DNA of 64,000 bases from Agromyces cerinus (GTDB lineage Bacteria > Actinomycetota > Actinomycetes > Actinomycetales > Microbacteriaceae). Position 1 is the stretch's first letter. Every line of letters begins with the position of its first letter. A program made the position numbers and the translations under genes. The stretch lies in NCBI RefSeq assembly GCF_016907835.1, contig NZ_JAFBCT010000001.1, positions 434,001 through 498,000 of the forward strand, given 5' to 3'. Shown piece by piece: positions 1 to 64,000 of this stretch. The notes beneath the pieces were generated by a model. That model worked only from the letters and a program-made list of their open reading frames with translations, was not told where the DNA came from and made no database searches.

Positions 1-336
1 TGCCCCGTGCCGGTCGAGATCGACGTGCAGCCCGAGGGGCGGCTCCCCGAGGTGGTCGAGTCGACGGCGTACTTCGTGGTCTCCGAGGCGCTCGCGAACG
101 TCGCGAAGCACGCGCAGGCGACCCGGGGCTGGGTGCGCGCCGCCCTCATCGACGGCGAGCTCGAGCTCGTGGTGCGCGACAACGGGGTCGGCGGGGCATC
201 CGCCGAGGGCAGCGGCATGCTGGGCATCGCCGACCGGGTCGACGCCGTCGGCGGACGGTTCCGCCTCGAGAGCCCGCCGGGGGCGGGAACGACGATCACC
301 ATCCGGATCCCGCTCGGCCGGTTCACCTCCCCCTGA
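1..336 (+). CDS. C-terminal part of a NarL-type sensor histidine kinase (5' end outside window)
   Basis: The reading frame is open from base 1, so only about the last 111 residues are present. They form a GHKL ATPase domain: an N-box-like SEALANVAKHAQA, then DNGVGG and a G-rich lid region (GSGMLGIADRV), ending in GTTITIRIPL. This is the typical end of HisKA_3/NarL-family kinases, which phosphorylate a LuxR-type response regulator in the cytoplasm. The sensor part and the partner regulator must lie upstream of the window; no regulator follows on the + strand. The gene downstream is convergent. The substrate or signal cannot be told from this fragment. Confidence 0.85.
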   Translation, partial: CPVPVEIDVQPEGRLPEVVESTAYFVVSEALANVAKHAQATRGWVRAALIDGELELVVRDNGVGGASAEGSGMLGIADRVDAVGGRFRLESPPGAGTTITIRIPLGRFTSP

Positions 337-372
337 TGCGGGGATCGGCCGCGCAGCGCTGACCTGTCGAGG

Positions 373-690
373 TCAGCCGCGCCAGCGGCACGCCGCGAGA
401 TCGATGCGGTAGCCGTCGTCGTCGGACGAGGGGCGGAGCGGGGTGCCCTCGGCGTCGTAATGCCGCCGTGCTCGTTCGGCATGCCCGGCGGGCGGGCGCC
501 CGCCCGCGCGCACGACCCGCCACCACGGCACGTCGCCGCCGGAGCGCGCCATCACCTGCCCGACGGCGCGTGCGCCGCGCGAGCCGAGCAGCGCCGCGAC
601 ATCGCCATAGGTCGCGACCTGCCCCGCGGGAATGTCGGCGACGACCACGAGCACCGCCTCGACGAACCCCTCGGCATGCTGCTGCGGCAT
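373..690 (-). CDS. Alkyltransferase-like protein (ATL/MGMT family DNA-binding domain)
   Basis: A 105-residue protein equal to the C-terminal DNA-binding domain of O6-alkylguanine transferases, with IPAGQVATYGDVAALLG (helix-turn-helix and Tyr that flips the base) and the active-site loop PWWRVV at residues 55-60. MGMT enzymes have PCHRVV; here the acceptor Cys is Trp, so the protein cannot take up the alkyl group. Known ATL proteins bind alkylated guanine and hand it to nucleotide excision repair. The ATG at 690 was chosen because the upstream in-frame residues are Arg-rich and shadow the neighbouring gene. It lies downstream of and on the same strand as the GNAT gene, 29 bases apart. Confidence 0.8.
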   Translation of the reverse strand: MPQQHAEGFVEAVLVVVADIPAGQVATYGDVAALLGSRGARAVGQVMARSGGDVPWWRVVRAGGRPPAGHAERARRHYDAEGTPLRPSSDDDGYRIDLAACRWRG

Positions 691-719
691 CCGCTGCGCC
701 TGATCGCCCGGGTGCCTCG

Positions 720-1172
720 TCAGAGTTCGAGCGCGCCGATGACGTCGCCGTACGCGGTCTCGCCGATGTCGGTGAAGCCGATGCGGTGGAAGAACGCCTC
801 GGGGCCCTCTTCGCCCGGCTCCCACAGCACGGTGATGCGGTCGAACCCGCGGTGCTTGGCCTCTTCGGCGAGCGCCGTCGCGAGGAACCGGCCGACGCCC
901 TTGCCCTGCACCTCGGCGTCGACGTTGATGCGCCAGATGCAGGCCCGGAACTCCTCGTGCTCGTTCTCGGGGTCGAAGTTGCCGTGGATGAAGCCGACGA
1001 CGCGATCCTCGAGCAGGGCGACGCGCTGCCAGGCGGTGGCGGGGTTCACGACCGAGGACTCGGCGGAGTAGGTGACCGGGGCGATGAACTGCTCCTGGCC
1101 GGGCTTGAGCGACAACGAGTTCGCCGCCACGATGTTCGACGCCGACAGATCTTCCAGTCTCAGCTCAGCCAT
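720..1172 (-). CDS. GNAT family N-acetyltransferase
   Basis: A 150-residue GNAT-fold acyltransferase that uses acetyl-CoA; substrate unknown. The acetyl-CoA pyrophosphate loop is visible as QGKGVG at residues 89-94 (Q/RxxGxG/A motif), preceded by the beta-strand IWRINVDAEV and followed by a typical helix and the C-terminal FFHRIGFTDIGE motif. Overall layout resembles the SpeG/PaiA-like stand-alone enzymes, but that is not enough to name a substrate. The ATG at 1172 is the only good start. The gene diverges from the lipoprotein gene at 1301 and is followed by the ATL gene. Confidence 0.75.
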   Translation of the reverse strand: MAELRLEDLSASNIVAANSLSLKPGQEQFIAPVTYSAESSVVNPATAWQRVALLEDRVVGFIHGNFDPENEHEEFRACIWRINVDAEVQGKGVGRFLATALAEEAKHRGFDRITVLWEPGEEGPEAFFHRIGFTDIGETAYGDVIGALEL

Positions 1173-1300
1173 GCGCCAAGGCTAACCCGTGGGGCCGCCG
1201 CGTCGGTAGCCGAGAGCCAACAAAGCCGCACCGCCGCGGTGCGCGCGGAGCCACTGATAGTCTCTCGCGGGTTGTCGGTCGTCGGAGGAGATGGGACGTC

Positions 1301-1924
1301 ATGCGTCGAGGGTTCATGTGGTCGGGTCTGGTGATCGCCTCGGCGATGCTGCTGAGCGGATGCGCGTCGAGCGCCGAATCGGTGCCGAGCGCCGAGCCGA
1401 CCGCTGCGGTGCCCGACGTCTCGGCCGCTGATCGGCTGCCGACCGCCGAGGACCTGCCGGACGGCTGGATCGCGCAGCCCGACGCCGAGTCCGAACCGAC
1501 GGACGACCCGGGTGACGCCGCGGATTCCGACGATTCGCGAGGAGTGTGCGGCGGCGACTTCTCGGGCGACGTGTCGGTCGAGCCCGACGCCTCGCGGATG
1601 TTCGACCTCGAATGGATGGCCGCCCAGCTCTCGGTCTCGATCGTGCAGGACTCCGACGAGGACTGGCAGGCGCTCGTCGAGCAGATCGCCGAAGACGGCG
1701 CCGAGTGCGACGGACCGGTGAGCCTCGCCGATCTCAGCGACCCCGAGTCGGGCGTCGTCGTGCTGCTCGCCGACACGGGCGGGACGACGCCCGACCACCT
1801 CACCTACAGCCTGATCACCGATGGGGACGACCTGCTCGTCGTCGGCACCTACTCGACGGTGCAGCTCCAGCGCGCCATGATCGACGAACTGCTCACGGAC
1901 ATCCGCGACAAGGCCGGCATCTGA
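1301..1924 (+). CDS. Predicted secreted lipoprotein, function unknown
   Basis: A 207-residue protein with a lipoprotein signal: MRR, a hydrophobic core of about 12 residues, and lipobox LLSGC with Cys20. The mature part is acidic and Asp/Glu-rich (residues 60-80) with two Cys residues (CGGDF and ECDG regions) that could form a disulphide. No recognised domain. A GGAGGAG ribosome-binding site lies 9 bases before the ATG. It stands alone between the divergent GNAT gene and icd, and the intergenic region carries a GATAGT -10-like box near 1255. Confidence 0.75.
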   Translation: MRRGFMWSGLVIASAMLLSGCASSAESVPSAEPTAAVPDVSAADRLPTAEDLPDGWIAQPDAESEPTDDPGDAADSDDSRGVCGGDFSGDVSVEPDASRMFDLEWMAAQLSVSIVQDSDEDWQALVEQIAEDGAECDGPVSLADLSDPESGVVVLLADTGGTTPDHLTYSLITDGDDLLVVGTYSTVQLQRAMIDELLTDIRDKAGI

Positions 1925-2038
1925 GCTGCAACTCTCTCGATGTCGAGATATTCGAGCGACGCGGTAAGCTGGCAGACGGCGTGTCCGACCGCCCGCACAC
2001 TTCCCCGTTTCCCCCAGTAGATCCAAGGAGAGACCCTC

Positions 2039-3256
2039 TTGTCCAAGATCAAGGTTGAAGGCACCGTCGTCGAACTCGACGGCGACGAGATGACGCGCAT
2101 CATCTGGCAGGCCATCAAAGACACGCTCATCCACCCCTACCTCGACGTGAACCTCGAGTACTACGACCTCTCGATCCAGAAGCGCGACGAGACCGACGAC
2201 CAGATCACCATCGACGCGGCCCACGCCATCCAGAAGCACGGCGTCGGCGTCAAGTGCGCGACGATCACGCCCGACGAGGCGCGCGTCGAGGAGTTCGGCC
2301 TGAAGAAGATGTGGAAGTCGCCGAACGGCACGATCCGCAACATCCTCGGCGGTGTCATCTTCCGCGAGCCGATCATCATCTCGAACATCCCGCGCCTCGT
2401 GCCCGGCTGGAACAAGCCGATCATCATCGGCCGTCACGCCTTCGGCGACCAGTACCGCGCCACCGACTTCCTCTTCAAGGGCGAGGGCACCCTCTCGGTC
2501 TCGTTCACCCCGAAGGATGGCGGCGAGCCGCAGCAGTTCGAGGTCTACCAGTCCCCGGGCGACGGCATCGCGCAGGTGCAGTACAACCTCGACGCCTCGA
2601 TCCGCGACTTCGCCCGCGCCTCGCTGAACTACGGCCTCTCGCGCAACTACCCGGTGTACCTCTCGACGAAGAACACGATCCTGAAGGCGTACGACGGCCG
2701 CTTCAAGGACATCTTCCAGGAGATCTTCGACACCGAGTTCAAGGAGCAGTTCGACGCAGCGGGCCTCACCTACGAGCACCGCCTCATCGACGACATGGTC
2801 GCCTCGGCCATGAAGTGGGAGGGCGGCTACGTCTGGGCTTGCAAGAACTACGATGGCGACGTGCAGTCCGACACCGTCGCGCAGGGCTTCGGCTCGCTCG
2901 GCCTCATGACCTCGGTGCTCGCCACTCCCGACGGCAAGGTCGTCGAGGCCGAGGCGGCGCACGGCACCGTGACGCGTCACTACCGCCAGCACCAGGCCGG
3001 CAAGCCGACCTCGACGAACCCGATCGCCTCGATCTTCGCCTGGACGCGCGGCCTCGCGCACCGCGGCAAGCTCGACGGCAACCCCGAGCTCATCGAGTTC
3101 GCCGCCACCCTCGAAGACGTCGTCATCACGACCGTCGAGTCGGGCGCCATGACGAAGGACCTCGCGCTCCTCGTCGGCCCCGAGCAGGGCTACCAGACGA
3201 CCGAGGAGTTCCTCGCAACGCTGGCCGACAACCTGAAGGCGCGCATCGCCGCGTAG
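2039..3256 (+). CDS. icd: NADP-dependent isocitrate dehydrogenase
   Basis: A 405-residue dimeric isocitrate dehydrogenase of the eukaryote-like (type II) subfamily, oxidatively decarboxylating isocitrate to 2-oxoglutarate in the TCA cycle with NADP+. The substrate-binding loop SPNGTIRN is at residues 94-101, followed by [12 protein letters not shown]; the metal/isocitrate region DDMVA and the C-terminal [11 protein letters not shown] coenzyme loop (His/Arg type, as in NADP enzymes) are clear. Translation starts at a TTG (2039) set 7 bases after AAGGAGAG, which gives the family's usual MSKIKV N-terminus. A TAAGCT -10 box lies at 1965-1970. Followed by a strong terminator hairpin. Confidence 0.95.
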
Positions 3257-3271
3257 TCGAAACGCCTCGAG

Positions 3272-3306
3272 ACGGGGGTCGGATGCCGCTGGCATCCGGC
3301 CCCCGT
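3272..3306 (+). terminator. Transcription terminator after icd
   Basis: Perfect 16-bp stem with one G-T pair (3272-3287 with 3291-3306) and a GCT loop, 15 bases past the icd stop. The inner part is a copy of the GGATGCC/GGCATCC element found at several other gene ends in this window. No T-tract follows, as is common in high-G+C actinobacteria. Confidence 0.8.
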
Positions 3307-3400
3307 TCCGTTTCCGTCCGCCCGCTCGGGGGAGTGCCGGAATCGCGCGCACCCGGGGCGGGCGATCGACCGGACGGCGGAACGAGGGGAGGATGGACGC

Positions 3401-5281
3401 ATGGCACGCCTTCTGAAGCTCGCACGCCGGTACTGGGTCGTGACCCTCACACTCGGCATCGGTCTCGCCGGCATCGTCCTCGCGCTCACTGGGGCGGGCA
3501 GCGCCGTGCCGTGGATCTTCAGCGTCTACGCCCTCGGCGTCGCGGCCTGGCAGGCCGTCGGCATGATTCGCGACATCCTGCGCGGGCATTGGGGCCTCGA
3601 CATCCTCGCGGTCACCGCGATCGTCGCGACGGTGCTCGTCGGGGAGTACATCGCCGCCCTCCTCGTCGTGCTCATGCTCACGGGCGGGGCCGCGCTCGAG
3701 GACTACGCCAACCGCCGCGCCAAGCGCGAGCTCGACGCGCTCCTGACGCGATCGCCGCAGCACGCGCACCGCATGGAGGGCGACGCCATCGTCGAGGTGC
3801 TCGCGGCCGACGTGCAGGTCGGCGATGTGCTGCTCGTGCGGCCGAGCGAGATCGTGCCGGTCGACGCGACGCTGCGTTCGCACGAGGCGAGCTTCGACGA
3901 GTCGTCGATCACGGGGGAGCCCGTGCCGGTCGAGAAGCAGGCCGGCGATCTGGTGCTGAGCGGTTCGGTCAACGGCCAGTCCGCGGTCGAGGTCGTCGCC
4001 GCGGCATCCGCTGCCGACAGCCAGTACCAGCAGATCGTGGCCCTCGTCACCGCGGCGGCCGAGTCGAAGGCCCCGGTCGTGCGGCTGGCCGATCGCTACG
4101 CCGTGCCGTTCACCGTCTTCTCGCTCGCGCTCGCCGGGGTGGCGTGGTGGGTCTCGGGCGACCCTGTGCGCTTCGCCGAGGTGCTCGTGCTCGCCACTCC
4201 GTGCCCCCTGCTCATCGCGGCACCGGTCGCGTTCATCGGCGGCATGAGCCGCTCCGCGAGGAACGGCGTGATCGTGAAGGGCGGCGGAGTGCTCGAGCAG
4301 CTCGCCGCGGCGAAGACCGCCGTCTTCGACAAGACCGGCACGCTCACGTACGGCGCGCCGACGCTCGTCGCGATCCGCCCGGAACCGGGCTTCGGCGAAG
4401 ACGAGCTGCTCGCAGCGGTCGCCTCGGCCGAGCAGTACTCCTCCCATGTGCTCGCGACCTCGATGATCGAGGCGGCGAAGCATCGCGGTCTGCCGCTCGT
4501 CGAGGCCGAGTGGGCGCGCGAGGCCGCGACGAACGGCGTGGCGGCGAAACTCGGCGGGCGCGAGGTCGTCGTCGGCAAGTTCGCGTTCGTGCAGGAGCAC
4601 GCGCCAGGCGCCGAGCGCACCGCCATCGCGCCGGGCGAGCTCGCCGTCTACGTCGCCGTCGACGGGCGCTTCGCCGGGGCGATCCTCGCGAGCGACCGCC
4701 TGCGCGACAACGCGCATGCCACGCTCGCGCGTCTGGGCGAGCTCGGCGTGCACCAGACGATGATGCTCACCGGCGACGCGAAGGCGACCGCCGACCACAT
4801 CGCCGCAGAGCTCGGCATCACGAGGGTGCGTGCCGACTGCCTGCCCGCCGACAAGGTCGCGGAGGTCGCGGCGATCGCCGAGCGGCCGGTCATCATGGTC
4901 GGCGACGGCGTGAACGACGCGCCGGTGCTCGCCGCGGCCGACGTCGGCATCGCGATGGGGGCGAAGGGTGCGACGGCGGCGAGCGAGTCGGCGTCGGCGG
5001 TGATCCTCGTCGACGATATCTCGCGCACGGCGAAGGCGGTCGAGATCGGCCGCGACACGGTGCGCATCGCGTTGCAGAGCATCTGGCTCGGCATCATGGT
5101 GAGCATCGGGCTGATGATCATCGCCGCGTTCGGCGTGATCCCCGCGACGATCGGCGCCCTCCTGCAGGAGGTGGTCGACCTCGTGACGATCCTCGCGGCG
5201 CTCCGGGCGATCGGGGGCCGGCTCGACGCGAAGTCGGACGCGGCGGACCGGCGCATCCGCTCACTGGTCACAACTCGGTAA
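3401..5281 (+). CDS. P1B-type heavy-metal-transporting ATPase with TPC(X)6P motif
   Basis: A 626-residue integral-membrane ATPase that exports or imports a transition metal by an Asp-phosphorylation cycle. Visible: actuator TGE at 171-173, membrane metal motif TPC-x6-P starting at 266, phosphorylation site DKTGT with Asp310, TGD at 457-459, and GDGVND at 501-506. There is no N-terminal CxxC metal-binding domain, and the usual HP dipeptide of P1B pumps is HV here (349-350, SSHVLA). CPC marks Cu/Zn/Cd pumps and SPC Co pumps; TPC(X)6P was assigned to the rare P1B-5 class, so a Ni/Co/Fe-type substrate is possible but unproven. Stands alone after icd; ATG 3401 follows GAGGGGAGG. Confidence 0.85.
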   Translation: MARLLKLARRYWVVTLTLGIGLAGIVLALTGAGSAVPWIFSVYALGVAAWQAVGMIRDILRGHWGLDILAVTAIVATVLVGEYIAALLVVLMLTGGAALEDYANRRAKRELDALLTRSPQHAHRMEGDAIVEVLAADVQVGDVLLVRPSEIVPVDATLRSHEASFDESSITGEPVPVEKQAGDLVLSGSVNGQSAVEVVAAASAADSQYQQIVALVTAAAESKAPVVRLADRYAVPFTVFSLALAGVAWWVSGDPVRFAEVLVLATPCPLLIAAPVAFIGGMSRSARNGVIVKGGGVLEQLAAAKTAVFDKTGTLTYGAPTLVAIRPEPGFGEDELLAAVASAEQYSSHVLATSMIEAAKHRGLPLVEAEWAREAATNGVAAKLGGREVVVGKFAFVQEHAPGAERTAIAPGELAVYVAVDGRFAGAILASDRLRDNAHATLARLGELGVHQTMMLTGDAKATADHIAAELGITRVRADCLPADKVAEVAAIAERPVIMVGDGVNDAPVLAAADVGIAMGAKGATAASESASAVILVDDISRTAKAVEIGRDTVRIALQSIWLGIMVSIGLMIIAAFGVIPATIGALLQEVVDLVTILAALRAIGGRLDAKSDAADRRIRSLVTTR

Positions 5282-5316
5282 CACCACGAGGAAATCGCGG
5301 CGAACTCTTGCGAAGG

Positions 5317-5343
5317 GTTTGTTCGTAAGGTTTACTAACAAAC
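5317..5343. promoter_or_regulatory. 27-bp near-perfect palindrome and promoter at the ROK regulator start
   Basis: The arms GTTTGTT-GTAA and TTAC-AACAAAC are perfect complements except for one position (C versus T) around a GGT centre. The palindrome ends at the base before the GTG start codon. A TTGCGA -35 (5308-5313), 17-base spacer and TTTACT -10 (5331-5336) predict transcription beginning at about the GTG, so the operator covers the core promoter and the message would be leaderless (no ribosome-binding site is visible). Likely autoregulatory ROK operator. Confidence 0.7.
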
Positions 5344-6594
5344 GTGACTGCAACGGATGCACAGCGAGGCCCGGTCACGGAGCCGACGCCCCCCACCTCT
5401 CCGGTGGCCTCCGAACTGCACGCCGCATCCACGCCCGGCGCCGTCATCTTCGGCCGCTCGCGCGCCCTCCGTCCCACCGGCAAGGTGCTGCCCGAGCATG
5501 CCCGCACCCACAACCGCGCACTCGTGCTGCAGACCCTCTACTCGGCAGGCGCGCAGAGCCGAGCGGATGTCGCGCGCGAGACCGGCCTCACCCGGGTCAC
5601 GATCTCCGACCTCGTCGCCGATCTCATCGCCGAGGGCCTCGTGATCGAGCTCGGGCAGCGCGAAGACGTCCGCCCCGGCAAGCCGGCCACGCTCATCGAC
5701 GTCGACCGCGAGGCGTTCCACATCATCGGGGTCGATCTCTCGGAGCACGAGGTGTTCCGCGGTGCGGTGGTCGGTCTCGACAGCCAGATCATCGATCGCG
5801 ACGAGGTCTGCCGCGACGGCGCCACCGGCGAGTCGGCCGTGCTCCTCGTCGAGGCGCTCGTCGAACGCCTGCTCGCCCGCACCTCGACCCCCGTGCTCGG
5901 TATCGGCATCGGTTCGCCCGGTGTCGTCGACCCGCACGGGGTCGTGCGCTCGGCCCCGAACCTCGGCTGGAGCGACGTCGCCCTGCAGGCCCGCCTCGCC
6001 GCCCGCTTCGCGCTGCCCGTGCACGTCGCCAACGACGCGAACGTCGCCGTGCTCGCCGAGCACGGCTCCTCCGATCACGACGACCTGCTGCTCGTCAAGG
6101 TCGGCCACGGTGTCGGCGCCGGCCTGATCATCGGCGGACGACCGGTCGTCGGGGGCGGCTTCGCGGCCGGCGAGATCGGCCACGTCGTCGTCGGCACCGA
6201 CAGCGGACCCCGCTGCGCCTGCGGCAGAGACGGATGCCTCGAGGCCTGGGTGGCCGCACCGCGGCTGACCGCGCAGCTCGCCGAACTCGACGGCGACGGC
6301 GGCACCGGCGCCGCGGCATCCGCTCGTGACGACATCCTCCGCGAGGCCGGCCGACGACTCGGCATCGTGCTCGCACCCGTGGTCGGCGCACTGAACCTCT
6401 CCGAGGTCGTGTTGAGCGGCCCGGCCCAACTGCTTGACGGCGTGTTCCACGAGGCCGCCGTCGACACGCTCCGGAAGCGGACGATGACGGAATTCAACCG
6501 TGATCTGAGGCTCCGGATGTCCGAGCAGGCGGAGGACATCGTCCTTCGCGGCGCGGCCGTCATGGTCCTTTCCGGACAACTCGGGGTCACCTAG
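5344..6594 (+). CDS. ROK family transcriptional regulator (NagC/XylR type)
   Basis: A 416-residue repressor/activator with an unusually long, Pro-rich N-terminal segment (about 50 residues), a winged helix-turn-helix (about 57-100: ADVARETGLTRVTISDLVADL) and a ROK sugar-kinase-like domain carrying the zinc motif CACGRDGC at 291-298. It sits directly upstream of, and in the same direction as, a sugar ABC-transporter operon with GlcNAc genes, so it probably senses an amino sugar or its phosphate and controls that operon. The GTG start has no Shine-Dalgarno sequence and abuts a 27-bp palindrome, consistent with a leaderless, autoregulated message. A related partial palindrome lies before the GH20 gene at 30961. 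Confidence 0.85.
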   Translation: MTATDAQRGPVTEPTPPTSPVASELHAASTPGAVIFGRSRALRPTGKVLPEHARTHNRALVLQTLYSAGAQSRADVARETGLTRVTISDLVADLIAEGLVIELGQREDVRPGKPATLIDVDREAFHIIGVDLSEHEVFRGAVVGLDSQIIDRDEVCRDGATGESAVLLVEALVERLLARTSTPVLGIGIGSPGVVDPHGVVRSAPNLGWSDVALQARLAARFALPVHVANDANVAVLAEHGSSDHDDLLLVKVGHGVGAGLIIGGRPVVGGGFAAGEIGHVVVGTDSGPRCACGRDGCLEAWVAAPRLTAQLAELDGDGGTGAAASARDDILREAGRRLGIVLAPVVGALNLSEVVLSGPAQLLDGVFHEAAVDTLRKRTMTEFNRDLRLRMSEQAEDIVLRGAAVMVLSGQLGVT

Positions 6595-6669
6595 CTGACC
6601 CGCCATCCGGACGTGTTCACCCGAACCGGTTCCGGCGCACCACACCCCAACCAAGAGAAGGAAACCGCA

Positions 6670-7965
6670 ATGAAGAGGAAGTACGCTGCCGCGGCGATCG
6701 CAACCGCCGCCGCACTCGTTCTCGCCGGTTGCAGCTCGACCGGCGAGCCTGCCGACGACGGGTCTGCAGATGGCCAGAACATCACGCTGTGGCTGATGGG
6801 CGGCGACACGCCCGACGCGCTGCGCGACTACCTGAAGTCCGAGTACGCAGACGCCACCGGTGGCAAGCTGACGATCGAGGAGCAGGGCTGGGGCGACGCG
6901 GTCGCGAAGCTCACCACCGCGCTTCCCGACGCCGCGAACACCCCCGATGTCACCGAGATCGGCAACACCTGGTCGCCGACGTTCACGAACGCGGGCGCCT
7001 TCACCGATCTCTCCGACATGTACGACGAGCTCGGCGGCGACAAGCTGCTGAAGTCGTTCGTCGAGGTCGGCGAGGTCGACGGGGCGCAGTACGCACTGCC
7101 GTACTACTTCGGTTCGCGCTACAACTTCTACCGCAAGGACATCTGGGACGCCGCGGGCAAGACCGTTCCCGCCACGCTCGACGAGTTCGGAGAGACCGTC
7201 ACGTCGCTCCGCACCGACGCGCAGTCGGGCTTCTACATCGGCGGCTCCGACTGGCGCAACGGCATCTCGTGGATCTTCGCCAACGGCGGCGAGCTCGCGG
7301 TGAAGGACGGCGACAAGTGGGTCAGCGCCCTCTCGTCCGACGAGTCGGTCAAGGGCCTCGAGCAGTTCCAGGCCCTCTTCACGGGTGCCTCGAACGCGCC
7401 CGTCACCGAGTTCGACAGCACCCCGTGGGTGAACATCAACAACAACGACGCCACCGGCAAGCCCGAAGCCGCCACGATCATCGCTCCCGGATGGGCGCAC
7501 TGGTCGATCGGCGACCTCGCTCCGGACCCCGCTGACTCGACCAAGACGATCGCGACGTGGAACGACGACGTCTTCGGCACCTTCGTGCTCCCCGGCATCG
7601 ACGGCGGCGTCGCCCCGGTCTTCGCAGGTGGATCGAACATCGCCGTGTCGGCGGCCAGCAAGAACCAGGCCGGCGCCAAGGAGCTCATGAAGATCATCTT
7701 CTCCGAGGAGTACCAGACGATGCTCGGCGAGAACGGGCTCGGCCCGGCCAACCTCGACTACGCGTCGAGCCTCGGCGACGACCAGTTCGCGAAGGCGCTC
7801 ATCGAGTCGGCTGCCGGCTCGAAGCTGACCCCTGCCGCTCCCGGTTGGGCAGCGGTCGAGGGTGCCGGCATCCTCGAGGAGTTCTTCGGCAAGGTCTCGG
7901 GCGGCGGCGACGTCGCCGACCTCGCTGCCGAGTACGACGAGAAGCTGAACGAGCTCCTCAACTAG
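6670..7965 (+). CDS. Extracellular sugar-binding lipoprotein of ABC importer (probable amino sugar, DasA-like)
   Basis: A 431-residue solute-binding protein. The signal peptide ends in lipobox LVLAGC (Cys21), so the protein is lipid-anchored outside the membrane. The mature part has the family-1 fold features ITLWLMGGD, WVNINNNDATGKPEAA and a C-terminal AEYDEKLNELL helix. Gene order binding protein-permease-permease-GH3-ROK kinase-NagB suggests chitobiose/GlcNAc-type ligands, like Streptomyces DasABC; this is inference from neighbours. The ATG at 6670 follows AGAGAAGGA and makes the proper signal peptide. A perfect 10-bp palindrome (GAACCGGTTC, 6623-6632) lies in the short leader. A strong hairpin follows the gene. 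Confidence 0.85.
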   Translation: MKRKYAAAAIATAAALVLAGCSSTGEPADDGSADGQNITLWLMGGDTPDALRDYLKSEYADATGGKLTIEEQGWGDAVAKLTTALPDAANTPDVTEIGNTWSPTFTNAGAFTDLSDMYDELGGDKLLKSFVEVGEVDGAQYALPYYFGSRYNFYRKDIWDAAGKTVPATLDEFGETVTSLRTDAQSGFYIGGSDWRNGISWIFANGGELAVKDGDKWVSALSSDESVKGLEQFQALFTGASNAPVTEFDSTPWVNINNNDATGKPEAATIIAPGWAHWSIGDLAPDPADSTKTIATWNDDVFGTFVLPGIDGGVAPVFAGGSNIAVSAASKNQAGAKELMKIIFSEEYQTMLGENGLGPANLDYASSLGDDQFAKALIESAAGSKLTPAAPGWAAVEGAGILEEFFGKVSGGGDVADLAAEYDEKLNELLN

Positions 7966-7971
7966 CACCGA

Positions 7972-7991
7972 GCGGATGCCGCGGCATCCGC
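7972..7991. repeat. 20-bp perfect palindrome GCGGATGCCGCGGCATCCGC
   Basis: Perfect self-complementary 20-mer just after the binding-protein stop. The same or nearly the same core (GGATGCC...GGCATCC) recurs at 3280-3298, 13262-13287, 28146-28185, 50323-50340 (inside dipZ) and 59819-59856, mostly at gene ends, where it forms hairpins. Probably a dispersed terminator-like element of this lineage. Confidence 0.75.
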
Positions 7992-8005
7992 AACCTGCAA
8001 CACGC

Positions 8006-8037
8006 GGGGCCGCGGGCGAGTCTTCGCCCGCGGCCCC
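8006..8037 (+). terminator. Intra-operon hairpin between binding protein and permeases
   Basis: A 14-bp perfect G+C stem (8006-8019 with 8024-8037) closed by a GTCT loop. It lies between the binding-protein gene and the first permease, so it may stop part of the transcripts or protect the 3' end of the upstream message. That would give more binding protein than permease, as is usual for ABC importers. Confidence 0.75.
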
Positions 8038-8085
8038 ACCCATGAAGTCCGTGACACCAGCACCACTCGAAAGGAGGATGAGACC

Positions 8086-9045
8086 GTGACAGATTCCATC
8101 ACCCGCGATGTCGTCGCGACTGAACCGGCGAAGCCTCGCACCCCCGCGGGCAGGCGCCGCTTCCTCTCGGTGCCCCACCTGCTCCTCATCCCCGCCATCC
8201 TCATCCTCCTCGTCGGCATGGGCTACCCGCTCGTGTGGCAGGTGATCACCTCGATGCAGGAATTCGGCATCAAGCAGCAGTTCGGGCAGCCGGCGGACTT
8301 CGTCGGATTCGAGAACTACATCACCCTCGCGACCGATCCCACCATGTGGCAGGTCGTCGGTCGTTCGCTGCTGTTCTGCTTCATCACCGCGGCCCTCACG
8401 CTCGTCGTGGGACTCCTCCTCGCCATGCTCATGACAGCGGTGGGGCGCACTGCGCGACTCACGCTGCAGATCTCGTTGCTGCTCGCCTGGGCGATGCCCG
8501 TCGTCGCCGCGATGACTGTGTGGATCTGGCTCTTCGACCGCCGGCGCGGCGTCGTGAACTACCTGCTCGACATGATCCCGGGCGTCGACATGAACCGCTT
8601 CTCGTGGCTGTCGAACCCGCTCACCTTCTTCATCGTCGCGAGCATCATCGTGATCTGGATGTCGGTGCCGTTCGTCGCCTTCTCGGTGTACGCCGGCCTC
8701 ACCCAGGTCTCCGACGAGGTGCTCGAGGCCGCCCAGCTCGACGGCGCGAACGGCGCGAAGCGCCTGCGCTACATCATCATGCCGATGATCCGGCCGGTCA
8801 TCATGATCGTGCTGCTGCTCCAGCTCATCTGGGACCTGCGCGTGTTCACGCAGATCACGATGCTGCAGGACGCCGGCTCGAAGGCCTCCGACTTCGACCT
8901 GCTCGGCACCTACATCTACAAGCTCGGCGCCGGATCGCAGGACTTCGGAATGGCGTCGGCCGTCTCCATCTTCGTGCTCGCACTGACTCTCGCGATCAGC
9001 TGGTTCTACGTGCGCTCCCTGCTCAAGGAGGACGAACAGTCATGA
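8086..9045 (+). CDS. ABC sugar transporter permease (MalF/DasB type)
   Basis: A 319-residue inner-membrane subunit with six predicted hydrophobic spans, the first at about residues 27-48 (LLLIPAILILLVGMGYPLVW). The cytoplasmic EAA loop, which docks the ATPase, reads EAAQLDGANGAKRLRYIIMP. It pairs with the next permease and imports the ligand of the upstream binding protein. The GTG at 8086 follows AAAGGAGG. No ATPase gene is present in the operon, so a shared MsiK-like ATPase encoded elsewhere is likely, as in Streptomyces. Ends in an ATGA overlap with the next gene. Confidence 0.9.
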   Translation: MTDSITRDVVATEPAKPRTPAGRRRFLSVPHLLLIPAILILLVGMGYPLVWQVITSMQEFGIKQQFGQPADFVGFENYITLATDPTMWQVVGRSLLFCFITAALTLVVGLLLAMLMTAVGRTARLTLQISLLLAWAMPVVAAMTVWIWLFDRRRGVVNYLLDMIPGVDMNRFSWLSNPLTFFIVASIIVIWMSVPFVAFSVYAGLTQVSDEVLEAAQLDGANGAKRLRYIIMPMIRPVIMIVLLLQLIWDLRVFTQITMLQDAGSKASDFDLLGTYIYKLGAGSQDFGMASAVSIFVLALTLAISWFYVRSLLKEDEQS

Positions 9046-9974
9046 CCACCTCCGTCACGATCCCCACTGGCGGCGAGCTCGGAGCCACCGCGTCGGCGAT
9101 CCCCGTCGCCCGAGTCCGCACCCGCACGCGGTGGAGCCGGCGCTTCCGCCCCCGCCGAGTCGTGCTCACGATCCTCGCGTTCGTGATCGCGATCGCCTGG
9201 GTCTTCCCCGTCTACTGGATGCTGAACTCGTCGCTGCTGCCCAACCGCACGCTGCAGTCCTTCATCCCGACGTTCCTGCCCATCGGCGGCTCGCTCGACA
9301 ACTACGAGAACGTGCTCGACGGCGGCTCGTTCTACTCGGCCCTCGGCATCAGCCTCTCGGTCACGCTCATCGCGGTCTTCTGCTGCCTCCTGTTCGCGTT
9401 CCTCGCGGCGGTTGCGATCAGCCGCTTCCGGTTCAAGGGCCGCAAGGCCTTCGTGCTCGCCGTGCTCATCGTGCAGATGCTGCCGGCCGAGGGCCTGTTC
9501 ATCGCGCAGTACAAGATGGTCTCGAGCGTCGGCCTGCTGAACTCGGTGATCGGCGTCAGCATCATCTACACCGCGGCCGTCGTGCCGTTCACGGTGTGGA
9601 TGCTGCGCGGCTTCGTCGCCGGTATCCCGGCCGACCTCGAGGAGGCGGCGATGGTCGACGGCCTCAGCCGCACCCAGGCGTTCATGCGCATCACGTTCCC
9701 GCTGCTGGCTCCCGGGCTCGTGGCATCCGGTGTGTTCGCGTTCCTCCAGGCGTGGAACGAGTTCACGGTCGCCCTCGTGCTGCTGCCCGCCGAACAGATG
9801 CACACGCTGCCGCTCTGGCTGCGCGGGTTCATCCAGGCCAGCGCCACACGCGAGACCGACTGGGGCCAGGTGATGGCCGCGTCCACCCTCGTCGCGGTGC
9901 CGGTGATCGTGTTCTTCCTCATCGTGCAGGGACGGATGACGAGCGGACTCGTGAGCGGAGCGGTCAAGGGATGA
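9042..9974 (+). CDS. ABC sugar transporter permease (MalG/DasC type)
   Basis: A 310-residue inner-membrane subunit with a short polar N-terminus (about 45 residues) and six spans. Its EAA loop reads EEAAMVDGLSRTQAFMRITFPLL. It forms the translocation heterodimer with the preceding permease. The ATG at 9042 overlaps the previous stop as ATGA and follows AAGGAGGA inside the upstream gene, so translation is coupled. It ends in a second ATGA overlap with the GH3 gene, placing hydrolase and transporter in one message. Confidence 0.9.
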   Translation: MTTSVTIPTGGELGATASAIPVARVRTRTRWSRRFRPRRVVLTILAFVIAIAWVFPVYWMLNSSLLPNRTLQSFIPTFLPIGGSLDNYENVLDGGSFYSALGISLSVTLIAVFCCLLFAFLAAVAISRFRFKGRKAFVLAVLIVQMLPAEGLFIAQYKMVSSVGLLNSVIGVSIIYTAAVVPFTVWMLRGFVAGIPADLEEAAMVDGLSRTQAFMRITFPLLAPGLVASGVFAFLQAWNEFTVALVLLPAEQMHTLPLWLRGFIQASATRETDWGQVMAASTLVAVPVIVFFLIVQGRMTSGLVSGAVKG

Positions 9975-11506
9975 CCCGCATCGATTCGACCGGCGCGGGC
10001 ATCGACCTCCGCCGGGACATCCTCACGACGCTGTTGCCGGGCTTCGACGGCCTGAACGCTCCCGACTGGGTGCTCGGGCTGCTCCGCGACGGACTCGGCG
10101 GGGTCTGCCTCTTCGGGCAGAACATCGAATCGCCCGAGCAGCTGCGCGCGCTGAACGCGACGCTGCGCACGGCGAACCCGCTCGCCGTGATCGCGATCGA
10201 CGAGGAGGGCGGCGACGTCACCCGGTTGTTCTACGACCGCGGCGCGCCGTTCCCCGGCAACGCGGTGCTGGGCCGCATCGACGACGTCGAGTTGACTGCG
10301 CGCGTCGCCCGGGCCGTGGGCGAGGCGCTCGCCGCGACCGGATGCACCGTGACCTTCGCCCCCGACGTCGACGTGAACGCGAACGCCGACAACCCGGTGA
10401 TCGGCATCCGCAGCTTCGGCGCCGACCCCGAGCTCGTGGCGCGTCACTCGGCAGCGTGGACGACGGCGTTGCAGCAGACGGGCGTGGCGGCCAGCGCCAA
10501 GCACTTCCCGGGCCACGGCGACACCGCGACGGACTCGCACCTCGCGCTTCCCATCGTCGACGTGCCGCTCGCCACCCTGCGCGAGCGCGAGCTCGTGCCG
10601 TTCCGGGCCGCGATCGCCGCCGGCAGCCGCACGATCATGACCTCGCACATCCTGATGCCCGAGCTCGATCCCGAGAACCCGGCCACCCTCTCCCCGCAGA
10701 TCCTGAACGGCCTGCTCCGCGGGGAGCTGGGGTTCGAGGGCGTCATCGTCACCGACGCCCTGGACATGAAGGGGGCGAGCGGCGTGCACGGCATCCCAGA
10801 GGCTGCGGTGCGCGCCCTCGCCGCCGGGTGCGACCTGCTCTGCATCGGCTCCGACAACTCGGCCGAGGAGATGGCCGAGATCGTCGGCGCAGTCGAGGTC
10901 GCGATCGCGACGGGCCGGCTCCCCGAGGCGCGCGTGCGCGAATCCGCCGCCAGGGTGCGTGCGCTCGCGGCCGAATCGGTTCCGGTGCCCGCAGGGCCGG
11001 CGCTTCCGGCCTCGATCGAGCCGCGGCACGATGCCGAGGAGATCGCCAGGGTCATCGGCGCGTTCGAGGTGACGGATGCCGCACGCGAACGCCTCGCCCG
11101 ATCGACTCGGGTCGGCACCGTGGTGCGGGTCGACGCCGTGGCGAACATCGCCGTCGGGGTCGCGCCGTGGGGCCCCTTCGCCGCCGAGGACGTCTCGGAA
11201 CGCCCGTCGTGGCTCGGCGGCGCCGAGACGGTCGCCGTGTCGGCGCACCAGGGCCTCGCCGACCCCGCAGCGCTCGAGGGCACGGTGCTCGTCGTGGGCA
11301 AGGACCTGCACCGGCATGCGTTCGCCCGCTCAGCGATCGACGCGCTGCGCGCGGTGCGCGACGACGTCGTGACGATCGACATGGGCTGGCCGTCGAACGA
11401 TCGCGCCTACGCCGACGTCTCGACGTTCGGGGCAGCACGCCTCCTCGGCGAGGCGGTCATCGAGTTCGTCGACGACGTGCTCAGGGCCGCGGTGGCGACG
11501 TCGTGA
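9971..11506 (+). CDS. Glycoside hydrolase family 3, NagZ-type beta-N-acetylhexosaminidase
   Basis: A 511-residue cytoplasmic enzyme (no signal peptide) that removes GlcNAc from short oligosaccharides or muropeptides. The GH3 NagZ signature KHFPGHGDTATDSH is present: its His and the Asp of the loop act as the acid/base pair that distinguishes hexosaminidases from beta-glucosidases. IVTDALDMKGA holds the nucleophile Asp. The C-terminal third (about 340-511) is an extra domain beyond the catalytic barrel. Being in the transporter operon, it likely splits imported chitobiose-type sugars for the kinase encoded next. Starts within ATGA; ends overlapping the ROK kinase GTG. Confidence 0.88.
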   Translation: MTRIDSTGAGIDLRRDILTTLLPGFDGLNAPDWVLGLLRDGLGGVCLFGQNIESPEQLRALNATLRTANPLAVIAIDEEGGDVTRLFYDRGAPFPGNAVLGRIDDVELTARVARAVGEALAATGCTVTFAPDVDVNANADNPVIGIRSFGADPELVARHSAAWTTALQQTGVAASAKHFPGHGDTATDSHLALPIVDVPLATLRERELVPFRAAIAAGSRTIMTSHILMPELDPENPATLSPQILNGLLRGELGFEGVIVTDALDMKGASGVHGIPEAAVRALAAGCDLLCIGSDNSAEEMAEIVGAVEVAIATGRLPEARVRESAARVRALAAESVPVPAGPALPASIEPRHDAEEIARVIGAFEVTDAARERLARSTRVGTVVRVDAVANIAVGVAPWGPFAAEDVSERPSWLGGAETVAVSAHQGLADPAALEGTVLVVGKDLHRHAFARSAIDALRAVRDDVVTIDMGWPSNDRAYADVSTFGAARLLGEAVIEFVDDVLRAAVATS

Positions 11507-12456
11507 GGCTCGGCATCGACATCGGTGGCACGAAGACTGCTGCGGTGGCGATCGGTGCCGATGGAGAGCTGACCGACCAGGTGCGGATGCCCACGGGCTT
11601 CGGCGCGGAGGAGGTCGTCGCGACGGCGCTGCGCACCGTAGAGCGCATGAGCGAACTCGCGGGGGTCGGTGCGGCGTCGTTCACCTCGATCGGCATCGGC
11701 ATCCCCGGGGCGGTCGACAGCGCGACCGGCCGTGTGGAGCACGCGGTGAACCTCGGGCTCGACGGGCTCGACCTCGGTCGCCGCCTCTTCGACCGCCTCG
11801 GCGTCGACGTGCGCGTCGAGAATGACGTGAAGGCGGCGGCCCTCGGCGCCCACCACCTGCTCGGCCGGTCCGGCGACCGGGTCGACCGGCCCGGCGAGCG
11901 TCGAGCCTCGTCGATGGCGTACCTCAACCTCGGCACGGGACTCGCGGCGGGCGTGGTGCTCGATGGGCGGCTCCTCCGCGGTGGCCACGGCGTCGCGGGC
12001 GAGATCGGCCACATCCCGATCGATCCGGCCGGAGTGGTGTGCGGGTGCGGGCAGCGCGGATGCCTCGAGACGGTGGCATCGGGTCTCGCGATCGCGCGCA
12101 CCTGGCCGTCGAACTCCGAGCATCCGGCACGTGAACTCTTCGATGCCGCCGAGGCCGGCGACGCGCACGCGATCGCGGTGCGCGAGGACTTCCTCACCGG
12201 CGTCGCCGCGGCGGTTCGCCTGCTCGTGCTGACCGTCGACGTCGACACCGTCGTGATCGGCGGCGGGCTCGCCGCCCTCGGTGGGCCGCTCCTCGTCGGC
12301 ACACGCCGTATCCTGAATCGGTGGGCGGCCGAGTCGGCCTTCCTCGCATCGACCGACCTCGCCACTCGCGTGCAGGTCATTCCACCCGGATTCCCAGCGG
12401 CCGCCGTCGGCGCCGCCCTCGTAGGAGAAGACCCATGGCTGAAGTCGTCGTCGTAG
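11503..12456 (+). CDS. ROK family sugar kinase, probable N-acetylglucosamine kinase
   Basis: A 317-residue ASKHA kinase: phosphate-1 motif LGIDIGGTKTAAVA at the N-terminus, the ligand-binding GEIGHIPID, and the ROK zinc cluster CGCGQRGC. No DNA-binding domain, so it is a kinase and not a regulator. It lies between the GH3 hexosaminidase and NagB, so it most likely phosphorylates GlcNAc (or GlcN) with ATP. The GTG at 11503 overlaps the GH3 stop (GTGA), and the gene overlaps nagB by 22 bases. A conventional nagA is absent here; the only deacetylase in the window is in the locus at 18.8-24.6 kb. Confidence 0.82.
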   Translation: MRLGIDIGGTKTAAVAIGADGELTDQVRMPTGFGAEEVVATALRTVERMSELAGVGAASFTSIGIGIPGAVDSATGRVEHAVNLGLDGLDLGRRLFDRLGVDVRVENDVKAAALGAHHLLGRSGDRVDRPGERRASSMAYLNLGTGLAAGVVLDGRLLRGGHGVAGEIGHIPIDPAGVVCGCGQRGCLETVASGLAIARTWPSNSEHPARELFDAAEAGDAHAIAVREDFLTGVAAAVRLLVLTVDVDTVVIGGGLAALGGPLLVGTRRILNRWAAESAFLASTDLATRVQVIPPGFPAAAVGAALVGEDPWLKSSS

Positions 12457-13220
12457 CGAACGAGGACGCCGCAGGCGCTCTCGTGGCCGACACGATCGTC
12501 TCGCTCATCCGCTCGAAGCCCGATGTGGTGCTCGGCCTCGCGACGGGTTCGACGCCGCTCGCGAGCTACCGTGCGCTCGCACAACGCATCGCCGACGACG
12601 CGATCGACGTGCGCGGCGTGCGCGGATTCGCGCTCGACGAGTACGTCGGGCTGCCGCCCGGCCACCCCGAGAGCTACCGCGCGGTCATCTCCCGCGAGGT
12701 CGTCGAGCCGCTCGGGCTCACTCCCGAGCTCGTGCGCGTGCCGAACGGCGACCCCGCCTCGATCGAGCACGCCGGCGCCGACTACGAGGCGGCGATCACC
12801 GCGGCCGGCGGCGTCGACCTGCAGATCCTCGGCATCGGGCGCACCGGCCACATCGGCTTCAACGAGCCGGGCTCGTCGCTCGCTTCGCTCACCCGGGTCA
12901 AGACCCTCACCGAGGCGACCCGACTCGACAACGCCCGCTTCTTCGATTCGCCGGCCGACGTGCCCATGCACTGCATCACGCAGGGCATCGGCACGATCCT
13001 CCGCGCGCGTCACCTCGTGCTGCTCGCGTTCGGCGCCGCGAAGGCCCACGCGGTCGCGGCCGCCGTCGAGGGGCCCGTCTCGGCGAGCCAGCCGGGCTCG
13101 GCGGTCCAGTTGCACCCGCACACCACGGTCATCGTCGACGAGGCCGCGGCAGCCGAACTCGAGAACCTCGACTACTACCGCCACGCCTGGGCGAACAAAC
13201 CCGGCTGGCAGGGCATCTGA
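12435..13220 (+). CDS. nagB: Glucosamine-6-phosphate deaminase
   Basis: A 261-residue cytoplasmic isomerase/deaminase converting GlcN-6-P to fructose-6-P and ammonia. Family marks: GLATGSTPLASYRAL (phosphate loop), FALDEYVGL (catalytic Asp), GRTGHIGFNEPGSS, and the lid/His region. The ATG at 12435 follows TAGGAGAA inside the end of the kinase gene (22-base overlap). It closes the amino-sugar operon and is followed by a bidirectional terminator. Confidence 0.95.
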   Translation: MAEVVVVANEDAAGALVADTIVSLIRSKPDVVLGLATGSTPLASYRALAQRIADDAIDVRGVRGFALDEYVGLPPGHPESYRAVISREVVEPLGLTPELVRVPNGDPASIEHAGADYEAAITAAGGVDLQILGIGRTGHIGFNEPGSSLASLTRVKTLTEATRLDNARFFDSPADVPMHCITQGIGTILRARHLVLLAFGAAKAHAVAAAVEGPVSASQPGSAVQLHPHTTVIVDEAAAAELENLDYYRHAWANKPGWQGI

Positions 13221-13261
13221 GCGAAGCCGGCTCCCGCGGCAGTCGAGCTGTCGCCGTCGGG

Positions 13262-13287
13262 TGAGCGGATGCCGCGGCATCCGCTCA
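13262..13287. terminator. Bidirectional terminator between nagB and the TetR gene
   Basis: A 26-bp perfect palindrome (TGAGCGGATGCCG and its complement) four bases before the stop of the convergent TetR gene. It is the longest copy of the GGATGCCGCGGCATCC element in the window and can fold as a hairpin in either transcript. Confidence 0.75.
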
Positions 13288-13290
13288 TCG

Positions 13291-13881
13291 TCAGTGGGGG
13301 AGTGCCTCGCTGAGCGTGCGCAGGTACGCCTCATCGTCGAAGTCGTCGACGATGAGGCGCTGCACCATGTACCCGGGGCCGAGGCCGAGCACGACCGGCG
13401 CGAGCCGGGCGGCCCACTCCTCGGGGTCGCCGTCGACGCGCCGTGGATCGGCGGCGGCCCACTCGAGGAGCCGGGCGCGCACGGTGTCGCGCAGCCGGTG
13501 GAACACGCCCTGCACGAGCAGGCGGATCTCGTCGTCGACGGCTGCTTCGCCCCAGAGCTGCACGATGACATTGCCGAACGGCTCACGGCGCATGCCGTCG
13601 AGGAGGGTGGCGATGATCTGCCCGGGCGGGAGCGGCTCCCCGCCGCGGCGCTGGGCGTCGAGCTCGCTGCTGCGGGAGTCGAGCACCCGACCGGCGACTG
13701 CGGCGAACAGTTCCTTCTTGCCGGCGAAGTGCCCGTAGATCGCTCCGGCCGACAGGCCGGTCTCGGCGATGACGTCGGCCATCGAGGTGCCCTGGAAGCC
13801 CTTTGCGGCGAAGGCCCGCAGCGCGGCGTCGATGATCTCGTCCCTGCGCGCCTCGCGGTACGCGGCGGTGACCTTCGGCAT
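13291..13881 (-). CDS. TetR family transcriptional regulator
   Basis: A 196-residue one-component repressor. The N-terminal helix-turn-helix is clear (REARRDEIIDAALRAFAAKGFQGTSMADVIAETGLSAGAIYGHFAGKKEL, about residues 9-57); the rest is the ligand-binding/dimer domain. The ATG at 13881 gives the typical short TetR leader; a TTG at 13923 would add 14 residues but has no ribosome-binding site. Divergent from a membrane protein gene, with shared 12-bp inverted sites in between, so it very likely represses itself and that neighbour. Confidence 0.85.
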   Translation of the reverse strand: MPKVTAAYREARRDEIIDAALRAFAAKGFQGTSMADVIAETGLSAGAIYGHFAGKKELFAAVAGRVLDSRSSELDAQRRGGEPLPPGQIIATLLDGMRREPFGNVIVQLWGEAAVDDEIRLLVQGVFHRLRDTVRARLLEWAAADPRRVDGDPEEWAARLAPVVLGLGPGYMVQRLIVDDFDDEAYLRTLSEALPH

Positions 13882-13906
13882 GCTCGGATTCCCCGTCGAT
13901 GAGCGG

Positions 13907-13970
13907 ATGTTCGTTCTTGACAAGCCTAGACGGCGCGCTCAGAATTATAAAGAACGAACATTCGTTTTTC
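13907..13970. promoter_or_regulatory. TetR operator sites and divergent promoter
   Basis: Two exact inverted copies of a 12-mer (ATGTTCGTTCTT at 13907-13918 and AAGAACGAACAT at 13950-13961). The second is part of a local palindrome AACGAA-CA-TTCGTT (13953-13966) whose arms extend to 10 bp with one mismatch. A TTGACA -35 (13917-13922) and CAGAAT -10 (13940-13945, 17-base spacer) point to the membrane gene; the sites flank this promoter, which fits repression. Confidence 0.7.
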
Positions 13971-13983
13971 TTCGGAGGAGATC

Positions 13984-15039
13984 ATGGCCAACTCGGATGC
14001 CGCGAATCGGCACACCCCAATCGGCCGCGTGGTCGGCATCGCGCTCGCGCTCGCCGCGGTCGTCGCCGTCATCGTGCTCGCCTTCTCATGGCCCTCGGTG
14101 ACGGCCGACGCGAAGAACCTGCCGATCGCGATCGCAGGCCCTGCCGAGGCGGTCTCGGCGGTCGAGGCCACGGTCGACGAGCAGTCGCCGGGCGCCATCG
14201 CGTTCGACACGGTCGACGATCGGGACGCCGCCGTCGCCGCGATCGAATCCCGTGAGGTGTACGGCGCCATCGTGCTCGGAGCCGAACCCGAGGTGCTCAC
14301 CTCCTCGGCGTCGAGCCTCGTGGTCGCCCAGCTGCTCACCGGCATCGCGAGCGGACTCGAAGAGGGCGTGAACGCCCAGGCCGAGGCCGCAGCCGAGGCC
14401 GCCGGTGCACCCGCCGCGCCGCCGCACATCGAGGTCGCCGTCACCGACGTCGTGCCGCTCGCCGACTCCGACTCGCGGGGCACCGGGCTCACCGCAGCGC
14501 TCTTCCCGCTCGTGCTCGGCGGCATGCTCGGCGGCATCGCTATCTCGTTCGCCGTCATCGGCGCGATGCGCAGGGTCTTCGCCGTGCTGCTCTACTCGAC
14601 CGCGGGCGGGCTCGTGCTCGCCGGCATCCTGCAGGGCTGGTTCGGGGCGCTGCAGGGCGACTACCTGCTGAACGCGGCGGCCATCGCGCTCGCGCTCGCG
14701 GCGATCGCCGCGCCGATCACCGGATTCGTGGCGCTCATCGGCCGAGCCGGCATCGCCGTCGGGCCGGTCGTCATGCTGCTGTTCGCCAACCCGATCTCGG
14801 GCGCAGCGGTGCCGAAGGAGTTCTACCCGGTGCCGTGGGGCGACATCGGGCAGTGGTTCCCGCCGGGTGCGGCGGCGACCCTCGTTCGTGAGCTCTCGTA
14901 CTTCCCGTCGGCCGACATGACGTTCCCCTGGCTGGTGCTCGGAGCGTGGGCCGTCGGCGGGCTGCTGCTCTCGGTCATCGGACACTTCCGCACCGCGGGC
15001 GGTGCCGAACCCGACGCCGAGGCGGCCGTCGCGGCCTGA
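13984..15039 (+). CDS. ABC-2/YhgE-like membrane protein, TetR-controlled
   Basis: A 351-residue membrane protein: one N-terminal span (about 14-36), an external domain of about 130 residues with an Ala/Glu-rich helix (EEGVNAQAEAAAEAAG), then five or six spans from about 165 to the end, including FPLVLGGMLGGIAISFAVIG. This layout matches ABC-2-type/YhgE-Pip-related exporters, but no ATPase gene is adjacent. A GGAGGAG ribosome-binding site precedes the ATG. With a divergent TetR gene and operators, a role in efflux or envelope stress is plausible; substrate unknown. Confidence 0.65.
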   Translation: MANSDAANRHTPIGRVVGIALALAAVVAVIVLAFSWPSVTADAKNLPIAIAGPAEAVSAVEATVDEQSPGAIAFDTVDDRDAAVAAIESREVYGAIVLGAEPEVLTSSASSLVVAQLLTGIASGLEEGVNAQAEAAAEAAGAPAAPPHIEVAVTDVVPLADSDSRGTGLTAALFPLVLGGMLGGIAISFAVIGAMRRVFAVLLYSTAGGLVLAGILQGWFGALQGDYLLNAAAIALALAAIAAPITGFVALIGRAGIAVGPVVMLLFANPISGAAVPKEFYPVPWGDIGQWFPPGAAATLVRELSYFPSADMTFPWLVLGAWAVGGLLLSVIGHFRTAGGAEPDAEAAVAA

Positions 15040-15046
15040 GTCGGCG

Positions 15047-15077
15047 GCCCCGAGTGGCGGCTCGACCGGGCCGGGGC
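15047..15077. terminator. Weak convergent terminator hairpin
   Basis: GCCCCG (15047-15052) pairs with CGGGGC (15072-15077) around an imperfectly paired G+C-rich loop, between the convergent membrane-protein and YrdB genes. Confidence 0.45.
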
Positions 15078-15085
15078 ACCAGAGG

Positions 15086-15454
15086 TCAGCCGGCGAGTTC
15101 CTTGCGGCCGTTGATGATGCCGCTCACCGCGGCGACGACCGCGAAGATGACGGCGACGACGGGCTGGCCGAGGGTCCACCAGCCGATCGCGGCGGCCGAG
15201 AAGACGGCGATCTCCACGATCGCCTTGCCGAACGCGTCGACGCGGAACACCGCCTTCGGCGACACGAACAGCGCCCACGCGAGGATGGCGAGGAGCGGCG
15301 CGCCGATGCCGACGAGCACACCCGGCCAGGGCAGCGGGAACGCCAGGAAGCCCCAGATGCCGAGGGAGACGAACGCGAAGAGTTCGAGGAGGAACCGGAG
15401 GATGTCGTTCGGCCCGATCTTCGGCTGCTGCTCGTGCTGTTGTGCGTCGCTCAC
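15086..15454 (-). CDS. YrdB family (DUF2568) membrane protein
   Basis: A 122-residue protein with four predicted membrane spans and the DUF2568/YrdB pattern LRFLLELFAFVSLGIWGF, with KAVFRVDAFGKAIVEI following the second span. Function unknown in the family. The GTG at 15454 gives a short polar start (VSDAQQHEQQ); a TAGGCT -10 box ends 8 bases before it and no ribosome-binding site is visible, so a leaderless message is likely. It follows purU on the same strand, 23 bases apart. Confidence 0.75.
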   Translation of the reverse strand: MSDAQQHEQQPKIGPNDILRFLLELFAFVSLGIWGFLAFPLPWPGVLVGIGAPLLAILAWALFVSPKAVFRVDAFGKAIVEIAVFSAAAIGWWTLGQPVVAVIFAVVAAVSGIINGRKELAG

Positions 15455-15477
15455 AACCGACAAGCCTACCCGCGACC

Positions 15478-16341
15478 TCAGCGGAAGATGATCGTGCGAA
15501 CCCCGTCGAGCAGCACCCGGCGCTCGGCGAACCACTTGACCGCCTGGCTGAGGGTCCGGCTCTCTTCATCCTGACCGATCGCGACGAGCTCTCCGGGGCT
15601 GCGCGAGTGGTCGACCCGCACGACGTTCTGCTCGATGATCGGCCCCTCGTCGAGATCGCTCGTCACGAAATGCGCGGTCGCGCCGATGAGCTTCACCCCG
15701 CGCGAGTGCGCCTGGCGGTAGGGATTGGCGCCCTTGAAGCCGGGCAGGAACGAATGGTGGATGTTGATGCAGCGGCCCTCGAGGGCGGCGCACAGCTCAG
15801 GCGAGAGGATCTGCATGTAGCGGGCGAGCACGACGAGTTCGATGTCGTGCTCGTCGACCGCGTCGAGCACGCGGCGCTCGAAGGCCGCCTTCGACGCGGC
15901 ATCCGTCACCGCGTGCGACTCGAACGGCACGCCGTAGAAGTCGACGAGGTCGCGCAGCGTGCCGTGGTTCGAGAGCACGAGCGGGATCTCGACGGGCAGT
16001 TGCCCCGCGCGCTGACGGAACAGCAGGTCGTTGACGCAGTGCCCGGCGGTCGAGGCGAGCACGAGGGTGCGCAGGGGCCGGCCGACCTCGTCGAGGTGCC
16101 ACTGCATGTTCCAGCGCTCGGTGACCGGGGCGAGGGCGGCCTCGAACTCGTCGCGGCCGGCCGAGGACTCGACCTGGAGGCGCATGAAGAAGTTGCCGGT
16201 GTCGAGGCTTGCGAACTGCTGGCTCTCGGTGATGTTGCCGCGTGCCGCCACGATCGCGCCGCTGATCGCATGCACGATGCCGGGGCCGTCGGTGCAGCTC
16301 AGCGTGACGACCCAGTGGTGGAGGTGTTCGGTCGCGGTCAT
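15478..16341 (-). CDS. purU: Formyltetrahydrofolate deformylase
   Basis: A 287-residue cytoplasmic enzyme that hydrolyses 10-formyl-THF to formate and THF, balancing one-carbon pools and supplying formate to PurT. An N-terminal ACT domain (about 8-85, beginning WVVTLSCTDGPGIVHAISG) is followed by a formyltransferase domain with INIHHSFLPGFKGANPY, which carries the conserved Asn-His region, and a downstream Asp (DLDEGP). Length and order match PurU. The ATG at 16341 is 9 bases from the sigma-factor stop on the same strand. Confidence 0.92.
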   Translation of the reverse strand: MTATEHLHHWVVTLSCTDGPGIVHAISGAIVAARGNITESQQFASLDTGNFFMRLQVESSAGRDEFEAALAPVTERWNMQWHLDEVGRPLRTLVLASTAGHCVNDLLFRQRAGQLPVEIPLVLSNHGTLRDLVDFYGVPFESHAVTDAASKAAFERRVLDAVDEHDIELVVLARYMQILSPELCAALEGRCINIHHSFLPGFKGANPYRQAHSRGVKLIGATAHFVTSDLDEGPIIEQNVVRVDHSRSPGELVAIGQDEESRTLSQAVKWFAERRVLLDGVRTIIFR

Positions 16342-16350
16342 CCGCCCAGA

Positions 16351-18342
16351 TTACCCGGCGAAGAGGTCGCCCTTGGCCACCTGCGTGCGGTCGGACGACC
16401 CGGTCGTTCTCGTCGCGATCGATGCGGGGCCCGTGCGCCCGTCGACGGTGTACCGCGCGGTCATCACGACGTTCCACGGGATGAACTCGAGGCCCTGCTC
16501 ACGCCACGAGCCGTTCGCGTCGAGGGTCACGGTGGTGAGGTGCCGTCCGTCGCGGAACACCTGCACGTCGCGGTCCGCGACGCCGCGAATGGTCGCCTCG
16601 TAGACGAAGGGGCCGTAGCCGCTCAGGACGAGGCTCGGGCTCGCGAGCTCGACCGTGACCGAGCTCGGCTCGGAACGGTTGCCCGCGGTATCGGTCTGCG
16701 AGATGCCGAGCACGTGCGTGCCGGCAGCGAGCCCCGAGTAGACGAGAGACCAGTTGCCGTCGGCATCGGCGACGACGCGCTGCTCGAGCCCTGCGGATGC
16801 CGCGGTGATCGCCGCTGCGCTCGAACTCACGGTCACGCTGACGGTGGCACCGGGTTCCGCCGTGCCCGAGAGCAGCGGGTCGACGAGCCCTCCGGCGGTA
16901 TCGGGTTCGGAGACCACGGGTGGCAGCGCCTCGTCGTCGGTCGGCTCGGTCGGTGTGGGGGTCGGCGTCGGCGACGGAGTCGGGGTGGGCGTGGGGGTCG
17001 GCGTCGGGCTGGCTGTCGGTGACGGGGAGGGCTCGGGCGACGGTGCCGGTGACGGGACCGGACGCAGGGGTGCCGGATCTGCGGGGGCCGGCTCGGCCGC
17101 AGGGACGTCGGCCTCCTCCGCGGCATCCGGAGCCGGCTCGTCGACGGGCGTCGGGGGTGCCGGCGGGATTGCGGCCGGTGCCTCATCGATCGACGGGCTC
17201 GTGCCGGAATCGGCGGGCGCTGCGGCCACGGCCGCGGGCTGCGATTCGGGCTCGGACGGATTCACGATGCCGGGCACCACGATCACGGCGGCGACGGCGA
17301 CGGCGGCCACGAGAGCGCCGGCTCCGACGCCGATCGCCACGCCGGTGCCGCCGAGTGCTCCGAGCCCCGTGGCGGATCCCGCGCCGCCGGCGGCACCCGC
17401 GGTCCCGGTCCCGCCGGCACCCGCACCTGCAGTCGAGCCCGCGCCTGCCGTGGATCCCGCGCCGGCGGCCGCGCTCGAGGCGCCCGATGCTGCGGTGTGG
17501 CCGATGATGACGGCGGGCATCGCGGCGGCGCCCATCGCGACCTCGGCGACCGGTGCGCCCTGCGAGAGCCAGGCCGAGTACGCGGTGGCCCCGCCGATGC
17601 CGGCGGTCAGCGGCAGCAGCACGAGCGCGAGCCGTGAGCCGACCTCGCGCGCCTCGGCCGCGACGATCGTGCATCGGGCGCAGTCGTCGAGATGCGCTTC
17701 CAGGCGCGTGGTCTCACGAGCTCGGAGCTTGCCGCGGGTGTACGTGCCCAGACGATCGATGCTCCACTGGCACTCGGGCGAGTTGGCGGGGTTGCGCAGG
17801 TGCACGCGGATCCACGACTGCCGCAATCCCTCACGCGCCCGGTACGCGAGCGCCGCCGTGCTGTTGGCGCTCATGCCGAGGAGCGGTGCGATCTGCTGCG
17901 GGGTCATGTTCTCGACCTCGGAGTACCAGAGCACCTCCTGCCAACGGGTGGGCAGCGCGCGGAACGCCTGAGCGGTGGCGCTGCGGTCGAGGGCGTCGAG
18001 CGTGGCGGACTCGCTCGTCGCGGGGTCTTCGAACGACTCGAGCGTCTCGAGCGTCGTCTCGTGGCGCGCACGACCCCAGCCCGCCGCGGTGTTGCGGATC
18101 GTCGTGAAGAGGTAGGGCCGGAAGGCCCCGGTGGGACCGCCGCCGGAGAGAATCGCGCTGTAGATCTTGGTGAACGACTCGGCGACGAGGTCGTCGGGGT
18201 CGAGCGAGCTGTACGAACGGGCGACGGTGCGCGCCGACGCGGAGTGGCGCTCCCACAGTTCGGCGTATGCCGCGGTGTCGCCATTGCGCGTGCGCTCGAT
18301 GAGCGCGGCGTCGGCCGATCGGTCGGTGCGCAGCGGCGGCAC
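16351..18342 (-). CDS. ECF sigma factor fused to a zinc anti-sigma domain, membrane span and Ig-like domain
   Basis: A 663-residue fusion. Sigma region 2 lies at about 12-90 and region 4 at about 122-180 (LPTRWQEVLWY...MTPQQIAPLLGMSANSTAALAYRAREGLR). A zinc anti-sigma-like motif C191...H217-x3-C221-x2-C224 follows. Next come an Ala/Gly-rich stretch, a strong membrane span (about 335-360), a Pro/Thr/Ser-rich linker with TPTP repeats (about 395-480) and an outside Ig-like domain (about 493-575, GTAEPGATVSVTV...GNWSLVYSGLAAGTHVL). A membrane-tethered sigma factor that senses something at the cell surface is the natural reading; ECF groups with C-terminal extensions are known. The GTG start follows GAAGGAGG. 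Confidence 0.85.
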   Translation of the reverse strand: MPPLRTDRSADAALIERTRNGDTAAYAELWERHSASARTVARSYSSLDPDDLVAESFTKIYSAILSGGGPTGAFRPYLFTTIRNTAAGWGRARHETTLETLESFEDPATSESATLDALDRSATAQAFRALPTRWQEVLWYSEVENMTPQQIAPLLGMSANSTAALAYRAREGLRQSWIRVHLRNPANSPECQWSIDRLGTYTRGKLRARETTRLEAHLDDCARCTIVAAEAREVGSRLALVLLPLTAGIGGATAYSAWLSQGAPVAEVAMGAAAMPAVIIGHTAASGASSAAAGAGSTAGAGSTAGAGAGGTGTAGAAGGAGSATGLGALGGTGVAIGVGAGALVAAVAVAAVIVVPGIVNPSEPESQPAAVAAAPADSGTSPSIDEAPAAIPPAPPTPVDEPAPDAAEEADVPAAEPAPADPAPLRPVPSPAPSPEPSPSPTASPTPTPTPTPTPSPTPTPTPTEPTDDEALPPVVSEPDTAGGLVDPLLSGTAEPGATVSVTVSSSAAAITAASAGLEQRVVADADGNWSLVYSGLAAGTHVLGISQTDTAGNRSEPSSVTVELASPSLVLSGYGPFVYEATIRGVADRDVQVFRDGRHLTTVTLDANGSWREQGLEFIPWNVVMTARYTVDGRTGPASIATRTTGSSDRTQVAKGDLFAG

Positions 18343-18614
18343 GACGGCCTCCTTCGGGGAGCGGGGGATCCGCAGGTCGATGCGGTCTACAGAAGAGACG
18401 CGCCGTGATGGAGATCATGACGCGGTGATTCGGGGTGCCCCCATTCCATCAGAGATCGCTGGGAAACGGGTGCGGAAAAAAATCTCCGGATCCTGCGTCA
18501 TGAATGTCATGTCTCGCCGTCTCTCAGGTGGAAGGCGTGCGAACGCCGTCCACCGACCGCCGTCTCAGGCGACCCGAACACCCGAGACGGGTGCCGGCCC
18601 AGCCGGCGGGTGAG
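18343..18614. other. Leader region of the sigma-fusion gene
   Basis: No credible gene. On the minus strand it holds the likely promoter region of the sigma-fusion gene and a seven-T run (18476-18482) just after a GGATCC-containing imperfect hairpin, which could act as an attenuator or as a terminator for transcripts coming from nagA. Confidence 0.45.
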
Positions 18615-18755
18615 CGGAGCGCATCGGGGGAACGATGCACTCCGTTCGAACGGGCGAGGGTCTCGGAGGCGAAGGGGAACACGCCTCCGGGCCCCGTCCC
18701 GGACGGGCGGGGGTCTCGGAGGCGATGGGGAACACGCCTCCGGGCCCCGTCCCGA
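18615..18755. repeat. Three consecutive hairpins with a shared GGGGAAC loop
   Basis: Stem-loops at 18615-18644, 18664-18689 and 18717-18742 each enclose GGGGAAC (GTTCCCC on the minus strand). The last two lie in a 53-base tandem duplication (18651-18701 and 18704-18754, two mismatches) with stem CGGAGGCG/CGCCTCCG. The first has a different stem sequence (CGGAG-GCATCG) but the same size and loop, so pairing and loop are kept while stem sequence changes. They lie between nagA and the sigma-fusion gene, both on the minus strand. Confidence 0.7.
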
Positions 18756-18764
18756 AACACCGCG

Positions 18765-18868
18765 GGATCAGACCAGGCGAACCCGCGCCCCGCACGGCTG
18801 CACGCCGAGCTTCCGCTCGTGGATCAGACCAGGCGGGAACCCGCGCCCCACACGGCCTGCACGCCGAG
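18765..18868. repeat. Decayed tandem duplication of the nagA 3' end
   Basis: Bases 18765-18809 repeat 18821-18868, the last codons and stop of nagA, with a GG and a C deletion and one substitution. The outer copy has lost the frame and follows the real stop, so it is a fossil of a slipped or unequal duplication. Confidence 0.75.
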
Positions 18869-19984
18869 ATCGGCGTCGAGCAGCACCGCGTCGGCGGCGA
18901 ACCCCGGGTCCAGGCGTCCGAGGTCTCCTGCGCGGCCGATCGCCGCGGCAGGCGTCACGGTGAGCGCGCCGACCGCCTCGTCGAGCGGGATGCCGCACTC
19001 GAGCACCGCTCGACGGAGCGCTTCGTCCTGGGTGAGCGTCGACCCTGCGATCGACCCGCCCTCGCGAAGGCGGGCGACACCGTCGGTCACGACGACCTCG
19101 AGCGATCCCAGTTCGTAGACGCCGTCTGCGGAGCCCGTCGCCGCCATCGCGTCGGTGACGAGCGCGACTCGGCCGGGTGCGCCGGCGAAGGCGAGCTTCA
19201 CGACGTCGGGATGCACGTGCACCCCGTCGTTGATGACCTCGAGGGTGACGTGGTCGGCGTGCATCGCCGCCGTCACCGGGCCGGGAGCGCGGTGGTGGAT
19301 GCCGCGCATGCCGTTGAACGCATGCGTCAGGATCGAGGCGCCGGCGTCGAACGCCGCGAGGGCGGTCTCGAAGTCGGCGCCCGTGTGGCCGACGGCCACC
19401 CGAACATCGGCGGCGACGAACCGCGCGATCGCCTCGAGGGCGCCGACATGCTCAGGGGCGATGGTGATCTGCCGCAGCGTGCCGGCCGCGGCCTCGAGCA
19501 ACCGATCGACGGATGCCTCGTCGGCACTGCGCAGCAGCGAGGGATCGTGCGCCCCACGGAACTCCGTGTCGAGGAACGGCCCCTCGAGGTGCGCGCCGAG
19601 CACCCGCGGATCGCGCTCGGCGAAGCGGGCGATGGTCGCCAGGTCTCGAGCGAGACGATCGACGGACGCGGTGACGAGCGAGAGCACCGAACGCGTGGTG
19701 CCGTGCGCGTTGTGCACCGCGAGCACGGTCTCGATCGCCGCGTCACCTTCGTCGACGGCTGCGCCGCCGGCCCCGTGGCAGTGGATGTCGATGAATCCGG
19801 GAGTGAGGAAGCGCCCCGCGGCATCCGTCACCGTCGCCTGCTCGACCGCGATCCCGTCGAGCCAGCCGTCGCCGATGCCGCGCGCGGTCACCCGATCGCC
19901 GTCGAAGCGCACCCACGCGTCGGTGACGGTGTCGGCGCCGCTCACGAGACGCGCGGAATGGATGACGGCGGGTGGGGTGCTCAC
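18824..19984 (-). CDS. nagA: N-acetylglucosamine/galactosamine-6-phosphate deacetylase
   Basis: A 386-residue amidohydrolase that removes acetate from GlcNAc-6-P (or GalNAc-6-P, as AgaA). Metal and catalytic motifs are complete: DIHCHG near residue 66, HLEGPFLD, GHTGAD, HAFNGM and TDAMAATG with the catalytic Asp. The GTG at 19984 abuts the regulator's stop codon (zero spacing). The neighbours (SIS deaminase, tagatose-type kinase and aldolase) suggest GalNAc-6-P as a main substrate, but the enzyme may also serve the separate GlcNAc operon, which has no deacetylase of its own. Confidence 0.92.
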   Translation of the reverse strand: MSTPPAVIHSARLVSGADTVTDAWVRFDGDRVTARGIGDGWLDGIAVEQATVTDAAGRFLTPGFIDIHCHGAGGAAVDEGDAAIETVLAVHNAHGTTRSVLSLVTASVDRLARDLATIARFAERDPRVLGAHLEGPFLDTEFRGAHDPSLLRSADEASVDRLLEAAAGTLRQITIAPEHVGALEAIARFVAADVRVAVGHTGADFETALAAFDAGASILTHAFNGMRGIHHRAPGPVTAAMHADHVTLEVINDGVHVHPDVVKLAFAGAPGRVALVTDAMAATGSADGVYELGSLEVVVTDGVARLREGGSIAGSTLTQDEALRRAVLECGIPLDEAVGALTVTPAAAIGRAGDLGRLDPGFAADAVLLDADLGVQAVWGAGSRLV

Positions 19985-20770
19985 CTAAGCAACGATAACG
20001 TCGTAGCCCGCGTCGGACAGCCGTTCGAGCTGCTCCTGCGTGGCCCCGGCGTCGGTGATGACGGTCGAGAAGAGTCGTCTCGGACCGATCGCCGCGAACG
20101 CCCGCTTGTCGATCTTCGAGGAGTCGGCCACGAGCACCGCCTGCGTCGCGCGGGCGGCCATGAGGGCGTTGACCGCGGCCTCGCGCTCGTCGTGCGACGT
20201 CGGCCCGACGACGGGGTCGATGCCGTTGACGCCGATGAACGCGAGATCGAGCGTGATGCTGCCGAGCACCGCGTCGGTGTACGCGCCGACCAGCTCGTAC
20301 GAGCGGGCGTGCACGACGCCGCCGGTCACGACGGTCTTGATCTGCGGGCGCATCGCGAGCTGCATGGCGATGTTGATCGCATTGGTGACGACGGTCAGGC
20401 TCGGGTCGGGTGCCGGCTCCATGATGTCGGCGCGCGACATGAGGGCATCCGCGATCGCCGTCGACGTCGTGCCGCCGCAGAGGCCGATGACCGCTCCGCG
20501 CGGCACGAGTGCGCTCGCCGCATGGGCGATCGCGGCCTTCGCGTCGGGGTTCTGCTGGTTCTTGTACCGGATCGGCAGGTCGTAGGCCACGGAGTGCGCC
20601 ACGGCGCCGCCGCGCGTGCGGGTCAGCAGCTGCTGGCGGGCGAGGGCGTCGAGGTCGCGCCGTGCCGTCGCGGGCGACACCTCGAGGCGCTCGACGATCT
20701 GGTCGACGTCGACCTGACCGCCCTCGGCGAGGAGGTCCAGCACGGCGCTCAGACGCTCGGCACGATTCAT
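19985..20770 (-). CDS. DeoR family regulator of the amino-sugar locus (AgaR-like)
   Basis: A 261-residue repressor: N-terminal DeoR helix-turn-helix (about 5-57, VDQIVERLEVSPATARRDLDAL then RTRGGAVA) and a sugar-phosphate-sensing domain with GLCGGTTSTAIADAL and IGVNGIDP. DeoR members bind sugar phosphates such as tagatose-6-P or GlcN-6-P. AgaR of E. coli is also DeoR-type, and position in an Aga-like operon supports a similar role. ATG 20770 follows AAGGAG and overlaps the stop of a 24-codon frame. The likely targets are the inverted repeats at 24658-24818. Confidence 0.85.
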   Translation of the reverse strand: MNRAERLSAVLDLLAEGGQVDVDQIVERLEVSPATARRDLDALARQQLLTRTRGGAVAHSVAYDLPIRYKNQQNPDAKAAIAHAASALVPRGAVIGLCGGTTSTAIADALMSRADIMEPAPDPSLTVVTNAINIAMQLAMRPQIKTVVTGGVVHARSYELVGAYTDAVLGSITLDLAFIGVNGIDPVVGPTSHDEREAAVNALMAARATQAVLVADSSKIDKRAFAAIGPRRLFSTVITDAGATQEQLERLSDAGYDVIVA

Positions 20771-20841
20771 CCGTTGCGCTCCTTCACTGCGATGAGGTCG
20801 AGCACGGCGCTCGGTCGCGCCAGACGTTCCGGGCGATTCAT
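20767..20841 (-). CDS. 24-codon small frame linking aldolase and DeoR gene; N-terminal DeoR duplicate
   Basis: Reads MNRPERLARPSAVLDLIAVK plus four residues. Its ATG overlaps the aldolase stop (ATGA) and its TGA overlaps the DeoR start (ATGA), so it could couple translation of the two. The peptide closely mirrors the DeoR N-terminus (MNRAERLSAVLDLLAEGG), and the DNA shows the matching direct repeat (20731-20784 versus 20791-20859). It may simply be a remnant of a partial duplication; expression is unproven. Confidence 0.5.
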   Translation of the reverse strand: MNRPERLARPSAVLDLIAVKERNG

Positions 20842-21686
20842 CCGTTGGGGTCCTTCCCGGCGAAGAGGCGGAGGAGGCGGGCCGCCTCTGCTTCGATGGC
20901 GTCTCGACCGGCGGCGAGGTACTTGCGCGAGTCTACGACCGTCGGATGCTCGTCGAGGAATCTGCGGATGGCGCCCGTGAACTGCGCGTTCAGGTGGGTC
21001 GAGACGTTGATCTTGACGAGTCCTGCGCGGATGCCGGCGACGATCGTCTCGTCGGGCACACCCGAGGATCCGTGCAGTACGAGGGGAACCGGCACCGCCG
21101 CCTTGAGGCGGGCGATCAGGTCGAGGTCGAGCGCCGCGACCCGCTCGATCATCGCGTGCGATGAGCCGACGGCGACGGCGAGGGCCTCGACGCCGGTCTC
21201 TGCGACGAACCGCGCCGCCTCGGCGGGATCCGTGCGCACACCGGGGGCGTGCGCGCCGTCCTTGCCGCCGATCTCGCCGAGTTCGGCTTCGACGAGCACC
21301 CCCGTCGTCGCGGCATGCGCGACGACCCTGCGCGTCGTCTCGACGTTGTCGGCGAAGTCGAGCTTGGCCCCGTCGTACATCACCGACCCGAAGCCGTGGT
21401 CGATCGCGAGGAGCGCGAGCTCGGCGTCTTCGGCGTGGTCGAGATGCACCGCGACGGCAGCGCTCGAGGCCTCGGCCACGGCGAGGGTGGCGCGGGCGAT
21501 GGGTTCGAAGCCGCCGTGATAGCGGATCGCGTTCTCGGAGATCTGCAGGATCACGGGAAGCCCGGTCGACTCGGCCGCGCGCACGAGCGCCTCGGCCGTC
21601 TCGAGGTGCAGCACGTTGAACGCGCCGACGGCGCGGCCCGCCACGACGGCGTCGGTGAGGATGGCGCGAGTGGGGGTGAGGGTCAT
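20838..21686 (-). CDS. Class II ketose-bisphosphate aldolase (GatY/KbaY/AgaY-like)
   Basis: A 282-residue zinc aldolase that cleaves tagatose- or fructose-1,6-bisphosphate to DHAP and glyceraldehyde-3-P. Visible: GAFNVLHLETAEALVRAAE, VAVHLDHAED (catalytic Asp and zinc His), MYDGAKLDFADNV, EAELGEIGGKDG, LHGSSGVPDE (second zinc His) and VKINVSTHL. With a PfkB kinase and SIS deaminase in the same operon, tagatose-1,6-bisphosphate is the likely substrate. ATG 21686 overlaps the kinase stop (ATGA). Confidence 0.88.
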   Translation of the reverse strand: MTLTPTRAILTDAVVAGRAVGAFNVLHLETAEALVRAAESTGLPVILQISENAIRYHGGFEPIARATLAVAEASSAAVAVHLDHAEDAELALLAIDHGFGSVMYDGAKLDFADNVETTRRVVAHAATTGVLVEAELGEIGGKDGAHAPGVRTDPAEAARFVAETGVEALAVAVGSSHAMIERVAALDLDLIARLKAAVPVPLVLHGSSGVPDETIVAGIRAGLVKINVSTHLNAQFTGAIRRFLDEHPTVVDSRKYLAAGRDAIEAEAARLLRLFAGKDPNG

Positions 21687-22675
21687 GCTGTCGCTTCCGG
21701 GTCGGAGGGGCCGGCAGTGCCGGTGCTGGTCGTGGTCACGTCGACCTCGCGTTCGAGGGCGACGTGCTGTGGCGAGAGGTCGCCCGCGAGCGGCATGAGC
21801 ACTGCGGAGGCCGACCACGCGGTCGCGCGGCGGGCGAGTCGTGCACGGGCCTCGGCGGCGGCCGCCGTGTCGGCGGCCAGATCGGGCGTTTCGGCGAGTG
21901 CCGCCGCGATCGCGGCGACCGCGGCATCGCCCGCGCCGGTCGCGTTGCCGTGCAGTGTGCGGGGCAGACGGGCGCGGACGGCGCCCGGAGCATCCGCCGA
22001 CACGATCATGAGGCCCTCGGAGCCGAGGGAGGCGACGACGATGCCGGCGCCGAGGTCGAGCAGTGCACGGGCGCCGGCGGCGGGCTCGTCGAGGCCGGTC
22101 TCGGCTCGGAGCTCTTCGGCATTGGGCTTCAGCGCCGAGGCACCGGCGCGGGCGGCGGCCAGCAGGCCGGGCCCGCTCGTGTCCACGATCACGGGCACGC
22201 CCGCAGCGACGAGTGAGGCGACCAGCTCGGCGAGTTCTTCGGGGCCGAAGCCGGTGGGCAGGCTGCCGCAGATCGCGACGGCGTCGGCACCGCGGCCCAG
22301 TTCGAGCGCGCTCGCCGCGAAGGCGGCGACCTCGCCCGGCGCGAGCGCCGCGCCGCGTTCGTTCAGCACGCTCGTCTCGCCGACCGCCTCGTCGACGAGG
22401 GCGATGCTGCGCCGCGTCGGTCCGGCCACGGGGATCAGCCGATGCGGGATGCCGCTCGACGTGAGCTCTGCGGCGAACTCGGCGCCGACCGCGCCCCCGG
22501 TGGTGGTGAGCGCGAGCACGTCATGCCCCTCGGCGTGCAGCACGCGGGCGACGTTCAGCCCCTTGCCGCCCGCTCTCGCTGCGCCGGCATCGACCCGGTG
22601 GGTCTCGCCCGGCTGCAGGCGGTCGACGTGCCAGGTCAGGTCGAGTGCCGGGTTCGGCGTCACGGTGAGGATCAT
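21683..22675 (-). CDS. PfkB family sugar-phosphate kinase (tagatose-6-phosphate / 1-phosphofructokinase type)
   Basis: A 330-residue kinase of the LacC/FruK branch: N-terminal ILTVTPNPALDLTW, the GGKGLNVARVL sugar-binding glycines, and the ATP/anion-hole motif NATGAGDAAVAA with the catalytic Asp. This branch phosphorylates tagatose-6-P, fructose-1-P or fructose-6-P. Next to an aldolase and an AgaS-like SIS protein it most likely makes tagatose-1,6-bisphosphate. It overlaps the upstream ROK kinase by four bases and the aldolase by four bases. Confidence 0.85.
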   Translation of the reverse strand: MILTVTPNPALDLTWHVDRLQPGETHRVDAGAARAGGKGLNVARVLHAEGHDVLALTTTGGAVGAEFAAELTSSGIPHRLIPVAGPTRRSIALVDEAVGETSVLNERGAALAPGEVAAFAASALELGRGADAVAICGSLPTGFGPEELAELVASLVAAGVPVIVDTSGPGLLAAARAGASALKPNAEELRAETGLDEPAAGARALLDLGAGIVVASLGSEGLMIVSADAPGAVRARLPRTLHGNATGAGDAAVAAIAAALAETPDLAADTAAAAEARARLARRATAWSASAVLMPLAGDLSPQHVALEREVDVTTTSTGTAGPSDPEATA

Positions 22676-23646
22676 GCGGCATCGCCGTCTCGCCGCACGG
22701 CCGCGAGGTCGCGAGCGGCGAGCGCCGTGCCGAGGAGGCCCGCGTCGTCACCGAGTTCGGCGTGCACGAGCGCCGGTCGACGGTGGAAGCTGAGCAGGGC
22801 GTCGAGTCGCGCCCCGAGTGGACCGAAGAGCGCGGGGCCGGCCTGCGCGAGACCGCCGCCGATCACGACGGCCTCGGGCGCGAGGATCGCGACGAGCCTC
22901 GCGATCGCCTCCGCGAGCGCCTCGACGGCGTCATCCCACACCCGGCGGGCGAGCGGGTCGCCCGCCGTGGCGGCATCGAGCACCTCTCGCGCGCCGCCGA
23001 CGGGCGTGCCCGACGCGGCGGAGTAGCGTCGGGCGATGGCGCCGGCGGAGGCGATCGTCTCGAGGCATCCGATCGCACCGCAGGGGCAGCGCTCGCCGAG
23101 CGGGTCGGCGAGTGAATGACCGATCTCGCCCGCGAAGCCGCCGCCTGCGTAGGGGCGCCCGCCGAGCACGAGGGCGCTCGCGATGCCCGTGCCGATGGCG
23201 AGCACGACGACATCGCCGTAGCCGCGAGCCGCACCGAGCCGGTGCTCGGCATCGCCGGCGGCGCGCACGTCGTGTCCGAAGGCGACCGGCACGCCGAGCG
23301 CGGTCTCGGCGAGCGAGCGGATCGGGGCGTCGCGCCAACCGAGGTTCGAGGCGAACATGCCGACGCCGGTCTGCTCGTCGACGAGCCCGGGCACGCTGAC
23401 GCCCGCGGCCGCAGGCACGATGCCGGGCGTTGCGGCGAGATGCTCGCGGGCGAGCGCCGCGAGTGACGCCACGATCGTGCCTGCGGGATCGGCGGGGTCG
23501 AGGGGCGTCGGTGTGCGGCGGAGGCCGAGCACCCGCCCCGACGCGTCGACGAGCGCCGACTTCGTGTCGGTGCCGCCGACATCGAAGGCGAGCACCGCAT
23601 GACCCGGGCCGAGCCGGGTCGCATCGGGGGCGGGGTGCGGGGCCAT
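22672..23646 (-). CDS. ROK family sugar kinase (candidate GalNAc kinase)
   Basis: A 324-residue kinase with LAFDVGGTDTKSALVD (phosphate-1), GEIGHSLAD and the ROK zinc cluster CPCGAIGC. It lacks a helix-turn-helix. The operon has no PTS genes and faces an ABC importer, so the sugar arrives unphosphorylated and this kinase would make GalNAc-6-P (AgaK role) or GlcNAc-6-P. ATG 23646 overlaps the SIS stop. Specificity is inferred only from context. Confidence 0.82.
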   Translation of the reverse strand: MAPHPAPDATRLGPGHAVLAFDVGGTDTKSALVDASGRVLGLRRTPTPLDPADPAGTIVASLAALAREHLAATPGIVPAAAGVSVPGLVDEQTGVGMFASNLGWRDAPIRSLAETALGVPVAFGHDVRAAGDAEHRLGAARGYGDVVVLAIGTGIASALVLGGRPYAGGGFAGEIGHSLADPLGERCPCGAIGCLETIASAGAIARRYSAASGTPVGGAREVLDAATAGDPLARRVWDDAVEALAEAIARLVAILAPEAVVIGGGLAQAGPALFGPLGARLDALLSFHRRPALVHAELGDDAGLLGTALAARDLAAVRRDGDAA

Positions 23647-24557
23647 CAGGCGTCGAGGATGACGGAGCGGGTGAGGTTGCGCGGCGCGTCGGGGTCGAGG
23701 CCCTTCGCACGGGCACGGGCGAGCGACACCCGCTGGGCGCGCACGAGCTCGGCCATGGGGTCGAGCGTTCCGGCCTCGAAGTGCGCGCCGGTGGCGGCGA
23801 CGTCGCCGGCGAGGCCCTCGGGCGTCTCGCCGAACTGCCAGGTGACCCGGCCGGGCGCGGCGATCGCGATCGGCCCGTGGCGGTACTCCATCGACGGGTA
23901 CGACTCGGTCCACGACTGCGAGGCCTCGCGCATCTTCAGCGCCGCCTCGTGCGCGAGCCCGACCGACCAGCCGCGGCCGAGGAAGGTGTACTGCTCGGCG
24001 CCCGTCAGTTCAGGTGCGAGCTCTTCGGAGACCGCTCGCTCGGCGTCGGCGATCGCACCGCTCAGGTCTTCGCCGAGCGACGCGCGGAAGAGCGCGAGTG
24101 CCGTCGTCGCGAACCGGGTCTGCACGACGGACTGCTCGTCGGCGAACGGCAGCAGCGCGGCGTCGTCGACGAGATCCACGAGCGGCGAGGATGCATCGCC
24201 GATGACGCCGATGGTGCGCACACGCCCGCGCAGGCCCTCGACGAGCTGCAGCACCTCGGTGGTCGTGCCCGACCGGGTGAGGGCGACGACGGCGTCGTAG
24301 CCGCGGTCGACGAAGGCCTCGGATGCCGCGAACGCGTCGGTCTCGCCGTGGCCGCCGGCCTCGCGGAGCCACGCGTACGACTGCGCGATGAACCAGGACG
24401 TGCCGCAGCCGACCACGGCGATGCGTGCGCCGCGGGCGGGGAGCAGCGCCTGCTCGGCGCGGAGCGACTCCGCCTTCGCCCAGGTCTCGGGCTGCGAGTC
24501 GAGCTCGGCCGACATGTGTTCGGCGGGGGTGTGTTCGGTGGTCGAATGCTCGGTCAA
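23646..24557 (-). CDS. SIS-domain sugar-phosphate deaminase/isomerase (AgaS-like)
   Basis: A 303-residue double-SIS protein without the glutaminase domain of GlmS: VVGCGTSWFIAQS, ALTRSGTTTEVLQ (phosphate-binding Ser/Thr) and SYPSMEYRHGPIA. AgaS deaminates galactosamine-6-P to tagatose-6-P, which fits the kinase and aldolase encoded downstream. A TTG at 24557 with GGAG eight bases upstream gives a His/Thr-rich leader; an ATG at 24515 is an alternative without a ribosome-binding site. First gene of a six-gene operon that diverges from the ABC transporter. Confidence 0.8.
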   Translation of the reverse strand: MTEHSTTEHTPAEHMSAELDSQPETWAKAESLRAEQALLPARGARIAVVGCGTSWFIAQSYAWLREAGGHGETDAFAASEAFVDRGYDAVVALTRSGTTTEVLQLVEGLRGRVRTIGVIGDASSPLVDLVDDAALLPFADEQSVVQTRFATTALALFRASLGEDLSGAIADAERAVSEELAPELTGAEQYTFLGRGWSVGLAHEAALKMREASQSWTESYPSMEYRHGPIAIAAPGRVTWQFGETPEGLAGDVAATGAHFEAGTLDPMAELVRAQRVSLARARAKGLDPDAPRNLTRSVILDA

Positions 24558-24930
24558 GACGGCTCCAGACGGGTGTTCGGCGGCCGGCGCAGGAGATCAG
24601 CGCCGACATGACTTCTCATGATTGCAGATGACTGCAATCGATGTCCAACGATCAGACAAACGATCGTTTCGAACGTTTCGACGTGGTCTCCGAATTTGTG
24701 AGGGATCTGAACAAAATCTCATAACGAATCAGTTGCACGTCTTGACGGCTGATCTGCATCCGTCATAGATTTCGTGCGTCGAATGAACGAACATGATCGT
24801 TTGCTCGTCGAAACGTTCAGGAAACAGCACTCTGGCACCGTCGTCATGTGCGAGTCCCCGAACACACGCACCGTCGCGCGAGGCTCCATCCGGGCGCTGG
24901 TGCACCATCCACCACAGTGAGGAAGCATCC
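24558..24930. promoter_or_regulatory. Divergent control region between the amino-sugar operon and its ABC transporter
   Basis: No gene. It is visibly A+T-richer than the surroundings. Elements: a perfect inverted repeat GATTGCAG-ATGA-CTGCAATC (24620-24639) near the minus-strand promoter; a 12-bp palindrome AAACGATCGTTT (24658-24669) followed by GAACGTTTCGACG (24671-24683); and the exact inverted copy CGTCGAAACGTTC at 24806-24818, again preceded by GATCGTTT (24795-24802). A + strand promoter TTGACG (24742-24747)-N18-TAGATT (24766-24771) feeds the binding-protein gene. The two distant operator copies suggest DNA looping by the DeoR-type regulator. Confidence 0.7.
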
Positions 24931-26175
24931 ATGAAGAAGTCTCTGCGCCTCGGCACGGCCGTCGCGCTCGCCGCCACGGCGTCGCTCACGCTCGCATCCT
25001 GCGGCTTCGGCGGCGGTTCAGGTGAGGAAGCCGGTGGCAAGACCACGCTCGACCTGCTCGTGCCGAGCTACTCCGACAACACCCAGGGCCTGTGGGAAGA
25101 CGTCATCGAGGGCTTCGAAGCCGAGAACACCGACATCGACGTCAAGCTCGAAGTGCAGTCGTGGGACAACCTCGAGACCGTCATCGCCACCAAGATCCAG
25201 GGCGGTGAGGCCCCCGACATCTACAACGGCGGCCCCTTCGCCGGCTTCGCAGCCGATGAACTGCTCTACCCGGCCGAAGACGTCGTCTCGCCCGAGACGT
25301 TCAGCGACTTCCAGGAGTCGTTCATCGCGAACGCCGAGGTCGACGGCACGGCGTACGCGCTGCCGCTGATCGCGTCGGCTCGCGCGCTGTTCGTCAACAA
25401 CGCACTGCTCGAGCAGGCCGGCGTCGCGGCACCGCCCACCAACTGGGACGAGCTGCTCGACGCGGCGACGAAGGTCTCCGGTCTCGGCGGCGGCATCGCC
25501 GGCTACGGCATGCCCCTCGGTTCCGAAGAGGCGCAGGCCGAAGCGGCCGTGTGGCTCTGGGGCGGCGGCGGCACGTTCGGCGACGCGACCGAGATCACGG
25601 TCGACGACCCGGCGAACCTGCCCGGCGCCGACCAGATCAAGAAGATGATCGACGCGGGCGCCACCCAGGCCGACCCGGGCTCGACCGACCGTTCACCGCT
25701 CATGGACATCTTCATCCAGGGCAAGATCGGCATGCAGGTCGGCCTCCCGCCGACCGTCGGCCAGATCGAGGAGAACAACCCCGAGCTCGACTACTCGATC
25801 GTCCCGATCCCCACGCAGGACGGCAGCCCCATGACGGTCGGCGTCATGGACCAGCTCATGGCCTTCCAGAACGACGGCGACAAGCAGGAGGCGATCACCA
25901 AGTTCCTCGACTACTACTACACGGCGGACGTCTACGTGCCGTGGGTGCAGACCGAGGGCTTCCTGCCCGTCACCAAGTCGGGCGCCACCGAGCTCTCCTC
26001 CGAGGAGTCGCTCGCGCCGTTCCTCGAGGTGCTGCCCGACGCGCAGTTCTACCCGAGCACCAACCCCAAGTGGTCGGCGACGGATGCCGCGTTCAAGGCG
26101 CTGTTCGGACAGCTCCAGACGAAGCCCGCACAGGACGTGCTGACCGAGATCCAGGCGCAGGCCGACGCGGGCTGA
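24931..26175 (+). CDS. Extracellular sugar-binding lipoprotein of ABC importer (second amino-sugar locus)
   Basis: A 414-residue solute-binding protein with signal peptide and lipobox LASC (Cys24). The mature domain begins TTLDLLVPSYSDNTQGLWEDVI and carries the family-1 marks GEAPDIYNGGPFAGFA and FIQGKIGMQVGLPPTVG. It captures sugar outside the cell for the two permeases downstream. It diverges from the SIS/ROK/PfkB/aldolase operon, so the ligand is probably GalNAc or a GalNAc oligosaccharide. ATG 24931 follows GAGGAAG; its promoter is in the preceding region. Confidence 0.85.
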   Translation: MKKSLRLGTAVALAATASLTLASCGFGGGSGEEAGGKTTLDLLVPSYSDNTQGLWEDVIEGFEAENTDIDVKLEVQSWDNLETVIATKIQGGEAPDIYNGGPFAGFAADELLYPAEDVVSPETFSDFQESFIANAEVDGTAYALPLIASARALFVNNALLEQAGVAAPPTNWDELLDAATKVSGLGGGIAGYGMPLGSEEAQAEAAVWLWGGGGTFGDATEITVDDPANLPGADQIKKMIDAGATQADPGSTDRSPLMDIFIQGKIGMQVGLPPTVGQIEENNPELDYSIVPIPTQDGSPMTVGVMDQLMAFQNDGDKQEAITKFLDYYYTADVYVPWVQTEGFLPVTKSGATELSSEESLAPFLEVLPDAQFYPSTNPKWSATDAAFKALFGQLQTKPAQDVLTEIQAQADAG

Positions 26176-26222
26176 TCCCGCCCGCACGACCAGCAGTCCG
26201 TTCGCAACACCCGGAGGGATCG

Positions 26223-26240
26223 GTGACCACCGAACCATGA
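26223..26240 (+). CDS. Five-codon leader frame before the permease gene
   Basis: GTG-ACC-ACC-GAA-CCA-TGA starts five bases after a strong GGAGG (26213-26217), while the permease ATG (26237) overlaps its stop as ATGA and lacks its own well-spaced ribosome-binding site. Translation of the permease is therefore probably by termination-reinitiation. Too short to be recognised as a gene; proposed from layout only. Confidence 0.4.
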   Translation: MTTEP

Positions 26241-27223
26241 GCACCACATCCGATGCGTCACCGATCCAGGCGGGGGCGGCCGATGGCCGCCCCCGCCCCG
26301 GGCGCGGAACCCCCGCCAAGGGCGAAGCCGCCGCCCCCCGCCCGCGGGGCCGCGACCTGCTCCACGCGCTGCCGTGGATCGGTCCCGCCCTCATCCTCAT
26401 CTTCGGCGTCGTGCTGTTCCCGGCCGTCGTCATGTTCTACAACTCGACCCGCGACATCTCCCAGAGCGGTGTCGACAAGGGCTCGGTCGGCCTCGACAAC
26501 TACATCGAGGTCTTCAACTTCCCCTACTTCTGGCCGATCTTCGGCCGCACGATCGTCTGGGTCGTCGTGGTCGTCGCTGCGACGGTCATCATCTCGCTCG
26601 GCCTCGCGCAGATCCTCAACAAAGCCTTCCCCGGACGGCGCATCGTGCGCCTCGCGGTGATCATCCCGTGGGCGGCGTCGGTCGTCATGACGACGATGGT
26701 CGTCTACTACGGCCTCGAACCGTACTTCGGCATCATCAACAAGTTCCTCGTCGACATCGGCCTCGTCGACACCCCTGAGGGCTACGGCTGGACCCGGAAC
26801 CCGGCGACCGCCTTCGCCTGGTCGATCGTCGTCGCGATCTTCGTGTCGCTGCCATTCACGACGTACACGATCCTCGCCGGACTCCAGACGGTGCCGGGCG
26901 AAGTGCTCGAGGCCGCCAAGATGGACGGCGCCGGGCCCATCCGCACCTACTGGGGGGTCGTGCTGCCGCAGCTGCGCAGCGCCCTCGCCGTCGCGGTGCT
27001 CATCAACATCATCAACGTCTTCAACTCGCTGCCGATCCTGAAGGTGATGACCGGGTCGATACCCGGCTACGACGCCGACACGATCATGACGATGATCTTC
27101 AAGTACATCCAGAACCAGCACAAGGTCGATGTCGCGAGCGCCCTCTCGGTCGTCGCGTTCGTCATCGTCATCGTGATCGTCGCCATCTACGTGCGCGTGG
27201 TCAAGCCCATGAAGGAGGTCTGA
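26237..27223 (+). CDS. ABC sugar transporter permease (MalF type)
   Basis: A 328-residue inner-membrane subunit. A polar, Pro/Arg-rich N-terminus of about 45 residues is followed by six spans (first about 49-70, LPWIGPALILIFGVVLFPAV). The EAA loop is EAAKMDGAGPIRTYWGVVLPQL. It forms the channel with the next permease for the sugar caught by the upstream binding protein. The ATG overlaps the stop of a five-codon leader frame. As in the first importer, no ATPase gene is nearby. Confidence 0.9.
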   Translation: MSTTSDASPIQAGAADGRPRPGRGTPAKGEAAAPRPRGRDLLHALPWIGPALILIFGVVLFPAVVMFYNSTRDISQSGVDKGSVGLDNYIEVFNFPYFWPIFGRTIVWVVVVVAATVIISLGLAQILNKAFPGRRIVRLAVIIPWAASVVMTTMVVYYGLEPYFGIINKFLVDIGLVDTPEGYGWTRNPATAFAWSIVVAIFVSLPFTTYTILAGLQTVPGEVLEAAKMDGAGPIRTYWGVVLPQLRSALAVAVLINIINVFNSLPILKVMTGSIPGYDADTIMTMIFKYIQNQHKVDVASALSVVAFVIVIVIVAIYVRVVKPMKEV

Positions 27224-27225
27224 TC

Positions 27226-28134
27226 GTGGCCGTCACCGCACCCGCGTTCGAGACGATCGCCCCGCCCGCGGCATCCGCTCGCAAGCGCCGCTACACCGAA
27301 GACCAGGTGCCCCTCGGCAAGGTGCTGGTGCGCATGCTCGCAGGCTTCATCGTGCTCGCGATCTTCGTCCTCCCGTACGTCATCATGTTCTTCGGCTCGG
27401 TGAAGACGAAGGCGCAGATCCGCTCGGTCGACCCCACCTACCTCCCCACGGAGTGGCACTGGGAGAACTACATCAACATGTGGTCGACGCCCGAGACGCC
27501 GCTGCCGCAGAACCTCATCTCGACGATCATCATCTCGGTCTTCGCGACGCTGATCGTGCTGCTCGTCGCGATGCCCGCGGCGTACTACACGGCCCGGTTC
27601 ACGTTCCCGTTCCGCATGGTGTTCCTCTTCCTCGTGATCGTCACGCAGATGCTGCAGCCGGCCGTGCTGACCTCGGGCCTGTTCCGCCAGTTCCTCGCAT
27701 TCGACATGATCGACACGTGGGCGGCGATGATCTTCATCAACGCCGCGTTCAACCTCTCGTTCGCCGTGTGGATCATGCACTCGTTCTTCGCGGGCATCCC
27801 GAAGGAGGTCGACGAGGCGGCGCAGATCGACGGCGCAGGTCGCCTCCGCGTGCTGTTCACGATCAGCCTGCCGCTCGTCTGGCCCGGCATCGTGACCGCG
27901 ATCGTGTTCACCTTCGTGGCGTGCTGGAACGAGTTCGCGGCCTCGCTCGTGATCCTCTCGACCGCGGGCAACCAGCCGCTCTCCGTGGCCCTCACGAAGT
28001 TCGTCGGCCAGTACGAGACCTCGTGGCAGTACGTGTTCGGCGTCTCGATCGTCGCCATCGTGCCGGTGGTCATCCTGTTCATGATCATCGAGAAGCGCCT
28101 CGTCGGCGGCCTCACCGCCGGCAGCGTCAAGTAA
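27226..28134 (+). CDS. ABC sugar transporter permease (MalG type)
   Basis: A 302-residue inner-membrane subunit with six spans; EAA loop DEAAQIDGAGRLRVLFTISLPLV. Its GTG lies two bases after the previous stop and follows AAGGAGG inside that gene. The C-terminus ends VGGLTAGSVK, typical for MalG-type subunits. Last gene of the importer operon and followed by a good terminator. Confidence 0.9.
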   Translation: MAVTAPAFETIAPPAASARKRRYTEDQVPLGKVLVRMLAGFIVLAIFVLPYVIMFFGSVKTKAQIRSVDPTYLPTEWHWENYINMWSTPETPLPQNLISTIIISVFATLIVLLVAMPAAYYTARFTFPFRMVFLFLVIVTQMLQPAVLTSGLFRQFLAFDMIDTWAAMIFINAAFNLSFAVWIMHSFFAGIPKEVDEAAQIDGAGRLRVLFTISLPLVWPGIVTAIVFTFVACWNEFAASLVILSTAGNQPLSVALTKFVGQYETSWQYVFGVSIVAIVPVVILFMIIEKRLVGGLTAGSVK

Positions 28135-28145
28135 CCACCGGAACC

Positions 28146-28192
28146 AGCGGATGTCGCGGGTGCCGCCTGCCCCGCGGCATCCGCTTCATTTT
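28146..28192 (+). terminator. Terminator after the second ABC operon
   Basis: A 15-bp stem (28146-28160 with 28171-28185, one G-T pair) and a 10-base loop, then TTCATTTTC. The stem is another copy of the GCGGATG...CATCCGC element. It also lies at the 3' side of the convergent AbiEi-like gene. Confidence 0.8.
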
Positions 28193-28210
28193 CAGGAGTT
28201 CGTCCATCGC

Positions 28211-29083
28211 TCAGGACGAACGGCTCGGCTGCCGCCTGAGTCGGGTTCGAACCCCTGAATCGCGATCGAGTCCCATCGCGATCGCATGCCGGAACTCCGA
28301 CTCGACCTCCTGCCATTCGAACAGCACCTGCCTGTAGTCGATGCGGACCACCGTGTACCCCATGAGGGTCAGCCGACGGTCTTGTGCGATGTCGCGCCGT
28401 CGTTGTTCGGCCGAGCTGTGGAACTCGTACCCGTCGACCTGATACACGAGTCGATCGCCGATGAGCCCGTCCACCGGGTGGCCGTCGATCATCACTTGCT
28501 GTCGTACACGGATGCCGAGGCGACGGAGACGCGCGACCGGGATCGTCTCGATGCCGGAGTCCGAGAGCATCGACGCGCCGGACCTGACCCGACGAGCTGC
28601 GGCGCTGCGCAGCGGGAGTCGGTCGAGGTGGTCGGATGCGACACGGCCGCTGCGAAGGGCGGACTCCCAGGTCGCGAGCGCCTGATCGAACGGTCGGCAA
28701 TCGGCGAGGTGCACGAGGGCGTTGACGACCGGCTCGACGAGTTCGTACCGGTGCGGGGCGACCGGCCCGGCGTTCCAATGAACGATCGCGGCTCCGGCAT
28801 CGAACCGTGAGGCGTTGGGCGAGACGGCAAGGTGCAGTCGTCCGTCGTCGATCGTCCAGAGCCCATGATGCTGAGCCGCAGACACGCACGCGACTCTTCC
28901 GCCCACCTGTGCAGCACGGATCAGGCGCGGCGGCGCCGTCGGACGAACGAGCCACCGTCTCACCCGCCGGACCTCTCCGGAGGCGACAGCCGTGCGGATC
29001 GCGTAGCGAGTGAATCCGTCGCGGAGGGCGTCGTCGACATGACGGATGTCGTTGCTCCCGGCGACCCATTCAGCGAGGTCCAT
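28211..29083 (-). CDS. AbiEi-like / DUF559 domain protein
   Basis: A 290-residue protein. The N-terminal third resembles AbiEi-type winged-helix antitoxin domains (FTRYAIRTAVASGEVRRVRRWLV); the C-terminal part looks like the DUF559 restriction-endonuclease-like fold (GDRLVYQVDGYEFHSSAEQRRRDIAQDRRLTLMGYTVVRIDY, about 215-255). Such proteins are common, often single, in actinobacteria and their role is not settled. No toxin partner lies beside it. The ATG at 29083 has GAGG at good spacing; one at 29101 has none. Confidence 0.6.
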   Translation of the reverse strand: MDLAEWVAGSNDIRHVDDALRDGFTRYAIRTAVASGEVRRVRRWLVRPTAPPRLIRAAQVGGRVACVSAAQHHGLWTIDDGRLHLAVSPNASRFDAGAAIVHWNAGPVAPHRYELVEPVVNALVHLADCRPFDQALATWESALRSGRVASDHLDRLPLRSAAARRVRSGASMLSDSGIETIPVARLRRLGIRVRQQVMIDGHPVDGLIGDRLVYQVDGYEFHSSAEQRRRDIAQDRRLTLMGYTVVRIDYRQVLFEWQEVESEFRHAIAMGLDRDSGVRTRLRRQPSRSS

Positions 29084-29293
29084 TCCTCGAGCCTCGCCCA
29101 TCGAGCCGCATGCGGCTCGGACTCGACGACCTATGTGGACGAGGTCCTGGTGGGGCAGGTGGTGCAGGAGAGGTCGCCGTGTTCAGGCGACCGTCAGCTG
29201 CGCAGGACGCGATCGCGGGAACCGTCCTGACTCGCGCACGATCTCCTGGCAGCCGGCGATCGACGCAACAGGGCAGGGCGGCGAGCGGGTGAG

Positions 29294-30940
29294 CTACTCG
29301 CGCCAGGGCACCCCGTCGACTTTGCGGTAGTCGATGCCGAGGGCGTCGAGGTGCGTGCCGAGCGAAGCGAGCCGCGCAGTGAAGTCGGATGCATCGCGTG
29401 CAGCGCCCTCGTCTGGCGCCGGCGACCAGGCGATCTCGGCGATCGCCGTGATGCGTGGGAACACCATGAACTCGAGCTCGTCCGCGGTGCCGAGGGTCTC
29501 GGTCCACACGGGCGCCTCGACGCCGAGGATGTCGCCCTCGGCGAGGCCGGGCACGATGGACGTCGGCTCCCAGCCGTAGGCCTCCTCGAGCGTCGTCGGA
29601 CCGTCGGCCCACACCTGCCCGAGCTTGCCGCCGTCGGGGCCGTCGGGGTCGTCGGGGTACTTCATGTCGAGGTAGGCGACATCGGCGGGGGAGAGGATGA
29701 CGCTCCCGCCCTGTTCCACGAACGAGGTCGTGAGCTCGGCCGCATCGTCGCGCGGTGCGACGAAGTCCCAGTACTGCCCGACCGTGCCGGTCGGCAGTGC
29801 GCGCGACGCGCCCATCTCGTGCCAGCCGATGACGGTCTTGCCGGTCGCGGCTCCGGCGGTGGCGATGCGCCGCACCAGGTCGAGGTAGTCCGCCTCCGAC
29901 GTCGCGAGCGACTCGTCGCCGCCGACGTGCAGCCACGGTCCGGGCGTCATCTCGGCGACCTCGCCCAGCACGTCGGCGAGGAACCGGTCGGTCGCCTCGG
30001 CGCGTTCGGGCGACGCGCACAGCGACGAGAAGCCGACCTCGATGCCTTCGTAGGGCTGCGGCGCGACCCCGTCGCAGTTCAACTCGGGGTAGGCGCTGAG
30101 GGCGGCGTTGGTGTGGCCGGGCAGGTCGATCTCGGGCACGACGGTCACGAAGCGCTCGGCGGCGTAGTCGACGATGCGTCGATAGTCGTCCTTCGTGTAG
30201 AAGCCGCCGCCGTCGCCGCCGGTCGAGGTCGATGCGCCGATTCCGGTGAGTTCGGGCCACGCGTCGATCTGCAGCCGCCAGCCCTGGTCGTCGGTGAGGT
30301 GGAGGTGCAGCACGTTGAGCTTCAGCATGGCGATGCGGTCGATGTGGTCGAGCACGTCCTCCACCGGGAGGAAGTGGCGGGCGACGTCGAGCATCGAGCC
30401 GCGGTAGGCGAATCTGGGGGCATCGGCGACGGATGCCGCGGGCACGGTCCAGCCGCCATCGGGCGCCGTCGAGGCATCCGCTCGCTCGATCTCGGCTGGC
30501 AGCAGCTGGCGCAGGGTCTGCGTGCCCCGGAACAGCCCCGCGGCGGAGGGCGCCGCGATGCGGACGCCGTCGGTGCCGCTCTCGAGCGTGTACGCCTCCT
30601 CCCCGGTTCCGGCATCGGGATCGATGACGAGTGCGATGTCGGATGCCGCGATCTCGCCGTCGACGACCGGCAGGTCGAACCCGGTGGCGATGCGCGCCTG
30701 CGCTGCGAAGGTCTCCGCCACCGCGGCGGCGTCGCCGCTCGCGACGAAGCGGGTCTCATCGCTGAGGGGGAACGGCTCGCCGTGCGTGAGCTCGAACTCG
30801 ACGGGGGCCGGGATGATGCCGGTCACGGCGTCTCCGTTCTCTGGTGTGGCGGTGCAGCCGCCGAGCGCGAGCGCGGCGGCGACCAGGCTGGCGGTGACCA
30901 GGCTGACGGTGGTGGAGGTGGTGCGGATGCGACGTCGCAT
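29294..30940 (-). CDS. Secreted beta-N-acetylhexosaminidase, glycoside hydrolase family 20
   Basis: A 548-residue lipoprotein (signal peptide, lipobox ALGGC, Cys29). A GH20b domain (about 40-175) precedes the GH20 barrel; catalytic Asp342-Glu343 lie in HVGGDES. LHLHLTDDQGWRLQIDAWPEL and the EIDLPGH loop also match. It releases terminal GlcNAc or GalNAc from chito-oligosaccharides or glycoconjugates outside the cell, supplying both importers. An inverted repeat sharing 12 of 15 bases with the ROK operator lies just upstream (30961-30975), so joint control is plausible. It stands alone. Confidence 0.92.
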   Translation of the reverse strand: MRRRIRTTSTTVSLVTASLVAAALALGGCTATPENGDAVTGIIPAPVEFELTHGEPFPLSDETRFVASGDAAAVAETFAAQARIATGFDLPVVDGEIAASDIALVIDPDAGTGEEAYTLESGTDGVRIAAPSAAGLFRGTQTLRQLLPAEIERADASTAPDGGWTVPAASVADAPRFAYRGSMLDVARHFLPVEDVLDHIDRIAMLKLNVLHLHLTDDQGWRLQIDAWPELTGIGASTSTGGDGGGFYTKDDYRRIVDYAAERFVTVVPEIDLPGHTNAALSAYPELNCDGVAPQPYEGIEVGFSSLCASPERAEATDRFLADVLGEVAEMTPGPWLHVGGDESLATSEADYLDLVRRIATAGAATGKTVIGWHEMGASRALPTGTVGQYWDFVAPRDDAAELTTSFVEQGGSVILSPADVAYLDMKYPDDPDGPDGGKLGQVWADGPTTLEEAYGWEPTSIVPGLAEGDILGVEAPVWTETLGTADELEFMVFPRITAIAEIAWSPAPDEGAARDASDFTARLASLGTHLDALGIDYRKVDGVPWRE

Positions 30941-30960
30941 GCGTCCTCGATCGTTGGGAA

Positions 30961-30975
30961 GTAAGGAGTCCTAAC
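30961..30975. promoter_or_regulatory. Inverted repeat upstream of GH20, similar to the ROK operator
   Basis: GTAAGGA-G-TCCTAAC has 7-base arms with one mismatch. Read on the minus strand it is GTTAGGACTCCTTAC, matching 12 of 15 positions of GTTAGTAAACCTTAC from the palindrome at 5317-5343. It lies 21 bases before the GH20 start codon, where a repressor would block transcription. Confidence 0.5.
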
Positions 30976-31022
30976 TCGTATCGTCGCATGAATCGCCGCC
31001 GAGCGGCAGTACGCTCGTGCGA

Positions 31023-32216
31023 ATGACGAGCGCCCTTCCCGTGCCGCACGACCGCTTGGACTTCACCGCGCTCGAAGCGCCGGTCGACCCCGCCGCGGTG
31101 CGCGCGTACCGGCAGGCGACGAAGGCGTCCGGCTCGCAGCACGCGATGACGGGGGCCCAGACGATCACCACGGTGTTCGGCGTGGTGATCGTGGTCGTCG
31201 TGTTCTTCGTGTTCGCGATCATCGGCACCGTGTTCGTCAGCCTGTTCCTCTCCTCGGTCGGGGGCGCGTTCAGCGACGTGCCGGTCGTGCTGCTCCTCTT
31301 CCCGCTGTTCGTGCTCGCGGCGCTCGTGCTCGTCGTCGTCGCGATCGTGCGGCGGGTGCGGCGGGGCAGCGACTGGCAGCGCTGGTACCGCCTCGACCGC
31401 TTCGCAGCGGCGAACGGGTTCGACTTCGCGGTGACCTCGCCGGGTCCGCCCTACCCGGGCACCGTGTTCGGCCTCGGGAGGAACCGGACGAGCTACGAAC
31501 TGCTGCGGTCGACGAGCGGCCGGTTCGTCGAACTCGGCTCGTACCGGTACACGACGGGCAGCGGCGACGACGAGCGCGTGTCGTCGTGGGGATACATCGC
31601 CGTCGCGCTCGACCGGCCGGTGCCGCACATGCTGCTCGACGCCCGGGCGAACGACCGCGTGTTCAGCAGCCTGCCCGCGGCATTCGCACGGAGCCAGGTG
31701 CTGAGCCTCGAGGGCGACTTCGACCGGCACTTCACGCTGTACGCGCCGGGCGAGTACGAGCGCGACGCCCTCTACGTCTTCACCCCCGACCTCATGGCGC
31801 TCCTGATCGACGAGGCCGCGGGGTGGGACGTCGAGCTCGTCGATCGCTGGCTCTTCCTCTATGCCCCCGATCCCATCGACTCCGCCGACGTGGGAGCGTG
31901 GCGCCGGGCGCTCCGCGCCGCCGACCTGGTCGGGGCGAAGGTGCTCTCGCGAACGCAGCGGTACACGGACGAGCGAGCGGCCGGCGGGGCGCCCGAGCTG
32001 CCGGGCGGGCCCGCGCTGCCAGGCGCGGCCGAGGCATCCGTCTCGCCCGACGCATCCGCTGCATTCCTCGGTCAGGCGGCGCCGCCACGCCCGGGCGAGC
32101 CGACGATCGCACCCGGCGGCAAGCGCCTGCGCGGCGGCATCCGGTGGGCGAGCGTCGCGGGCGTCGTCGGTGTGATCGTCTGGTGGATCTTCGTGACCCG
32201 GCTGACCGGACGCTGA
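31023..32216 (+). CDS. Membrane protein of unknown function
   Basis: A 397-residue protein with two strong N-terminal spans (about 48-75 and 84-110), a large soluble domain in the middle (about 125-310, WYRLDRFAAANGFDFAVTS...ERDALYVFTPDLMALLIDEA), a Pro/Ala/Gly-rich linker and one C-terminal span (IRWASVAGVVGVIVWWIFV). The soluble part resembles DUF3137-type domains only in general layout, so no name is given. A TACGCT -10 box ends 7 bases before the ATG at 31023 and there is no ribosome-binding site, suggesting a leaderless message. Confidence 0.65.
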   Translation: MTSALPVPHDRLDFTALEAPVDPAAVRAYRQATKASGSQHAMTGAQTITTVFGVVIVVVVFFVFAIIGTVFVSLFLSSVGGAFSDVPVVLLLFPLFVLAALVLVVVAIVRRVRRGSDWQRWYRLDRFAAANGFDFAVTSPGPPYPGTVFGLGRNRTSYELLRSTSGRFVELGSYRYTTGSGDDERVSSWGYIAVALDRPVPHMLLDARANDRVFSSLPAAFARSQVLSLEGDFDRHFTLYAPGEYERDALYVFTPDLMALLIDEAAGWDVELVDRWLFLYAPDPIDSADVGAWRRALRAADLVGAKVLSRTQRYTDERAAGGAPELPGGPALPGAAEASVSPDASAAFLGQAAPPRPGEPTIAPGGKRLRGGIRWASVAGVVGVIVWWIFVTRLTGR

Positions 32217-32264
32217 ACCCGTTCACCGACCCGTCGGCACCGAGGCGCATCCATTGCTAAGCTT

Positions 32265-32345
32265 CGAGGGTCGCGACTGGCGTTGAGATGGATACCATCG
32301 GGGAGCGACTGGCACGGACCGACCGCACGCCTGGGCCGGTACGCA
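32265..32345 (+). ncRNA. ZTP (pfl) riboswitch upstream of glyA
   Basis: The conserved pfl elements occur in order: GCGACTGGCG after P1 strand GTCGC (32270-32274), hairpin P2 GATGG-ATA-CCATC (32287-32299), GGGGAGCGAC closing P1 with GCGAC (32305-32309), and the P3-loop sequence CCGCACGCCTGGGC (32323-32336) inside ACCG/CGGT (32318-32321, 32337-32340). ZTP/ZMP accumulates when 10-formyl-THF is short and turns on glyA and folD-type genes, exactly the genes that follow. A CCTCG/CGAGG hairpin (32348-32370) may be part of the expression platform. Confidence 0.88.
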
Positions 32346-32411
32346 TACCTCGGCGCTGGCGCGCGCGAGGCAGCACCCCACGTAGGTCCGTTTGTCATGA
32401 AGGAGCCAGTC

Positions 32412-33686
32412 TTGGCCGAGTCCGTTTTCAATGCGCCGCTTTCCGAAGTCGACCCCGAGATCGCCGAAGTTCTCGAGCTCGAACTCGGTCGCCAGCGCGA
32501 CTACCTCGAGATGATCGCGAGCGAGAACTTCGTTCCCGTCTCCGTGCTGCAGTCGCAGGGCAGTGTGCTCACCAACAAGTACGCCGAGGGCTACCCCGGT
32601 CGCCGCTACTACGGCGGCTGCGAGTACGTCGATGTCGCCGAGTCGCTCGCGATCGAGCGGGCGAAGTCGCTCTTCGGCGCCGAGTACGCCAACGTGCAGC
32701 CGCACTCGGGTGCGACCGCGAACGCGGCCGTGCTCTCCGCGATCGCCACCCCGGGCGACACCATCCTCGGCCTCGAGCTCGCGCACGGCGGCCACCTCAC
32801 GCACGGCATGAAGCTGAACTTCTCGGGCAAGCTCTACAACGCCGTCTCGTACGGCGTCGACCCCGAGACCTTCCTCGTCGACATGAACGTCGTGCGCGAC
32901 AAGGCCCTCGAGCACAAGCCGCAGGTCATCATCGCCGGCTGGTCGGCCTACCCCCGTCACCTCGACTTCGCCGCGTTCCGCGCGATCGCCGACGAGGTCG
33001 GCGCGAAGCTCTGGGTCGACATGGCGCACTTCGCCGGCCTCGTGGCCGCCGGCCTGCACCCGAGCCCCGTGCCCTACGCCGACGTCGTCTCGTCGACCGT
33101 GCACAAGACGATCGGCGGCCCCCGCTCGGGCTTCATCGTCTCGCGCGACATGGAGCTCGCGAAGAAGCTCAACTCCAACGTGTTCCCGGGCCAGCAGGGC
33201 GGCCCGCTCATGCACGTCATCGCGGCGAAGGCCACGGCCTTCAAGATCGCGGCGTCCGAGGAGTTCAAGAACCGTCAGGAGCGCACCATCCGGGGCGCGC
33301 AGATCCTCGCGGCCCGCCTCACGGCCGACGACTCGCGTGCAGCGGGCGTCGACGTGCTGACGGGCGGCACCGACGTGCACCTGGTGCTCGCCGACCTCCG
33401 CAACTCGAAGATCGACGGCCAGCAGGCCGAAGACCTCCTGCACGCGGCGCTCATCACCGTGAACCGCAACTCGGTGCCGTTCGACCCGCGCCCGCCGATG
33501 GTCACCTCGGGCCTGCGCATCGGCACGCCCGCGCTCGCGACCCGCGGTTTCGGCGACGCCGAGTTCACCGAGGTCGCCGACATCATCGCGCTCGCGCTCC
33601 AGGGCGAAGCGGATGTCGCGTCGCTCCGTTCGCGCGTCGAAGCCCTCACGGCGGCGTTCCCGCTGTACCCGGGCCTCGCGCAGTAG
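32412..33686 (+). CDS. glyA: Serine hydroxymethyltransferase
   Basis: A 424-residue PLP enzyme that makes glycine and 5,10-methylene-THF from serine and THF. Visible: [25 protein letters not shown], the Schiff-base Lys at about residue 232 in [14 protein letters not shown], and [16 protein letters not shown] start at 32412, six bases after AAGGAG, gives the family N-terminus ([16 protein letters not shown]); an ATG at 32397 would add MKEPV but overlaps the ribosome-binding site. Controlled by the ZTP riboswitch and followed by folD 8 bases later. Confidence 0.96.
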
Positions 33687-33694
33687 GGAATCCC

Positions 33695-34579
33695 ATGACC
33701 GCGATCACCCTCGACGGCGTCGCCACCGCGGCGGCCGTCAAGTCCGAACTCGCCTCGCGCATCCAGCTGCTGAAGGCGCACGGCGTCGTGCCGGGCCTCG
33801 GCACGCTCCTCGTGGGCGACGACCCGGGTTCGCGGTCGTACGTCGCGGGCAAGCACCGCGATTGCGCCGAGGTGGGCATCGAGTCGATCCGCATCGACCT
33901 GCCCGCCTCGGCCACCACGGCCGATGTGCGCGCCGCGATCCGCGACCTCAACACCGCATCTCAGGTCACCGGCTACATCGTGCAGCTGCCGTTGCCCGCG
34001 GGCCACGACGAGAACGCGATGCTCGAACTCATCGACCCCGACAAGGACGCCGACGGACTGCACCCGACGAACCTCGGCCGGCTCGTGCTCGGCATCGAGG
34101 GCGAACTGCAGTCGCCGCTGCCGTGCACGCCTGCCGGCATCGTCGAGATGCTGCGCCGCTACGACGTGCCGATCCGGGGGCGTCACGTCACGGTCATCGG
34201 TCGAGGTCTCACGGTCGGCCGCCCGCTCGGCCTGCTGTTCACCCGCAAGGGCCTCGACGCCACCGTCACGCTCACGCACTCGCGCACCGAGGATCTCGCT
34301 GCCGAGGTGCGCCGTGCCGACATCGTCGTGGCCGCCGTCGGCGTGCCGCACCTCGTGCAGGCCGACTGGATCAAGCCCGGCGCCGCCGTGCTCGACGTCG
34401 GCATCACGCGCGTGCAAGACGAGGACACGGGCAAGGGCAAGCTCACGGGCGATGTCGACCCGGCCGTCGCCGAGGTCGCCGGCCACCTGTCGCCGAACCC
34501 GGGCGGCGTCGGCCCGATGACCCGCGCGATGCTGCTCGCGAACGTCGTCAAGGCCGCCGAGCAGCGACTGCACCGCTGA
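33695..34579 (+). CDS. folD: Bifunctional methylene-THF dehydrogenase / methenyl-THF cyclohydrolase
   Basis: A 294-residue enzyme that converts 5,10-methylene-THF to 10-formyl-THF in two steps with NADP+. Conserved: [17 protein letters not shown] (catalytic Tyr/Lys), [35 protein letters not shown], the dinucleotide loop [11 protein letters not shown] and the C-terminal [18 protein letters not shown] 33695 follows TAGGGA. Co-transcribed with glyA under the ZTP riboswitch. A 17-bp piece of its 3' end recurs 780 bases downstream. Confidence 0.96.
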
Positions 34580-34611
34580 TCTGCACGTAGTTCCTGTCAA
34601 GCAGGCAGGGT

Positions 34612-34647
34612 GAGGCGCCGTCCGGGCTTGGTTCTGGGCGGCGCCTC
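34612..34647 (+). terminator. Terminator after glyA-folD
   Basis: Nine-bp perfect stem (GAGGCGCCG, 34612-34620, with 34639-34647) and an 18-base loop, 33 bases after the folD stop. No T-run. Confidence 0.65.
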
Positions 34648-34698
34648 TCGCGAGCCGTGCGACGGCATGCGGTGGGGACGATCGGAAGAGTCTGGTTG

Positions 34699-35187
34699 CT
34701 ACTTGGCAGCGATTCCGAAGCCTCCATCGTTCCAAGCCGCAACGAGTTCCCCTTCGCGCGGCAACTCGAGGTGACTGCAGCCGCTGACTCGTCCCCCGAC
34801 TGTGCCGCGCCAGTAGCAGACGACGTACTCGCCGGGCGAGGCGATGATTCGGAAATCGCCATCCTCCTCGATCAGAGAAGTCGTGCCGCCGAGCTGTGAG
34901 ACGTCTGCCTCGCTCAGCTTCGTCGCCACGTTTCCCCACTGATCGGGGTCGGTGATCGGCTCCTCTCCCGTGACCTCCCAGAACGGCCCGTCCATGACCT
35001 CGATCGGGAGGACGGCCAGCCCGCCGCCACCGATTGCATAGTCGGGCAATCCGGTGTCGTCGATGCCGATCATCCGCCCGACCAACCCGCCGGAACCGGC
35101 AGGGGTCGGACCGCACGCTGCGAGCAGACCCAGCACGAGCGCTGTCGCGACGCCCGCGATGGCTGCACGGCCAATGGGACGAATCAC
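34699..35187 (-). CDS. Predicted lipoprotein in a lower-G+C segment
   Basis: A 162-residue protein with an export signal and lipobox LLAAC (Cys25 region, AALVLGLLAACGPTP), then a domain with four further regions of charged residues and two Cys (VVCYWRGTVGGRVSGCSHLE) that may be paired. No recognised family. The GTG at 35187 follows GGAAAGGA. Third-position G+C is clearly lower than in its neighbours, and the gene is flanked by 17-bp direct repeats of the folD end, so recent acquisition is likely. Confidence 0.65.
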   Translation of the reverse strand: MIRPIGRAAIAGVATALVLGLLAACGPTPAGSGGLVGRMIGIDDTGLPDYAIGGGGLAVLPIEVMDGPFWEVTGEEPITDPDQWGNVATKLSEADVSQLGGTTSLIEEDGDFRIIASPGEYVVCYWRGTVGGRVSGCSHLELPREGELVAAWNDGGFGIAAK

Positions 35188-35429
35188 TGGTTCCGTCCTT
35201 TCCGGGCTCTTCGAGACAGGCCGAGACAGTCCCGCGATCACAGCAGTATCGATTGGCACGCGCAGCGGTCTGGTCGCACTGCCGACGGTAGTGTCCGCGT
35301 CACGATCGAAGGCACCCCCGGTTCAGGGGGGAGAGCGGCGCAGCGACTGCACCGCTCGTCGACCTGCCGGTCGCCCGGTGTTCACCGCGCGTGCACCGGG
35401 CGGCCGTCTGGCGCGCGTAGCTTCGCGCC

Positions 35430-36869
35430 ATGGCCAGGGTCGAACTCGTCGAAGCGCTGCGCGCCGTCGCCTCGTCCGCAAGCGGGTCGTCGACGCTGGT
35501 CGACGGCCGCGAGGTGGGCTCCAGCACTGATCGAGCGGATGCCACGGTCTCGCGTGCGACCGCGATCATCCCGGCCCGGGGCGGCTCGGTCGGGTTGCCC
35601 GGCAAGAACCTCGCCCGCGTCGGCGGGGTGCCGCTCATCGCGAGGGCCGTCCGCGCCGCGCTCGCCGCGGATCGTATCGACCGGGTCGTCGTGACGACCG
35701 ACGACGACGCGATCGCCGACGCCGCTCGAGTCGCTGGTGCCACGGTCGTCGATCGGCCCGTCGAGCTCGCGGGATCCATGGCGTCGAGCGAGTCGGCACT
35801 GCTGCACGCGCTCGACGAGCTCGAACTCCGCGATGCGCTGGGCCTGCTCGCACCGCAGCCGCGCGGCGGCGTCGCCGAGGTCGGCGACCGCAGCGACGAA
35901 CGCGAACGCGCCGTCACGGTGTTCATCCAGGCCACCTCGCCCTTCATCGACCCGGCTGATCTCGACGCCGCGATCGAACGCGTCGCCACCGGCGAGCGCG
36001 ACGTCGTGTTCTCGGGTGCGCCGACCCACGCGTTCCTCTGGCGCGAAAACGTCGACGCGGGCTCCGTGGTCGGGGTGAACCACGAGGCATCCCGCCGCCT
36101 CCGTCGTCAGGACCGCGAGCCCGAGTACCTCGAGACCGGGGCGTTCTACGTCTTCGCGACCGACGGGTTCCGCGGGGCAGGGCACCGGTTCTTCGGTCGC
36201 ATCGGCGTCCAGCAGGTCGCCGCCGACCACGCCGTCGAGATCGACGAACTCGCCGACCTCGAGCGGGCGAGAGCACTCGCGCCCGGCATCGATCGTGCGC
36301 TCGCGGCATCCGCTCGCTCAGGCTGGATGCATGGAGCGCACAGCGCGCTCGCCCCGCACATCGACGTCGACGCGCTGGTAACCGACTTCGACGGCGTGCA
36401 CACCGACGACACCGTCATGGTCGACCAGCTCGGCCGCGAGTCGGTGCGGGTGAGCCGCAGCGACGGCGCCGGCATCGCGCGGCTCCGCAGAGCCGGCATC
36501 CCGGTGCTGATCCTGTCGGCCGAGCAGAACCCGGTCGTCGGGCGCCGCGCCGAGAAGCTCGGGGTCGAATGCGCGCAGGGCGTGGAGGAGAAGGGCGCGG
36601 TGCTGCGCGAGTGGGCGGAGCGCCGCGGCATCCGCCTCGATCGCATCGCGTACCTCGGCAACGACCGCGGCGACCTGCCGGCCCTCGAGCTCGTCGGCTG
36701 GCCCATCGCCGTGCCGGATGCCGCTCCCGAGGCGCTCGACGCAGCGCGTCACGTGCTCACCAGCACGGGCGGCCACGGAGCCGTGCGCGAACTCGCCGAC
36801 CTGATCCTCGCCGCGCGCCACACCGCCGCGGCGAACGACGACCCCGATCCCGCCACCGCGCGATCCTGA
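35430..36869 (+). CDS. Acylneuraminate cytidylyltransferase fused to HAD (KdsC-like) phosphatase
   Basis: A 479-residue fusion. The N-terminal NeuA-type domain activates a nonulosonic acid with CTP: IPARGGSVGLPGKN at 47-60, then VVVTTDDDAIADAA and QATSPFIDPADL. The C-terminal HAD domain (about 312-455) has the nucleophile motif TDFDGVHTDD (Asp319/Asp321), LSAEQNPVV and LGNDRGDLPALE, as in KdsC-type 9-phosphate phosphatases, so activation and dephosphorylation are in one chain. An unusual 40-residue N-terminal extension precedes the first motif. First gene of a three-gene cassette with neuB. Confidence 0.85.
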   Translation: MARVELVEALRAVASSASGSSTLVDGREVGSSTDRADATVSRATAIIPARGGSVGLPGKNLARVGGVPLIARAVRAALAADRIDRVVVTTDDDAIADAARVAGATVVDRPVELAGSMASSESALLHALDELELRDALGLLAPQPRGGVAEVGDRSDERERAVTVFIQATSPFIDPADLDAAIERVATGERDVVFSGAPTHAFLWRENVDAGSVVGVNHEASRRLRRQDREPEYLETGAFYVFATDGFRGAGHRFFGRIGVQQVAADHAVEIDELADLERARALAPGIDRALAASARSGWMHGAHSALAPHIDVDALVTDFDGVHTDDTVMVDQLGRESVRVSRSDGAGIARLRRAGIPVLILSAEQNPVVGRRAEKLGVECAQGVEEKGAVLREWAERRGIRLDRIAYLGNDRGDLPALELVGWPIAVPDAAPEALDAARHVLTSTGGHGAVRELADLILAARHTAAANDDPDPATARS

Positions 36870-36883
36870 ATGAGGGAGTGAAC

Positions 36884-37759
36884 ATGTCTGTGCGCATCGG
36901 TCGATCGGACGTCGGCAGCGAGTACCCGGTCTACGTCATCGGCGAGATCGGCCTGAACCACAACGGCGACGTCGAGATCGCCAAGCGCCTCATCGACGTC
37001 GCGGTGGAGGCGGGCGCGCAGGCCGTGAAGTTCCAGAAGCGCACCCCCGAGATCGCGACCCCCGAGCATATGCGCGACGTGCCGCGCGAGACCCCGTGGG
37101 GCACGATGAGCTACCTCGACTACCGGCGCCGTGTCGAGTTCGGCGAGCCCGAGTACCTCGAGATCGCCACGTATGCGCTGCGCGCCGGCATCGACTGGTT
37201 CGCGTCGCCGTGGGACGTGCCGTCGGTCGAGTTCCTCGAGGGCCTCGACGTGGTCGCGCACAAGGTCGCCTCCGCCTCGGTCACCGACCTGGCGCTGCTC
37301 GACGCGATCGCGCGCACGGGCAAGCCGGTGATCCTCTCGACGGGCATGTCGACGCTCGAGGAGATCGACCGGGCGGTCGAGGTGCTCGGCACCGATCGCC
37401 TCGTCATCATGCACGCGACCTCGAGCTACCCGATGCCGCCCGAGGAGGCGAACCTCCGCACGATCGAGACGCTGCGCGGCCGCTACCTCGGCGTGCCGAT
37501 CGGCTACTCGGGTCATGAGCGCGGCCTGCAGATCTCGCTCGCCGCGGTCACCCTCGGCGCCGTCGCCGTCGAGCGCCACATCACGCTCGACCGGGCGATG
37601 TGGGGTTCCGACCAGGCGGCCTCGCTCGAGCCGACCGGCTTCGAGCACCTCGTGCGCGACATCCGCGTGATCGGCGAGGCGATGGGCGACGGCGTGAAGC
37701 GCGTGTTCCCCGGCGAGGAGGCGCCGCGCGCGAAGCTGCGCCGGGTTCCCGCGCTGTGA
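36884..37759 (+). CDS. neuB: N-acetylneuraminate (nonulosonate) synthase
   Basis: A 291-residue TIM-barrel synthase that condenses PEP with an N-acylated six-carbon sugar to make a nonulosonic acid. Marks: IGEIGLNHNGDVEIAKRLID, AVKFQKRTPE, WFASPWD, KVASASVTDLALL, LSTGMSTLEEID and GYSGHERG with a following VERHITLDRAMWGSDQ. The C-terminal SAF/antifreeze domain found in most NeuB proteins (about 345 residues) is missing, which is unusual because that domain helps bind the substrate in the dimer. ATG 36884 follows GAGGGAG; it overlaps the next gene (GTGA). Confidence 0.88.
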   Translation: MSVRIGRSDVGSEYPVYVIGEIGLNHNGDVEIAKRLIDVAVEAGAQAVKFQKRTPEIATPEHMRDVPRETPWGTMSYLDYRRRVEFGEPEYLEIATYALRAGIDWFASPWDVPSVEFLEGLDVVAHKVASASVTDLALLDAIARTGKPVILSTGMSTLEEIDRAVEVLGTDRLVIMHATSSYPMPPEEANLRTIETLRGRYLGVPIGYSGHERGLQISLAAVTLGAVAVERHITLDRAMWGSDQAASLEPTGFEHLVRDIRVIGEAMGDGVKRVFPGEEAPRAKLRRVPAL

Positions 37760-39114
37760 GCCACGGCCATCACGCGGGTGGCGCGGGCGCTGCAGGCGCT
37801 GCGGATGCCGCGGGCGCGCCGCCCTCGACCGGTCGCCGACTTCTCGTGGTCGCCGATTCCGACTCCTACGTGAAGTGGGGCGCGGCCTTCGCGTCGCGAC
37901 TGCCCGTCGGCTGGAGCGCCGAGCTCGTCGTGCTGCAGACGACCGTGCATCCGAGTGCTCGGCAGTTGCGCGCGGCACTCGCCGGCACGGCGTTCACCGC
38001 AGCGGCCGTGCCCACGATCCGCCTCGACGAGCTGCCCGAGCGGCTCGCCGGGCACCGCCCCGATGCCGTGCTGCTCGCGCTGCGCGGCCCGCTCGTGCGG
38101 GTGGTCGCACCGATCGCGGCCCGCGCGCCGGGCCGCCCGGTGCTCGTGAGCGGCTTCCCCGGCCTGACGATCCCGGCCGAGCCCAAGGCGATCGTGTACC
38201 GCGAGCAGGTCGACCTCATCGTGCTGCACAGCCGGCACGAGGTGCGCGCGTTCCGCGCGAACGCGGTCGAACTCGGCATCGCGATCGACTTCGGGCTCGC
38301 GACGCTCGCCTTCCTGCAGGGCGGCAGGGCGGCGGATGCCCCGGCGGCCGCGCGGGGCTCCGACCTCGTCTTCGCGGCGCAGGCCAAGGTACCCGCCGAA
38401 CGCGATGACCGGGTGCGGTTGCTCGGGTGGCTCGCCGACGCCGCGGCCCGGCGCCCCTCACGACGCGTCGTCGTCAAGGTGCGGGCGCGTCGCGGTGAGG
38501 CGCAGACCCATGCCGAGGCCTTCGACTACGCCGAGCTGCTCGACGACCTCGACGTGCGCCGGGCCCTCGGCGGATCGCTGCCGCCGAATCTCGTCGTCGA
38601 AGACGGGCCGATGGCGGAGCACCTCGCCCACGCCGCCGGACTCGTGACCGTGAGCTCGACGGCGGCGCTCGAAGCGGTTGCGTCGGGCCTGCCGACCCTG
38701 CTGATCGACGAGTTCGGCGTCACGCCGAAGCTCATCAACACGGTCTTCGAGGGCAGCGGGCTGTTCGGCGGGGCCGATGCGCTCGCCGACTGGGAGCTGC
38801 GACACCCCGCAGACGAGTGGCTCGCCGAGAACTACTTCCACGGCCACGAGCACGACGATTGGGCCGCGCAGCTCGAGGTGCTGCTCGACCGACGGGCCGC
38901 GGGCGCGCTGCCGCCGCGGAGGCGCGCGCACAACCTCTCGGGCGGCGCGCTGCGGCGCGCCTTCGAACGCAAGCGCATGCTCGGCGAGCACGACCGTTCG
39001 CTCACGGGAGCCGCCGCGATGGTCGTGGCGATCCCGACCCGTTGGGTCGTGCGGCGCGCTCGGCGCGTGCGTGCCCGTCTGGCCGCACCTCGGGCGGGTG
39101 CGATCGAGGCCTGA
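37756..39114 (+). CDS. Putative nonulosonate glycosyltransferase (DUF6716-like)
   Basis: A 452-residue, probably cytoplasmic or peripheral protein. After a Gly/Ala/His-rich start it has a Rossmann-like opening (RRLLVVADSDSYVKWGAAFASRL), later VSGFPGLTIPAEPKAIVYREQVDLIVLHS and, in the second half, LVTVSSTAALEAVASGLPTLLIDEFGVT, a donor-site-like pattern as in GT-B/CDP-sugar transferases. The Arg-rich C-terminus could bind the membrane. It overlaps neuB, so a role in transferring the CMP-nonulosonic acid to a glycan is the simplest reading; not demonstrated by motif alone. Confidence 0.6.
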   Translation: MSHGHHAGGAGAAGAADAAGAPPSTGRRLLVVADSDSYVKWGAAFASRLPVGWSAELVVLQTTVHPSARQLRAALAGTAFTAAAVPTIRLDELPERLAGHRPDAVLLALRGPLVRVVAPIAARAPGRPVLVSGFPGLTIPAEPKAIVYREQVDLIVLHSRHEVRAFRANAVELGIAIDFGLATLAFLQGGRAADAPAAARGSDLVFAAQAKVPAERDDRVRLLGWLADAAARRPSRRVVVKVRARRGEAQTHAEAFDYAELLDDLDVRRALGGSLPPNLVVEDGPMAEHLAHAAGLVTVSSTAALEAVASGLPTLLIDEFGVTPKLINTVFEGSGLFGGADALADWELRHPADEWLAENYFHGHEHDDWAAQLEVLLDRRAAGALPPRRRAHNLSGGALRRAFERKRMLGEHDRSLTGAAAMVVAIPTRWVVRRARRVRARLAAPRAGAIEA

Positions 39115-39176
39115 CGAACACGACCGGCTCGTCGTGACGCGGCTGAGCGCCGCACCGAGCGAGGCGGTCGAGCTGC

Positions 39177-39713
39177 TCAGTCGACCGGCGCCGAGTGCTC
39201 CTCGACGTGGATCAGGTAGGCGGCGCCGTTGCGCTGGATGCCGGCGCGCTCGATGTCGCTGAGCTCGCGGCGCACCTTGGCCGGCACCCCGGCGACGAGC
39301 GAGCCCGGCGGCACGACCGTGCCCTCGAGCACCACGGCGCCCGCGGCGACGAGCGAGCCCGCGCCGATCACGGCACCGTTCAACACGGTCGCGTTCATGC
39401 CGACGAGACAGTGGTCTTCGACGGTGCAGCCGTGCAGCACCGCTCCGTGCCCGACCGACACGCCACGACCGACGGTCAGGGGGTAGCCCGCGTCGACGTG
39501 GCAGACGACCGTGTCCTGCAGGTTCGACCCCTCGCCGATGCTGATCGGCTCGGCCTCGGCGCGGAGCACGGCGTTGTACCAGACGCTCGAACCGGCGGCG
39601 AGGCGCACATCGCCGACGATCACGGCCCCTGCGGCGACGAACGCCGTCTCGTCGAGCGCGGGCGCGGCGATGCCGGCGATGGTCAGGACGCGAGCCGAGG
39701 GGTCTGCAGACAT
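39177..39713 (-). CDS. Gamma-carbonic anhydrase family protein (left-handed beta-helix)
   Basis: A 178-residue hexapeptide-repeat protein. Repeats such as AVIVGDV, SVWYNAVLRAE and GAVIGAGSLVAAGAVV build the trimeric beta-helix. The metal His residues are present in VCHVDAGYP and VGHGAVLHGC, as in gamma-carbonic anhydrases and YrdA/PaaY proteins. Activity (CO2 hydration or thioester cleavage) varies in this family. Stands alone, convergent with the preceding cassette and downstream of the APC permease on the same strand. A 15-bp direct repeat (CGGTCGTGCGGCCCG at 39731 and 39769) lies between them. Confidence 0.82.
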   Translation of the reverse strand: MSADPSARVLTIAGIAAPALDETAFVAAGAVIVGDVRLAAGSSVWYNAVLRAEAEPISIGEGSNLQDTVVCHVDAGYPLTVGRGVSVGHGAVLHGCTVEDHCLVGMNATVLNGAVIGAGSLVAAGAVVLEGTVVPPGSLVAGVPAKVRRELSDIERAGIQRNGAAYLIHVEEHSAPVD

Positions 39714-39759
39714 GCGGACAGCCTACGCGCGCCGGTCGTGCGGCCCGAGCCGCCCATGG

Positions 39760-41028
39760 TCAGCGGCCCGGTCGTGCGGCCCGTGCGGACCTGGTGATGA
39801 GACGGTAGGCCGCCCCGACCGCGAGCACCACGAGGCCCGCGACGATCGAGACGGGCGGAAGGGTCGCGACGAGCACGAGGCATCCGATCGCCCCGGCTGC
39901 GGAGAGCGCCCGCGGGACGCGCCGTTCCGACCGCGGTTGGGTGATCGCCGCGAGGTTCGCGACGAGGTAGTACACGAGCACGCCGAACGAGGAGAAGCCG
40001 ATCGCGCCGCGCAGATCGACGGTGGCGACGAGCGCGATGACGACGAGCGCGACGGCGATCTCGGCGACGTGCGGCACGCGGAACCGGGGATGCACGCGGG
40101 CGAGTGGTCGCGGCAGTTCGTTGTCGCGCGCCATCGCGAGGGCGGTGCGCCCGATGCCCGCGAGCAGGGCGAGCAGCGCCCCGAGCGCCGCCACCGCCGC
40201 GCCGAGGCGAACGACGGGTGCGGCCCACTGCCAGCCCGCGGCTTCGACGACGTCGACGAGCGGGGCGACGGATGCCGCGAGCCCCGCCGGCCCGAGGGCG
40301 CCGAGTGCCGCGGCGCCGACGCCGGCGTACACGAGCACCGCGACGGCGAATGCGATGCCGATCGCTCGGGGGATCGTGCGCGAGGGCTCGCGAACCTCCT
40401 CGCCGAGCGTCGCGATGCGCGCGTACCCGGCGAAGGCGAAGAACAGCAATCCGGCGGACTGCAGGATGCCGAGCCAGCCCTGGTCGATCGCCGTGGGGCT
40501 TGATGCACCTCCCGAAGCGTCGCCGAACGTCGCCGTGGCGCCCGCGGCGACGACGAGCGCGAGCACCCCGAGCACTCCGATCACGATGACGGTCGCCACG
40601 CGTGCGGTGCGGGTGATGCCCCGCAGGTCGACGGCGGTGATCGCGACGACGGCGGCGACGGCGAGTGGTCGCTGCCAGTCGGGAGGCGCGAGGTAGGCGG
40701 CGGCGGTCATCGCCATGGCGGCGCAGCTCGCGGTCTTGCCGATGACGAATCCCCAGCCGGCGAGGAACCCGGGCCACTCGCCGAGGCGCTCGCGGCCGTA
40801 GCGGTAGGCGCCGCCCGACTCCGGGTATCGTGCGGCGAGCTGTGCCGTCGAGCCCGCGTTGGCGAGGGCCACGAACGCCGCGATCGCGAGCCCGACCATG
40901 AGCCCGGCGCCCGCGGCCTGAGCAGCGGGGGCGAACACCGCGAAGACGCCGGCGCCGATCATCGCGGCGAGGCCGATCGCGACCGCCTGTCGGAGACCGA
41001 GACGGCGGGCGAGGGAGGGCTGTTCCAC
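39760..41028 (-). CDS. APC family amino acid permease
   Basis: A 422-residue transporter with about 12 spans and the APC opening GLRQAVAIGLAAMIGAGVFAVFAPAAQAAG, where the unwound GAG of helix 1 binds substrate, followed by YPESGGAYRYGRERLGEWPGFLAGW. Probably imports or exchanges an amino acid or amine; substrate not predictable. The GTG at 41028 is preceded by a TAGTGT -10 box with 6 bases between, and no ribosome-binding site, so it may be leaderless. Confidence 0.85.
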   Translation of the reverse strand: MEQPSLARRLGLRQAVAIGLAAMIGAGVFAVFAPAAQAAGAGLMVGLAIAAFVALANAGSTAQLAARYPESGGAYRYGRERLGEWPGFLAGWGFVIGKTASCAAMAMTAAAYLAPPDWQRPLAVAAVVAITAVDLRGITRTARVATVIVIGVLGVLALVVAAGATATFGDASGGASSPTAIDQGWLGILQSAGLLFFAFAGYARIATLGEEVREPSRTIPRAIGIAFAVAVLVYAGVGAAALGALGPAGLAASVAPLVDVVEAAGWQWAAPVVRLGAAVAALGALLALLAGIGRTALAMARDNELPRPLARVHPRFRVPHVAEIAVALVVIALVATVDLRGAIGFSSFGVLVYYLVANLAAITQPRSERRVPRALSAAGAIGCLVLVATLPPVSIVAGLVVLAVGAAYRLITRSARAARPGR

Positions 41029-41103
41029 GCTCGCACACTAGAGCATGCAGGTGACGAGCGGGCAACCTCGCGGCATCACCCTGGGCGCATCGCCGCGGAT
41101 GCG

Positions 41104-41601
41104 TCACATGGTGCCGCGCGCCCACGGGGAGCACGCGTGCTGCTCGATGCAGACGCGGAGCACGACCGCGCGTCCGTCGAGGAGCCCGGTGTCGTCGCCG
41201 AGCTCGATCGTGAGGACGTCGGTCGTGGCCGGGGTGACGAGTCGCATGTCGCGAGGACCCTCGACGACGACCTCGGCGCGCGCGGCATGCCCGTCGTCCG
41301 AACGATCGCCGACGACGAGCAGGTCGCCGCCGGCGACGAGCCCCGCCATGTAGGCGACGCCCTCATTCGCACGGGTGCCCCTGATCTCGGCGGCGACGTC
41401 GAAGGCGCCCTCCCCGACGCGTGCCGCCGCCCGAGCGCGCTCCTGCGGCTGCTCGCCCGCGTCGAGCGCCCGCATCGTGCAGGTGTCGATGCCCGTGGAC
41501 TCGCACGGGTCGTCGAACTGGTGCCGGTCGGGCGTCGGCGCCGAGCCCAGCGCAAGGGTTCCCGCGACGACCGCAGCCGCCCACTGCATGCCGATCCCCA
41601 T
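41104..41601 (-). CDS. Predicted secreted protein, function unknown
   Basis: A 165-residue protein with a short export signal (MQWAAAVVAGTLALGSAPTP) and no lipobox. The mature part has paired cysteines (DPCESTGIDTC near the start; RVCIEQHAC near the end) and beta-rich sequence (AEVVVEGPRDMRLVTPATTDVLTIELG), suggesting a small disulphide-bonded domain. The ATG at 41601 follows GAGGGGG; ATG 41634 would add 11 residues. It lies alone between the APC permease and ybaK. Confidence 0.55.
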   Translation of the reverse strand: MGIGMQWAAAVVAGTLALGSAPTPDRHQFDDPCESTGIDTCTMRALDAGEQPQERARAAARVGEGAFDVAAEIRGTRANEGVAYMAGLVAGGDLLVVGDRSDDGHAARAEVVVEGPRDMRLVTPATTDVLTIELGDDTGLLDGRAVVLRVCIEQHACSPWARGTM

Positions 41602-41727
41602 CCCCGTGCCCCCTCGAATCCCGTGGCGGGCCATCGCGCCGCCGGAGCGAGCGTCTCGCAGGCCGGTTTCATCCGGCTTTCATCGGCGGTCGGCACCGCG
41701 ACGTCACCGATCGCTAGGATCTTCGGC

Positions 41728-42213
41728 ATGTCATCGCCCTCGCACGCCGCCGTCGACCGAGTCGCCAGTGCCCTCGCCGGGCACGGGCTCTCACCCGAGA
41801 TCGTCTGGTTCGACGATGCCGTCACGACCGCCCCGCTCGCCGCGGAGGCGCTCGGGGTCGAGGTCGGCCAGATCGCCAACTCCCTCGTCTTCACGATCGA
41901 CGACGAGCCGATCCTGGTGCTGACGTCTGGGTCGCACCGGGTCGACACCGAGTGGCTCGGGCAGCAGCTCGGCGGCGTCATCCGTCGTGCCTCGAAGGAG
42001 ACGGTGAAGGAGGCGACCGGCCAGGTGATCGGCGGGGTCGCGCCGCTCGGCCATCCTGCTCCGGTGCGCACGGTCGTCGACGTGCAGCTCGCCGTCTACC
42101 CGGCCGTCTGGGCTGCGGCGGGCCACGCGAAGACGGTCTTCCCGACCTCGTTCGACGAGCTCGTGCGCATCACGGGCGGCACGCCCCACGCCGTCGAGGC
42201 CCCGCGCGGCTGA
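41728..42213 (+). CDS. YbaK/prolyl-tRNA deacylase family protein
   Basis: A 161-residue trans-editing protein of the YbaK/ProX/EbsC fold, which hydrolyses misacylated tRNA (for example Cys- or Ala-tRNA-Pro). Marks: TAPLAAEALGVEVGQIANSLVF, the catalytic-Lys region RRASKETVKEATGQVIGGVAPLGH, and TVFPTSFDELVRITGG. A TAGGAT -10 box (41715-41720) stands 7 bases before the ATG, with no ribosome-binding site, a textbook leaderless arrangement. Stands alone. Confidence 0.85.
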   Translation: MSSPSHAAVDRVASALAGHGLSPEIVWFDDAVTTAPLAAEALGVEVGQIANSLVFTIDDEPILVLTSGSHRVDTEWLGQQLGGVIRRASKETVKEATGQVIGGVAPLGHPAPVRTVVDVQLAVYPAVWAAAGHAKTVFPTSFDELVRITGGTPHAVEAPRG

Positions 42214-42255
42214 CGCGGTGTCCGCTCGCGCAGCCGGAGCCGCCTTCTGCGCCGC

Positions 42256-43418
<1,163 letters not shown>

Positions 43419-43422
<4 letters not shown>

Positions 43423-44624
43423 GCTCGGGTTCCTTCGGAGTCGGAGTCGGAGTCGGAGTCGGAGGCGGAGTCGGAGGCGATGGCGGCGCGCAGTGCCTCT
43501 GCCTGGGATTCGGGGGTGACGTCGCCGATCCATGCTCCCATCGCCGCCTCGGAGCCGGCGAGGAACTTCAGCTTGTCGGCACCGCGCCGCGGGCTCCTGA
43601 GCTGGAGCATGAGCCGCACGTCGCTCCGGCGCTCGTGCACCGGCGCCTGGTGCCACGCGGCGATGTAGGGCGTGGGGGTGTCGTAGAGCCGGTCGATGCC
43701 GCGCAGGAGCCGCAGGTAGAGCTCCGCGAGCTCGTCGCGCTCGGCCAACATGGTCTCGGCGAGGTCGGGCACATGACGATGGGGCAGCAGGTGCACCTCG
43801 ATCGGCCAGCGGGCGGCGAACGGCACGAACGCCGTCCAGTGCTCGCCGGCGAGCACGACGCGCGGGCCGCCGCGTTCACGTTCGAGCAGGTCGGCGAAGA
43901 GCGTCGGCCCGTAGGCGTCGATCGAGTCGAGCAGCCGCTCGGTGCGGGGCGTTACGTACGGGTAGGAGTAGATCTGGCCGTGCGGGTGGCCGAGGGTCAC
44001 GCCGATCGCCTCGCCGCGGTTCTCGAACGGGAAGACCTGCTGCACCCCCGGCAGTGCCGAGAGTGCGGCGGTGCGCTGCGCCCACGCCTCGATGACGGTG
44101 CGCGCGCGCGAGACGGTCTGGGTGCCGAACGAACCCTCGTGCTCGGGGCTGAAGCAGACGACCTCGCACCGGCCGATCGAGGGGTGCGTGCGCTCGAGCC
44201 CCACCCGGCGGAGGTCGGCGAGGGTCGCGGCGTTCGAGGCATCCGGGTCGGCGAGTGCGGGGCCGAACGACGGCGAGCGGTTCTCGAAGACGGCCACGTC
44301 GTAGGTGCTCGGGATCTCCGACGGGTTGCCGGGCCGCTGCGGGGCGAGCGGATCGAGATCGGCGGGCGGCAGGAAGACGCGGTTCTGGCGGGCGGCGGCG
44401 ATCGAGATCCACTCGCCCGTGAGCGGGTCCTGGCGCATCTCGGCGTTCGCCGGTCGCGGGTCGAGCACGCGCGCGTCGACCCCGCGCTCGGCGGGCAGCG
44501 CCGAGTCGGCATCGTCGAAGTAGATGAGCTCGCGGCCGTCGGCGAGCAGCGTCGAGGTCACGGTGATGCGCGGGTCGACAGGGGCAGCGGATGCCGCGCC
44601 GGCGGCGTCGTTCGAGTCGGTCAC
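43419..44624 (-). CDS. galT: Galactose-1-phosphate uridylyltransferase
   Basis: A 401-residue enzyme exchanging UMP between UDP-glucose and galactose-1-P. The active-site HPHGQIYSYPYV (His-Pro-His with the UMP-carrying His), ENRGEAIGVTLG, WPIEVHLLPHRHVPDL and AAWHQAPVH are present. The C-terminus ends in a (Ser-Asp)n tail coded by a hexamer tandem repeat. The GTG at 44624 is preceded by TAGGGT at 7 bases, with no ribosome-binding site, suggesting a leaderless start. Divergent from the DeoR regulator gene. Confidence 0.93.
43435..43476. repeat. Hexanucleotide tandem repeat (TCGGAG, 7 units) in the galT 3' end
   Basis: Seven units, the sixth (43465-43470) changed to GCGGAG. It encodes the Ser-Asp tail of GalT and sits 13 bases from the galK start. 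Copy-number change would stay in frame and alter only tail length and the galK ribosome-binding region. Confidence 0.85.
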
Positions 44625-44642
44625 GCGCCACACCCTACGCGC

Positions 44643-44707
44643 CTTTCGTTTCGCAAACAAACGCGTTTCGTATTGCAAAGTCGCGGTCGAGCGCGCATGA
44701 TGCCGGT
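44643..44707. promoter_or_regulatory. Divergent galT / deoR promoter with TTTCG-type operator
   Basis: CTTTCGTTTCGCAAAC and a second GTTTCG-TATTGCAAAG block (44643-44680) form repeated TTTCG/GCAAA half-sites typical of DeoR-family operators. For the + strand, TTGCAA (44673-44678)-N17-CATGAT (44696-44701) places transcription start at the regulator's ATG (44708). The galT -10 (TAGGGT on the minus strand) lies beside the sites. Confidence 0.6.
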
Positions 44708-45553
44708 ATGTCCATCGACGCCGCGCCCGCGAACGCGCCCCTCGACGCGCCGCGGCGCCGCGAACTCGCCCTCGCCCTCGTCGCCGAACGCGGCTTCGTG
44801 CGCGTCGCCGAACTCTCGCGCGCGTTCGGCGTCACGACCGTCACCGCACGCGCCGACCTCGACGCCCTCGAGCGGCAGGGGGGCATCCGGCGGGTCCACG
44901 GCGGCGCCGTGCCGCTCAGCTCGCCGCTCGCCGCCGAGCGCCCCGAACGCGAACCGAGCTTCGAAGAGGCGCTCGAGGCATCCGTCGAACCGAAACGGCT
45001 CATCGGCGAACACGCCGCCTCGCTCGTGCGCAGCGGCCAGAGCATCATCCTCGACGTCGGCACCACGACCCTGCAGATCGCCAGAGCACTCCGCGCCCGC
45101 GCCGACCTCGAAGATCTGGTGGTGTTCACGAACGGCCTGTCGATCGCCCTCGAACTCGAGGCCGAGATCCCGCGCTTCACGGTCGTGGTCACCGGCGGCA
45201 CGCTGCGACCGAAGCAGCACTCGCTCGTGCATCCGCTCGCCGGATCGATGCTCGACGAGGTGCACGTCGACCTCGCCTTCATCGGCTGCAACGGGGTGGA
45301 CGCCGCGCACGGCGTCACGAACGCCAACCTGCCCGAGGCATCGGTCAAGTCCCTCATGATGCGAGCGGCCGCGCGCTCGATCGTCGTCGCCGACGGGTCG
45401 AAGCTCGGCGAGGTGCACCTCGGCAGGATCGCCCCGATCGACGCCTTCGACGGGCTCGTCACCGATGCCGCAGCCCCCACGCCGATCGTCGCCGAACTGC
45501 TCGATGCGGGGCTCGCCGTGGACTTCGCCAGAGACCCTAGAGTGGATCCATGA
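44708..45553 (+). CDS. DeoR family regulator of galactose genes
   Basis: A 281-residue repressor: DeoR helix-turn-helix (about 15-65; FVRVAELSRAFGVTTVTARADLDALERQGGIRRVHGGAV) and the sugar-phosphate domain (LDVGTTTLQIARAL, FTNGLSIALELE, FIGCNGVDAAHG, VVADGSKLGEV). Divergent from galT-galK with operator-like repeats between, so it likely controls them and itself in response to a galactose phosphate. It overlaps the aldose epimerase gene (ATGA). A promoter with start at the ATG suggests a leaderless message. Confidence 0.87.
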   Translation: MSIDAAPANAPLDAPRRRELALALVAERGFVRVAELSRAFGVTTVTARADLDALERQGGIRRVHGGAVPLSSPLAAERPEREPSFEEALEASVEPKRLIGEHAASLVRSGQSIILDVGTTTLQIARALRARADLEDLVVFTNGLSIALELEAEIPRFTVVVTGGTLRPKQHSLVHPLAGSMLDEVHVDLAFIGCNGVDAAHGVTNANLPEASVKSLMMRAAARSIVVADGSKLGEVHLGRIAPIDAFDGLVTDAAAPTPIVAELLDAGLAVDFARDPRVDP

Positions 45554-46482
45554 CCCTTCCCACGGGCGAGCAGTTCGTGCTCGAGACGACGACGTCGAGC
45601 GGCGACATCCGCGCGACCATCACCGCCGTCGCCGCAGGCATCCGCACCCTCAGCATCAACGGCATCGACCTCGTGCCGCCGTTCGCAGAAGACCAGACGC
45701 CTCCCGCAGGGGCCGGCATCGTGCTCGTGCCGTGGCCGAACCGCATCCGCGACGGTCGCTGGAGCCACGACGGCGTCGACCACCAGCTCGTGATCTCCGA
45801 GCCGGCGCGGAACAACGCCATCCATGGGCTGCTCCGCAACACCGAGTACAAGCCGATCTCGCGCGAACGCGACTCGGTCACGCTCTCGGCGACGGTGTAC
45901 CCGCAACTCGGCTACCCGTTCCTGCTCGGCACGGCCGTGCACTACGAACTCGTCCCCGACGGACTGCGCGTCACCCACTACGTGGAGAACCTCGGCGCCG
46001 ATCCCGCGCCAGTCGCGATCGGCACCCACCCGTACCTGAAGATCGGCGGCGTGCCGACGGCCGACCTCGAGCTGCGCCTCGACGCCGCGAGCCACATCGA
46101 GGTCGACGAGCGCTTGCTGCCGACCGGTGAGGTGCCGGTCGACGGCACCGAGTGGGACTTCCGCGAGGGCCGCCGCGTCGGCGACGTCTCGCTCGACGAC
46201 GCCTTCGGCGAGATCGCGAGCGAAGACGGTCAGGTGCTGCACACGCTCACCGCACCCGACGGCCGCACGGTCTCGATCTGGGCCGACTCGGAGTTCGAGT
46301 ACGTGCAGGTCTACACCACGACCGCGTTCCCCGGCGAAGACGGCGACGTCGCGGTCGCGATCGAACCCATGACCGCGCCCGCCGAGGCGTTCAACTCCGG
46401 CCGCGGCCTGCGCTGGCTCGACCCGGGCGAAGAGTGGCAGATCTCATGGGGCATCCGCTTCGAGGGCTTCGCGGCGGAGTAG
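45550..46482 (+). CDS. Aldose 1-epimerase family protein
   Basis: A 310-residue beta-sandwich mutarotase-like enzyme. Visible: GIVLVPWPNRIRDGRW, NNAIHGLLRNTEY (first catalytic His), GTHPYLKIGG (second His) and a Glu near the C-terminus in IEPMTAPAEAFN. In the galactose context it would interconvert the anomers of galactose so that GalK receives the alpha form. Co-transcribed with the DeoR gene through an ATGA overlap; a TAGAGT box (45538-45543) six bases before the ATG may add a leaderless internal promoter. Confidence 0.87.
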   Translation: MTLPTGEQFVLETTTSSGDIRATITAVAAGIRTLSINGIDLVPPFAEDQTPPAGAGIVLVPWPNRIRDGRWSHDGVDHQLVISEPARNNAIHGLLRNTEYKPISRERDSVTLSATVYPQLGYPFLLGTAVHYELVPDGLRVTHYVENLGADPAPVAIGTHPYLKIGGVPTADLELRLDAASHIEVDERLLPTGEVPVDGTEWDFREGRRVGDVSLDDAFGEIASEDGQVLHTLTAPDGRTVSIWADSEFEYVQVYTTTAFPGEDGDVAVAIEPMTAPAEAFNSGRGLRWLDPGEEWQISWGIRFEGFAAE

Positions 46483-46525
46483 CACAGCCGGTCTCCTGAG
46501 GGCGATCGGCGGAGTAGCAGAGCCG
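46472..46525. repeat. 19-bp direct repeat of the epimerase 3' end
   Basis: 46472-46490 (last codons and stop of the epimerase) recurs at 46507-46525 with one mismatch, just before the stop of the convergent marP-like gene. A third case in this window where a coding 3' end is copied a short way downstream. Confidence 0.7.
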
Positions 46526-46526
46526 A

Positions 46527-47705
46527 TCAGCCGACGACGCATGTCCCCGAGTCGACGCTCGCATCGAGGCTCGACGCCTCGCTCGCGAGTGGCGCCAGGG
46601 TCGAGGTCGGGATGGCGAAGCCGACGTTGTCGACCGTCTCGGACTTCGCGAAGACGACCGCGGCGACCTCGCCGTCACCCGTGAGCACCGGGCCGCCGGA
46701 GTTGCCGTGGTCGACGTCGGCGGCGAGCGTCACGATGTCGCGTGTCGAGGTGCGGCCGTCGGTCTGGATGGTCAGCGGCCCGCTCGCCATGACGTTGGCC
46801 GGGCGCAGCTCGAACGGACCGCCGAATGGATAGCCGGCCACCGCGACCTCCTGCCCGAGCGACGGCGTGGCCAGTGCGAGCGGCGGCGTCGCGAGGCCGT
46901 CGACCGCGATGAGCGCGAGATCGTGCTCCGCGTCGTACGAGACCACGCGGCCGGGCACCGCCGGCTGGCCGGGCGCCTCGACGATCGGCTCGGTCACCCC
47001 GGCGACGACGTGCGCGTTCGTCACGATGCGGTCGGGCGCGACGACGAAGCCGCTGCCCGAGAGGGTCGAGCCGCACTGGAAGGCGCTGCCGGTGACGCGC
47101 ACGACGGATGCCGCGGCGGCGGCGAGTTCGGGATCGTCGACGTCGAACGTGGGCAGGGCGGGGGCCTCGGTCGGCCCACCGAGCACGTCGACGAGCCAGG
47201 GGAGGCCGTCGCCGAGGGCGGCCGTGCGGATCTCGGCGAGCAGCGTGCGGGTCGGTGCGGGGGTGACGGCGTCGAGCCCCTGCAGCACGCGCGACCCGGC
47301 GATCGCGGGGGAGAGCACGGGCACGCCCATCGCCGAGACGCCCGAGGCGACGAGCGCGACGACGAACGCGGTCACGAGCAGGTTGCCCACGGCGCCGAGG
47401 ATGCGATCGAGCGCGCCGAGTTTGACCGCCCGCACACCACGGCTCAGGAGCCGCCCGACCACCGCGCCGAGCCAGGCGCCGAGGCAGAGCAGGGTGACGG
47501 CCGCCGCGATCGCCGCGGGCGCCCGCCACTCGGGCCATGGCACCAGGGCTGCGATCCACGGCATCACGAAGTACGCGGCGATGCCGGCGGCGACGAGACC
47601 CACGAGTCCGGCGGCCGTGCGCAGGAGTCCGGCGCGCCAGCCGTTCACGATCGCGCCGATGAAGACGAGCACGAGTGCGACGTCGAGCACGATGCTCCAG
47701 ACCAC
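46527..47705 (-). CDS. MarP-type membrane serine protease (CvpA domain plus trypsin-like protease)
   Basis: A 392-residue protein with four N-terminal CvpA-like spans (about 1-130) and a periplasmic trypsin/HtrA-fold domain. The catalytic triad is visible: His in VTNAHVVAG, Asp in YDAEHDLALIAVD and Ser in DHGNSGGPVLTGDG. Two Cys (QCGST and GTCVVG at the end) could form the disulphide known in mycobacterial MarP, a protease needed for acid and oxidative stress survival through peptidoglycan hydrolase processing. The GTG at 47705 follows AAGGGAG. Stands alone. Confidence 0.88.
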   Translation of the reverse strand: MVWSIVLDVALVLVFIGAIVNGWRAGLLRTAAGLVGLVAAGIAAYFVMPWIAALVPWPEWRAPAAIAAAVTLLCLGAWLGAVVGRLLSRGVRAVKLGALDRILGAVGNLLVTAFVVALVASGVSAMGVPVLSPAIAGSRVLQGLDAVTPAPTRTLLAEIRTAALGDGLPWLVDVLGGPTEAPALPTFDVDDPELAAAAASVVRVTGSAFQCGSTLSGSGFVVAPDRIVTNAHVVAGVTEPIVEAPGQPAVPGRVVSYDAEHDLALIAVDGLATPPLALATPSLGQEVAVAGYPFGGPFELRPANVMASGPLTIQTDGRTSTRDIVTLAADVDHGNSGGPVLTGDGEVAAVVFAKSETVDNVGFAIPTSTLAPLASEASSLDASVDSGTCVVG

Positions 47706-47809
47706 GGGGGCTCCCTTCGAGGCCGGGGGACTCCAGCCTGAGGCATCCGTCTTCGAGAGTGCTGAAGGCGCGCAGACCGTGGCGCGCGGGAACGGACCGT
47801 TCGCGTGAA

Positions 47810-47837
47810 CGGCCCCGCCGTCGGGTCGGCGGGGCCG
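47810..47837 (-). terminator. Terminator after the fasciclin gene
   Basis: An 11-bp perfect stem (CGGCCCCGCCG at 47810-47820 with 47827-47837) and a 6-base loop, 23 bases downstream of the fasciclin stop on the minus strand. Confidence 0.8.
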
Positions 47838-47860
47838 CTCGTCCGCGCTCGGTGATGGAG

Positions 47861-48529
47861 CTACATGGTGGGCATCAGCACCGAGTCGATGAGGTACACC
47901 GTCGCGTTCGCGGTGTGCACGCCGCCGCAGATGACCGCGGCGTCGTTGACCATGAGCGTGTCGCCCGAGCCGGTCACCTCGACGGTGCCGCCCTCGACGG
48001 TGGTCTGCGTGCCGACGACCTCATCGGGCGAGAGCTGACCCGGCACCACGTGGTAGGTGAGGATCTTCGAGAGCGTCGCCGAGTCGGTCTTCAGCGACTC
48101 GATCGTCGCCGCGTCGATCTTCGCGAACGCGTCGTCGACGGGTGCGAACACGGTGAACTCGTCACCGTTCAGGGTGTCGACCAGGTCGACGTCGGGGTTC
48201 AGCTGTCCCGAGACCGCGGCGACGAGCGTCGTCAGCAGCGGATTGTTCGATGCGGCGACGGCCACCGGGTCGGTGGACATGCCGACGACGGAACCCGGGC
48301 CTTCGGGCACGGCGTCGGCGTAGGCGGCGCAGCCCGGTCCGACGAGGTCGGCAGCGGGGTCGGCCTCCATCGCCTGCTCGGTTGGCTGGGTCTCCTCCGA
48401 CGACATCGCGGGTTCGTCGTTCTCGGCGGCGCTGCCGCCCATGCTGCATCCGGCGAGCCCGAGCACGGCGACCGCCGTGATCGAGAACGCCGCGAGGGCG
48501 GTGCGGGTGCTGCGGTTCGTGGAACGCAT
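47861..48529 (-). CDS. Fasciclin-domain lipoprotein (MPT83-like)
   Basis: A 222-residue surface lipoprotein: signal peptide with lipobox LGLAGC (Cys28), an acidic linker, then one fasciclin/FAS1 domain (about 85-222) with [14 protein letters not shown] (H1-type box), [14 protein letters not shown] (H2 box) and the closing [10 protein letters not shown]. It is the counterpart of mycobacterial MPT83/MPT70, whose genes are controlled by SigK. Here it is divergent from dipZ with a mirror-image promoter in between. ATG 48529 follows AAGGAG. Confidence 0.9.
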
Positions 48530-48578
48530 CGGTCGACTCCTTCGTGAATGGCGACCGCGGAAGCGGGTCGTTGCGAGG

Positions 48579-48610
48579 GGTTCGGCGCCGGTCGCCGATC
48601 GGATTGGTCG
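48579..48610 (-). promoter_or_regulatory. Candidate SigK promoter of the fasciclin gene
   Basis: On the minus strand the 32 bases begin CGACCAATC and end CGAACC, with CCAATC-N17-CGAACC. The element on the other strand (48628-48659) has the same boxes at identical spacing, the two facing away from each other. Predicted start is about 43 bases before the ATG. ECF-type boxes (AA-containing -35, CGAA -10) fit; SigK use is inferred from the neighbouring sigK-rskA genes. Confidence 0.65.
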
Positions 48611-48627
48611 GAGATCGGCGAACCCGG

Positions 48628-48659
48628 CGACCAATCGGATCCCGCCTCCGCTGCGAACC
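48628..48659 (+). promoter_or_regulatory. Candidate SigK promoter of dipZ
   Basis: CGACCAATC (48628-48636) and CGAACC (48654-48659), that is CCAATC-N17-CGAACC, a mirror of the minus-strand element at 48579-48610. Predicted transcription start about 20 bases before the dipZ GTG; it could also read through into sigK and rskA and give autoregulation. Confidence 0.65.
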
Positions 48660-48686
48660 ACCGTCGACCCGAGAAAGCAGGACCCC

Positions 48687-50399
48687 GTGATCACCCTCGC
48701 CCTCATCGGCCTCCTCGGAGGCCTCATCACCGGCATCTCGCCCTGCATCCTCCCGGTGCTGCCGGTCATCTTCCTGTCGGGCGGAGCGCAGAGCGCGAGG
48801 GGCACAACGGATGCCCCGGCGGCGGGGCGCTGGCGACCGTACCTCGTCATCGCGGGGCTGGTGGTGAGCTTCAGCGTCTTCACGCTCGTCGGCTCGCTCC
48901 TGCTCGCCCTGCTCGGGCTGCCGCAGGACGTGTTGCGCTGGGCCGGCATCGTCGTGCTCGTGCTCATCGGCATCGGGCTCATCGTGCCTCGCTTCGAAGA
49001 GCTGCTCGAGAAGCCGTTCTCGTGGATCCCGAGGAGGAACGTCGGCACCGAGCAGGGCGGGTTCCCGCTCGGCCTGGCCCTCGGCGCCGTGTACGTGCCG
49101 TGCGCGGGTCCCGTGCTCGCGGCCATCACGGTCGCCGGCTCGACGGGGCGCATCGGAGTCGAGACGGTGGTGCTGACCGTCTCGTTCGCCGTGGGGGCCG
49201 CGCTTCCGCTCCTCATCTTCGCCCTCGCGGGCCGGCGGGTCGCCGAACGGGTGAAGACCTTCCGCACCCACCAGCGCGGCATCCGCATCACCGGCGGCGT
49301 CGTGATGATCGCGCTCGCCGTGGGACTCGTCTTCAACCTGCCCCAATTGCTGCAGCGACTCGTGCCCGACTACACGAGCGCCTTCCAGCAGGAGCTCGCC
49401 GAGTCCGACGAGATCACGCGTGCCCTCGACCTCGGCGGCCTGGTGAACGACGAGAACGACGAGCTCGACCAGTGCACGAACGGCGCCGCCGTGCTCGAGT
49501 CGTGCGGCACGGCACCGTCGATCAGGGGCATCGAGCAATGGTTCAACACCGAGGCGGGCACGCCCGTCGACCTCGCGGAGCTGCGCGGACAGGTCGTACT
49601 CGTCGACTTCTGGGCCTACTCGTGCATCAACTGCCAGCGGTCCGTTCCGCACGTCGTCGCCTGGGACGAGGCCTACCGCGACTCGGGCCTCGCCGTCGTC
49701 GGCATCCACTCGCCCGAGTACGCCTTCGAGAAGGAGCCGCGCAACGTCGAGGCGGGCATCGCCGCCTTCGGCATCGACTATCCGGTGGGACTCGACAACT
49801 CGCTCGCGACGTGGACGAACTACCGCAACCGCTACTGGCCGGCGCACTACCTGATCGACGCCGAGGGCGTGGTGCGCCACATCTCGTTCGGCGAGGGCAA
49901 CTACGCCGCGACCGAGGGGTTGATCCGCGAGTTGCTGCAGGACGCCGATCCCGAGGCGATGCTGCCGCCGGTCACCGAGCAGGCCGACGACACCCCCGAG
50001 GCCGGTTCCACGACGCCCGAGACCTTCCTCGGCACGACGAAGCAGGTCAACTTCGGCGGGCGCGAGCCGTATCGCCGGGCGACGACCTCCTTCGCGTTCC
50101 CGAAGCAGCTCGCCGCCGACTCCTTCGCCCTCGACGGCTCCTGGGCGCTCGACACCCAGTCGGTCGCCCCGGCGGCCGGCGACGCAAGGGTGCGACTCGA
50201 CTACACCGCGAGCGAGGTGCGGATGGTGCTCGGAGGTGAGGGCACGGTCGTCGTCGACGACGGCCGTGAGCGCCGCGAGATCGAGATCAGCGGCGTGCCT
50301 CGCTCGTACGAGCTCGTGAAGACGGATGCCGCGGCATCCGGAATCCTCACCGTCACCGTGACCCCCGGTGTCGACGCCTACTCCTTCACCTTCGGATGA
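48687..50399 (+). CDS. dipZ: DipZ: CcdA-type thiol transporter fused to thioredoxin-like and C-terminal domains
   Basis: A 570-residue membrane protein moving reducing power across the membrane. Six-span CcdA domain (about 1-225) with the Cys motifs [12 protein letters not shown] and VYVPCAGPV; then an outside TlpA-like thioredoxin domain with active site CINC at about residues 313-316 (YSCINCQRS); then a C-terminal jelly-roll-like domain (about 440-570) as in M. tuberculosis DipZ. The GTG at 48687 gives a proper first span directly; the ribosome-binding site is weak. Downstream sigK overlaps or follows closely, and the promoter matches that of the fasciclin gene. Confidence 0.92.
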
Positions 50400-50476
50400 G
50401 CCATGTCTCCGCACCGCACCGAGCGGTCATCGTGGCCCGCACGACGACCGGCGTCCCGTCTGGCATGCTGGGGCGC

Positions 50477-51061
50477 GTGGCCGACCGCGACAGTGACCTC
50501 ACTGCGCCGGAGTCCGGCCCGACCGCTGAGGAACTGCTCACCAGGGTCGGAACGGGCGACCGGGACGCGTTCGGCGAGCTCTACGACCAGACCTCGGCGC
50601 GGGTCTTCGGACTCGTCCGCAGGCTCGTCGTCGATCCGGCGCAGGCCGAGGAGGTGACGCAGGACGTGTACCTCGAGATCTGGCAGGTGGCCCCGCGGTT
50701 CGACGCGACGCGCGGCAGCGCTCTCGCGTGGATGTTCACGCTCGCGCATCGCCGCTCCGTCGACCGCATCCGCGCCTCCCAGGCGGCCCGCGACCGCGAT
50801 CTCCGCATCGGAGTGCGCGACCTGGACGTGCCCGTCGACACGGTCGCCGAGGCGGTCGAGATCAGGGTCGAGCACGAGCGGGTCGTCGACGCTCTCGGGG
50901 GTCTCAGCGATCTGCAACGCGAGTGTGTTTCGCTGGCCTACTACGGCGGACTCACGCAGAGCGAGATCGCCGACCGCCTCGAAGTGCCGCTCGGCACCGT
51001 CAAGACCCGATTGCGAGACGGCATGATCAGATTGCGAACCGCATTGGGGGTGACGACGTGA
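50477..51061 (+). CDS. sigK: ECF sigma factor SigK
   Basis: A 194-residue extracytoplasmic-function sigma factor. Region 2: LVVDPAQAEEVTQDVYLEIWQVAPRFD...AWMFTLAHRRSVDRIR (about 35-100); region 4: GLSDLQRECVSLAYYGGLTQSEIADRLEVPLGTVKTRLRDGMIRLR (about 140-185). It is followed, with a GTGA overlap, by its anti-sigma factor. The GTG at 50477 has a CATGCT box 8 bases upstream; ATG 50396 (overlapping the dipZ stop) and ATG 50465 are alternatives. The order fasciclin/dipZ/sigK/rskA identifies it as SigK. Confidence 0.85.
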   Translation: MADRDSDLTAPESGPTAEELLTRVGTGDRDAFGELYDQTSARVFGLVRRLVVDPAQAEEVTQDVYLEIWQVAPRFDATRGSALAWMFTLAHRRSVDRIRASQAARDRDLRIGVRDLDVPVDTVAEAVEIRVEHERVVDALGGLSDLQRECVSLAYYGGLTQSEIADRLEVPLGTVKTRLRDGMIRLRTALGVTT

Positions 51062-51915
51062 GCGACACGAACGAGCCGCGCGACGAGCGCGACGAGGCCG
51101 GCGGCGCGCCGGCACCCGATGAGCACGACGCGCTCCGCGACGCCGTCGCCGCATATGCGCTCGACGCCGTCGACGCCGAGGAACGAGCCGCCGTCGAGCG
51201 CGCGCTCGCCGAAGACGCCGAGTTGCGCGACGAGGCCGACGGCTTCGCCGAGACGGCGGCGCTGCTCACCGGTGCGGCCGAGCCCGTCGAGCCGCCGCCG
51301 GCGCTGAAGTCCCGGCTGCTGGCACAGCTCGACGGGCTGGCGCAACAGCTTCCGGATGCCGCGGCGCCCGACGTCCCCGCGGCCGCGACTGTGCCTGCGG
51401 CCTCGCCCGTGGCGCCGCAGGCGCCTCGCGCACCAGGGCCGGCCGCGCGCGCGGCGAAGCGCCGGTGGTTCCAGCGTCCGGGCGCGATCATCGCGGCAGC
51501 GGCGGCATCCGTCGTGCTCATCGCCGGCGCGATCATCGGGGTCGCCTGGACCGGACCCAACGGCTGGGGGGCCCAGCGCGAGATGGCGGCGATCGCCGAG
51601 GCGCCGGACGTGGAGTCGTCGACGCACGAGCTCGAGGGCGGCGGAGCGGTCACGCTCTACTGGTCGGCCGAGCAGGGCCGCTCAGGCGTCGTCGTCGAGG
51701 GACTGCCCGATGTGGGCGAGGCGTCGACCTACGAGCTCTGGTACATCGACGATGCGGGCGCCCAGTCGGCCGGCACGTTCGACGTGGCCGAGGGCGAGAC
51801 GTGGCGTGTGCTCGAGGGCGACTTCGCGCCGGGCGTCGCCGTCGGCGTCACCGTCGAGCCCGCGGGCGGTTCGCCGCAACCCACGACCGAACCGATCGTC
51901 GTCATCCCCACGTAG
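51058..51915 (+). CDS. rskA: RskA family anti-sigma-K factor
   Basis: A 285-residue single-span protein. The cytoplasmic N-terminal anti-sigma domain (about 20-85; LRDAVAAYALDAVDAEERAAVERALAEDAELRDEADGFAETAALL) binds SigK; it lacks the zinc HCC motif, as usual for RskA. One span lies at about 140-165 (GAIIAAAAASVVLIAGAIIGVAW) and an outside RskA C-terminal domain (GGAVTLYWSAEQGRSGVVVEGLPDVGEASTYELWYID) follows. Regulated proteolysis of RskA frees SigK. GTG 51058 overlaps the sigK stop. Confidence 0.9.
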   Translation: MSDTNEPRDERDEAGGAPAPDEHDALRDAVAAYALDAVDAEERAAVERALAEDAELRDEADGFAETAALLTGAAEPVEPPPALKSRLLAQLDGLAQQLPDAAAPDVPAAATVPAASPVAPQAPRAPGPAARAAKRRWFQRPGAIIAAAAASVVLIAGAIIGVAWTGPNGWGAQREMAAIAEAPDVESSTHELEGGGAVTLYWSAEQGRSGVVVEGLPDVGEASTYELWYIDDAGAQSAGTFDVAEGETWRVLEGDFAPGVAVGVTVEPAGGSPQPTTEPIVVIPT

Positions 51916-52015
51916 TCGACGAGCCACAACGGATGCCGCCACGCCGCTGCCTCTCGGTTAGGGTCTGAGTGCCCATAGCCGAACGGCCGGGCCAGCACAC
52001 GATGAGGAGTGACGG

Positions 52016-53056
52016 ATGCGCGTCGGCATGTTCCTGAATTACGCGGGCGGATTCCGAGCGGTCGCCGACGAGGTCGTCGAACTCGAGCGCGCGGGCGTCG
52101 ATCTCATCGCCGTGCCCGAGGCGTACTCGTTCGACGCGGTGAGCCAGCTCGGCTTCCTCGCGGCCCGCACCTCGACCATCACGCTCGCCTCAGGCATCCT
52201 GCAGCTCTACACGCGCACGCCCACGCTCACGGCGATGACTGCCGCGGGCCTCGACTACGTCTCCGACGGCCGGTTCGAGCTCGGCATCGGGGCATCCGGT
52301 CCGCAGGTCATCGAGGGCTTCCATGGGGTGCCCTACGACGCGCCGCTCGGCCGCACCCGCGAACTCGTCGACATCTGCCGCATGGTCTGGCGCCGCGAGC
52401 CCGTCGTGCACGACGGGCGCCGCTACAAGATCCCGCTGCCCGCGGGAGAGGGCACCGGGCTCGGCAAGCCGCTGAAGCTCATCAACCACCCCGTGCGCGA
52501 GCGCATCCCGATCACGATCGCCTCGCTCGGCCTGAAGTCGGTCGAGCAGACCGCCGAGATCGCCGACGGCTGGCTGCCGATGTTCTTCCACCCCGAACGG
52601 GCCGCCGGCGTGTGGGGCGACGCGCTCGCCGCGGGCACCGCGAAGCGCGCGCCCGAGCTCGCGCCGCTCGACATCTTCGCGAGCCCCGCGTTCGCGATCA
52701 CCGACCACCCCGAGCAGGTGCTGCCGCTCGTCAAGCCGCAGCTCGCGCTTTACATCGGCGGCATGGGCGCCCGCGGCAAGAACTTCTACAACGAGCTCAT
52801 CTCGAACTACGGCTTCGAGGCCGAGGCCGCGCACATTCAAGACCTCTACCTCGAGGGCCGCAAAGACGAGGCGATCGCCGCGGTGCCCGACGAGCTCGTC
52901 AGCGCGATCTCGCTCATCGGCCCGGCCGCTCACATCGCCGAGCGGGTCGCCGCGTTCGCCGAGGCCGGCGTCACGACCCTCGCCGTCACGCCGCTCGCCC
53001 GCAACTCGGCCGAGCGCATCGCACTCATGGCCGGGCTGCGCGCCATCGTCGGCTGA
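52016..53056 (+). CDS. LLM class F420-dependent oxidoreductase
   Basis: A 346-residue luciferase-like TIM-barrel oxidoreductase: MRVGMFLNYAGGFRAVADEVVELERAGVDLIAVPEAYSFD, LGIGASGPQVIEGFHGVPYDAPLGRTRE and IADGWLPMFFHPE, as in actinobacterial F420-type enzymes. F420 rather than FMN is a family assignment, not visible directly. Substrate unknown. ATG 52016 follows GAGGAG. Stands alone between rskA and yegP. Confidence 0.85.
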   Translation: MRVGMFLNYAGGFRAVADEVVELERAGVDLIAVPEAYSFDAVSQLGFLAARTSTITLASGILQLYTRTPTLTAMTAAGLDYVSDGRFELGIGASGPQVIEGFHGVPYDAPLGRTRELVDICRMVWRREPVVHDGRRYKIPLPAGEGTGLGKPLKLINHPVRERIPITIASLGLKSVEQTAEIADGWLPMFFHPERAAGVWGDALAAGTAKRAPELAPLDIFASPAFAITDHPEQVLPLVKPQLALYIGGMGARGKNFYNELISNYGFEAEAAHIQDLYLEGRKDEAIAAVPDELVSAISLIGPAAHIAERVAAFAEAGVTTLAVTPLARNSAERIALMAGLRAIVG

Positions 53057-53221
53057 CGAAGGCCGCGGCATCCGCGTCGATCGGTCGACGAACGGATGTC
53101 ACGGCGGGAAACAATCCCGGTGAAGTCCCGCCCGCCTCTGGTGCCAGCGCCGGTGCGAGGGCTAGCGTGAGTACGTGGCCACGAGGACGTGGGCGCAAGG
53201 GACACCTGGGGAGGAGCCGCC

Positions 53222-53404
53222 ATGGCGGGAACGTTCGAGCTCTATGAGGATGCGAGCGGACAGTTCAGGTTCCGACTGAAGGCCGGCAATGGCCAGACGA
53301 TCGCGGCATCCGAGGCCTACACGACGAAGGCGGCCGCGAAGAACGGCATCGAGTCGGTGCGCACCAACGCCCCCGACGCACCCATCGTCGACCAGACCGA
53401 GTAG
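53222..53404 (+). CDS. YegP family (DUF1508) small protein
   Basis: A 60-residue protein made of one DUF1508 unit: GTFELYEDASGQFRFRLKAGNGQTIAASEAYTTKAAAKNGIESVRTNA. YegP proteins are small alpha/beta cytoplasmic proteins of unclear role, sometimes linked to DNA damage or stress. A GGGGAGGAG ribosome-binding site precedes the ATG at 53222. It ends 122 bases before the 3' end of the convergent tRNA-Lys gene. Confidence 0.85.
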   Translation: MAGTFELYEDASGQFRFRLKAGNGQTIAASEAYTTKAAAKNGIESVRTNAPDAPIVDQTE

Positions 53405-53525
53405 TTCGAGCGCCCGCCGAGGCGGTGCCCGGGAACGGGCTCGATGCGGCGCGCCCGAAGCATCTTCGCATTCCGGTCATTCGGAGCGAAGCATTGTCGC
53501 GTGACGATGCCGCCGCACCGATCGG

Positions 53526-53846
53526 TGCCCCCACAGGGACTCGAACCCTGGACCCACGGATTAACCTGCTGCACTAGGTTTCCCTAGCCACCGTCACCGG
53601 CTTGCAGTCTGGACTATATCTTCACCTTCGGCCGAGCCGGTCAGGTGCGCCGCGTGTAGTCTCTGAGGTTCCCTTGCGGTTACCTGCTGATTGCCCAATC
53701 CCTCGGATTGTCACTGCCCTTTCGGGCGAGTACCTCGGGCTCTCAGGGTGTTCCAGCATATAGCGGCGGTCATCCAGCGTATTTCGACGCTGGCGCTCCT
53801 ATTTTTTGTTGAAGTCCGTTGCTCTAACCAACTGAGCTATGGGGGC
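53526..53846 (-). tRNA. tRNA-Lys(UUU), interrupted by a group I intron
   Basis: The 5' exon (53846-53812, 35 nt) has acceptor GCCCCCA, D-arm GCTC...GAGC and anticodon strand ACGGA-CTT. The 3' exon (53564-53526, 39 nt) has TTAA-TCCGT, variable GGGTC, T-arm CAGGG-TTCGAGT-CCCTG and acceptor TGGGGGC plus discriminator A. Joining them gives a 7-base loop CTTTTAA, anticodon UUU, and a standard 74-nt cloverleaf with a short variable arm. CCA is not encoded. The intron splits the anticodon between bases 34 and 35. A TAGGCT -10 box (53858-53853) lies 6 bases upstream. Apparently the only lysine tRNA in the window. Confidence 0.92.
53565..53811 (-). ncRNA. 247-nt self-splicing group I intron (tRNA-Lys anticodon loop)
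   Basis: The catalytic core is recognisable: P/Q region GCAATCAGCAGG (53694-53683), R element CTCAGAGACTACACG (53667-53653) and S element AAGATATAGTCC (53622-53611), with P7 formed by GACTA/TAGTC. P1 is exon CUU|C with intron GGAG, giving the U-G pair at the 5' splice site around an A-rich loop. The intron ends in G. No reading frame fits inside. The core resembles small bacterial tRNA introns (Azoarcus tRNA-Ile, Anabaena tRNA-Leu; class IC3), and the insertion point between bases 34 and 35 is the same as in tRNA-Leu(UAA). Confidence 0.92.
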
Positions 53847-53918
53847 GGAGACAGCCTAACAGGCCGATTCCGACGGTGGCTTCGGTGGTCTGTCGGGAGG
53901 TGCGGTTACCGTGCCGAC

Positions 53919-54383
53919 GTGAAGGAATGCTGCATGTGCCGGCGAAACCTGCCGCGGTCCCAGTTCAACGTCAAGTCCGCGTCGCCCGACGGCGTTCAGA
54001 ACGTCTGCCGCGACTGCAACCGGGCACAGGCGCGTGCATACTATGCGCGGAATCGTGATGCGCACGTTCGCGTCGTCATGGCACGCAGAGCCGGGCAACG
54101 GAGACTGGCGATCGAGAGGGTCGGCGGGTACCTGCTCGCCCATCCGTGCGTCGATTGCGGTGAGAGCGACGTGCGCGTGCTCGATTTCGACCACCGCGTC
54201 GGGAGCGGCAACCAGGCCGAGGTGATGCGGTTGGTTCAGAACGGCTATTCCGTCAGTCGTGTCATGGCCGAGATCGCGAAATGCGACGTGCGGTGTCGCA
54301 ACTGCCACGCGAAGGTGACCTATGAACGCATGGGCGAGAACTGGCGCACGGCCCTCATGCGGCGTGCGGCCCTCGACGACTGA
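53919..54383 (+). CDS. HNH endonuclease-like zinc protein beside the intron-containing tRNA
   Basis: A 154-residue protein with two zinc ribbons: an N-terminal CCMC...CRDC pair (with RSQFNVKSASPDG between) and a C-terminal HNH-type module CVDCGE-x8-DFDHR...CDVRCRNCHAK (about 85-130). The His-Asn-His arrangement (DFDH and RCRNCH) is typical of HNH nucleases of unknown target. Start GTG 53919 is the best in frame; a GGTTACC -10-like box lies about 8 bases upstream and no ribosome-binding site is at proper spacing. It diverges from the tRNA-Lys gene, 72 bases away. Whether it acts on the intron site is speculation. Confidence 0.7.
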   Translation: MKECCMCRRNLPRSQFNVKSASPDGVQNVCRDCNRAQARAYYARNRDAHVRVVMARRAGQRRLAIERVGGYLLAHPCVDCGESDVRVLDFDHRVGSGNQAEVMRLVQNGYSVSRVMAEIAKCDVRCRNCHAKVTYERMGENWRTALMRRAALDD

Positions 54384-54401
54384 GCGGCTTCAGTGCCGTG
54401 C

Positions 54402-54451
54402 CTGAACTGACGGATGGGCCGCACTCGCGCGCGACCCATCCTTCGGTTCAG
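54402..54451. terminator. Bidirectional terminator between the HNH and ScyD/E genes
   Basis: CTGAAC (54402-54407) with GTTCAG (54446-54451) and GGATGGG (54412-54418) with CCCATCC (54435-54441) form a two-part stem around a G+C loop between convergent genes. Confidence 0.7.
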
Positions 54452-54455
54452 CTGG

Positions 54456-55571
54456 TCACTTCTTGGCGTGCGCGCCGCCCTTCAACGGAACGACGGTCAG
54501 CTTGGCGTCACCCAGCGAGTCCGTCGTCACGTAGAGCGTCTCTGCGCGTACCGAGACGGCCGAGGGCATCGAGACCTCGATGACGGAGGTCGCCGAGCTC
54601 GCACCCGGGGCCACGACCGCGACCTGTCCGGCGCCCATCGGGCCGCCGAAGAGTTCGGCGACGTAGAGCGTGCCGTTCGAGGCGACGGCGATGCCCGTCG
54701 CGCCGCCGAAGCCGGTCGCGACGAGATTCGTCTCACCGGTGCCGGGGTCGATCGAGTACACGACGCCGCGCGGGCCGAGAGTCGGATCCTCCGAGCCGCC
54801 GGGCAGGCTCGTCACGTAGAGCAGGCCGTCGGGTCCCATTTCGACATCGGTGGGCACGGGTTCGGCGCGGTAGTCGTGCCCGTAGACGCAGGCGGGCCAC
54901 GGAGCCTCGCCGATGTTCTCCGCGGTGACCGTGATCGGTGCGGCCGGTGGCAGCACGGCGACGGTCGAGACGACGCCCTCCGCATCGACCTTGAGCACGG
55001 CGTTCGCGCCGGCATCGGCGATGTACACATCGCCGCCGACGGCGGTCGCGCCGTAGGCGTGCGTGTCGACGATGCCCGTGTAGTTCGGCATGCCGAGCGG
55101 CGGGAACGGCGGGAACGGTACGAACTCGGCTTCGCATTCGGCGCTCAGGTCGCTGAACCCGTAGGTATTGACCGAGTCGGGGTTCACCGTGGCCTCGTAC
55201 CCGGCGAGGTCGGCGATCGAGGTCTCGACTCCGTTGGTCGTCGAATTCAGCCACGCGCTCGTGTGATCGCCGTTCGTGGTCACGTAGTACACGGTGCCGC
55301 CCTCGACGGCGGGTGCGCTGACCTCGTCGCCCTCGGTGGCCACGACCGCTGTCGCGTCACCCTTCTTGTCGATGAGGGAGAGTACGCCGATGAAGTTCTG
55401 CGAGACGTAGGCGCGACCGGATGCGTCGATGGCGAGTCCGAGCGGGGTCACGAGGCCATCGGCTCGTGTGGAGGGCGTGCCGCTGGGTTGGGCGGCGATC
55501 GCCGGGGTTGCGACGGCGAGTGCGACGGCTGCCGCCATCGCGACGCCGATGAGTGGAATACGCGTGTGCAT
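54456..55571 (-). CDS. ScyD/ScyE family secreted protein
   Basis: A 371-residue exported protein with a Sec signal (MHTRIPLIGVAMAAAVALAVATPAIAA, cleavage after AIA-A) and a beta-propeller/NHL-like body: repeats such as GLVTPLGLAIDASGRAYVSQNF, GGDVYIADAGANAVLKVD, DVEMGPDGLLYVTSLPGGSED and GIAVASNGTLYVAELF. The ScyD/ScyE name comes from cyanobacterial scytonemin genes; in actinobacteria the function is unknown. ATG 55571 follows GAGGAG. Downstream on the same strand of the membrane protein at 55.7-56.9 kb. Confidence 0.82.
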   Translation of the reverse strand: MHTRIPLIGVAMAAAVALAVATPAIAAQPSGTPSTRADGLVTPLGLAIDASGRAYVSQNFIGVLSLIDKKGDATAVVATEGDEVSAPAVEGGTVYYVTTNGDHTSAWLNSTTNGVETSIADLAGYEATVNPDSVNTYGFSDLSAECEAEFVPFPPFPPLGMPNYTGIVDTHAYGATAVGGDVYIADAGANAVLKVDAEGVVSTVAVLPPAAPITVTAENIGEAPWPACVYGHDYRAEPVPTDVEMGPDGLLYVTSLPGGSEDPTLGPRGVVYSIDPGTGETNLVATGFGGATGIAVASNGTLYVAELFGGPMGAGQVAVVAPGASSATSVIEVSMPSAVSVRAETLYVTTDSLGDAKLTVVPLKGGAHAKK

Positions 55572-55718
55572 GAACGATCTCCTCGGGATGGAGTGGCTCG
55601 AGGTCATGCCGGACGGCGTTCCCTCGGGTGGCGCCGTCGCCGGCGGCCGGTGTCAGAGTATTCCTCACATCATGTGGGCGTCGAGAGTGCGGCTCCACCC
55701 AGTACAGGGGACAGCCCT

Positions 55719-56885
55719 TCACGTCGACGGGTCCCGATCCGACGCCCGCCACTCGACGTACGCGCCCACCGCGAGCCCGAGCATCGGGCCCCAGAACCAG
55801 AACGGCAGCACGAGGTTCACCAGCAGGGCATCGGCCGGTGCCTCCACCGGGCCGACCGTGGTCAGCAGCATGGGCACGGCGGCGATGCAGAGGATTCCGG
55901 CCGCGATGAAGCCGGGAACGGCGGCGACGCCGACCGGAACGGGACGTCCGCCGACGCGCGGCATCCAGCCCGGGAAGACGCGACCCCACGGCAGGATCAG
56001 CCCGAGTGTGAGGAGGCTGGCGGCGGCGGCACCCGCGCCGATCACGAGGCCGGTGGTGAGCGTCGCCGGTTCGAGGTGCGCGTTGCTCGGCCCGAAGAGC
56101 GGCCACGGCGTCAACCAGCTCGCCCGCGCCACGGCGTAGGGGAGCGGCCCGATCGCGGCGAGCACGGTGAGCACCCGACGGTGTCGTACGAGCCACGCTG
56201 CTACGCGACCCGAACCTGCCGAACGGAGCGTCACGATCGCCGTCGCCGCCCAGACGAGTGCGGAGGTCATCCCGAGCCCGACGACCGCGAAGCCCGGCAG
56301 CCCTGCCGCGAGCGCGCCACCGACTCCGACGGCGAAGCCCGCGAGACCTTCGAGGGTGAGCCCCGCCCACCAGACGGATACCGCGATCAGCAGGAGCAAT
56401 CCGGCCAGCAGCGCCGCGCCGAGCCGCGGTGCCCGCACGAGGGCGACCGCGATCGTGACGAGGCCGGCGACCACCGCTACAGCGCCGAAGAGGTATCCGG
56501 TGATGGCGATGCCCGACATGCTGCCGAACGTGAAGCCGAACGCGATGGCGAGGGCCGATGCGCCGGCGCCCGCGGCGAGCGACCGCGGTCGTGACACGCG
56601 ACGGGCGGCGAGCAACGTGGCCAGCACCACCCCGGCTGCGCCGGTGGCGAGGGAGAGGAGCGCTGCCGCCGTCGGGTCGAGCAGCAGGGTCGCGAGGCTC
56701 GGTGTGACGGGGTTGGCGAACGGGCTGATCGCCGGGTCCACGAGCCAGACGATCGAGAGTCCGGTGACGATCGCGGAGGCGACGAGCGCCGTGAGGGCGA
56801 GCGGCCGGACGTGTTCCGCAGCTCGGCGACGGAGTGAGTCCGGTCGACTCGGAATGGCGCGGGCGACCGGGTCGGTGGTGGTCAC
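55719..56885 (-). CDS. Multi-span membrane protein, likely target of the adjacent two-component system
   Basis: A 388-residue protein with about 10 hydrophobic spans, Gly/Ala/Leu-rich, beginning after VTTTDPVARAIPSRPDSLRRRA. No transport motif is visible and no family could be named. The GTG at 56885 follows GAGGAG. It is divergent from the histidine kinase gene (132 bases between), the usual layout for a membrane protein regulated by, or sensed by, a NarL-type system. Confidence 0.6.
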   Translation of the reverse strand: MTTTDPVARAIPSRPDSLRRRAAEHVRPLALTALVASAIVTGLSIVWLVDPAISPFANPVTPSLATLLLDPTAAALLSLATGAAGVVLATLLAARRVSRPRSLAAGAGASALAIAFGFTFGSMSGIAITGYLFGAVAVVAGLVTIAVALVRAPRLGAALLAGLLLLIAVSVWWAGLTLEGLAGFAVGVGGALAAGLPGFAVVGLGMTSALVWAATAIVTLRSAGSGRVAAWLVRHRRVLTVLAAIGPLPYAVARASWLTPWPLFGPSNAHLEPATLTTGLVIGAGAAAASLLTLGLILPWGRVFPGWMPRVGGRPVPVGVAAVPGFIAAGILCIAAVPMLLTTVGPVEAPADALLVNLVLPFWFWGPMLGLAVGAYVEWRASDRDPST

Positions 56886-57016
56886 GATGCAGCTCCTCTG
56901 GATCGGTGAGCGGCCGCTCGGTGCGGCCACGGTCAGCGTGCCAGCGTGACGGATCGCGCGCCTCACCCCGGCGGGTGAGGCGCGCGCCCGACGGCGCCGG
57001 TAGCGTGATCGTCGAC

Positions 57017-58276
57017 ATGGACCCTGCAGACGCCCCCGCCCGAACGGCGCGGAATCCGACGCTCGCGGACCTGGTGGCGGCGCTCGCCGCCGCCGCGGCA
57101 CTGCTGCCGCTCACGATCGTCGAAGTGTTCCGAGCGATGCCGGTGGACGCGGGCTGGAGGGTCGTCGTCCTCGGCTCCTTCGTGCTGCTGCACGCGGCCG
57201 TGGCCCTGCGCCGGCGCTCGCCGGTCGGCGTGCTGGTGCTCGCCTCGGTGATCATGCTGGCACTGACCGCGGCGAGCCTGCCGGGCAGCCCAACCATCGC
57301 GGTACTGCTGCCGAGCAGCCTCGTCTACCTCGTCTTCGTCTTCACGGCGGCGGCGAGCGGCGAGCGTCTGGCCGACGCCGCTGCGCTCGCCCTGGGGCTC
57401 ACGGGAGCCGCGCTGATCACGGCGGTGGCGATCGCCCACGAAGCGGCCGATGCGATCGTCTCCGAACCGGGCGCGCTGATCACGCTCGCGGGATTCCTCG
57501 TCGCCTCGATCGGAGCCGCATGGGCGCTCGGTCGCTCGCGGCTCGAACTCCGCCGCACCCGCGCCGCGCGGGAGCTCGCGCGCGAGCAGGCCGCCGAGCT
57601 CCGCCTGCAGCGCGAGCGCGAGGCCGCTGCTGAAGAACGCCGGCGCCTTGGCCGCGACCTGCACGATGTGGTGTCGCACTCGCTCGCCGTCATGGTCGCC
57701 CAGGCCGAGGCGTCACGCGTGCTGCTCGGGCGCGACGACGTGCGCGCCCGCGCGGCGATCGAACACGTCGTGGCGACCGGTCGCAGCGCGATGACGGACA
57801 TGCGCGGCCTCGTCTCCGTGCTGGCCGTGCCTCCGGGCGACGGCGAGCACGATGCCGCCCCGATGGAGCCGAGTCCGGGTCTGGCGGATCTGCCGGAGCT
57901 CGTCGATCGCGCCGCGGCGCCTGGCCGCGCGGTGACGCTCGAACAGGCCGGGGCGGCTCGCGCGGTCAGCCCGGGCCTCGGCCTCACGGTCTACCGCGTC
58001 GTGCAGGAGTCCCTCACGAACACGCTGAAGCACACGCAGGCGCCGACGCGGAGCGCGGTGCGACTCGAGTGGGGAGCCGAGGTGCTCGAGGTGACCGTCG
58101 ACGACGACGGCAGAGCGGAGCCCGCCGTGCTCGGCCGGCCCGAGGGCCGCGGCATCCGTGGCATGCGGGAACGGACGCGGCAGCTGGGCGGCGACTTCGA
58201 GAACGGCCCGCTCGACGGCGGCGGATGGCGCACCCGACTGACGTTGCCGCTGCCTCCGTCGGAGACGAAGCGATGA
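57017..58276 (+). CDS. NarL-type sensor histidine kinase
   Basis: A 419-residue membrane kinase. Four to six spans in the N-terminal 170 residues form a small intramembrane sensor; a coiled region (RRTRAARELAREQAAELRLQREREAAAEE) leads to the HisKA_3 box RRRLGRDLHDVVSHSLAVM with phospho-accepting His216. The ATPase domain has VVQESLTNTLKH and DDDGRAEPA...GRGIRGMRERTRQLGG. It phosphorylates the response regulator encoded next (ATGA overlap). The ATG at 57017 is preceded by TAGCGT at 10 bases, so the message may be leaderless. Confidence 0.9.
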   Translation: MDPADAPARTARNPTLADLVAALAAAAALLPLTIVEVFRAMPVDAGWRVVVLGSFVLLHAAVALRRRSPVGVLVLASVIMLALTAASLPGSPTIAVLLPSSLVYLVFVFTAAASGERLADAAALALGLTGAALITAVAIAHEAADAIVSEPGALITLAGFLVASIGAAWALGRSRLELRRTRAARELAREQAAELRLQREREAAAEERRRLGRDLHDVVSHSLAVMVAQAEASRVLLGRDDVRARAAIEHVVATGRSAMTDMRGLVSVLAVPPGDGEHDAAPMEPSPGLADLPELVDRAAAPGRAVTLEQAGAARAVSPGLGLTVYRVVQESLTNTLKHTQAPTRSAVRLEWGAEVLEVTVDDDGRAEPAVLGRPEGRGIRGMRERTRQLGGDFENGPLDGGGWRTRLTLPLPPSETKR

Positions 58277-58956
58277 CCGGCGCCGACCAAGTGGCATCCG
58301 CTCGCATCCGCGTCGCCATCGCCGACGACCAGGAGCTCATCCGTTCCGCCGTGGCCGTCATGGTGGAGGCGCACGCCGACTTCGAACTCGTCGGCACGGC
58401 GTCCGACGGCGGCGAGCTCCTCGAACTGGCCCGAGCACACCGCCTCGACGTCGTGCTGATGGACATCCGGATGCCCCGGCTCGACGGCATCGAAGCCACC
58501 CGCCGGCTCCTCGCCGAGCATCCGGCGACGCGGGCGCTCATCCTCACGACGTACGACCTCGACGAGTACGTGTTCGCGGCGATCCGCGCGGGCGCGAGCG
58601 GCTTTCTTACGAAGGATGCCTCGAGCGACGAGATCGCCGCGGCGATCCGGGCGGTCCACGGAGGCGACGCCGTGCTCGCTCCCCGGGCGACTGCGAGCCT
58701 CGTCGAGTTCGTCGCGCAGGCCGCGACTCCCGCCGATCCCACCGAGCTGCTCGCCGCCCTGACGCCGCGCGAGCGAGAGGTGCTCATGCAGCTCGTCACC
58801 GGAGCCTCGAACGAGCAGGTCGCTGCCCGCCTCTACCTGACCGGCAACACCGTGAAGACCCACGTCCGGTCGATCCTCGCCAAGCTCGACCTCGCCGACC
58901 GCGTGCACGTCGTCATCTGGGCGTTCGAGCACGGGATCGCCGGCGCGCGGGAGTGA
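58273..58956 (+). CDS. LuxR/NarL family response regulator
   Basis: A 227-residue regulator: receiver domain (about 11-125) with acidic pair DD18-19, phospho-acceptor Asp64 in VVLMDIRMP, Thr in LILTTYD and Lys in FLTKDAS; then a LuxR helix-turn-helix (about 158-220; LTPREREVLMQLVTGASNEQVAARLYLTGNTVKTHVRSILAKL). Partner of the upstream kinase. Likely targets include the divergent membrane protein gene at 56885. Confidence 0.93.
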   Translation: MTGADQVASARIRVAIADDQELIRSAVAVMVEAHADFELVGTASDGGELLELARAHRLDVVLMDIRMPRLDGIEATRRLLAEHPATRALILTTYDLDEYVFAAIRAGASGFLTKDASSDEIAAAIRAVHGGDAVLAPRATASLVEFVAQAATPADPTELLAALTPREREVLMQLVTGASNEQVAARLYLTGNTVKTHVRSILAKLDLADRVHVVIWAFEHGIAGARE

Positions 58957-59002
58957 TCCGCACGAGGTCGGCTCCCGGCGAAGACGAGTAAGGTGTGCGG
59001 CG

Positions 59003-59641
59003 ATGGCTTCCGAATTCTCCCGTCCCACCAAGTTCCCGCCCGGCATGTTCGAGGCATTCAAAGGTGCGGAGGATCCGGCGCACCTGAGCCGGGTCGCCCA
59101 CGACACGGCCGCCGCCCTGCTCTCCCGGGTGCAGGCCGACCCCGATCCCGAGGTCGTCGCACGACTCGTCGCCTACACCGACGAGCACGGCATCGACGCG
59201 ATCGCCGAGCTCTGGTCGCGTGCCTCGGCCAAGAGCCTGCCGGGCGCGCTCTGGCGCGTGTACCTGCTGCGCGCCCTCATCCGCCAAGACCCTCGCAGCA
59301 TGAGCCTCGCGTTCCAGCGCGGTGCCGAGGTCTCGCACACGATCGACCAGGTCGTCGCGGGTGCGGCCATCCCCGCCGGGCCCGACGAGGTCGTCGAACT
59401 CGCCGACCGCATCCTGCACGGGCTGTTCACGGGCGACTTCGCCGTGGCCCTCGAACGAGCCGCGGCATTCGCGCGCGTCGCGGCGACCGGCTCGGCGAGC
59501 CTCGCCGACGACGCCGACGAGACCGATGCGGTGCACCCCGATCGCCCGACGAAGCTCACGATCCGGGCCCACCGCCTCGTCGAGCTCGCCGACGAGCTGA
59601 CCTCCTGCGCCCGCCTCTGGCGCCGCGACGCGCTCGATTGA
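59003..59641 (+). CDS. Conserved helical protein of unknown function
   Basis: A 212-residue cytoplasmic protein, mostly alpha-helical, with no recognised domain. Striking stretches: RPTKFPPGMFEAFKGAEDPAHLSRVAHDTAAALLSRV, IAELWSRASAKSLPGALWRVYLLRALI and DEVVELADRILHGLFTGDFAVALERAA. I have a sense of similar proteins next to pabC-like genes in related genomes but cannot name a family. A TAAGGT -10 box ends 8 bases before the ATG at 59003 with no ribosome-binding site, so probably leaderless. Confidence 0.7.
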   Translation: MASEFSRPTKFPPGMFEAFKGAEDPAHLSRVAHDTAAALLSRVQADPDPEVVARLVAYTDEHGIDAIAELWSRASAKSLPGALWRVYLLRALIRQDPRSMSLAFQRGAEVSHTIDQVVAGAAIPAGPDEVVELADRILHGLFTGDFAVALERAAAFARVAATGSASLADDADETDAVHPDRPTKLTIRAHRLVELADELTSCARLWRRDALD

Positions 59642-59698
59642 CGAGCCGACGTGCACGGTGGGAATGAACACCCTCCCGACGTCGTTTAGAATTGACGT

Positions 59699-59784
59699 GG
59701 CCGGCCGCAGTAACCCCGGGCTCCAATATTCGCCGCTCCGAGCGGCCTCGCGCCGAGAGGCGTTCTGCGGCCGGCCTCTTTCCT
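59699..59784 (+). ncRNA. Candidate structured small RNA
   Basis: A 12-bp closing stem (GGCCGGCCGCAG 59699-59710 with 59765-59776) encloses a single-stranded part, a hairpin GCCGCT-CCG-AGCGGC (59732-59746) and a hairpin CGCC-GAGA-GGCG (59751-59762), then TCTTTCCT. A TAGAAT box (59687-59692) places a start at 59699, the first base of the stem; GGAAT-N18-GTT (59661-59686), the spacing of SigR/SigH promoters, overlaps it. No known RNA family recognised; it could also be a complex terminator for the preceding gene. Confidence 0.45.
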
Positions 59785-59818
59785 GCCCGCGCTCGTCGCA
59801 CCGCACGTGAGGCGATGA

Positions 59819-59856
59819 GCGGATGCCTCGGCGCGGCGAGAGCCCGCGGCATCCGC
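59819..59856. repeat. Copy of the GCGGATGCC/GGCATCCGC element with a longer loop
   Basis: GCGGATGCC (59819-59827) and GGCATCCGC (59848-59856) pair perfectly around a 20-base G+C-rich loop, just before the PabC-like gene; here it precedes instead of follows a coding region. Confidence 0.6.
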
Positions 59857-59869
59857 GTAGCATCGGAAC

Positions 59870-60757
59870 ATGCCAGCGACCGTCACGCTCCTGATCGAAC
59901 CCGCTCCCGCCGACGCGCGCGACGTCGACGTCGCATCGACCCTGCGCGACGTCGATGCGACGGCGCCCGCGCTGCGCGTCGGCGAACTGTCGACGCAGCG
60001 GGGCGACGGCATCTTCGAGACCATCGGCGTCGTCGACGGCCACGCGCAGGAGACCCGGCCGCACCTCGAACGCCTGCGCAACTCGGCGATCATCTGCGAG
60101 CTGCCCGAGCCGAACCTCGCCCAGTGGCAGGCCGCGATCGACACCGCGGTCGCACGGCTCCCGCAGCGTGGCGAGTTCGCGCTCAAGCTCGTGCTGAGCC
60201 GAGGCGTCGAGCACGGCCCCGCCCCCACCGCGTGGCTGCATGCCGTGCCCGCGGCCGACTTCACCGCGGTGCGCCAGCGCGGCATCACCGCCGTCACACT
60301 CGACCGCGGGTACGCGCACGACGCAGCGGAACGTGCGCCGTGGCTCCTGCTCGGCGCGAAGACCCTGAGCTACGCCACGAACATGGCGGCACTGCGCGAA
60401 GCGCACCGTCGCGGCGCCGACGACACGATCTTCATCTCCTCGGACGGCTACGTCATGGAGGGCCCGACGTCGAGCGTGATCCTCCGGCACGGCGACGTGT
60501 ACTCGACGCCCGCGCCGTCCGGCGCGATCCTGCACGGCACCACGCAACAGAGCCTCTTCGAGCACCTGGAGTCCACCGGGCGGGCCACCGAATACCGCGA
60601 CATCCCCGTCGGCGAGCTCGCCACGGCCGACGCGATCTGGCTCGTCTCGAGCGTGCGCCTCGCGGCAGGAGTGACCCGGCTCGACGGGGCATCCGTCGCC
60701 TACGACGCCGCGGAGACGCGTGCGTTCAACGACTACCTGCTCGCACCCCGCGACTAG
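59870..60757 (+). CDS. Class IV aminotransferase, aminodeoxychorismate lyase-like
   Basis: A 295-residue PLP enzyme of fold type IV: GDGIFETIGVVDGHAQETRPHLERL, the PLP Lys in LLLGAKTLSYATNMAAL, and ISSDGYVMEGPTSSVIL with GTTQQSLFEHL (phosphate cup). Closest in layout to PabC, which releases pyruvate from aminodeoxychorismate to give p-aminobenzoate for folate; branched-chain or D-amino-acid aminotransferases share these motifs. A TAGCAT -10 box (59858-59863) six bases before the ATG suggests a leaderless message. Confidence 0.78.
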   Translation: MPATVTLLIEPAPADARDVDVASTLRDVDATAPALRVGELSTQRGDGIFETIGVVDGHAQETRPHLERLRNSAIICELPEPNLAQWQAAIDTAVARLPQRGEFALKLVLSRGVEHGPAPTAWLHAVPAADFTAVRQRGITAVTLDRGYAHDAAERAPWLLLGAKTLSYATNMAALREAHRRGADDTIFISSDGYVMEGPTSSVILRHGDVYSTPAPSGAILHGTTQQSLFEHLESTGRATEYRDIPVGELATADAIWLVSSVRLAAGVTRLDGASVAYDAAETRAFNDYLLAPRD

Positions 60758-60772
60758 CGTCGCGCGGTCGGT

Positions 60773-60791
60773 GCGGCGCCAGTGGCGCCGC
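60773..60791. terminator. Bidirectional terminator between pabC-like gene and pstB
   Basis: GCGGCGCC-AGT-GGCGCCGC, an 8-bp perfect stem between the two convergent genes. Confidence 0.7.
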
Positions 60792-60796
60792 CGGGC

Positions 60797-61576
60797 TCAG
60801 CCGAAGCGACCCGAGACGTAGTCCTCGGTCGCCTGCACCGACGGGTTCGAGAAGATCGTCGTGGTGTCGTCGTACTCGATGAGGTTGCCGGGCTTGCCCG
60901 TGCCCGCGATGTTGAAGAACGCGGTCTTGTCGCTGACGCGCGAGGCCTGCTGCATGTTGTGCGTCACGATCACGATCGTGTACTGCTGCTTCAGGTCTTC
61001 GATGAGGTCCTCGATCGCGAGGGTCGAGATGGGGTCGAGCGCCGAGCACGGCTCGTCCATGAGGATGACCTCGGGGGAGACGGCGATCGCGCGGGCGATG
61101 CAGAGACGCTGCTGCTGGCCGCCCGAGAGGCCGGATCCGGGGCGGTCGAGGCGGTCCTTGACCTCGTTCCACAGGTTGGCGCCGCGCAGCGACTTCTCGA
61201 CCAGCTCCTCGGCGTCGGGCTTCGAGATGCGCTTGTTGTTGAGCTTCACGCCCGCGAGCACGTTCTCCTTGATCGACATCGTCGGGAACGGGTTGGGTCG
61301 CTGGAAGACCATGCCCACCTGACGGCGCACGAGCACCGGGTCGACGTCGGGGTCGTAGAGGTTGTTGCCGTCGATGAGCACCTCGCCCTCGACGCGGGCG
61401 CCGGGGATGACCTCGTGCATGCGGTTCAACGTGCGGAGGAAGGTCGACTTGCCGCAGCCCGAGGGGCCGATGAAGGCGGTGACGCTGCGGGGCTCGATCG
61501 CGAGGTTGACGCCCTCGACGGCGAGGAACTTCGAGTAGTAGACGTTGAGGTCACGGACCTCGATGCGCTTGGACAC
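60797..61576 (-). CDS. pstB: Phosphate ABC transporter ATP-binding protein
   Basis: A 259-residue cytoplasmic ATPase energising phosphate import. Walker [10 protein letters not shown] at 37-45, Q-loop [11 protein letters not shown], signature LSGGQQQRL, Walker [14 protein letters not shown] and the switch His in [10 protein letters not shown]. Last gene of pstS-pstC-pstA-pstB; 22 bases separate it from pstA. Low-phosphate control (PhoB/PhoP-like) is known for the family, but the promoter of the operon is outside the window. Confidence 0.97.
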
Positions 61577-61598
61577 GGGTTTCCTTTGCTTGCGGGGG

Positions 61599-62693
61599 TC
61601 AGCGGCCGAACTTCGGCGCGAAGAATCGGGCGACGAGCCTCGCGATGAGGTTCAGCGCCATGACGATGAGGATGAGGGTGAGGGCGGCGGCCCACGCGCG
61701 GTCGAGGTAGGCCTGCGGCGGGTTGCCCTGGTTCGCGTACTGCGTGTACACGAACACGGGCAGCGACTGCATGCGGCCGTCGAAGAGGTTGTAGTTCACG
61801 CTGGCGGTGAACCCGGCAGCGATGAGGAGCGGCGCCGTTTCGCCGATGACGCGGGCGATCGAGAGCATGACGCCCGTCGTGATGCCGGCGATCGAGGTGG
61901 GCAGCACGACCTTGACGATCGTCAGCCACTTCGGAACGCCGAGCGCGAAGGCGGCCTCGCGGAGTTCGTTCGGCACGAGGCGGAGCATCTCCTCACTCGA
62001 GCGCACGACCACGGGGATCATGAGGAGCGAGAGCGCGACGGCGCCGGCGATGCCGGTGCGGGTGCCGGGGCCCAGGAAGATCGCGAACAGCGAGTAGGCG
62101 AAGAGGCCGGCGACGATCGACGGGATGCCCGTCATGACGTCGACGAGGAAGGTGACGCCGCGGGCGAGCCTGCCACGTCCGTACTCGACGAGGTAGATCG
62201 AGGTCATGAGGCCGATCGGGATCGAGATCACCGCGGCCGCGCCCGTCATGAGCAGGGTGCCGACGATCGCGTGCACGATGCCGCCGCCCTCGCCCGTGAC
62301 GTTGCGCATCGACATCGAGAAGAAGTCGGCGTCGAAGCGGGCGGCACCGAGGCTCACGACCGTGATGCCGAGCGAGACGAGCGGGATCATCGCGAGCAGG
62401 AAGGCGCCCGTCACGAGCGCGGTGACGAGTCGGTCCATCGCCCGGCGGCGACCCTCGACGAGCGTCGAGAACAGCCAGATGGCCGGGATGTAGAGGAGTG
62501 CGCCGATGAAGAGCGCCCCGCCCCAGTTGTAGCCGGAGCCGGAACCGAAGGAGACGACGCCGAACACCGCGGCGGAGACGGCGACGGCGGCGACGAGGAT
62601 CGTCCACGGCGCCGACTTCGGGAGTCGTCCGGCGGTCAGCGAGTTGGCGATGGCGACGCCGGTCTCGGGAGCCTGAGTGGTCTGGATGGTCAT
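61599..62693 (-). CDS. pstA: Phosphate ABC transporter permease PstA
   Basis: A 364-residue inner-membrane subunit with about 8 hydrophobic segments, longer than the usual 280-300 because of about 70 N-terminal residues with extra spans ([38 protein letters not shown]). The PstA core has [47 protein letters not shown] and the EAA loop [26 protein letters not shown]. Its ATG shares one base with the pstC stop region. Pairs with PstC. Confidence 0.95.
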
Positions 62694-63631
62694 CAGTTGG
62701 CTCCCGAGAATTCCTTGCGGCGGCTGACGATCCAGCGCGCGAAGGCGTTGACCGCGAAGGTCACGACGAAGAGGATGAGGCCGGTGGCGATCAGGACGTT
62801 GACGTTCAGTCCGTACGCCTCGGGGAAGCTGAGCGCGATGTTCGCCGCGATCGTGTTCGGGTTGACCGAGGTCAGCAGCTGGAACGTGATCACCGGCGAG
62901 GCGGAGAGCACCATCGCGACGGCCATCGTCTCGCCGAGCGCACGGCCGAGGCCGAGCACCGAGGCGGAGATGATGCCGGAGCGGCCGAAGGGCAGCACGG
63001 CCGTGCGGATCATCTCCCAGCGCGTGGCGCCGAGGGCGAGGGCGGCCTCCTCGTGCAGCACGGGCGTCTGCAGGAACACCTCGCGGCAGATCGCGGTCAT
63101 GATCGGCAGCACCATGACGGCGAGCACGAGGGCCGCTGTCAGGATCGTGCGGCCCGTGGCCGAGGGGGTGCCGCTGAAGAGGGGGATCCAGCCGAGGTAC
63201 TCATTCAGCCAGGCGTAGGCGTCGACGAGGGCCGGAGCGAAGACGCCGATGCCCCACAGGCCGAAGACGACCGATGGCACCGCTGCGAGGAGGTCGACGA
63301 CGTAGCCGAGCACCGAGGCGAGCCGGCGCGGAGCGTAGTGCGAGATGAAGAGCGCGATGCCGATGGAGATCGGCAGGGCGACGAGGAGCGCGAGGGCGGC
63401 CGCCCAGACCGTGCCGAAGACGAGCGGACCGACGTAGTCCCAGAAGTTCGTCTTGAGGATGGAGGCGTCTTCGGTCGTGGCCACCACCGCGGGGATGCTC
63501 TGCACGATGAGGAAGATGGCCACCGCTGCCAGGGTGACGAGGATCATCGATCCCGCGAACACCGCCGAGCGGGAGAAGACGAGGTCGCCGATGCGGAGCT
63601 TCGTCTTGATCGGGGCCGGTGCGGACGTCAT
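62693..63631 (-). CDS. pstC: Phosphate ABC transporter permease PstC
   Basis: A 312-residue inner-membrane subunit with six spans. PstC marks: ALLVALPISIGIALFISHYAPRR, VDLLAAVPSVVFGLWG, and EEAALALGATRWEMIRTAVLPFGRSGIISASVLGLGRALGETMAV (EAA loop). The ATG at 63631 follows GAGGA; upstream in-frame residues are not protein-like. Separated from pstS by a strong hairpin. Confidence 0.95.
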   Translation of the reverse strand: MTSAPAPIKTKLRIGDLVFSRSAVFAGSMILVTLAAVAIFLIVQSIPAVVATTEDASILKTNFWDYVGPLVFGTVWAAALALLVALPISIGIALFISHYAPRRLASVLGYVVDLLAAVPSVVFGLWGIGVFAPALVDAYAWLNEYLGWIPLFSGTPSATGRTILTAALVLAVMVLPIMTAICREVFLQTPVLHEEAALALGATRWEMIRTAVLPFGRSGIISASVLGLGRALGETMAVAMVLSASPVITFQLLTSVNPNTIAANIALSFPEAYGLNVNVLIATGLILFVVTFAVNAFARWIVSRRKEFSGAN

Positions 63632-63677
63632 CTGGTGCGATCCTCGGAGTTCTTGAGTCGGGTTCTGGAGACGCGAT

Positions 63678-63716
63678 CGTGCCCGACCCCGTCGCGGACG
63701 ATCGAGGTCGGGCACG
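63678..63716 (-). terminator. Hairpin between pstS and pstC
   Basis: An 11-bp perfect stem (CGTGCCCGACC 63678-63688 with 63706-63716) and a 17-base loop in the pstS-pstC gap. As in the sugar operon at 8006, it would favour a separate, abundant message for the binding protein. Confidence 0.75.
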
Positions 63717-63722
63717 AACCTA

Positions 63723-64000
63723 CTACTGGATCGAGTCGATCGCAGCAGTGATCTTCTCGCGGAGCGAGTCCGAGATCGGAGCCGAACCGGCGTCAGCCGC
63801 TGCGGTGTCCTGGCCCTCGGGGCTCGCGATGTACGAGAGGTAGCCCTTGACGAGGTCGACGTTCGCCGGGTCCTCGTACTGGCCGCACGCGATGAGGTAG
63901 CTCACGAGCACGATCGGGTAGACGCCGGCCTCTTCCGAGGTGCGGTCGATCTCGATGGCGAGGTCGCCCTCGGCACGGCCTTCGGCGAACGGCGAGTGGT
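63723..64000 (-). CDS. pstS: Phosphate-binding protein PstS, C-terminal part (5' end outside window)
   Basis: The last 92 residues of the periplasmic/lipid-anchored phosphate receptor, in frame to the window edge: HSPFAEGRAEGDLAIEIDRT, then YPIVLVSYLIACGQYEDPANVDLVKGYLSYIASPEGQ and a C-terminal amphipathic helix (SDSLREKITAAIDSIQ). The YPI-SY...KGYL-Y-SPEGQ pattern is the PstS C-terminus. The gene begins outside the window and heads the pst operon. Confidence 0.92.
   Translation of the reverse strand, partial: HSPFAEGRAEGDLAIEIDRTSEEAGVYPIVLVSYLIACGQYEDPANVDLVKGYLSYIASPEGQDTAAADAGSAPISDSLREKITAAIDSIQ

Follow-up and report, generated by a model that had tools for sequence, protein, structure and literature searches.

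A group I intron within the anticodon of the Agromyces cerinus tRNA-Lys(UUU) gene and its linkage to a free-standing HNH endonuclease gene

How tRNA introns that lack a reading frame of their own move is an old question, and it is raised anew by a locus of the soil bacterium Agromyces cerinus (Microbacteriaceae) where a tRNA-Lys(UUU) gene is split inside its anticodon. The locus lies in a stretch of 64,000 nt, here called the window, and coordinates are counted from its first base. The first-pass annotation had read the gene as a tRNA-Lys(UUU) interrupted by a 247-nt group I intron. That reading is borne out by exact coordinates, a match to the Rfam model RF00028 and covariation, and on sequence grounds the split gene is confirmed as real and correctly read from the start. 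What the earlier reading had missed, and what is added here, is an HNH gene next to the tRNA, together with allelic turnover at the tRNA-Lys locus. The features are as follows.

53812..53846, minus strand: 5' exon of tRNA-Lys(UUU), 35 nt, tRNA positions 1-34 (tRNA-Lys(ttt) by ARAGORN after joining with the 3' exon)
53565..53811, minus strand: group I intron (type A), 247 nt, between U34 and U35, beginning CAAC and ending in G (RF00028 and covariation)
53526..53564, minus strand: 3' exon of tRNA-Lys(UUU), 39 nt, tRNA position 35 to discriminator A (ARAGORN on the joined exons)
53919..54383, plus strand: free-standing HNH endonuclease gene, 154 aa, GTG start chosen by us (PHROG 2255)
52016..53056, plus strand: downstream gene of the tRNA, a locus marker (tblastn synteny), which we take to encode a luciferase-like protein of the F420 type
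59003..59641, plus strand: gene directly upstream of the tRNA in many congeners, a locus marker (tblastn synteny)

The exons, GCCCCCATAGCTCAGTTGGTTAGAGCAACGGACTT and TTAATCCGTGGGTCCAGGGTTCGAGTCCCTGTGGGGGCA, meet at the junction U^CAAC...CAGG^UUAA, which places the intron between U34 and U35, presumably the same position as that of the tRNA-Leu(UAA) intron. CCA is not encoded in the 3' exon. The cloverleaf drawn in the first pass is reproduced by ARAGORN, which folds the joined exons into a complete tRNA-Lys(ttt) cloverleaf carrying anticodon UUU and discriminator A; run without introns on the unspliced 64-kb window, the same program sees no tRNA. The window contains the junction pattern once, whereas 100 shuffles average 0.00 matches, and the mature anticodon loop, CUUUUAA, is left unaltered by the intron.

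The assignment to group I, which the first reading had proposed to check against Rfam, rests on a match of RF00028 to 53821-53598 at 57.0 bits (gathering threshold 50, E 7.9e-12, model positions 1-253 of 253). A structure of 65 pairs was drawn by hand on the window sequence, with P1, P2, P3, P4, P5 and its extensions, P6, P7, P8, and P9 with two arms. It was compared with an alignment of 24 type A introns, 23 of them distinct (the intron of G014 was omitted as a near copy of the one in the window). Across the 65 pairs, 99.5% of cells are paired. Double-sided changes occur in 15 of the 65 pairs against a shuffled mean of 6.0, a value that none of 500 shuffles reached, and sliding the partners by 1-3 columns lowers pairing to 27.5-43.9%. 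The intron is thus not a chance resemblance, because the junction pattern outdoes shuffled sequence, the slid structure fails and other genomes carry the intron. The R and S motifs picked out earlier together make the P7 pairing GACUA/UAGUC. The U-G pair and terminal G named with them hold equally well: P1 is formed by exon CUU with intron GAG, with U-G at the 5' splice site, and both it and the last G are invariant in the 24 introns. P4, the first P5 helix, P6, P8 and the P9 stem are also invariant and hence silent on covariation; P3 and P7 have one compensated pair apiece, both due to the intron of G157, in which a P7 A-U has become G-C. From this alignment RNAalifold recovers P1 to P6, P8 and P9, and 13 of its 77 pairs are doubly changed; the pseudoknotted P7 is omitted, and part of the P7 3' strand is paired differently. 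The window's list of reading frames holds none of at least 80 aa within the intron, which excludes an endonuclease gene of that size inside it.

The transcript from 53846 to 53526 would be a pre-tRNA-Lys(UUU) whose intron folds into the standard group I core. The 5' splice site would be docked by a P1 of 3-4 bp with its U-G pair, guanosine would be bound in P7, and two transesterifications would release the intron and yield a tRNA for AAA codons. From its conserved parts, the intron most likely excises itself from the precursor.

The first-pass annotation had noted that growth would depend on splicing if this were the only tRNA-Lys(UUU), and no second copy was found by RF00005, by ARAGORN or by a pattern of the lysine 3' half. 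The A. cerinus genome is a single contig of 3,977,730 bases, 100% complete by estimate. With a ceiling of E 10, RF00005 gives 48 matches in it, of which 45 exceed the cut-off. ARAGORN assigns an identity to 46 of the 48; Lys(CTT) occurs once among them and Lys(TTT) is absent. The two weak candidates that it leaves unnamed contain neither CTTTTA nor TTTTAA. The 3'-half pattern, allowing at most one mismatch, finds in the genome the split gene, tRNA-Lys(CTT) and tRNA-Asn, and no other tRNA-Lys(UUU). A CUU anticodon does not decode AAA. The split gene is the sole tRNA found for this codon, so splicing would be needed for growth. The codon served is a rare one, judging by 3 AAA against 36 AAG in ten chosen reading frames near the gene.

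The tRNA-Lys survey of relatives that the first reading had suggested found the intron in 15 of 60 Agromyces genomes as well as in Microbacterium and kin. Queried with the pre-tRNA DNA, 21 of the 60 match, 15 across the intron and 6 through the tRNA parts alone. A pattern scan of a named genome collection returned 26 stretches, and 19 of these show the tRNA-Lys intron (10 from Agromyces, 8 from Microbacterium and 1 from another member of the Microbacteriaceae). Among 398 genomes sampled evenly from the family, the split-tRNA-Lys pattern matches four: the window, G157 (genus label g19, with the same type A intron), G313 and one false hit. RF00028 matches 2 of 398 family and 3 of 396 order genomes, counts that are lower bounds because the model overlooks some true introns. 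An actinobacterial tRNA-Lys had been flagged as an unusual host; the host is supported, but the intron is no isolated oddity, since it has a patchy presence across Agromyces and Microbacterium and recurs in one or more further genomes of the family.

A second intron, type B, occupies the same U34/U35 junction in G313 and G1197 (genus label g85), with lengths of 220 and 217 nt and RF00028 scores of 35.5 and 31.6 bits, below the gathering threshold of 50. The first 20 nt of types A and B are nearly identical. Their alignment scores 165 against a shuffled maximum of 107.5, and 130 against 101 when the first 25 nt are removed. The motifs GAGCCAAGCC and AAGGTGTAGAGACT, the latter in the form AAGGTG(C/T)AGAGACT, are present in type B and absent from the type A core; among three further Actinomycetota tRNA intron loci the first is found in all three and a near copy of the second in two. 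The type B exons are close to canonical tRNA-Lys (5 and 3 differences of 73). An HNH gene adjoins the tRNA in both type B genomes, on the downstream side, as it does at the Microbacterium type A locus L086. A survey of the phylum covering 30 loci (those that follow being among L117-L129, L134 and L141) holds 13 tRNA-Asn(GUU) genes split after position 35 and 2 CAU tRNAs split after 36. In three of the tRNA-Asn introns (L122, L123 and L127; 542-548 nt) an HNH frame is apparent by eye.

The HNH gene of the window is divergent from the tRNA and lies 72 nt from its 5' end. Its product matches the PHROG 2255 HNH endonuclease family at E 1e-30; Pfam and NCBIfam gave nothing above cut-off. The DH, N and H residues and eight (zinc) cysteines are invariant among 30 aligned open copies, broken copies being omitted. 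A longer frame, 53691-54383, opens within the intron on the opposite strand; as an intron-borne gene it was rejected, being only mechanical, with homologs matching from 53916 onward.

The tRNA-Lys(UUU) genes of Agromyces share one neighbourhood, marked by the genes at 52016 and 59003 and rearranged in some genomes (synteny by tblastn). The alleles found there, with HNH genes sought over at least 1.5 kb per side where the contig permits (about 7 kb for G003, G006, G020, G045, G046, G049 and G052, and 8-9 kb for G040), are these.

Intron-split allele: 15 of 60 genomes; HNH beside the tRNA in 10 of the 15
Odd T-arm allele: 15 of 60; HNH in 14 of the 15, with the match starting at a distance of 11-23 nt
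Rebuilt anticodon stem: 3 of 60 (G023, G028, G035); HNH remnants in G023 and, doubtfully, a stretch of 18 residues in G028
Intronless gene with type A exons: 1 of 60 (G006), without HNH
Other GCCCCTC form: 2 of 60; HNH in 1
Canonical allele: 23 of 60; HNH in 4

In one further genome, G011 (840 contigs), tRNA-Lys(UUU) was not found. At the odd T-arm loci (L173, L175-L178 and L188-L202; 15 Agromyces genomes) this gene is the only tRNA-Lys(UUU) found. Its T-arm is mostly GGGATGTCGGAATTCCC, and the GTTCGA loop is absent; ARAGORN overlooked it in the five loci tried, and the Rfam tRNA model gave 51-54 bits in the six loci scanned. The rebuilt stem (L230 in G035, L231 in G023, L232 in G028) reads GCGTC..GTCGC and comes with a swapped acceptor stem. 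Taking one representative each, an acceptor stem of the form xCCCC..GGGGx is seen in the type A split, odd T-arm, odd stem, GCCCCTC and G006 alleles, and GGGCC..GGCCC in the canonical allele and type B.

An HNH gene accompanies 24 of the 30 split and odd T-arm alleles against 4 of the 23 canonical ones (Fisher p 6.7e-6 over 53 genomes, the 7 of other or unknown allele omitted; kinship is uncorrected, and the value is a guide only). Where present, the HNH gene takes up the gap between the upstream gene and the tRNA. The upstream gene is 41-1242 nt away (median 99) at 19 canonical tRNAs without HNH and 529-785 nt away at 22 HNH loci, a set that omits G000, G014 and G019 (an extra gene block intervenes), G013, G053 and G057 (the gene falls outside the stretch) and G001 (the gene is on the other side). 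At three intron loci without HNH the distances are 66, 67 and 389 nt. In the window, the HNH gene and a block at 54456-58956 separate the 59003..59641 gene from the tRNA. Of the nine intron loci in Microbacterium and on the PS02068 contig, seven carry an HNH gene, in some cases broken, and L110 ends 0.1 kb past the gene; in G157 the flank search found none beside tRNA-Lys.

Together these observations suggest how an intron without a reading frame could be maintained. The neighbouring free-standing HNH protein, a putative homing endonuclease, would target the tRNA-Lys locus, and the gene conversion that it triggers would carry the linked allele along, here the intron-split one, allowing the intron to persist and spread. 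The whole explanation, a self-splicing pre-tRNA as the only tRNA found for AAA together with spread of the intron by hitch-hiking on the HNH gene, is given a probability of roughly 0.6.

A stricter arrangement is possible but doubtful. The HNH protein might cut canonical tRNA-Lys and carry its own uncuttable, working tRNA-Lys, forming an endonuclease-plus-rescue element on an essential chromosomal tRNA. The allele would be made uncuttable by an intron (two types, at the same nucleotide), a swapped acceptor stem, a rebuilt T-arm or a rebuilt anticodon stem. A tree of 34 of the 39 HNH copies at tRNA-Lys loci (broken ones omitted) and ten phage copies unites the tRNA-locus copies apart from the phage ones (100/99). 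One sub-clade of ten HNH copies has five split tRNAs, four canonical ones and one of GCCCCTC form as neighbours, and the alleles are interleaved with support (G039 with G059, G058 with G029). All four HNH genes next to canonical tRNAs are open, with motif residues intact, and these four speak against strict coupling of HNH and allele. Either HNH and allele recombine, or the canonical tRNA is uncut in these genomes, or the HNH insertion itself shields the site. Given the interleaved alleles and the intact HNH genes beside canonical tRNAs, hitch-hiking by gene conversion is preferred over a strict cutter-plus-rescue unit.

An account of the intron that does without the HNH gene is likewise tentative. 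The HNH genes of Agromyces and Microbacterium fall on separate branches, and 5 of the 15 Agromyces intron loci have no HNH, as such an account would have it. It sits poorly with an intron present in a quarter of the Agromyces genomes and nearly absent from the even family sample, and with exons that in the window differ from the canonical allele of the same locus in 16 of 74 columns. Two Agromyces introns also cluster with the intron of another genus label (100/99), in a tree that resolves only a minority of its forks and in which no end branch is longer than that intron's (0.29).

The diversity of alleles could instead reflect escape from attack on the RNA, with the HNH gene a bystander. tRNA-Lys(UUU) is a target of anticodon nucleases and toxins such as PrrC, PARIS and MazF-mt9, and it occurs here in several rebuilt forms, the odd T-arm in 15 genomes and the rebuilt anticodon stem in 3. 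This is unlikely, since the mature loop is the same despite the intron, so that the mature tRNA gains no protection, and since, for 14 of the 15 odd T-arm genomes, the HNH match so close to the tRNA would be left unexplained. That the split gene is dead and an undetected second tRNA-Lys(UUU) supplies the cell has no direct support beyond the fact that finders can overlook odd tRNAs, as ARAGORN does the odd T-arm form, and it is highly improbable given the searches of the complete genome by RF00005 and 3'-half pattern described above and the splice sites and structure kept in 24 introns.

The hitch-hiking account has partial parallels in known systems. Homologs of the HNH gene occur in 114 of 50,697 phage records (E 1e-5), mycobacteriophages included. 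Loci were inspected in 22 of the 114 records together with 12 loci of 11 viral contigs, four of which are apparently mutual copies; at 23 of these 34 loci ARAGORN places a tRNA no more than 100 nt from the HNH gene, and the same holds for 43% of equally long segments taken from other parts of those stretches. In phages Wofford (L245), Sham (L259) and PumpkinSpice (L262) the same isoacceptor flanks the HNH gene, as if a copy had come along. According to the excerpts available of PMC5966550, an endonuclease gene, often HNH, is the commonest protein gene of mycobacterial and mycobacteriophage tRNA arrays. The present gene resembles these in having mycobacteriophage homologs and differs in being a single HNH gene at a single chromosomal tRNA-Lys locus with several allele types. 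SegB, as described in portions of PMC13096335 and PMC2988022, is a free-standing endonuclease encoded next to tRNA genes, whose inheritance or amplification it can drive. The SegB gene of phages T4/T6 likewise adjoins tRNA in the excerpted accounts; however, SegB is a GIY-YIG rather than an HNH enzyme, its setting is a phage tRNA array rather than an essential chromosomal tRNA, and no intron is involved. In collaborative or trans homing, as excerpted from PMC2988022, a separate endonuclease moves an intron without a reading frame. The combination of such an intron with a separate HNH gene is shared; the known system consists of phage genes, whereas here linkage alone is seen.

For the intron itself, the hosts named in the excerpts of PMC5733544, PMC8450103 and PMC4853749 are tRNA-Leu(UAA), fMet, Ile2 and Arg, and tRNA genes in general are given as intron hosts in the portion seen of PMC3984707. 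In the open-access literature no paper was found on a group I intron in tRNA-Lys of Actinobacteria or in a tRNA of Microbacterium, and no title among the matches listed concerns a tRNA-Lys intron. Like other bacterial tRNA group I introns, the present one is short, lacks an ORF, sits in the anticodon loop, and has U-G at the 5' splice site and a terminal G; unlike them, it is hosted by tRNA-Lys(UUU) of Microbacteriaceae, and its type A core lacks GAGCCAAGCC. The tRNA group I introns thereby gain one host tRNA and one bacterial family. The proposed link of an HNH gene to a tRNA-Lys locus of many alleles would be the new part.

One locus thus offers an allele series (canonical, canonical with HNH, intron with HNH, intron only, and rebuilt tRNA with HNH) that allows a direct test of how ORF-less tRNA introns move. 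The recurrence of the HNH gene beside tRNA-Lys may explain the spread of odd gene versions, and if the protein cuts tRNA-Lys, an essential tRNA gene would be the rescue part of a selfish element. ARAGORN or RF00028 alone overlooks real genes in this group. Elsewhere in the window, a ZMP/ZTP riboswitch aptamer is matched at 32263-32343 on the plus strand (RF01750, 47.3 bits).
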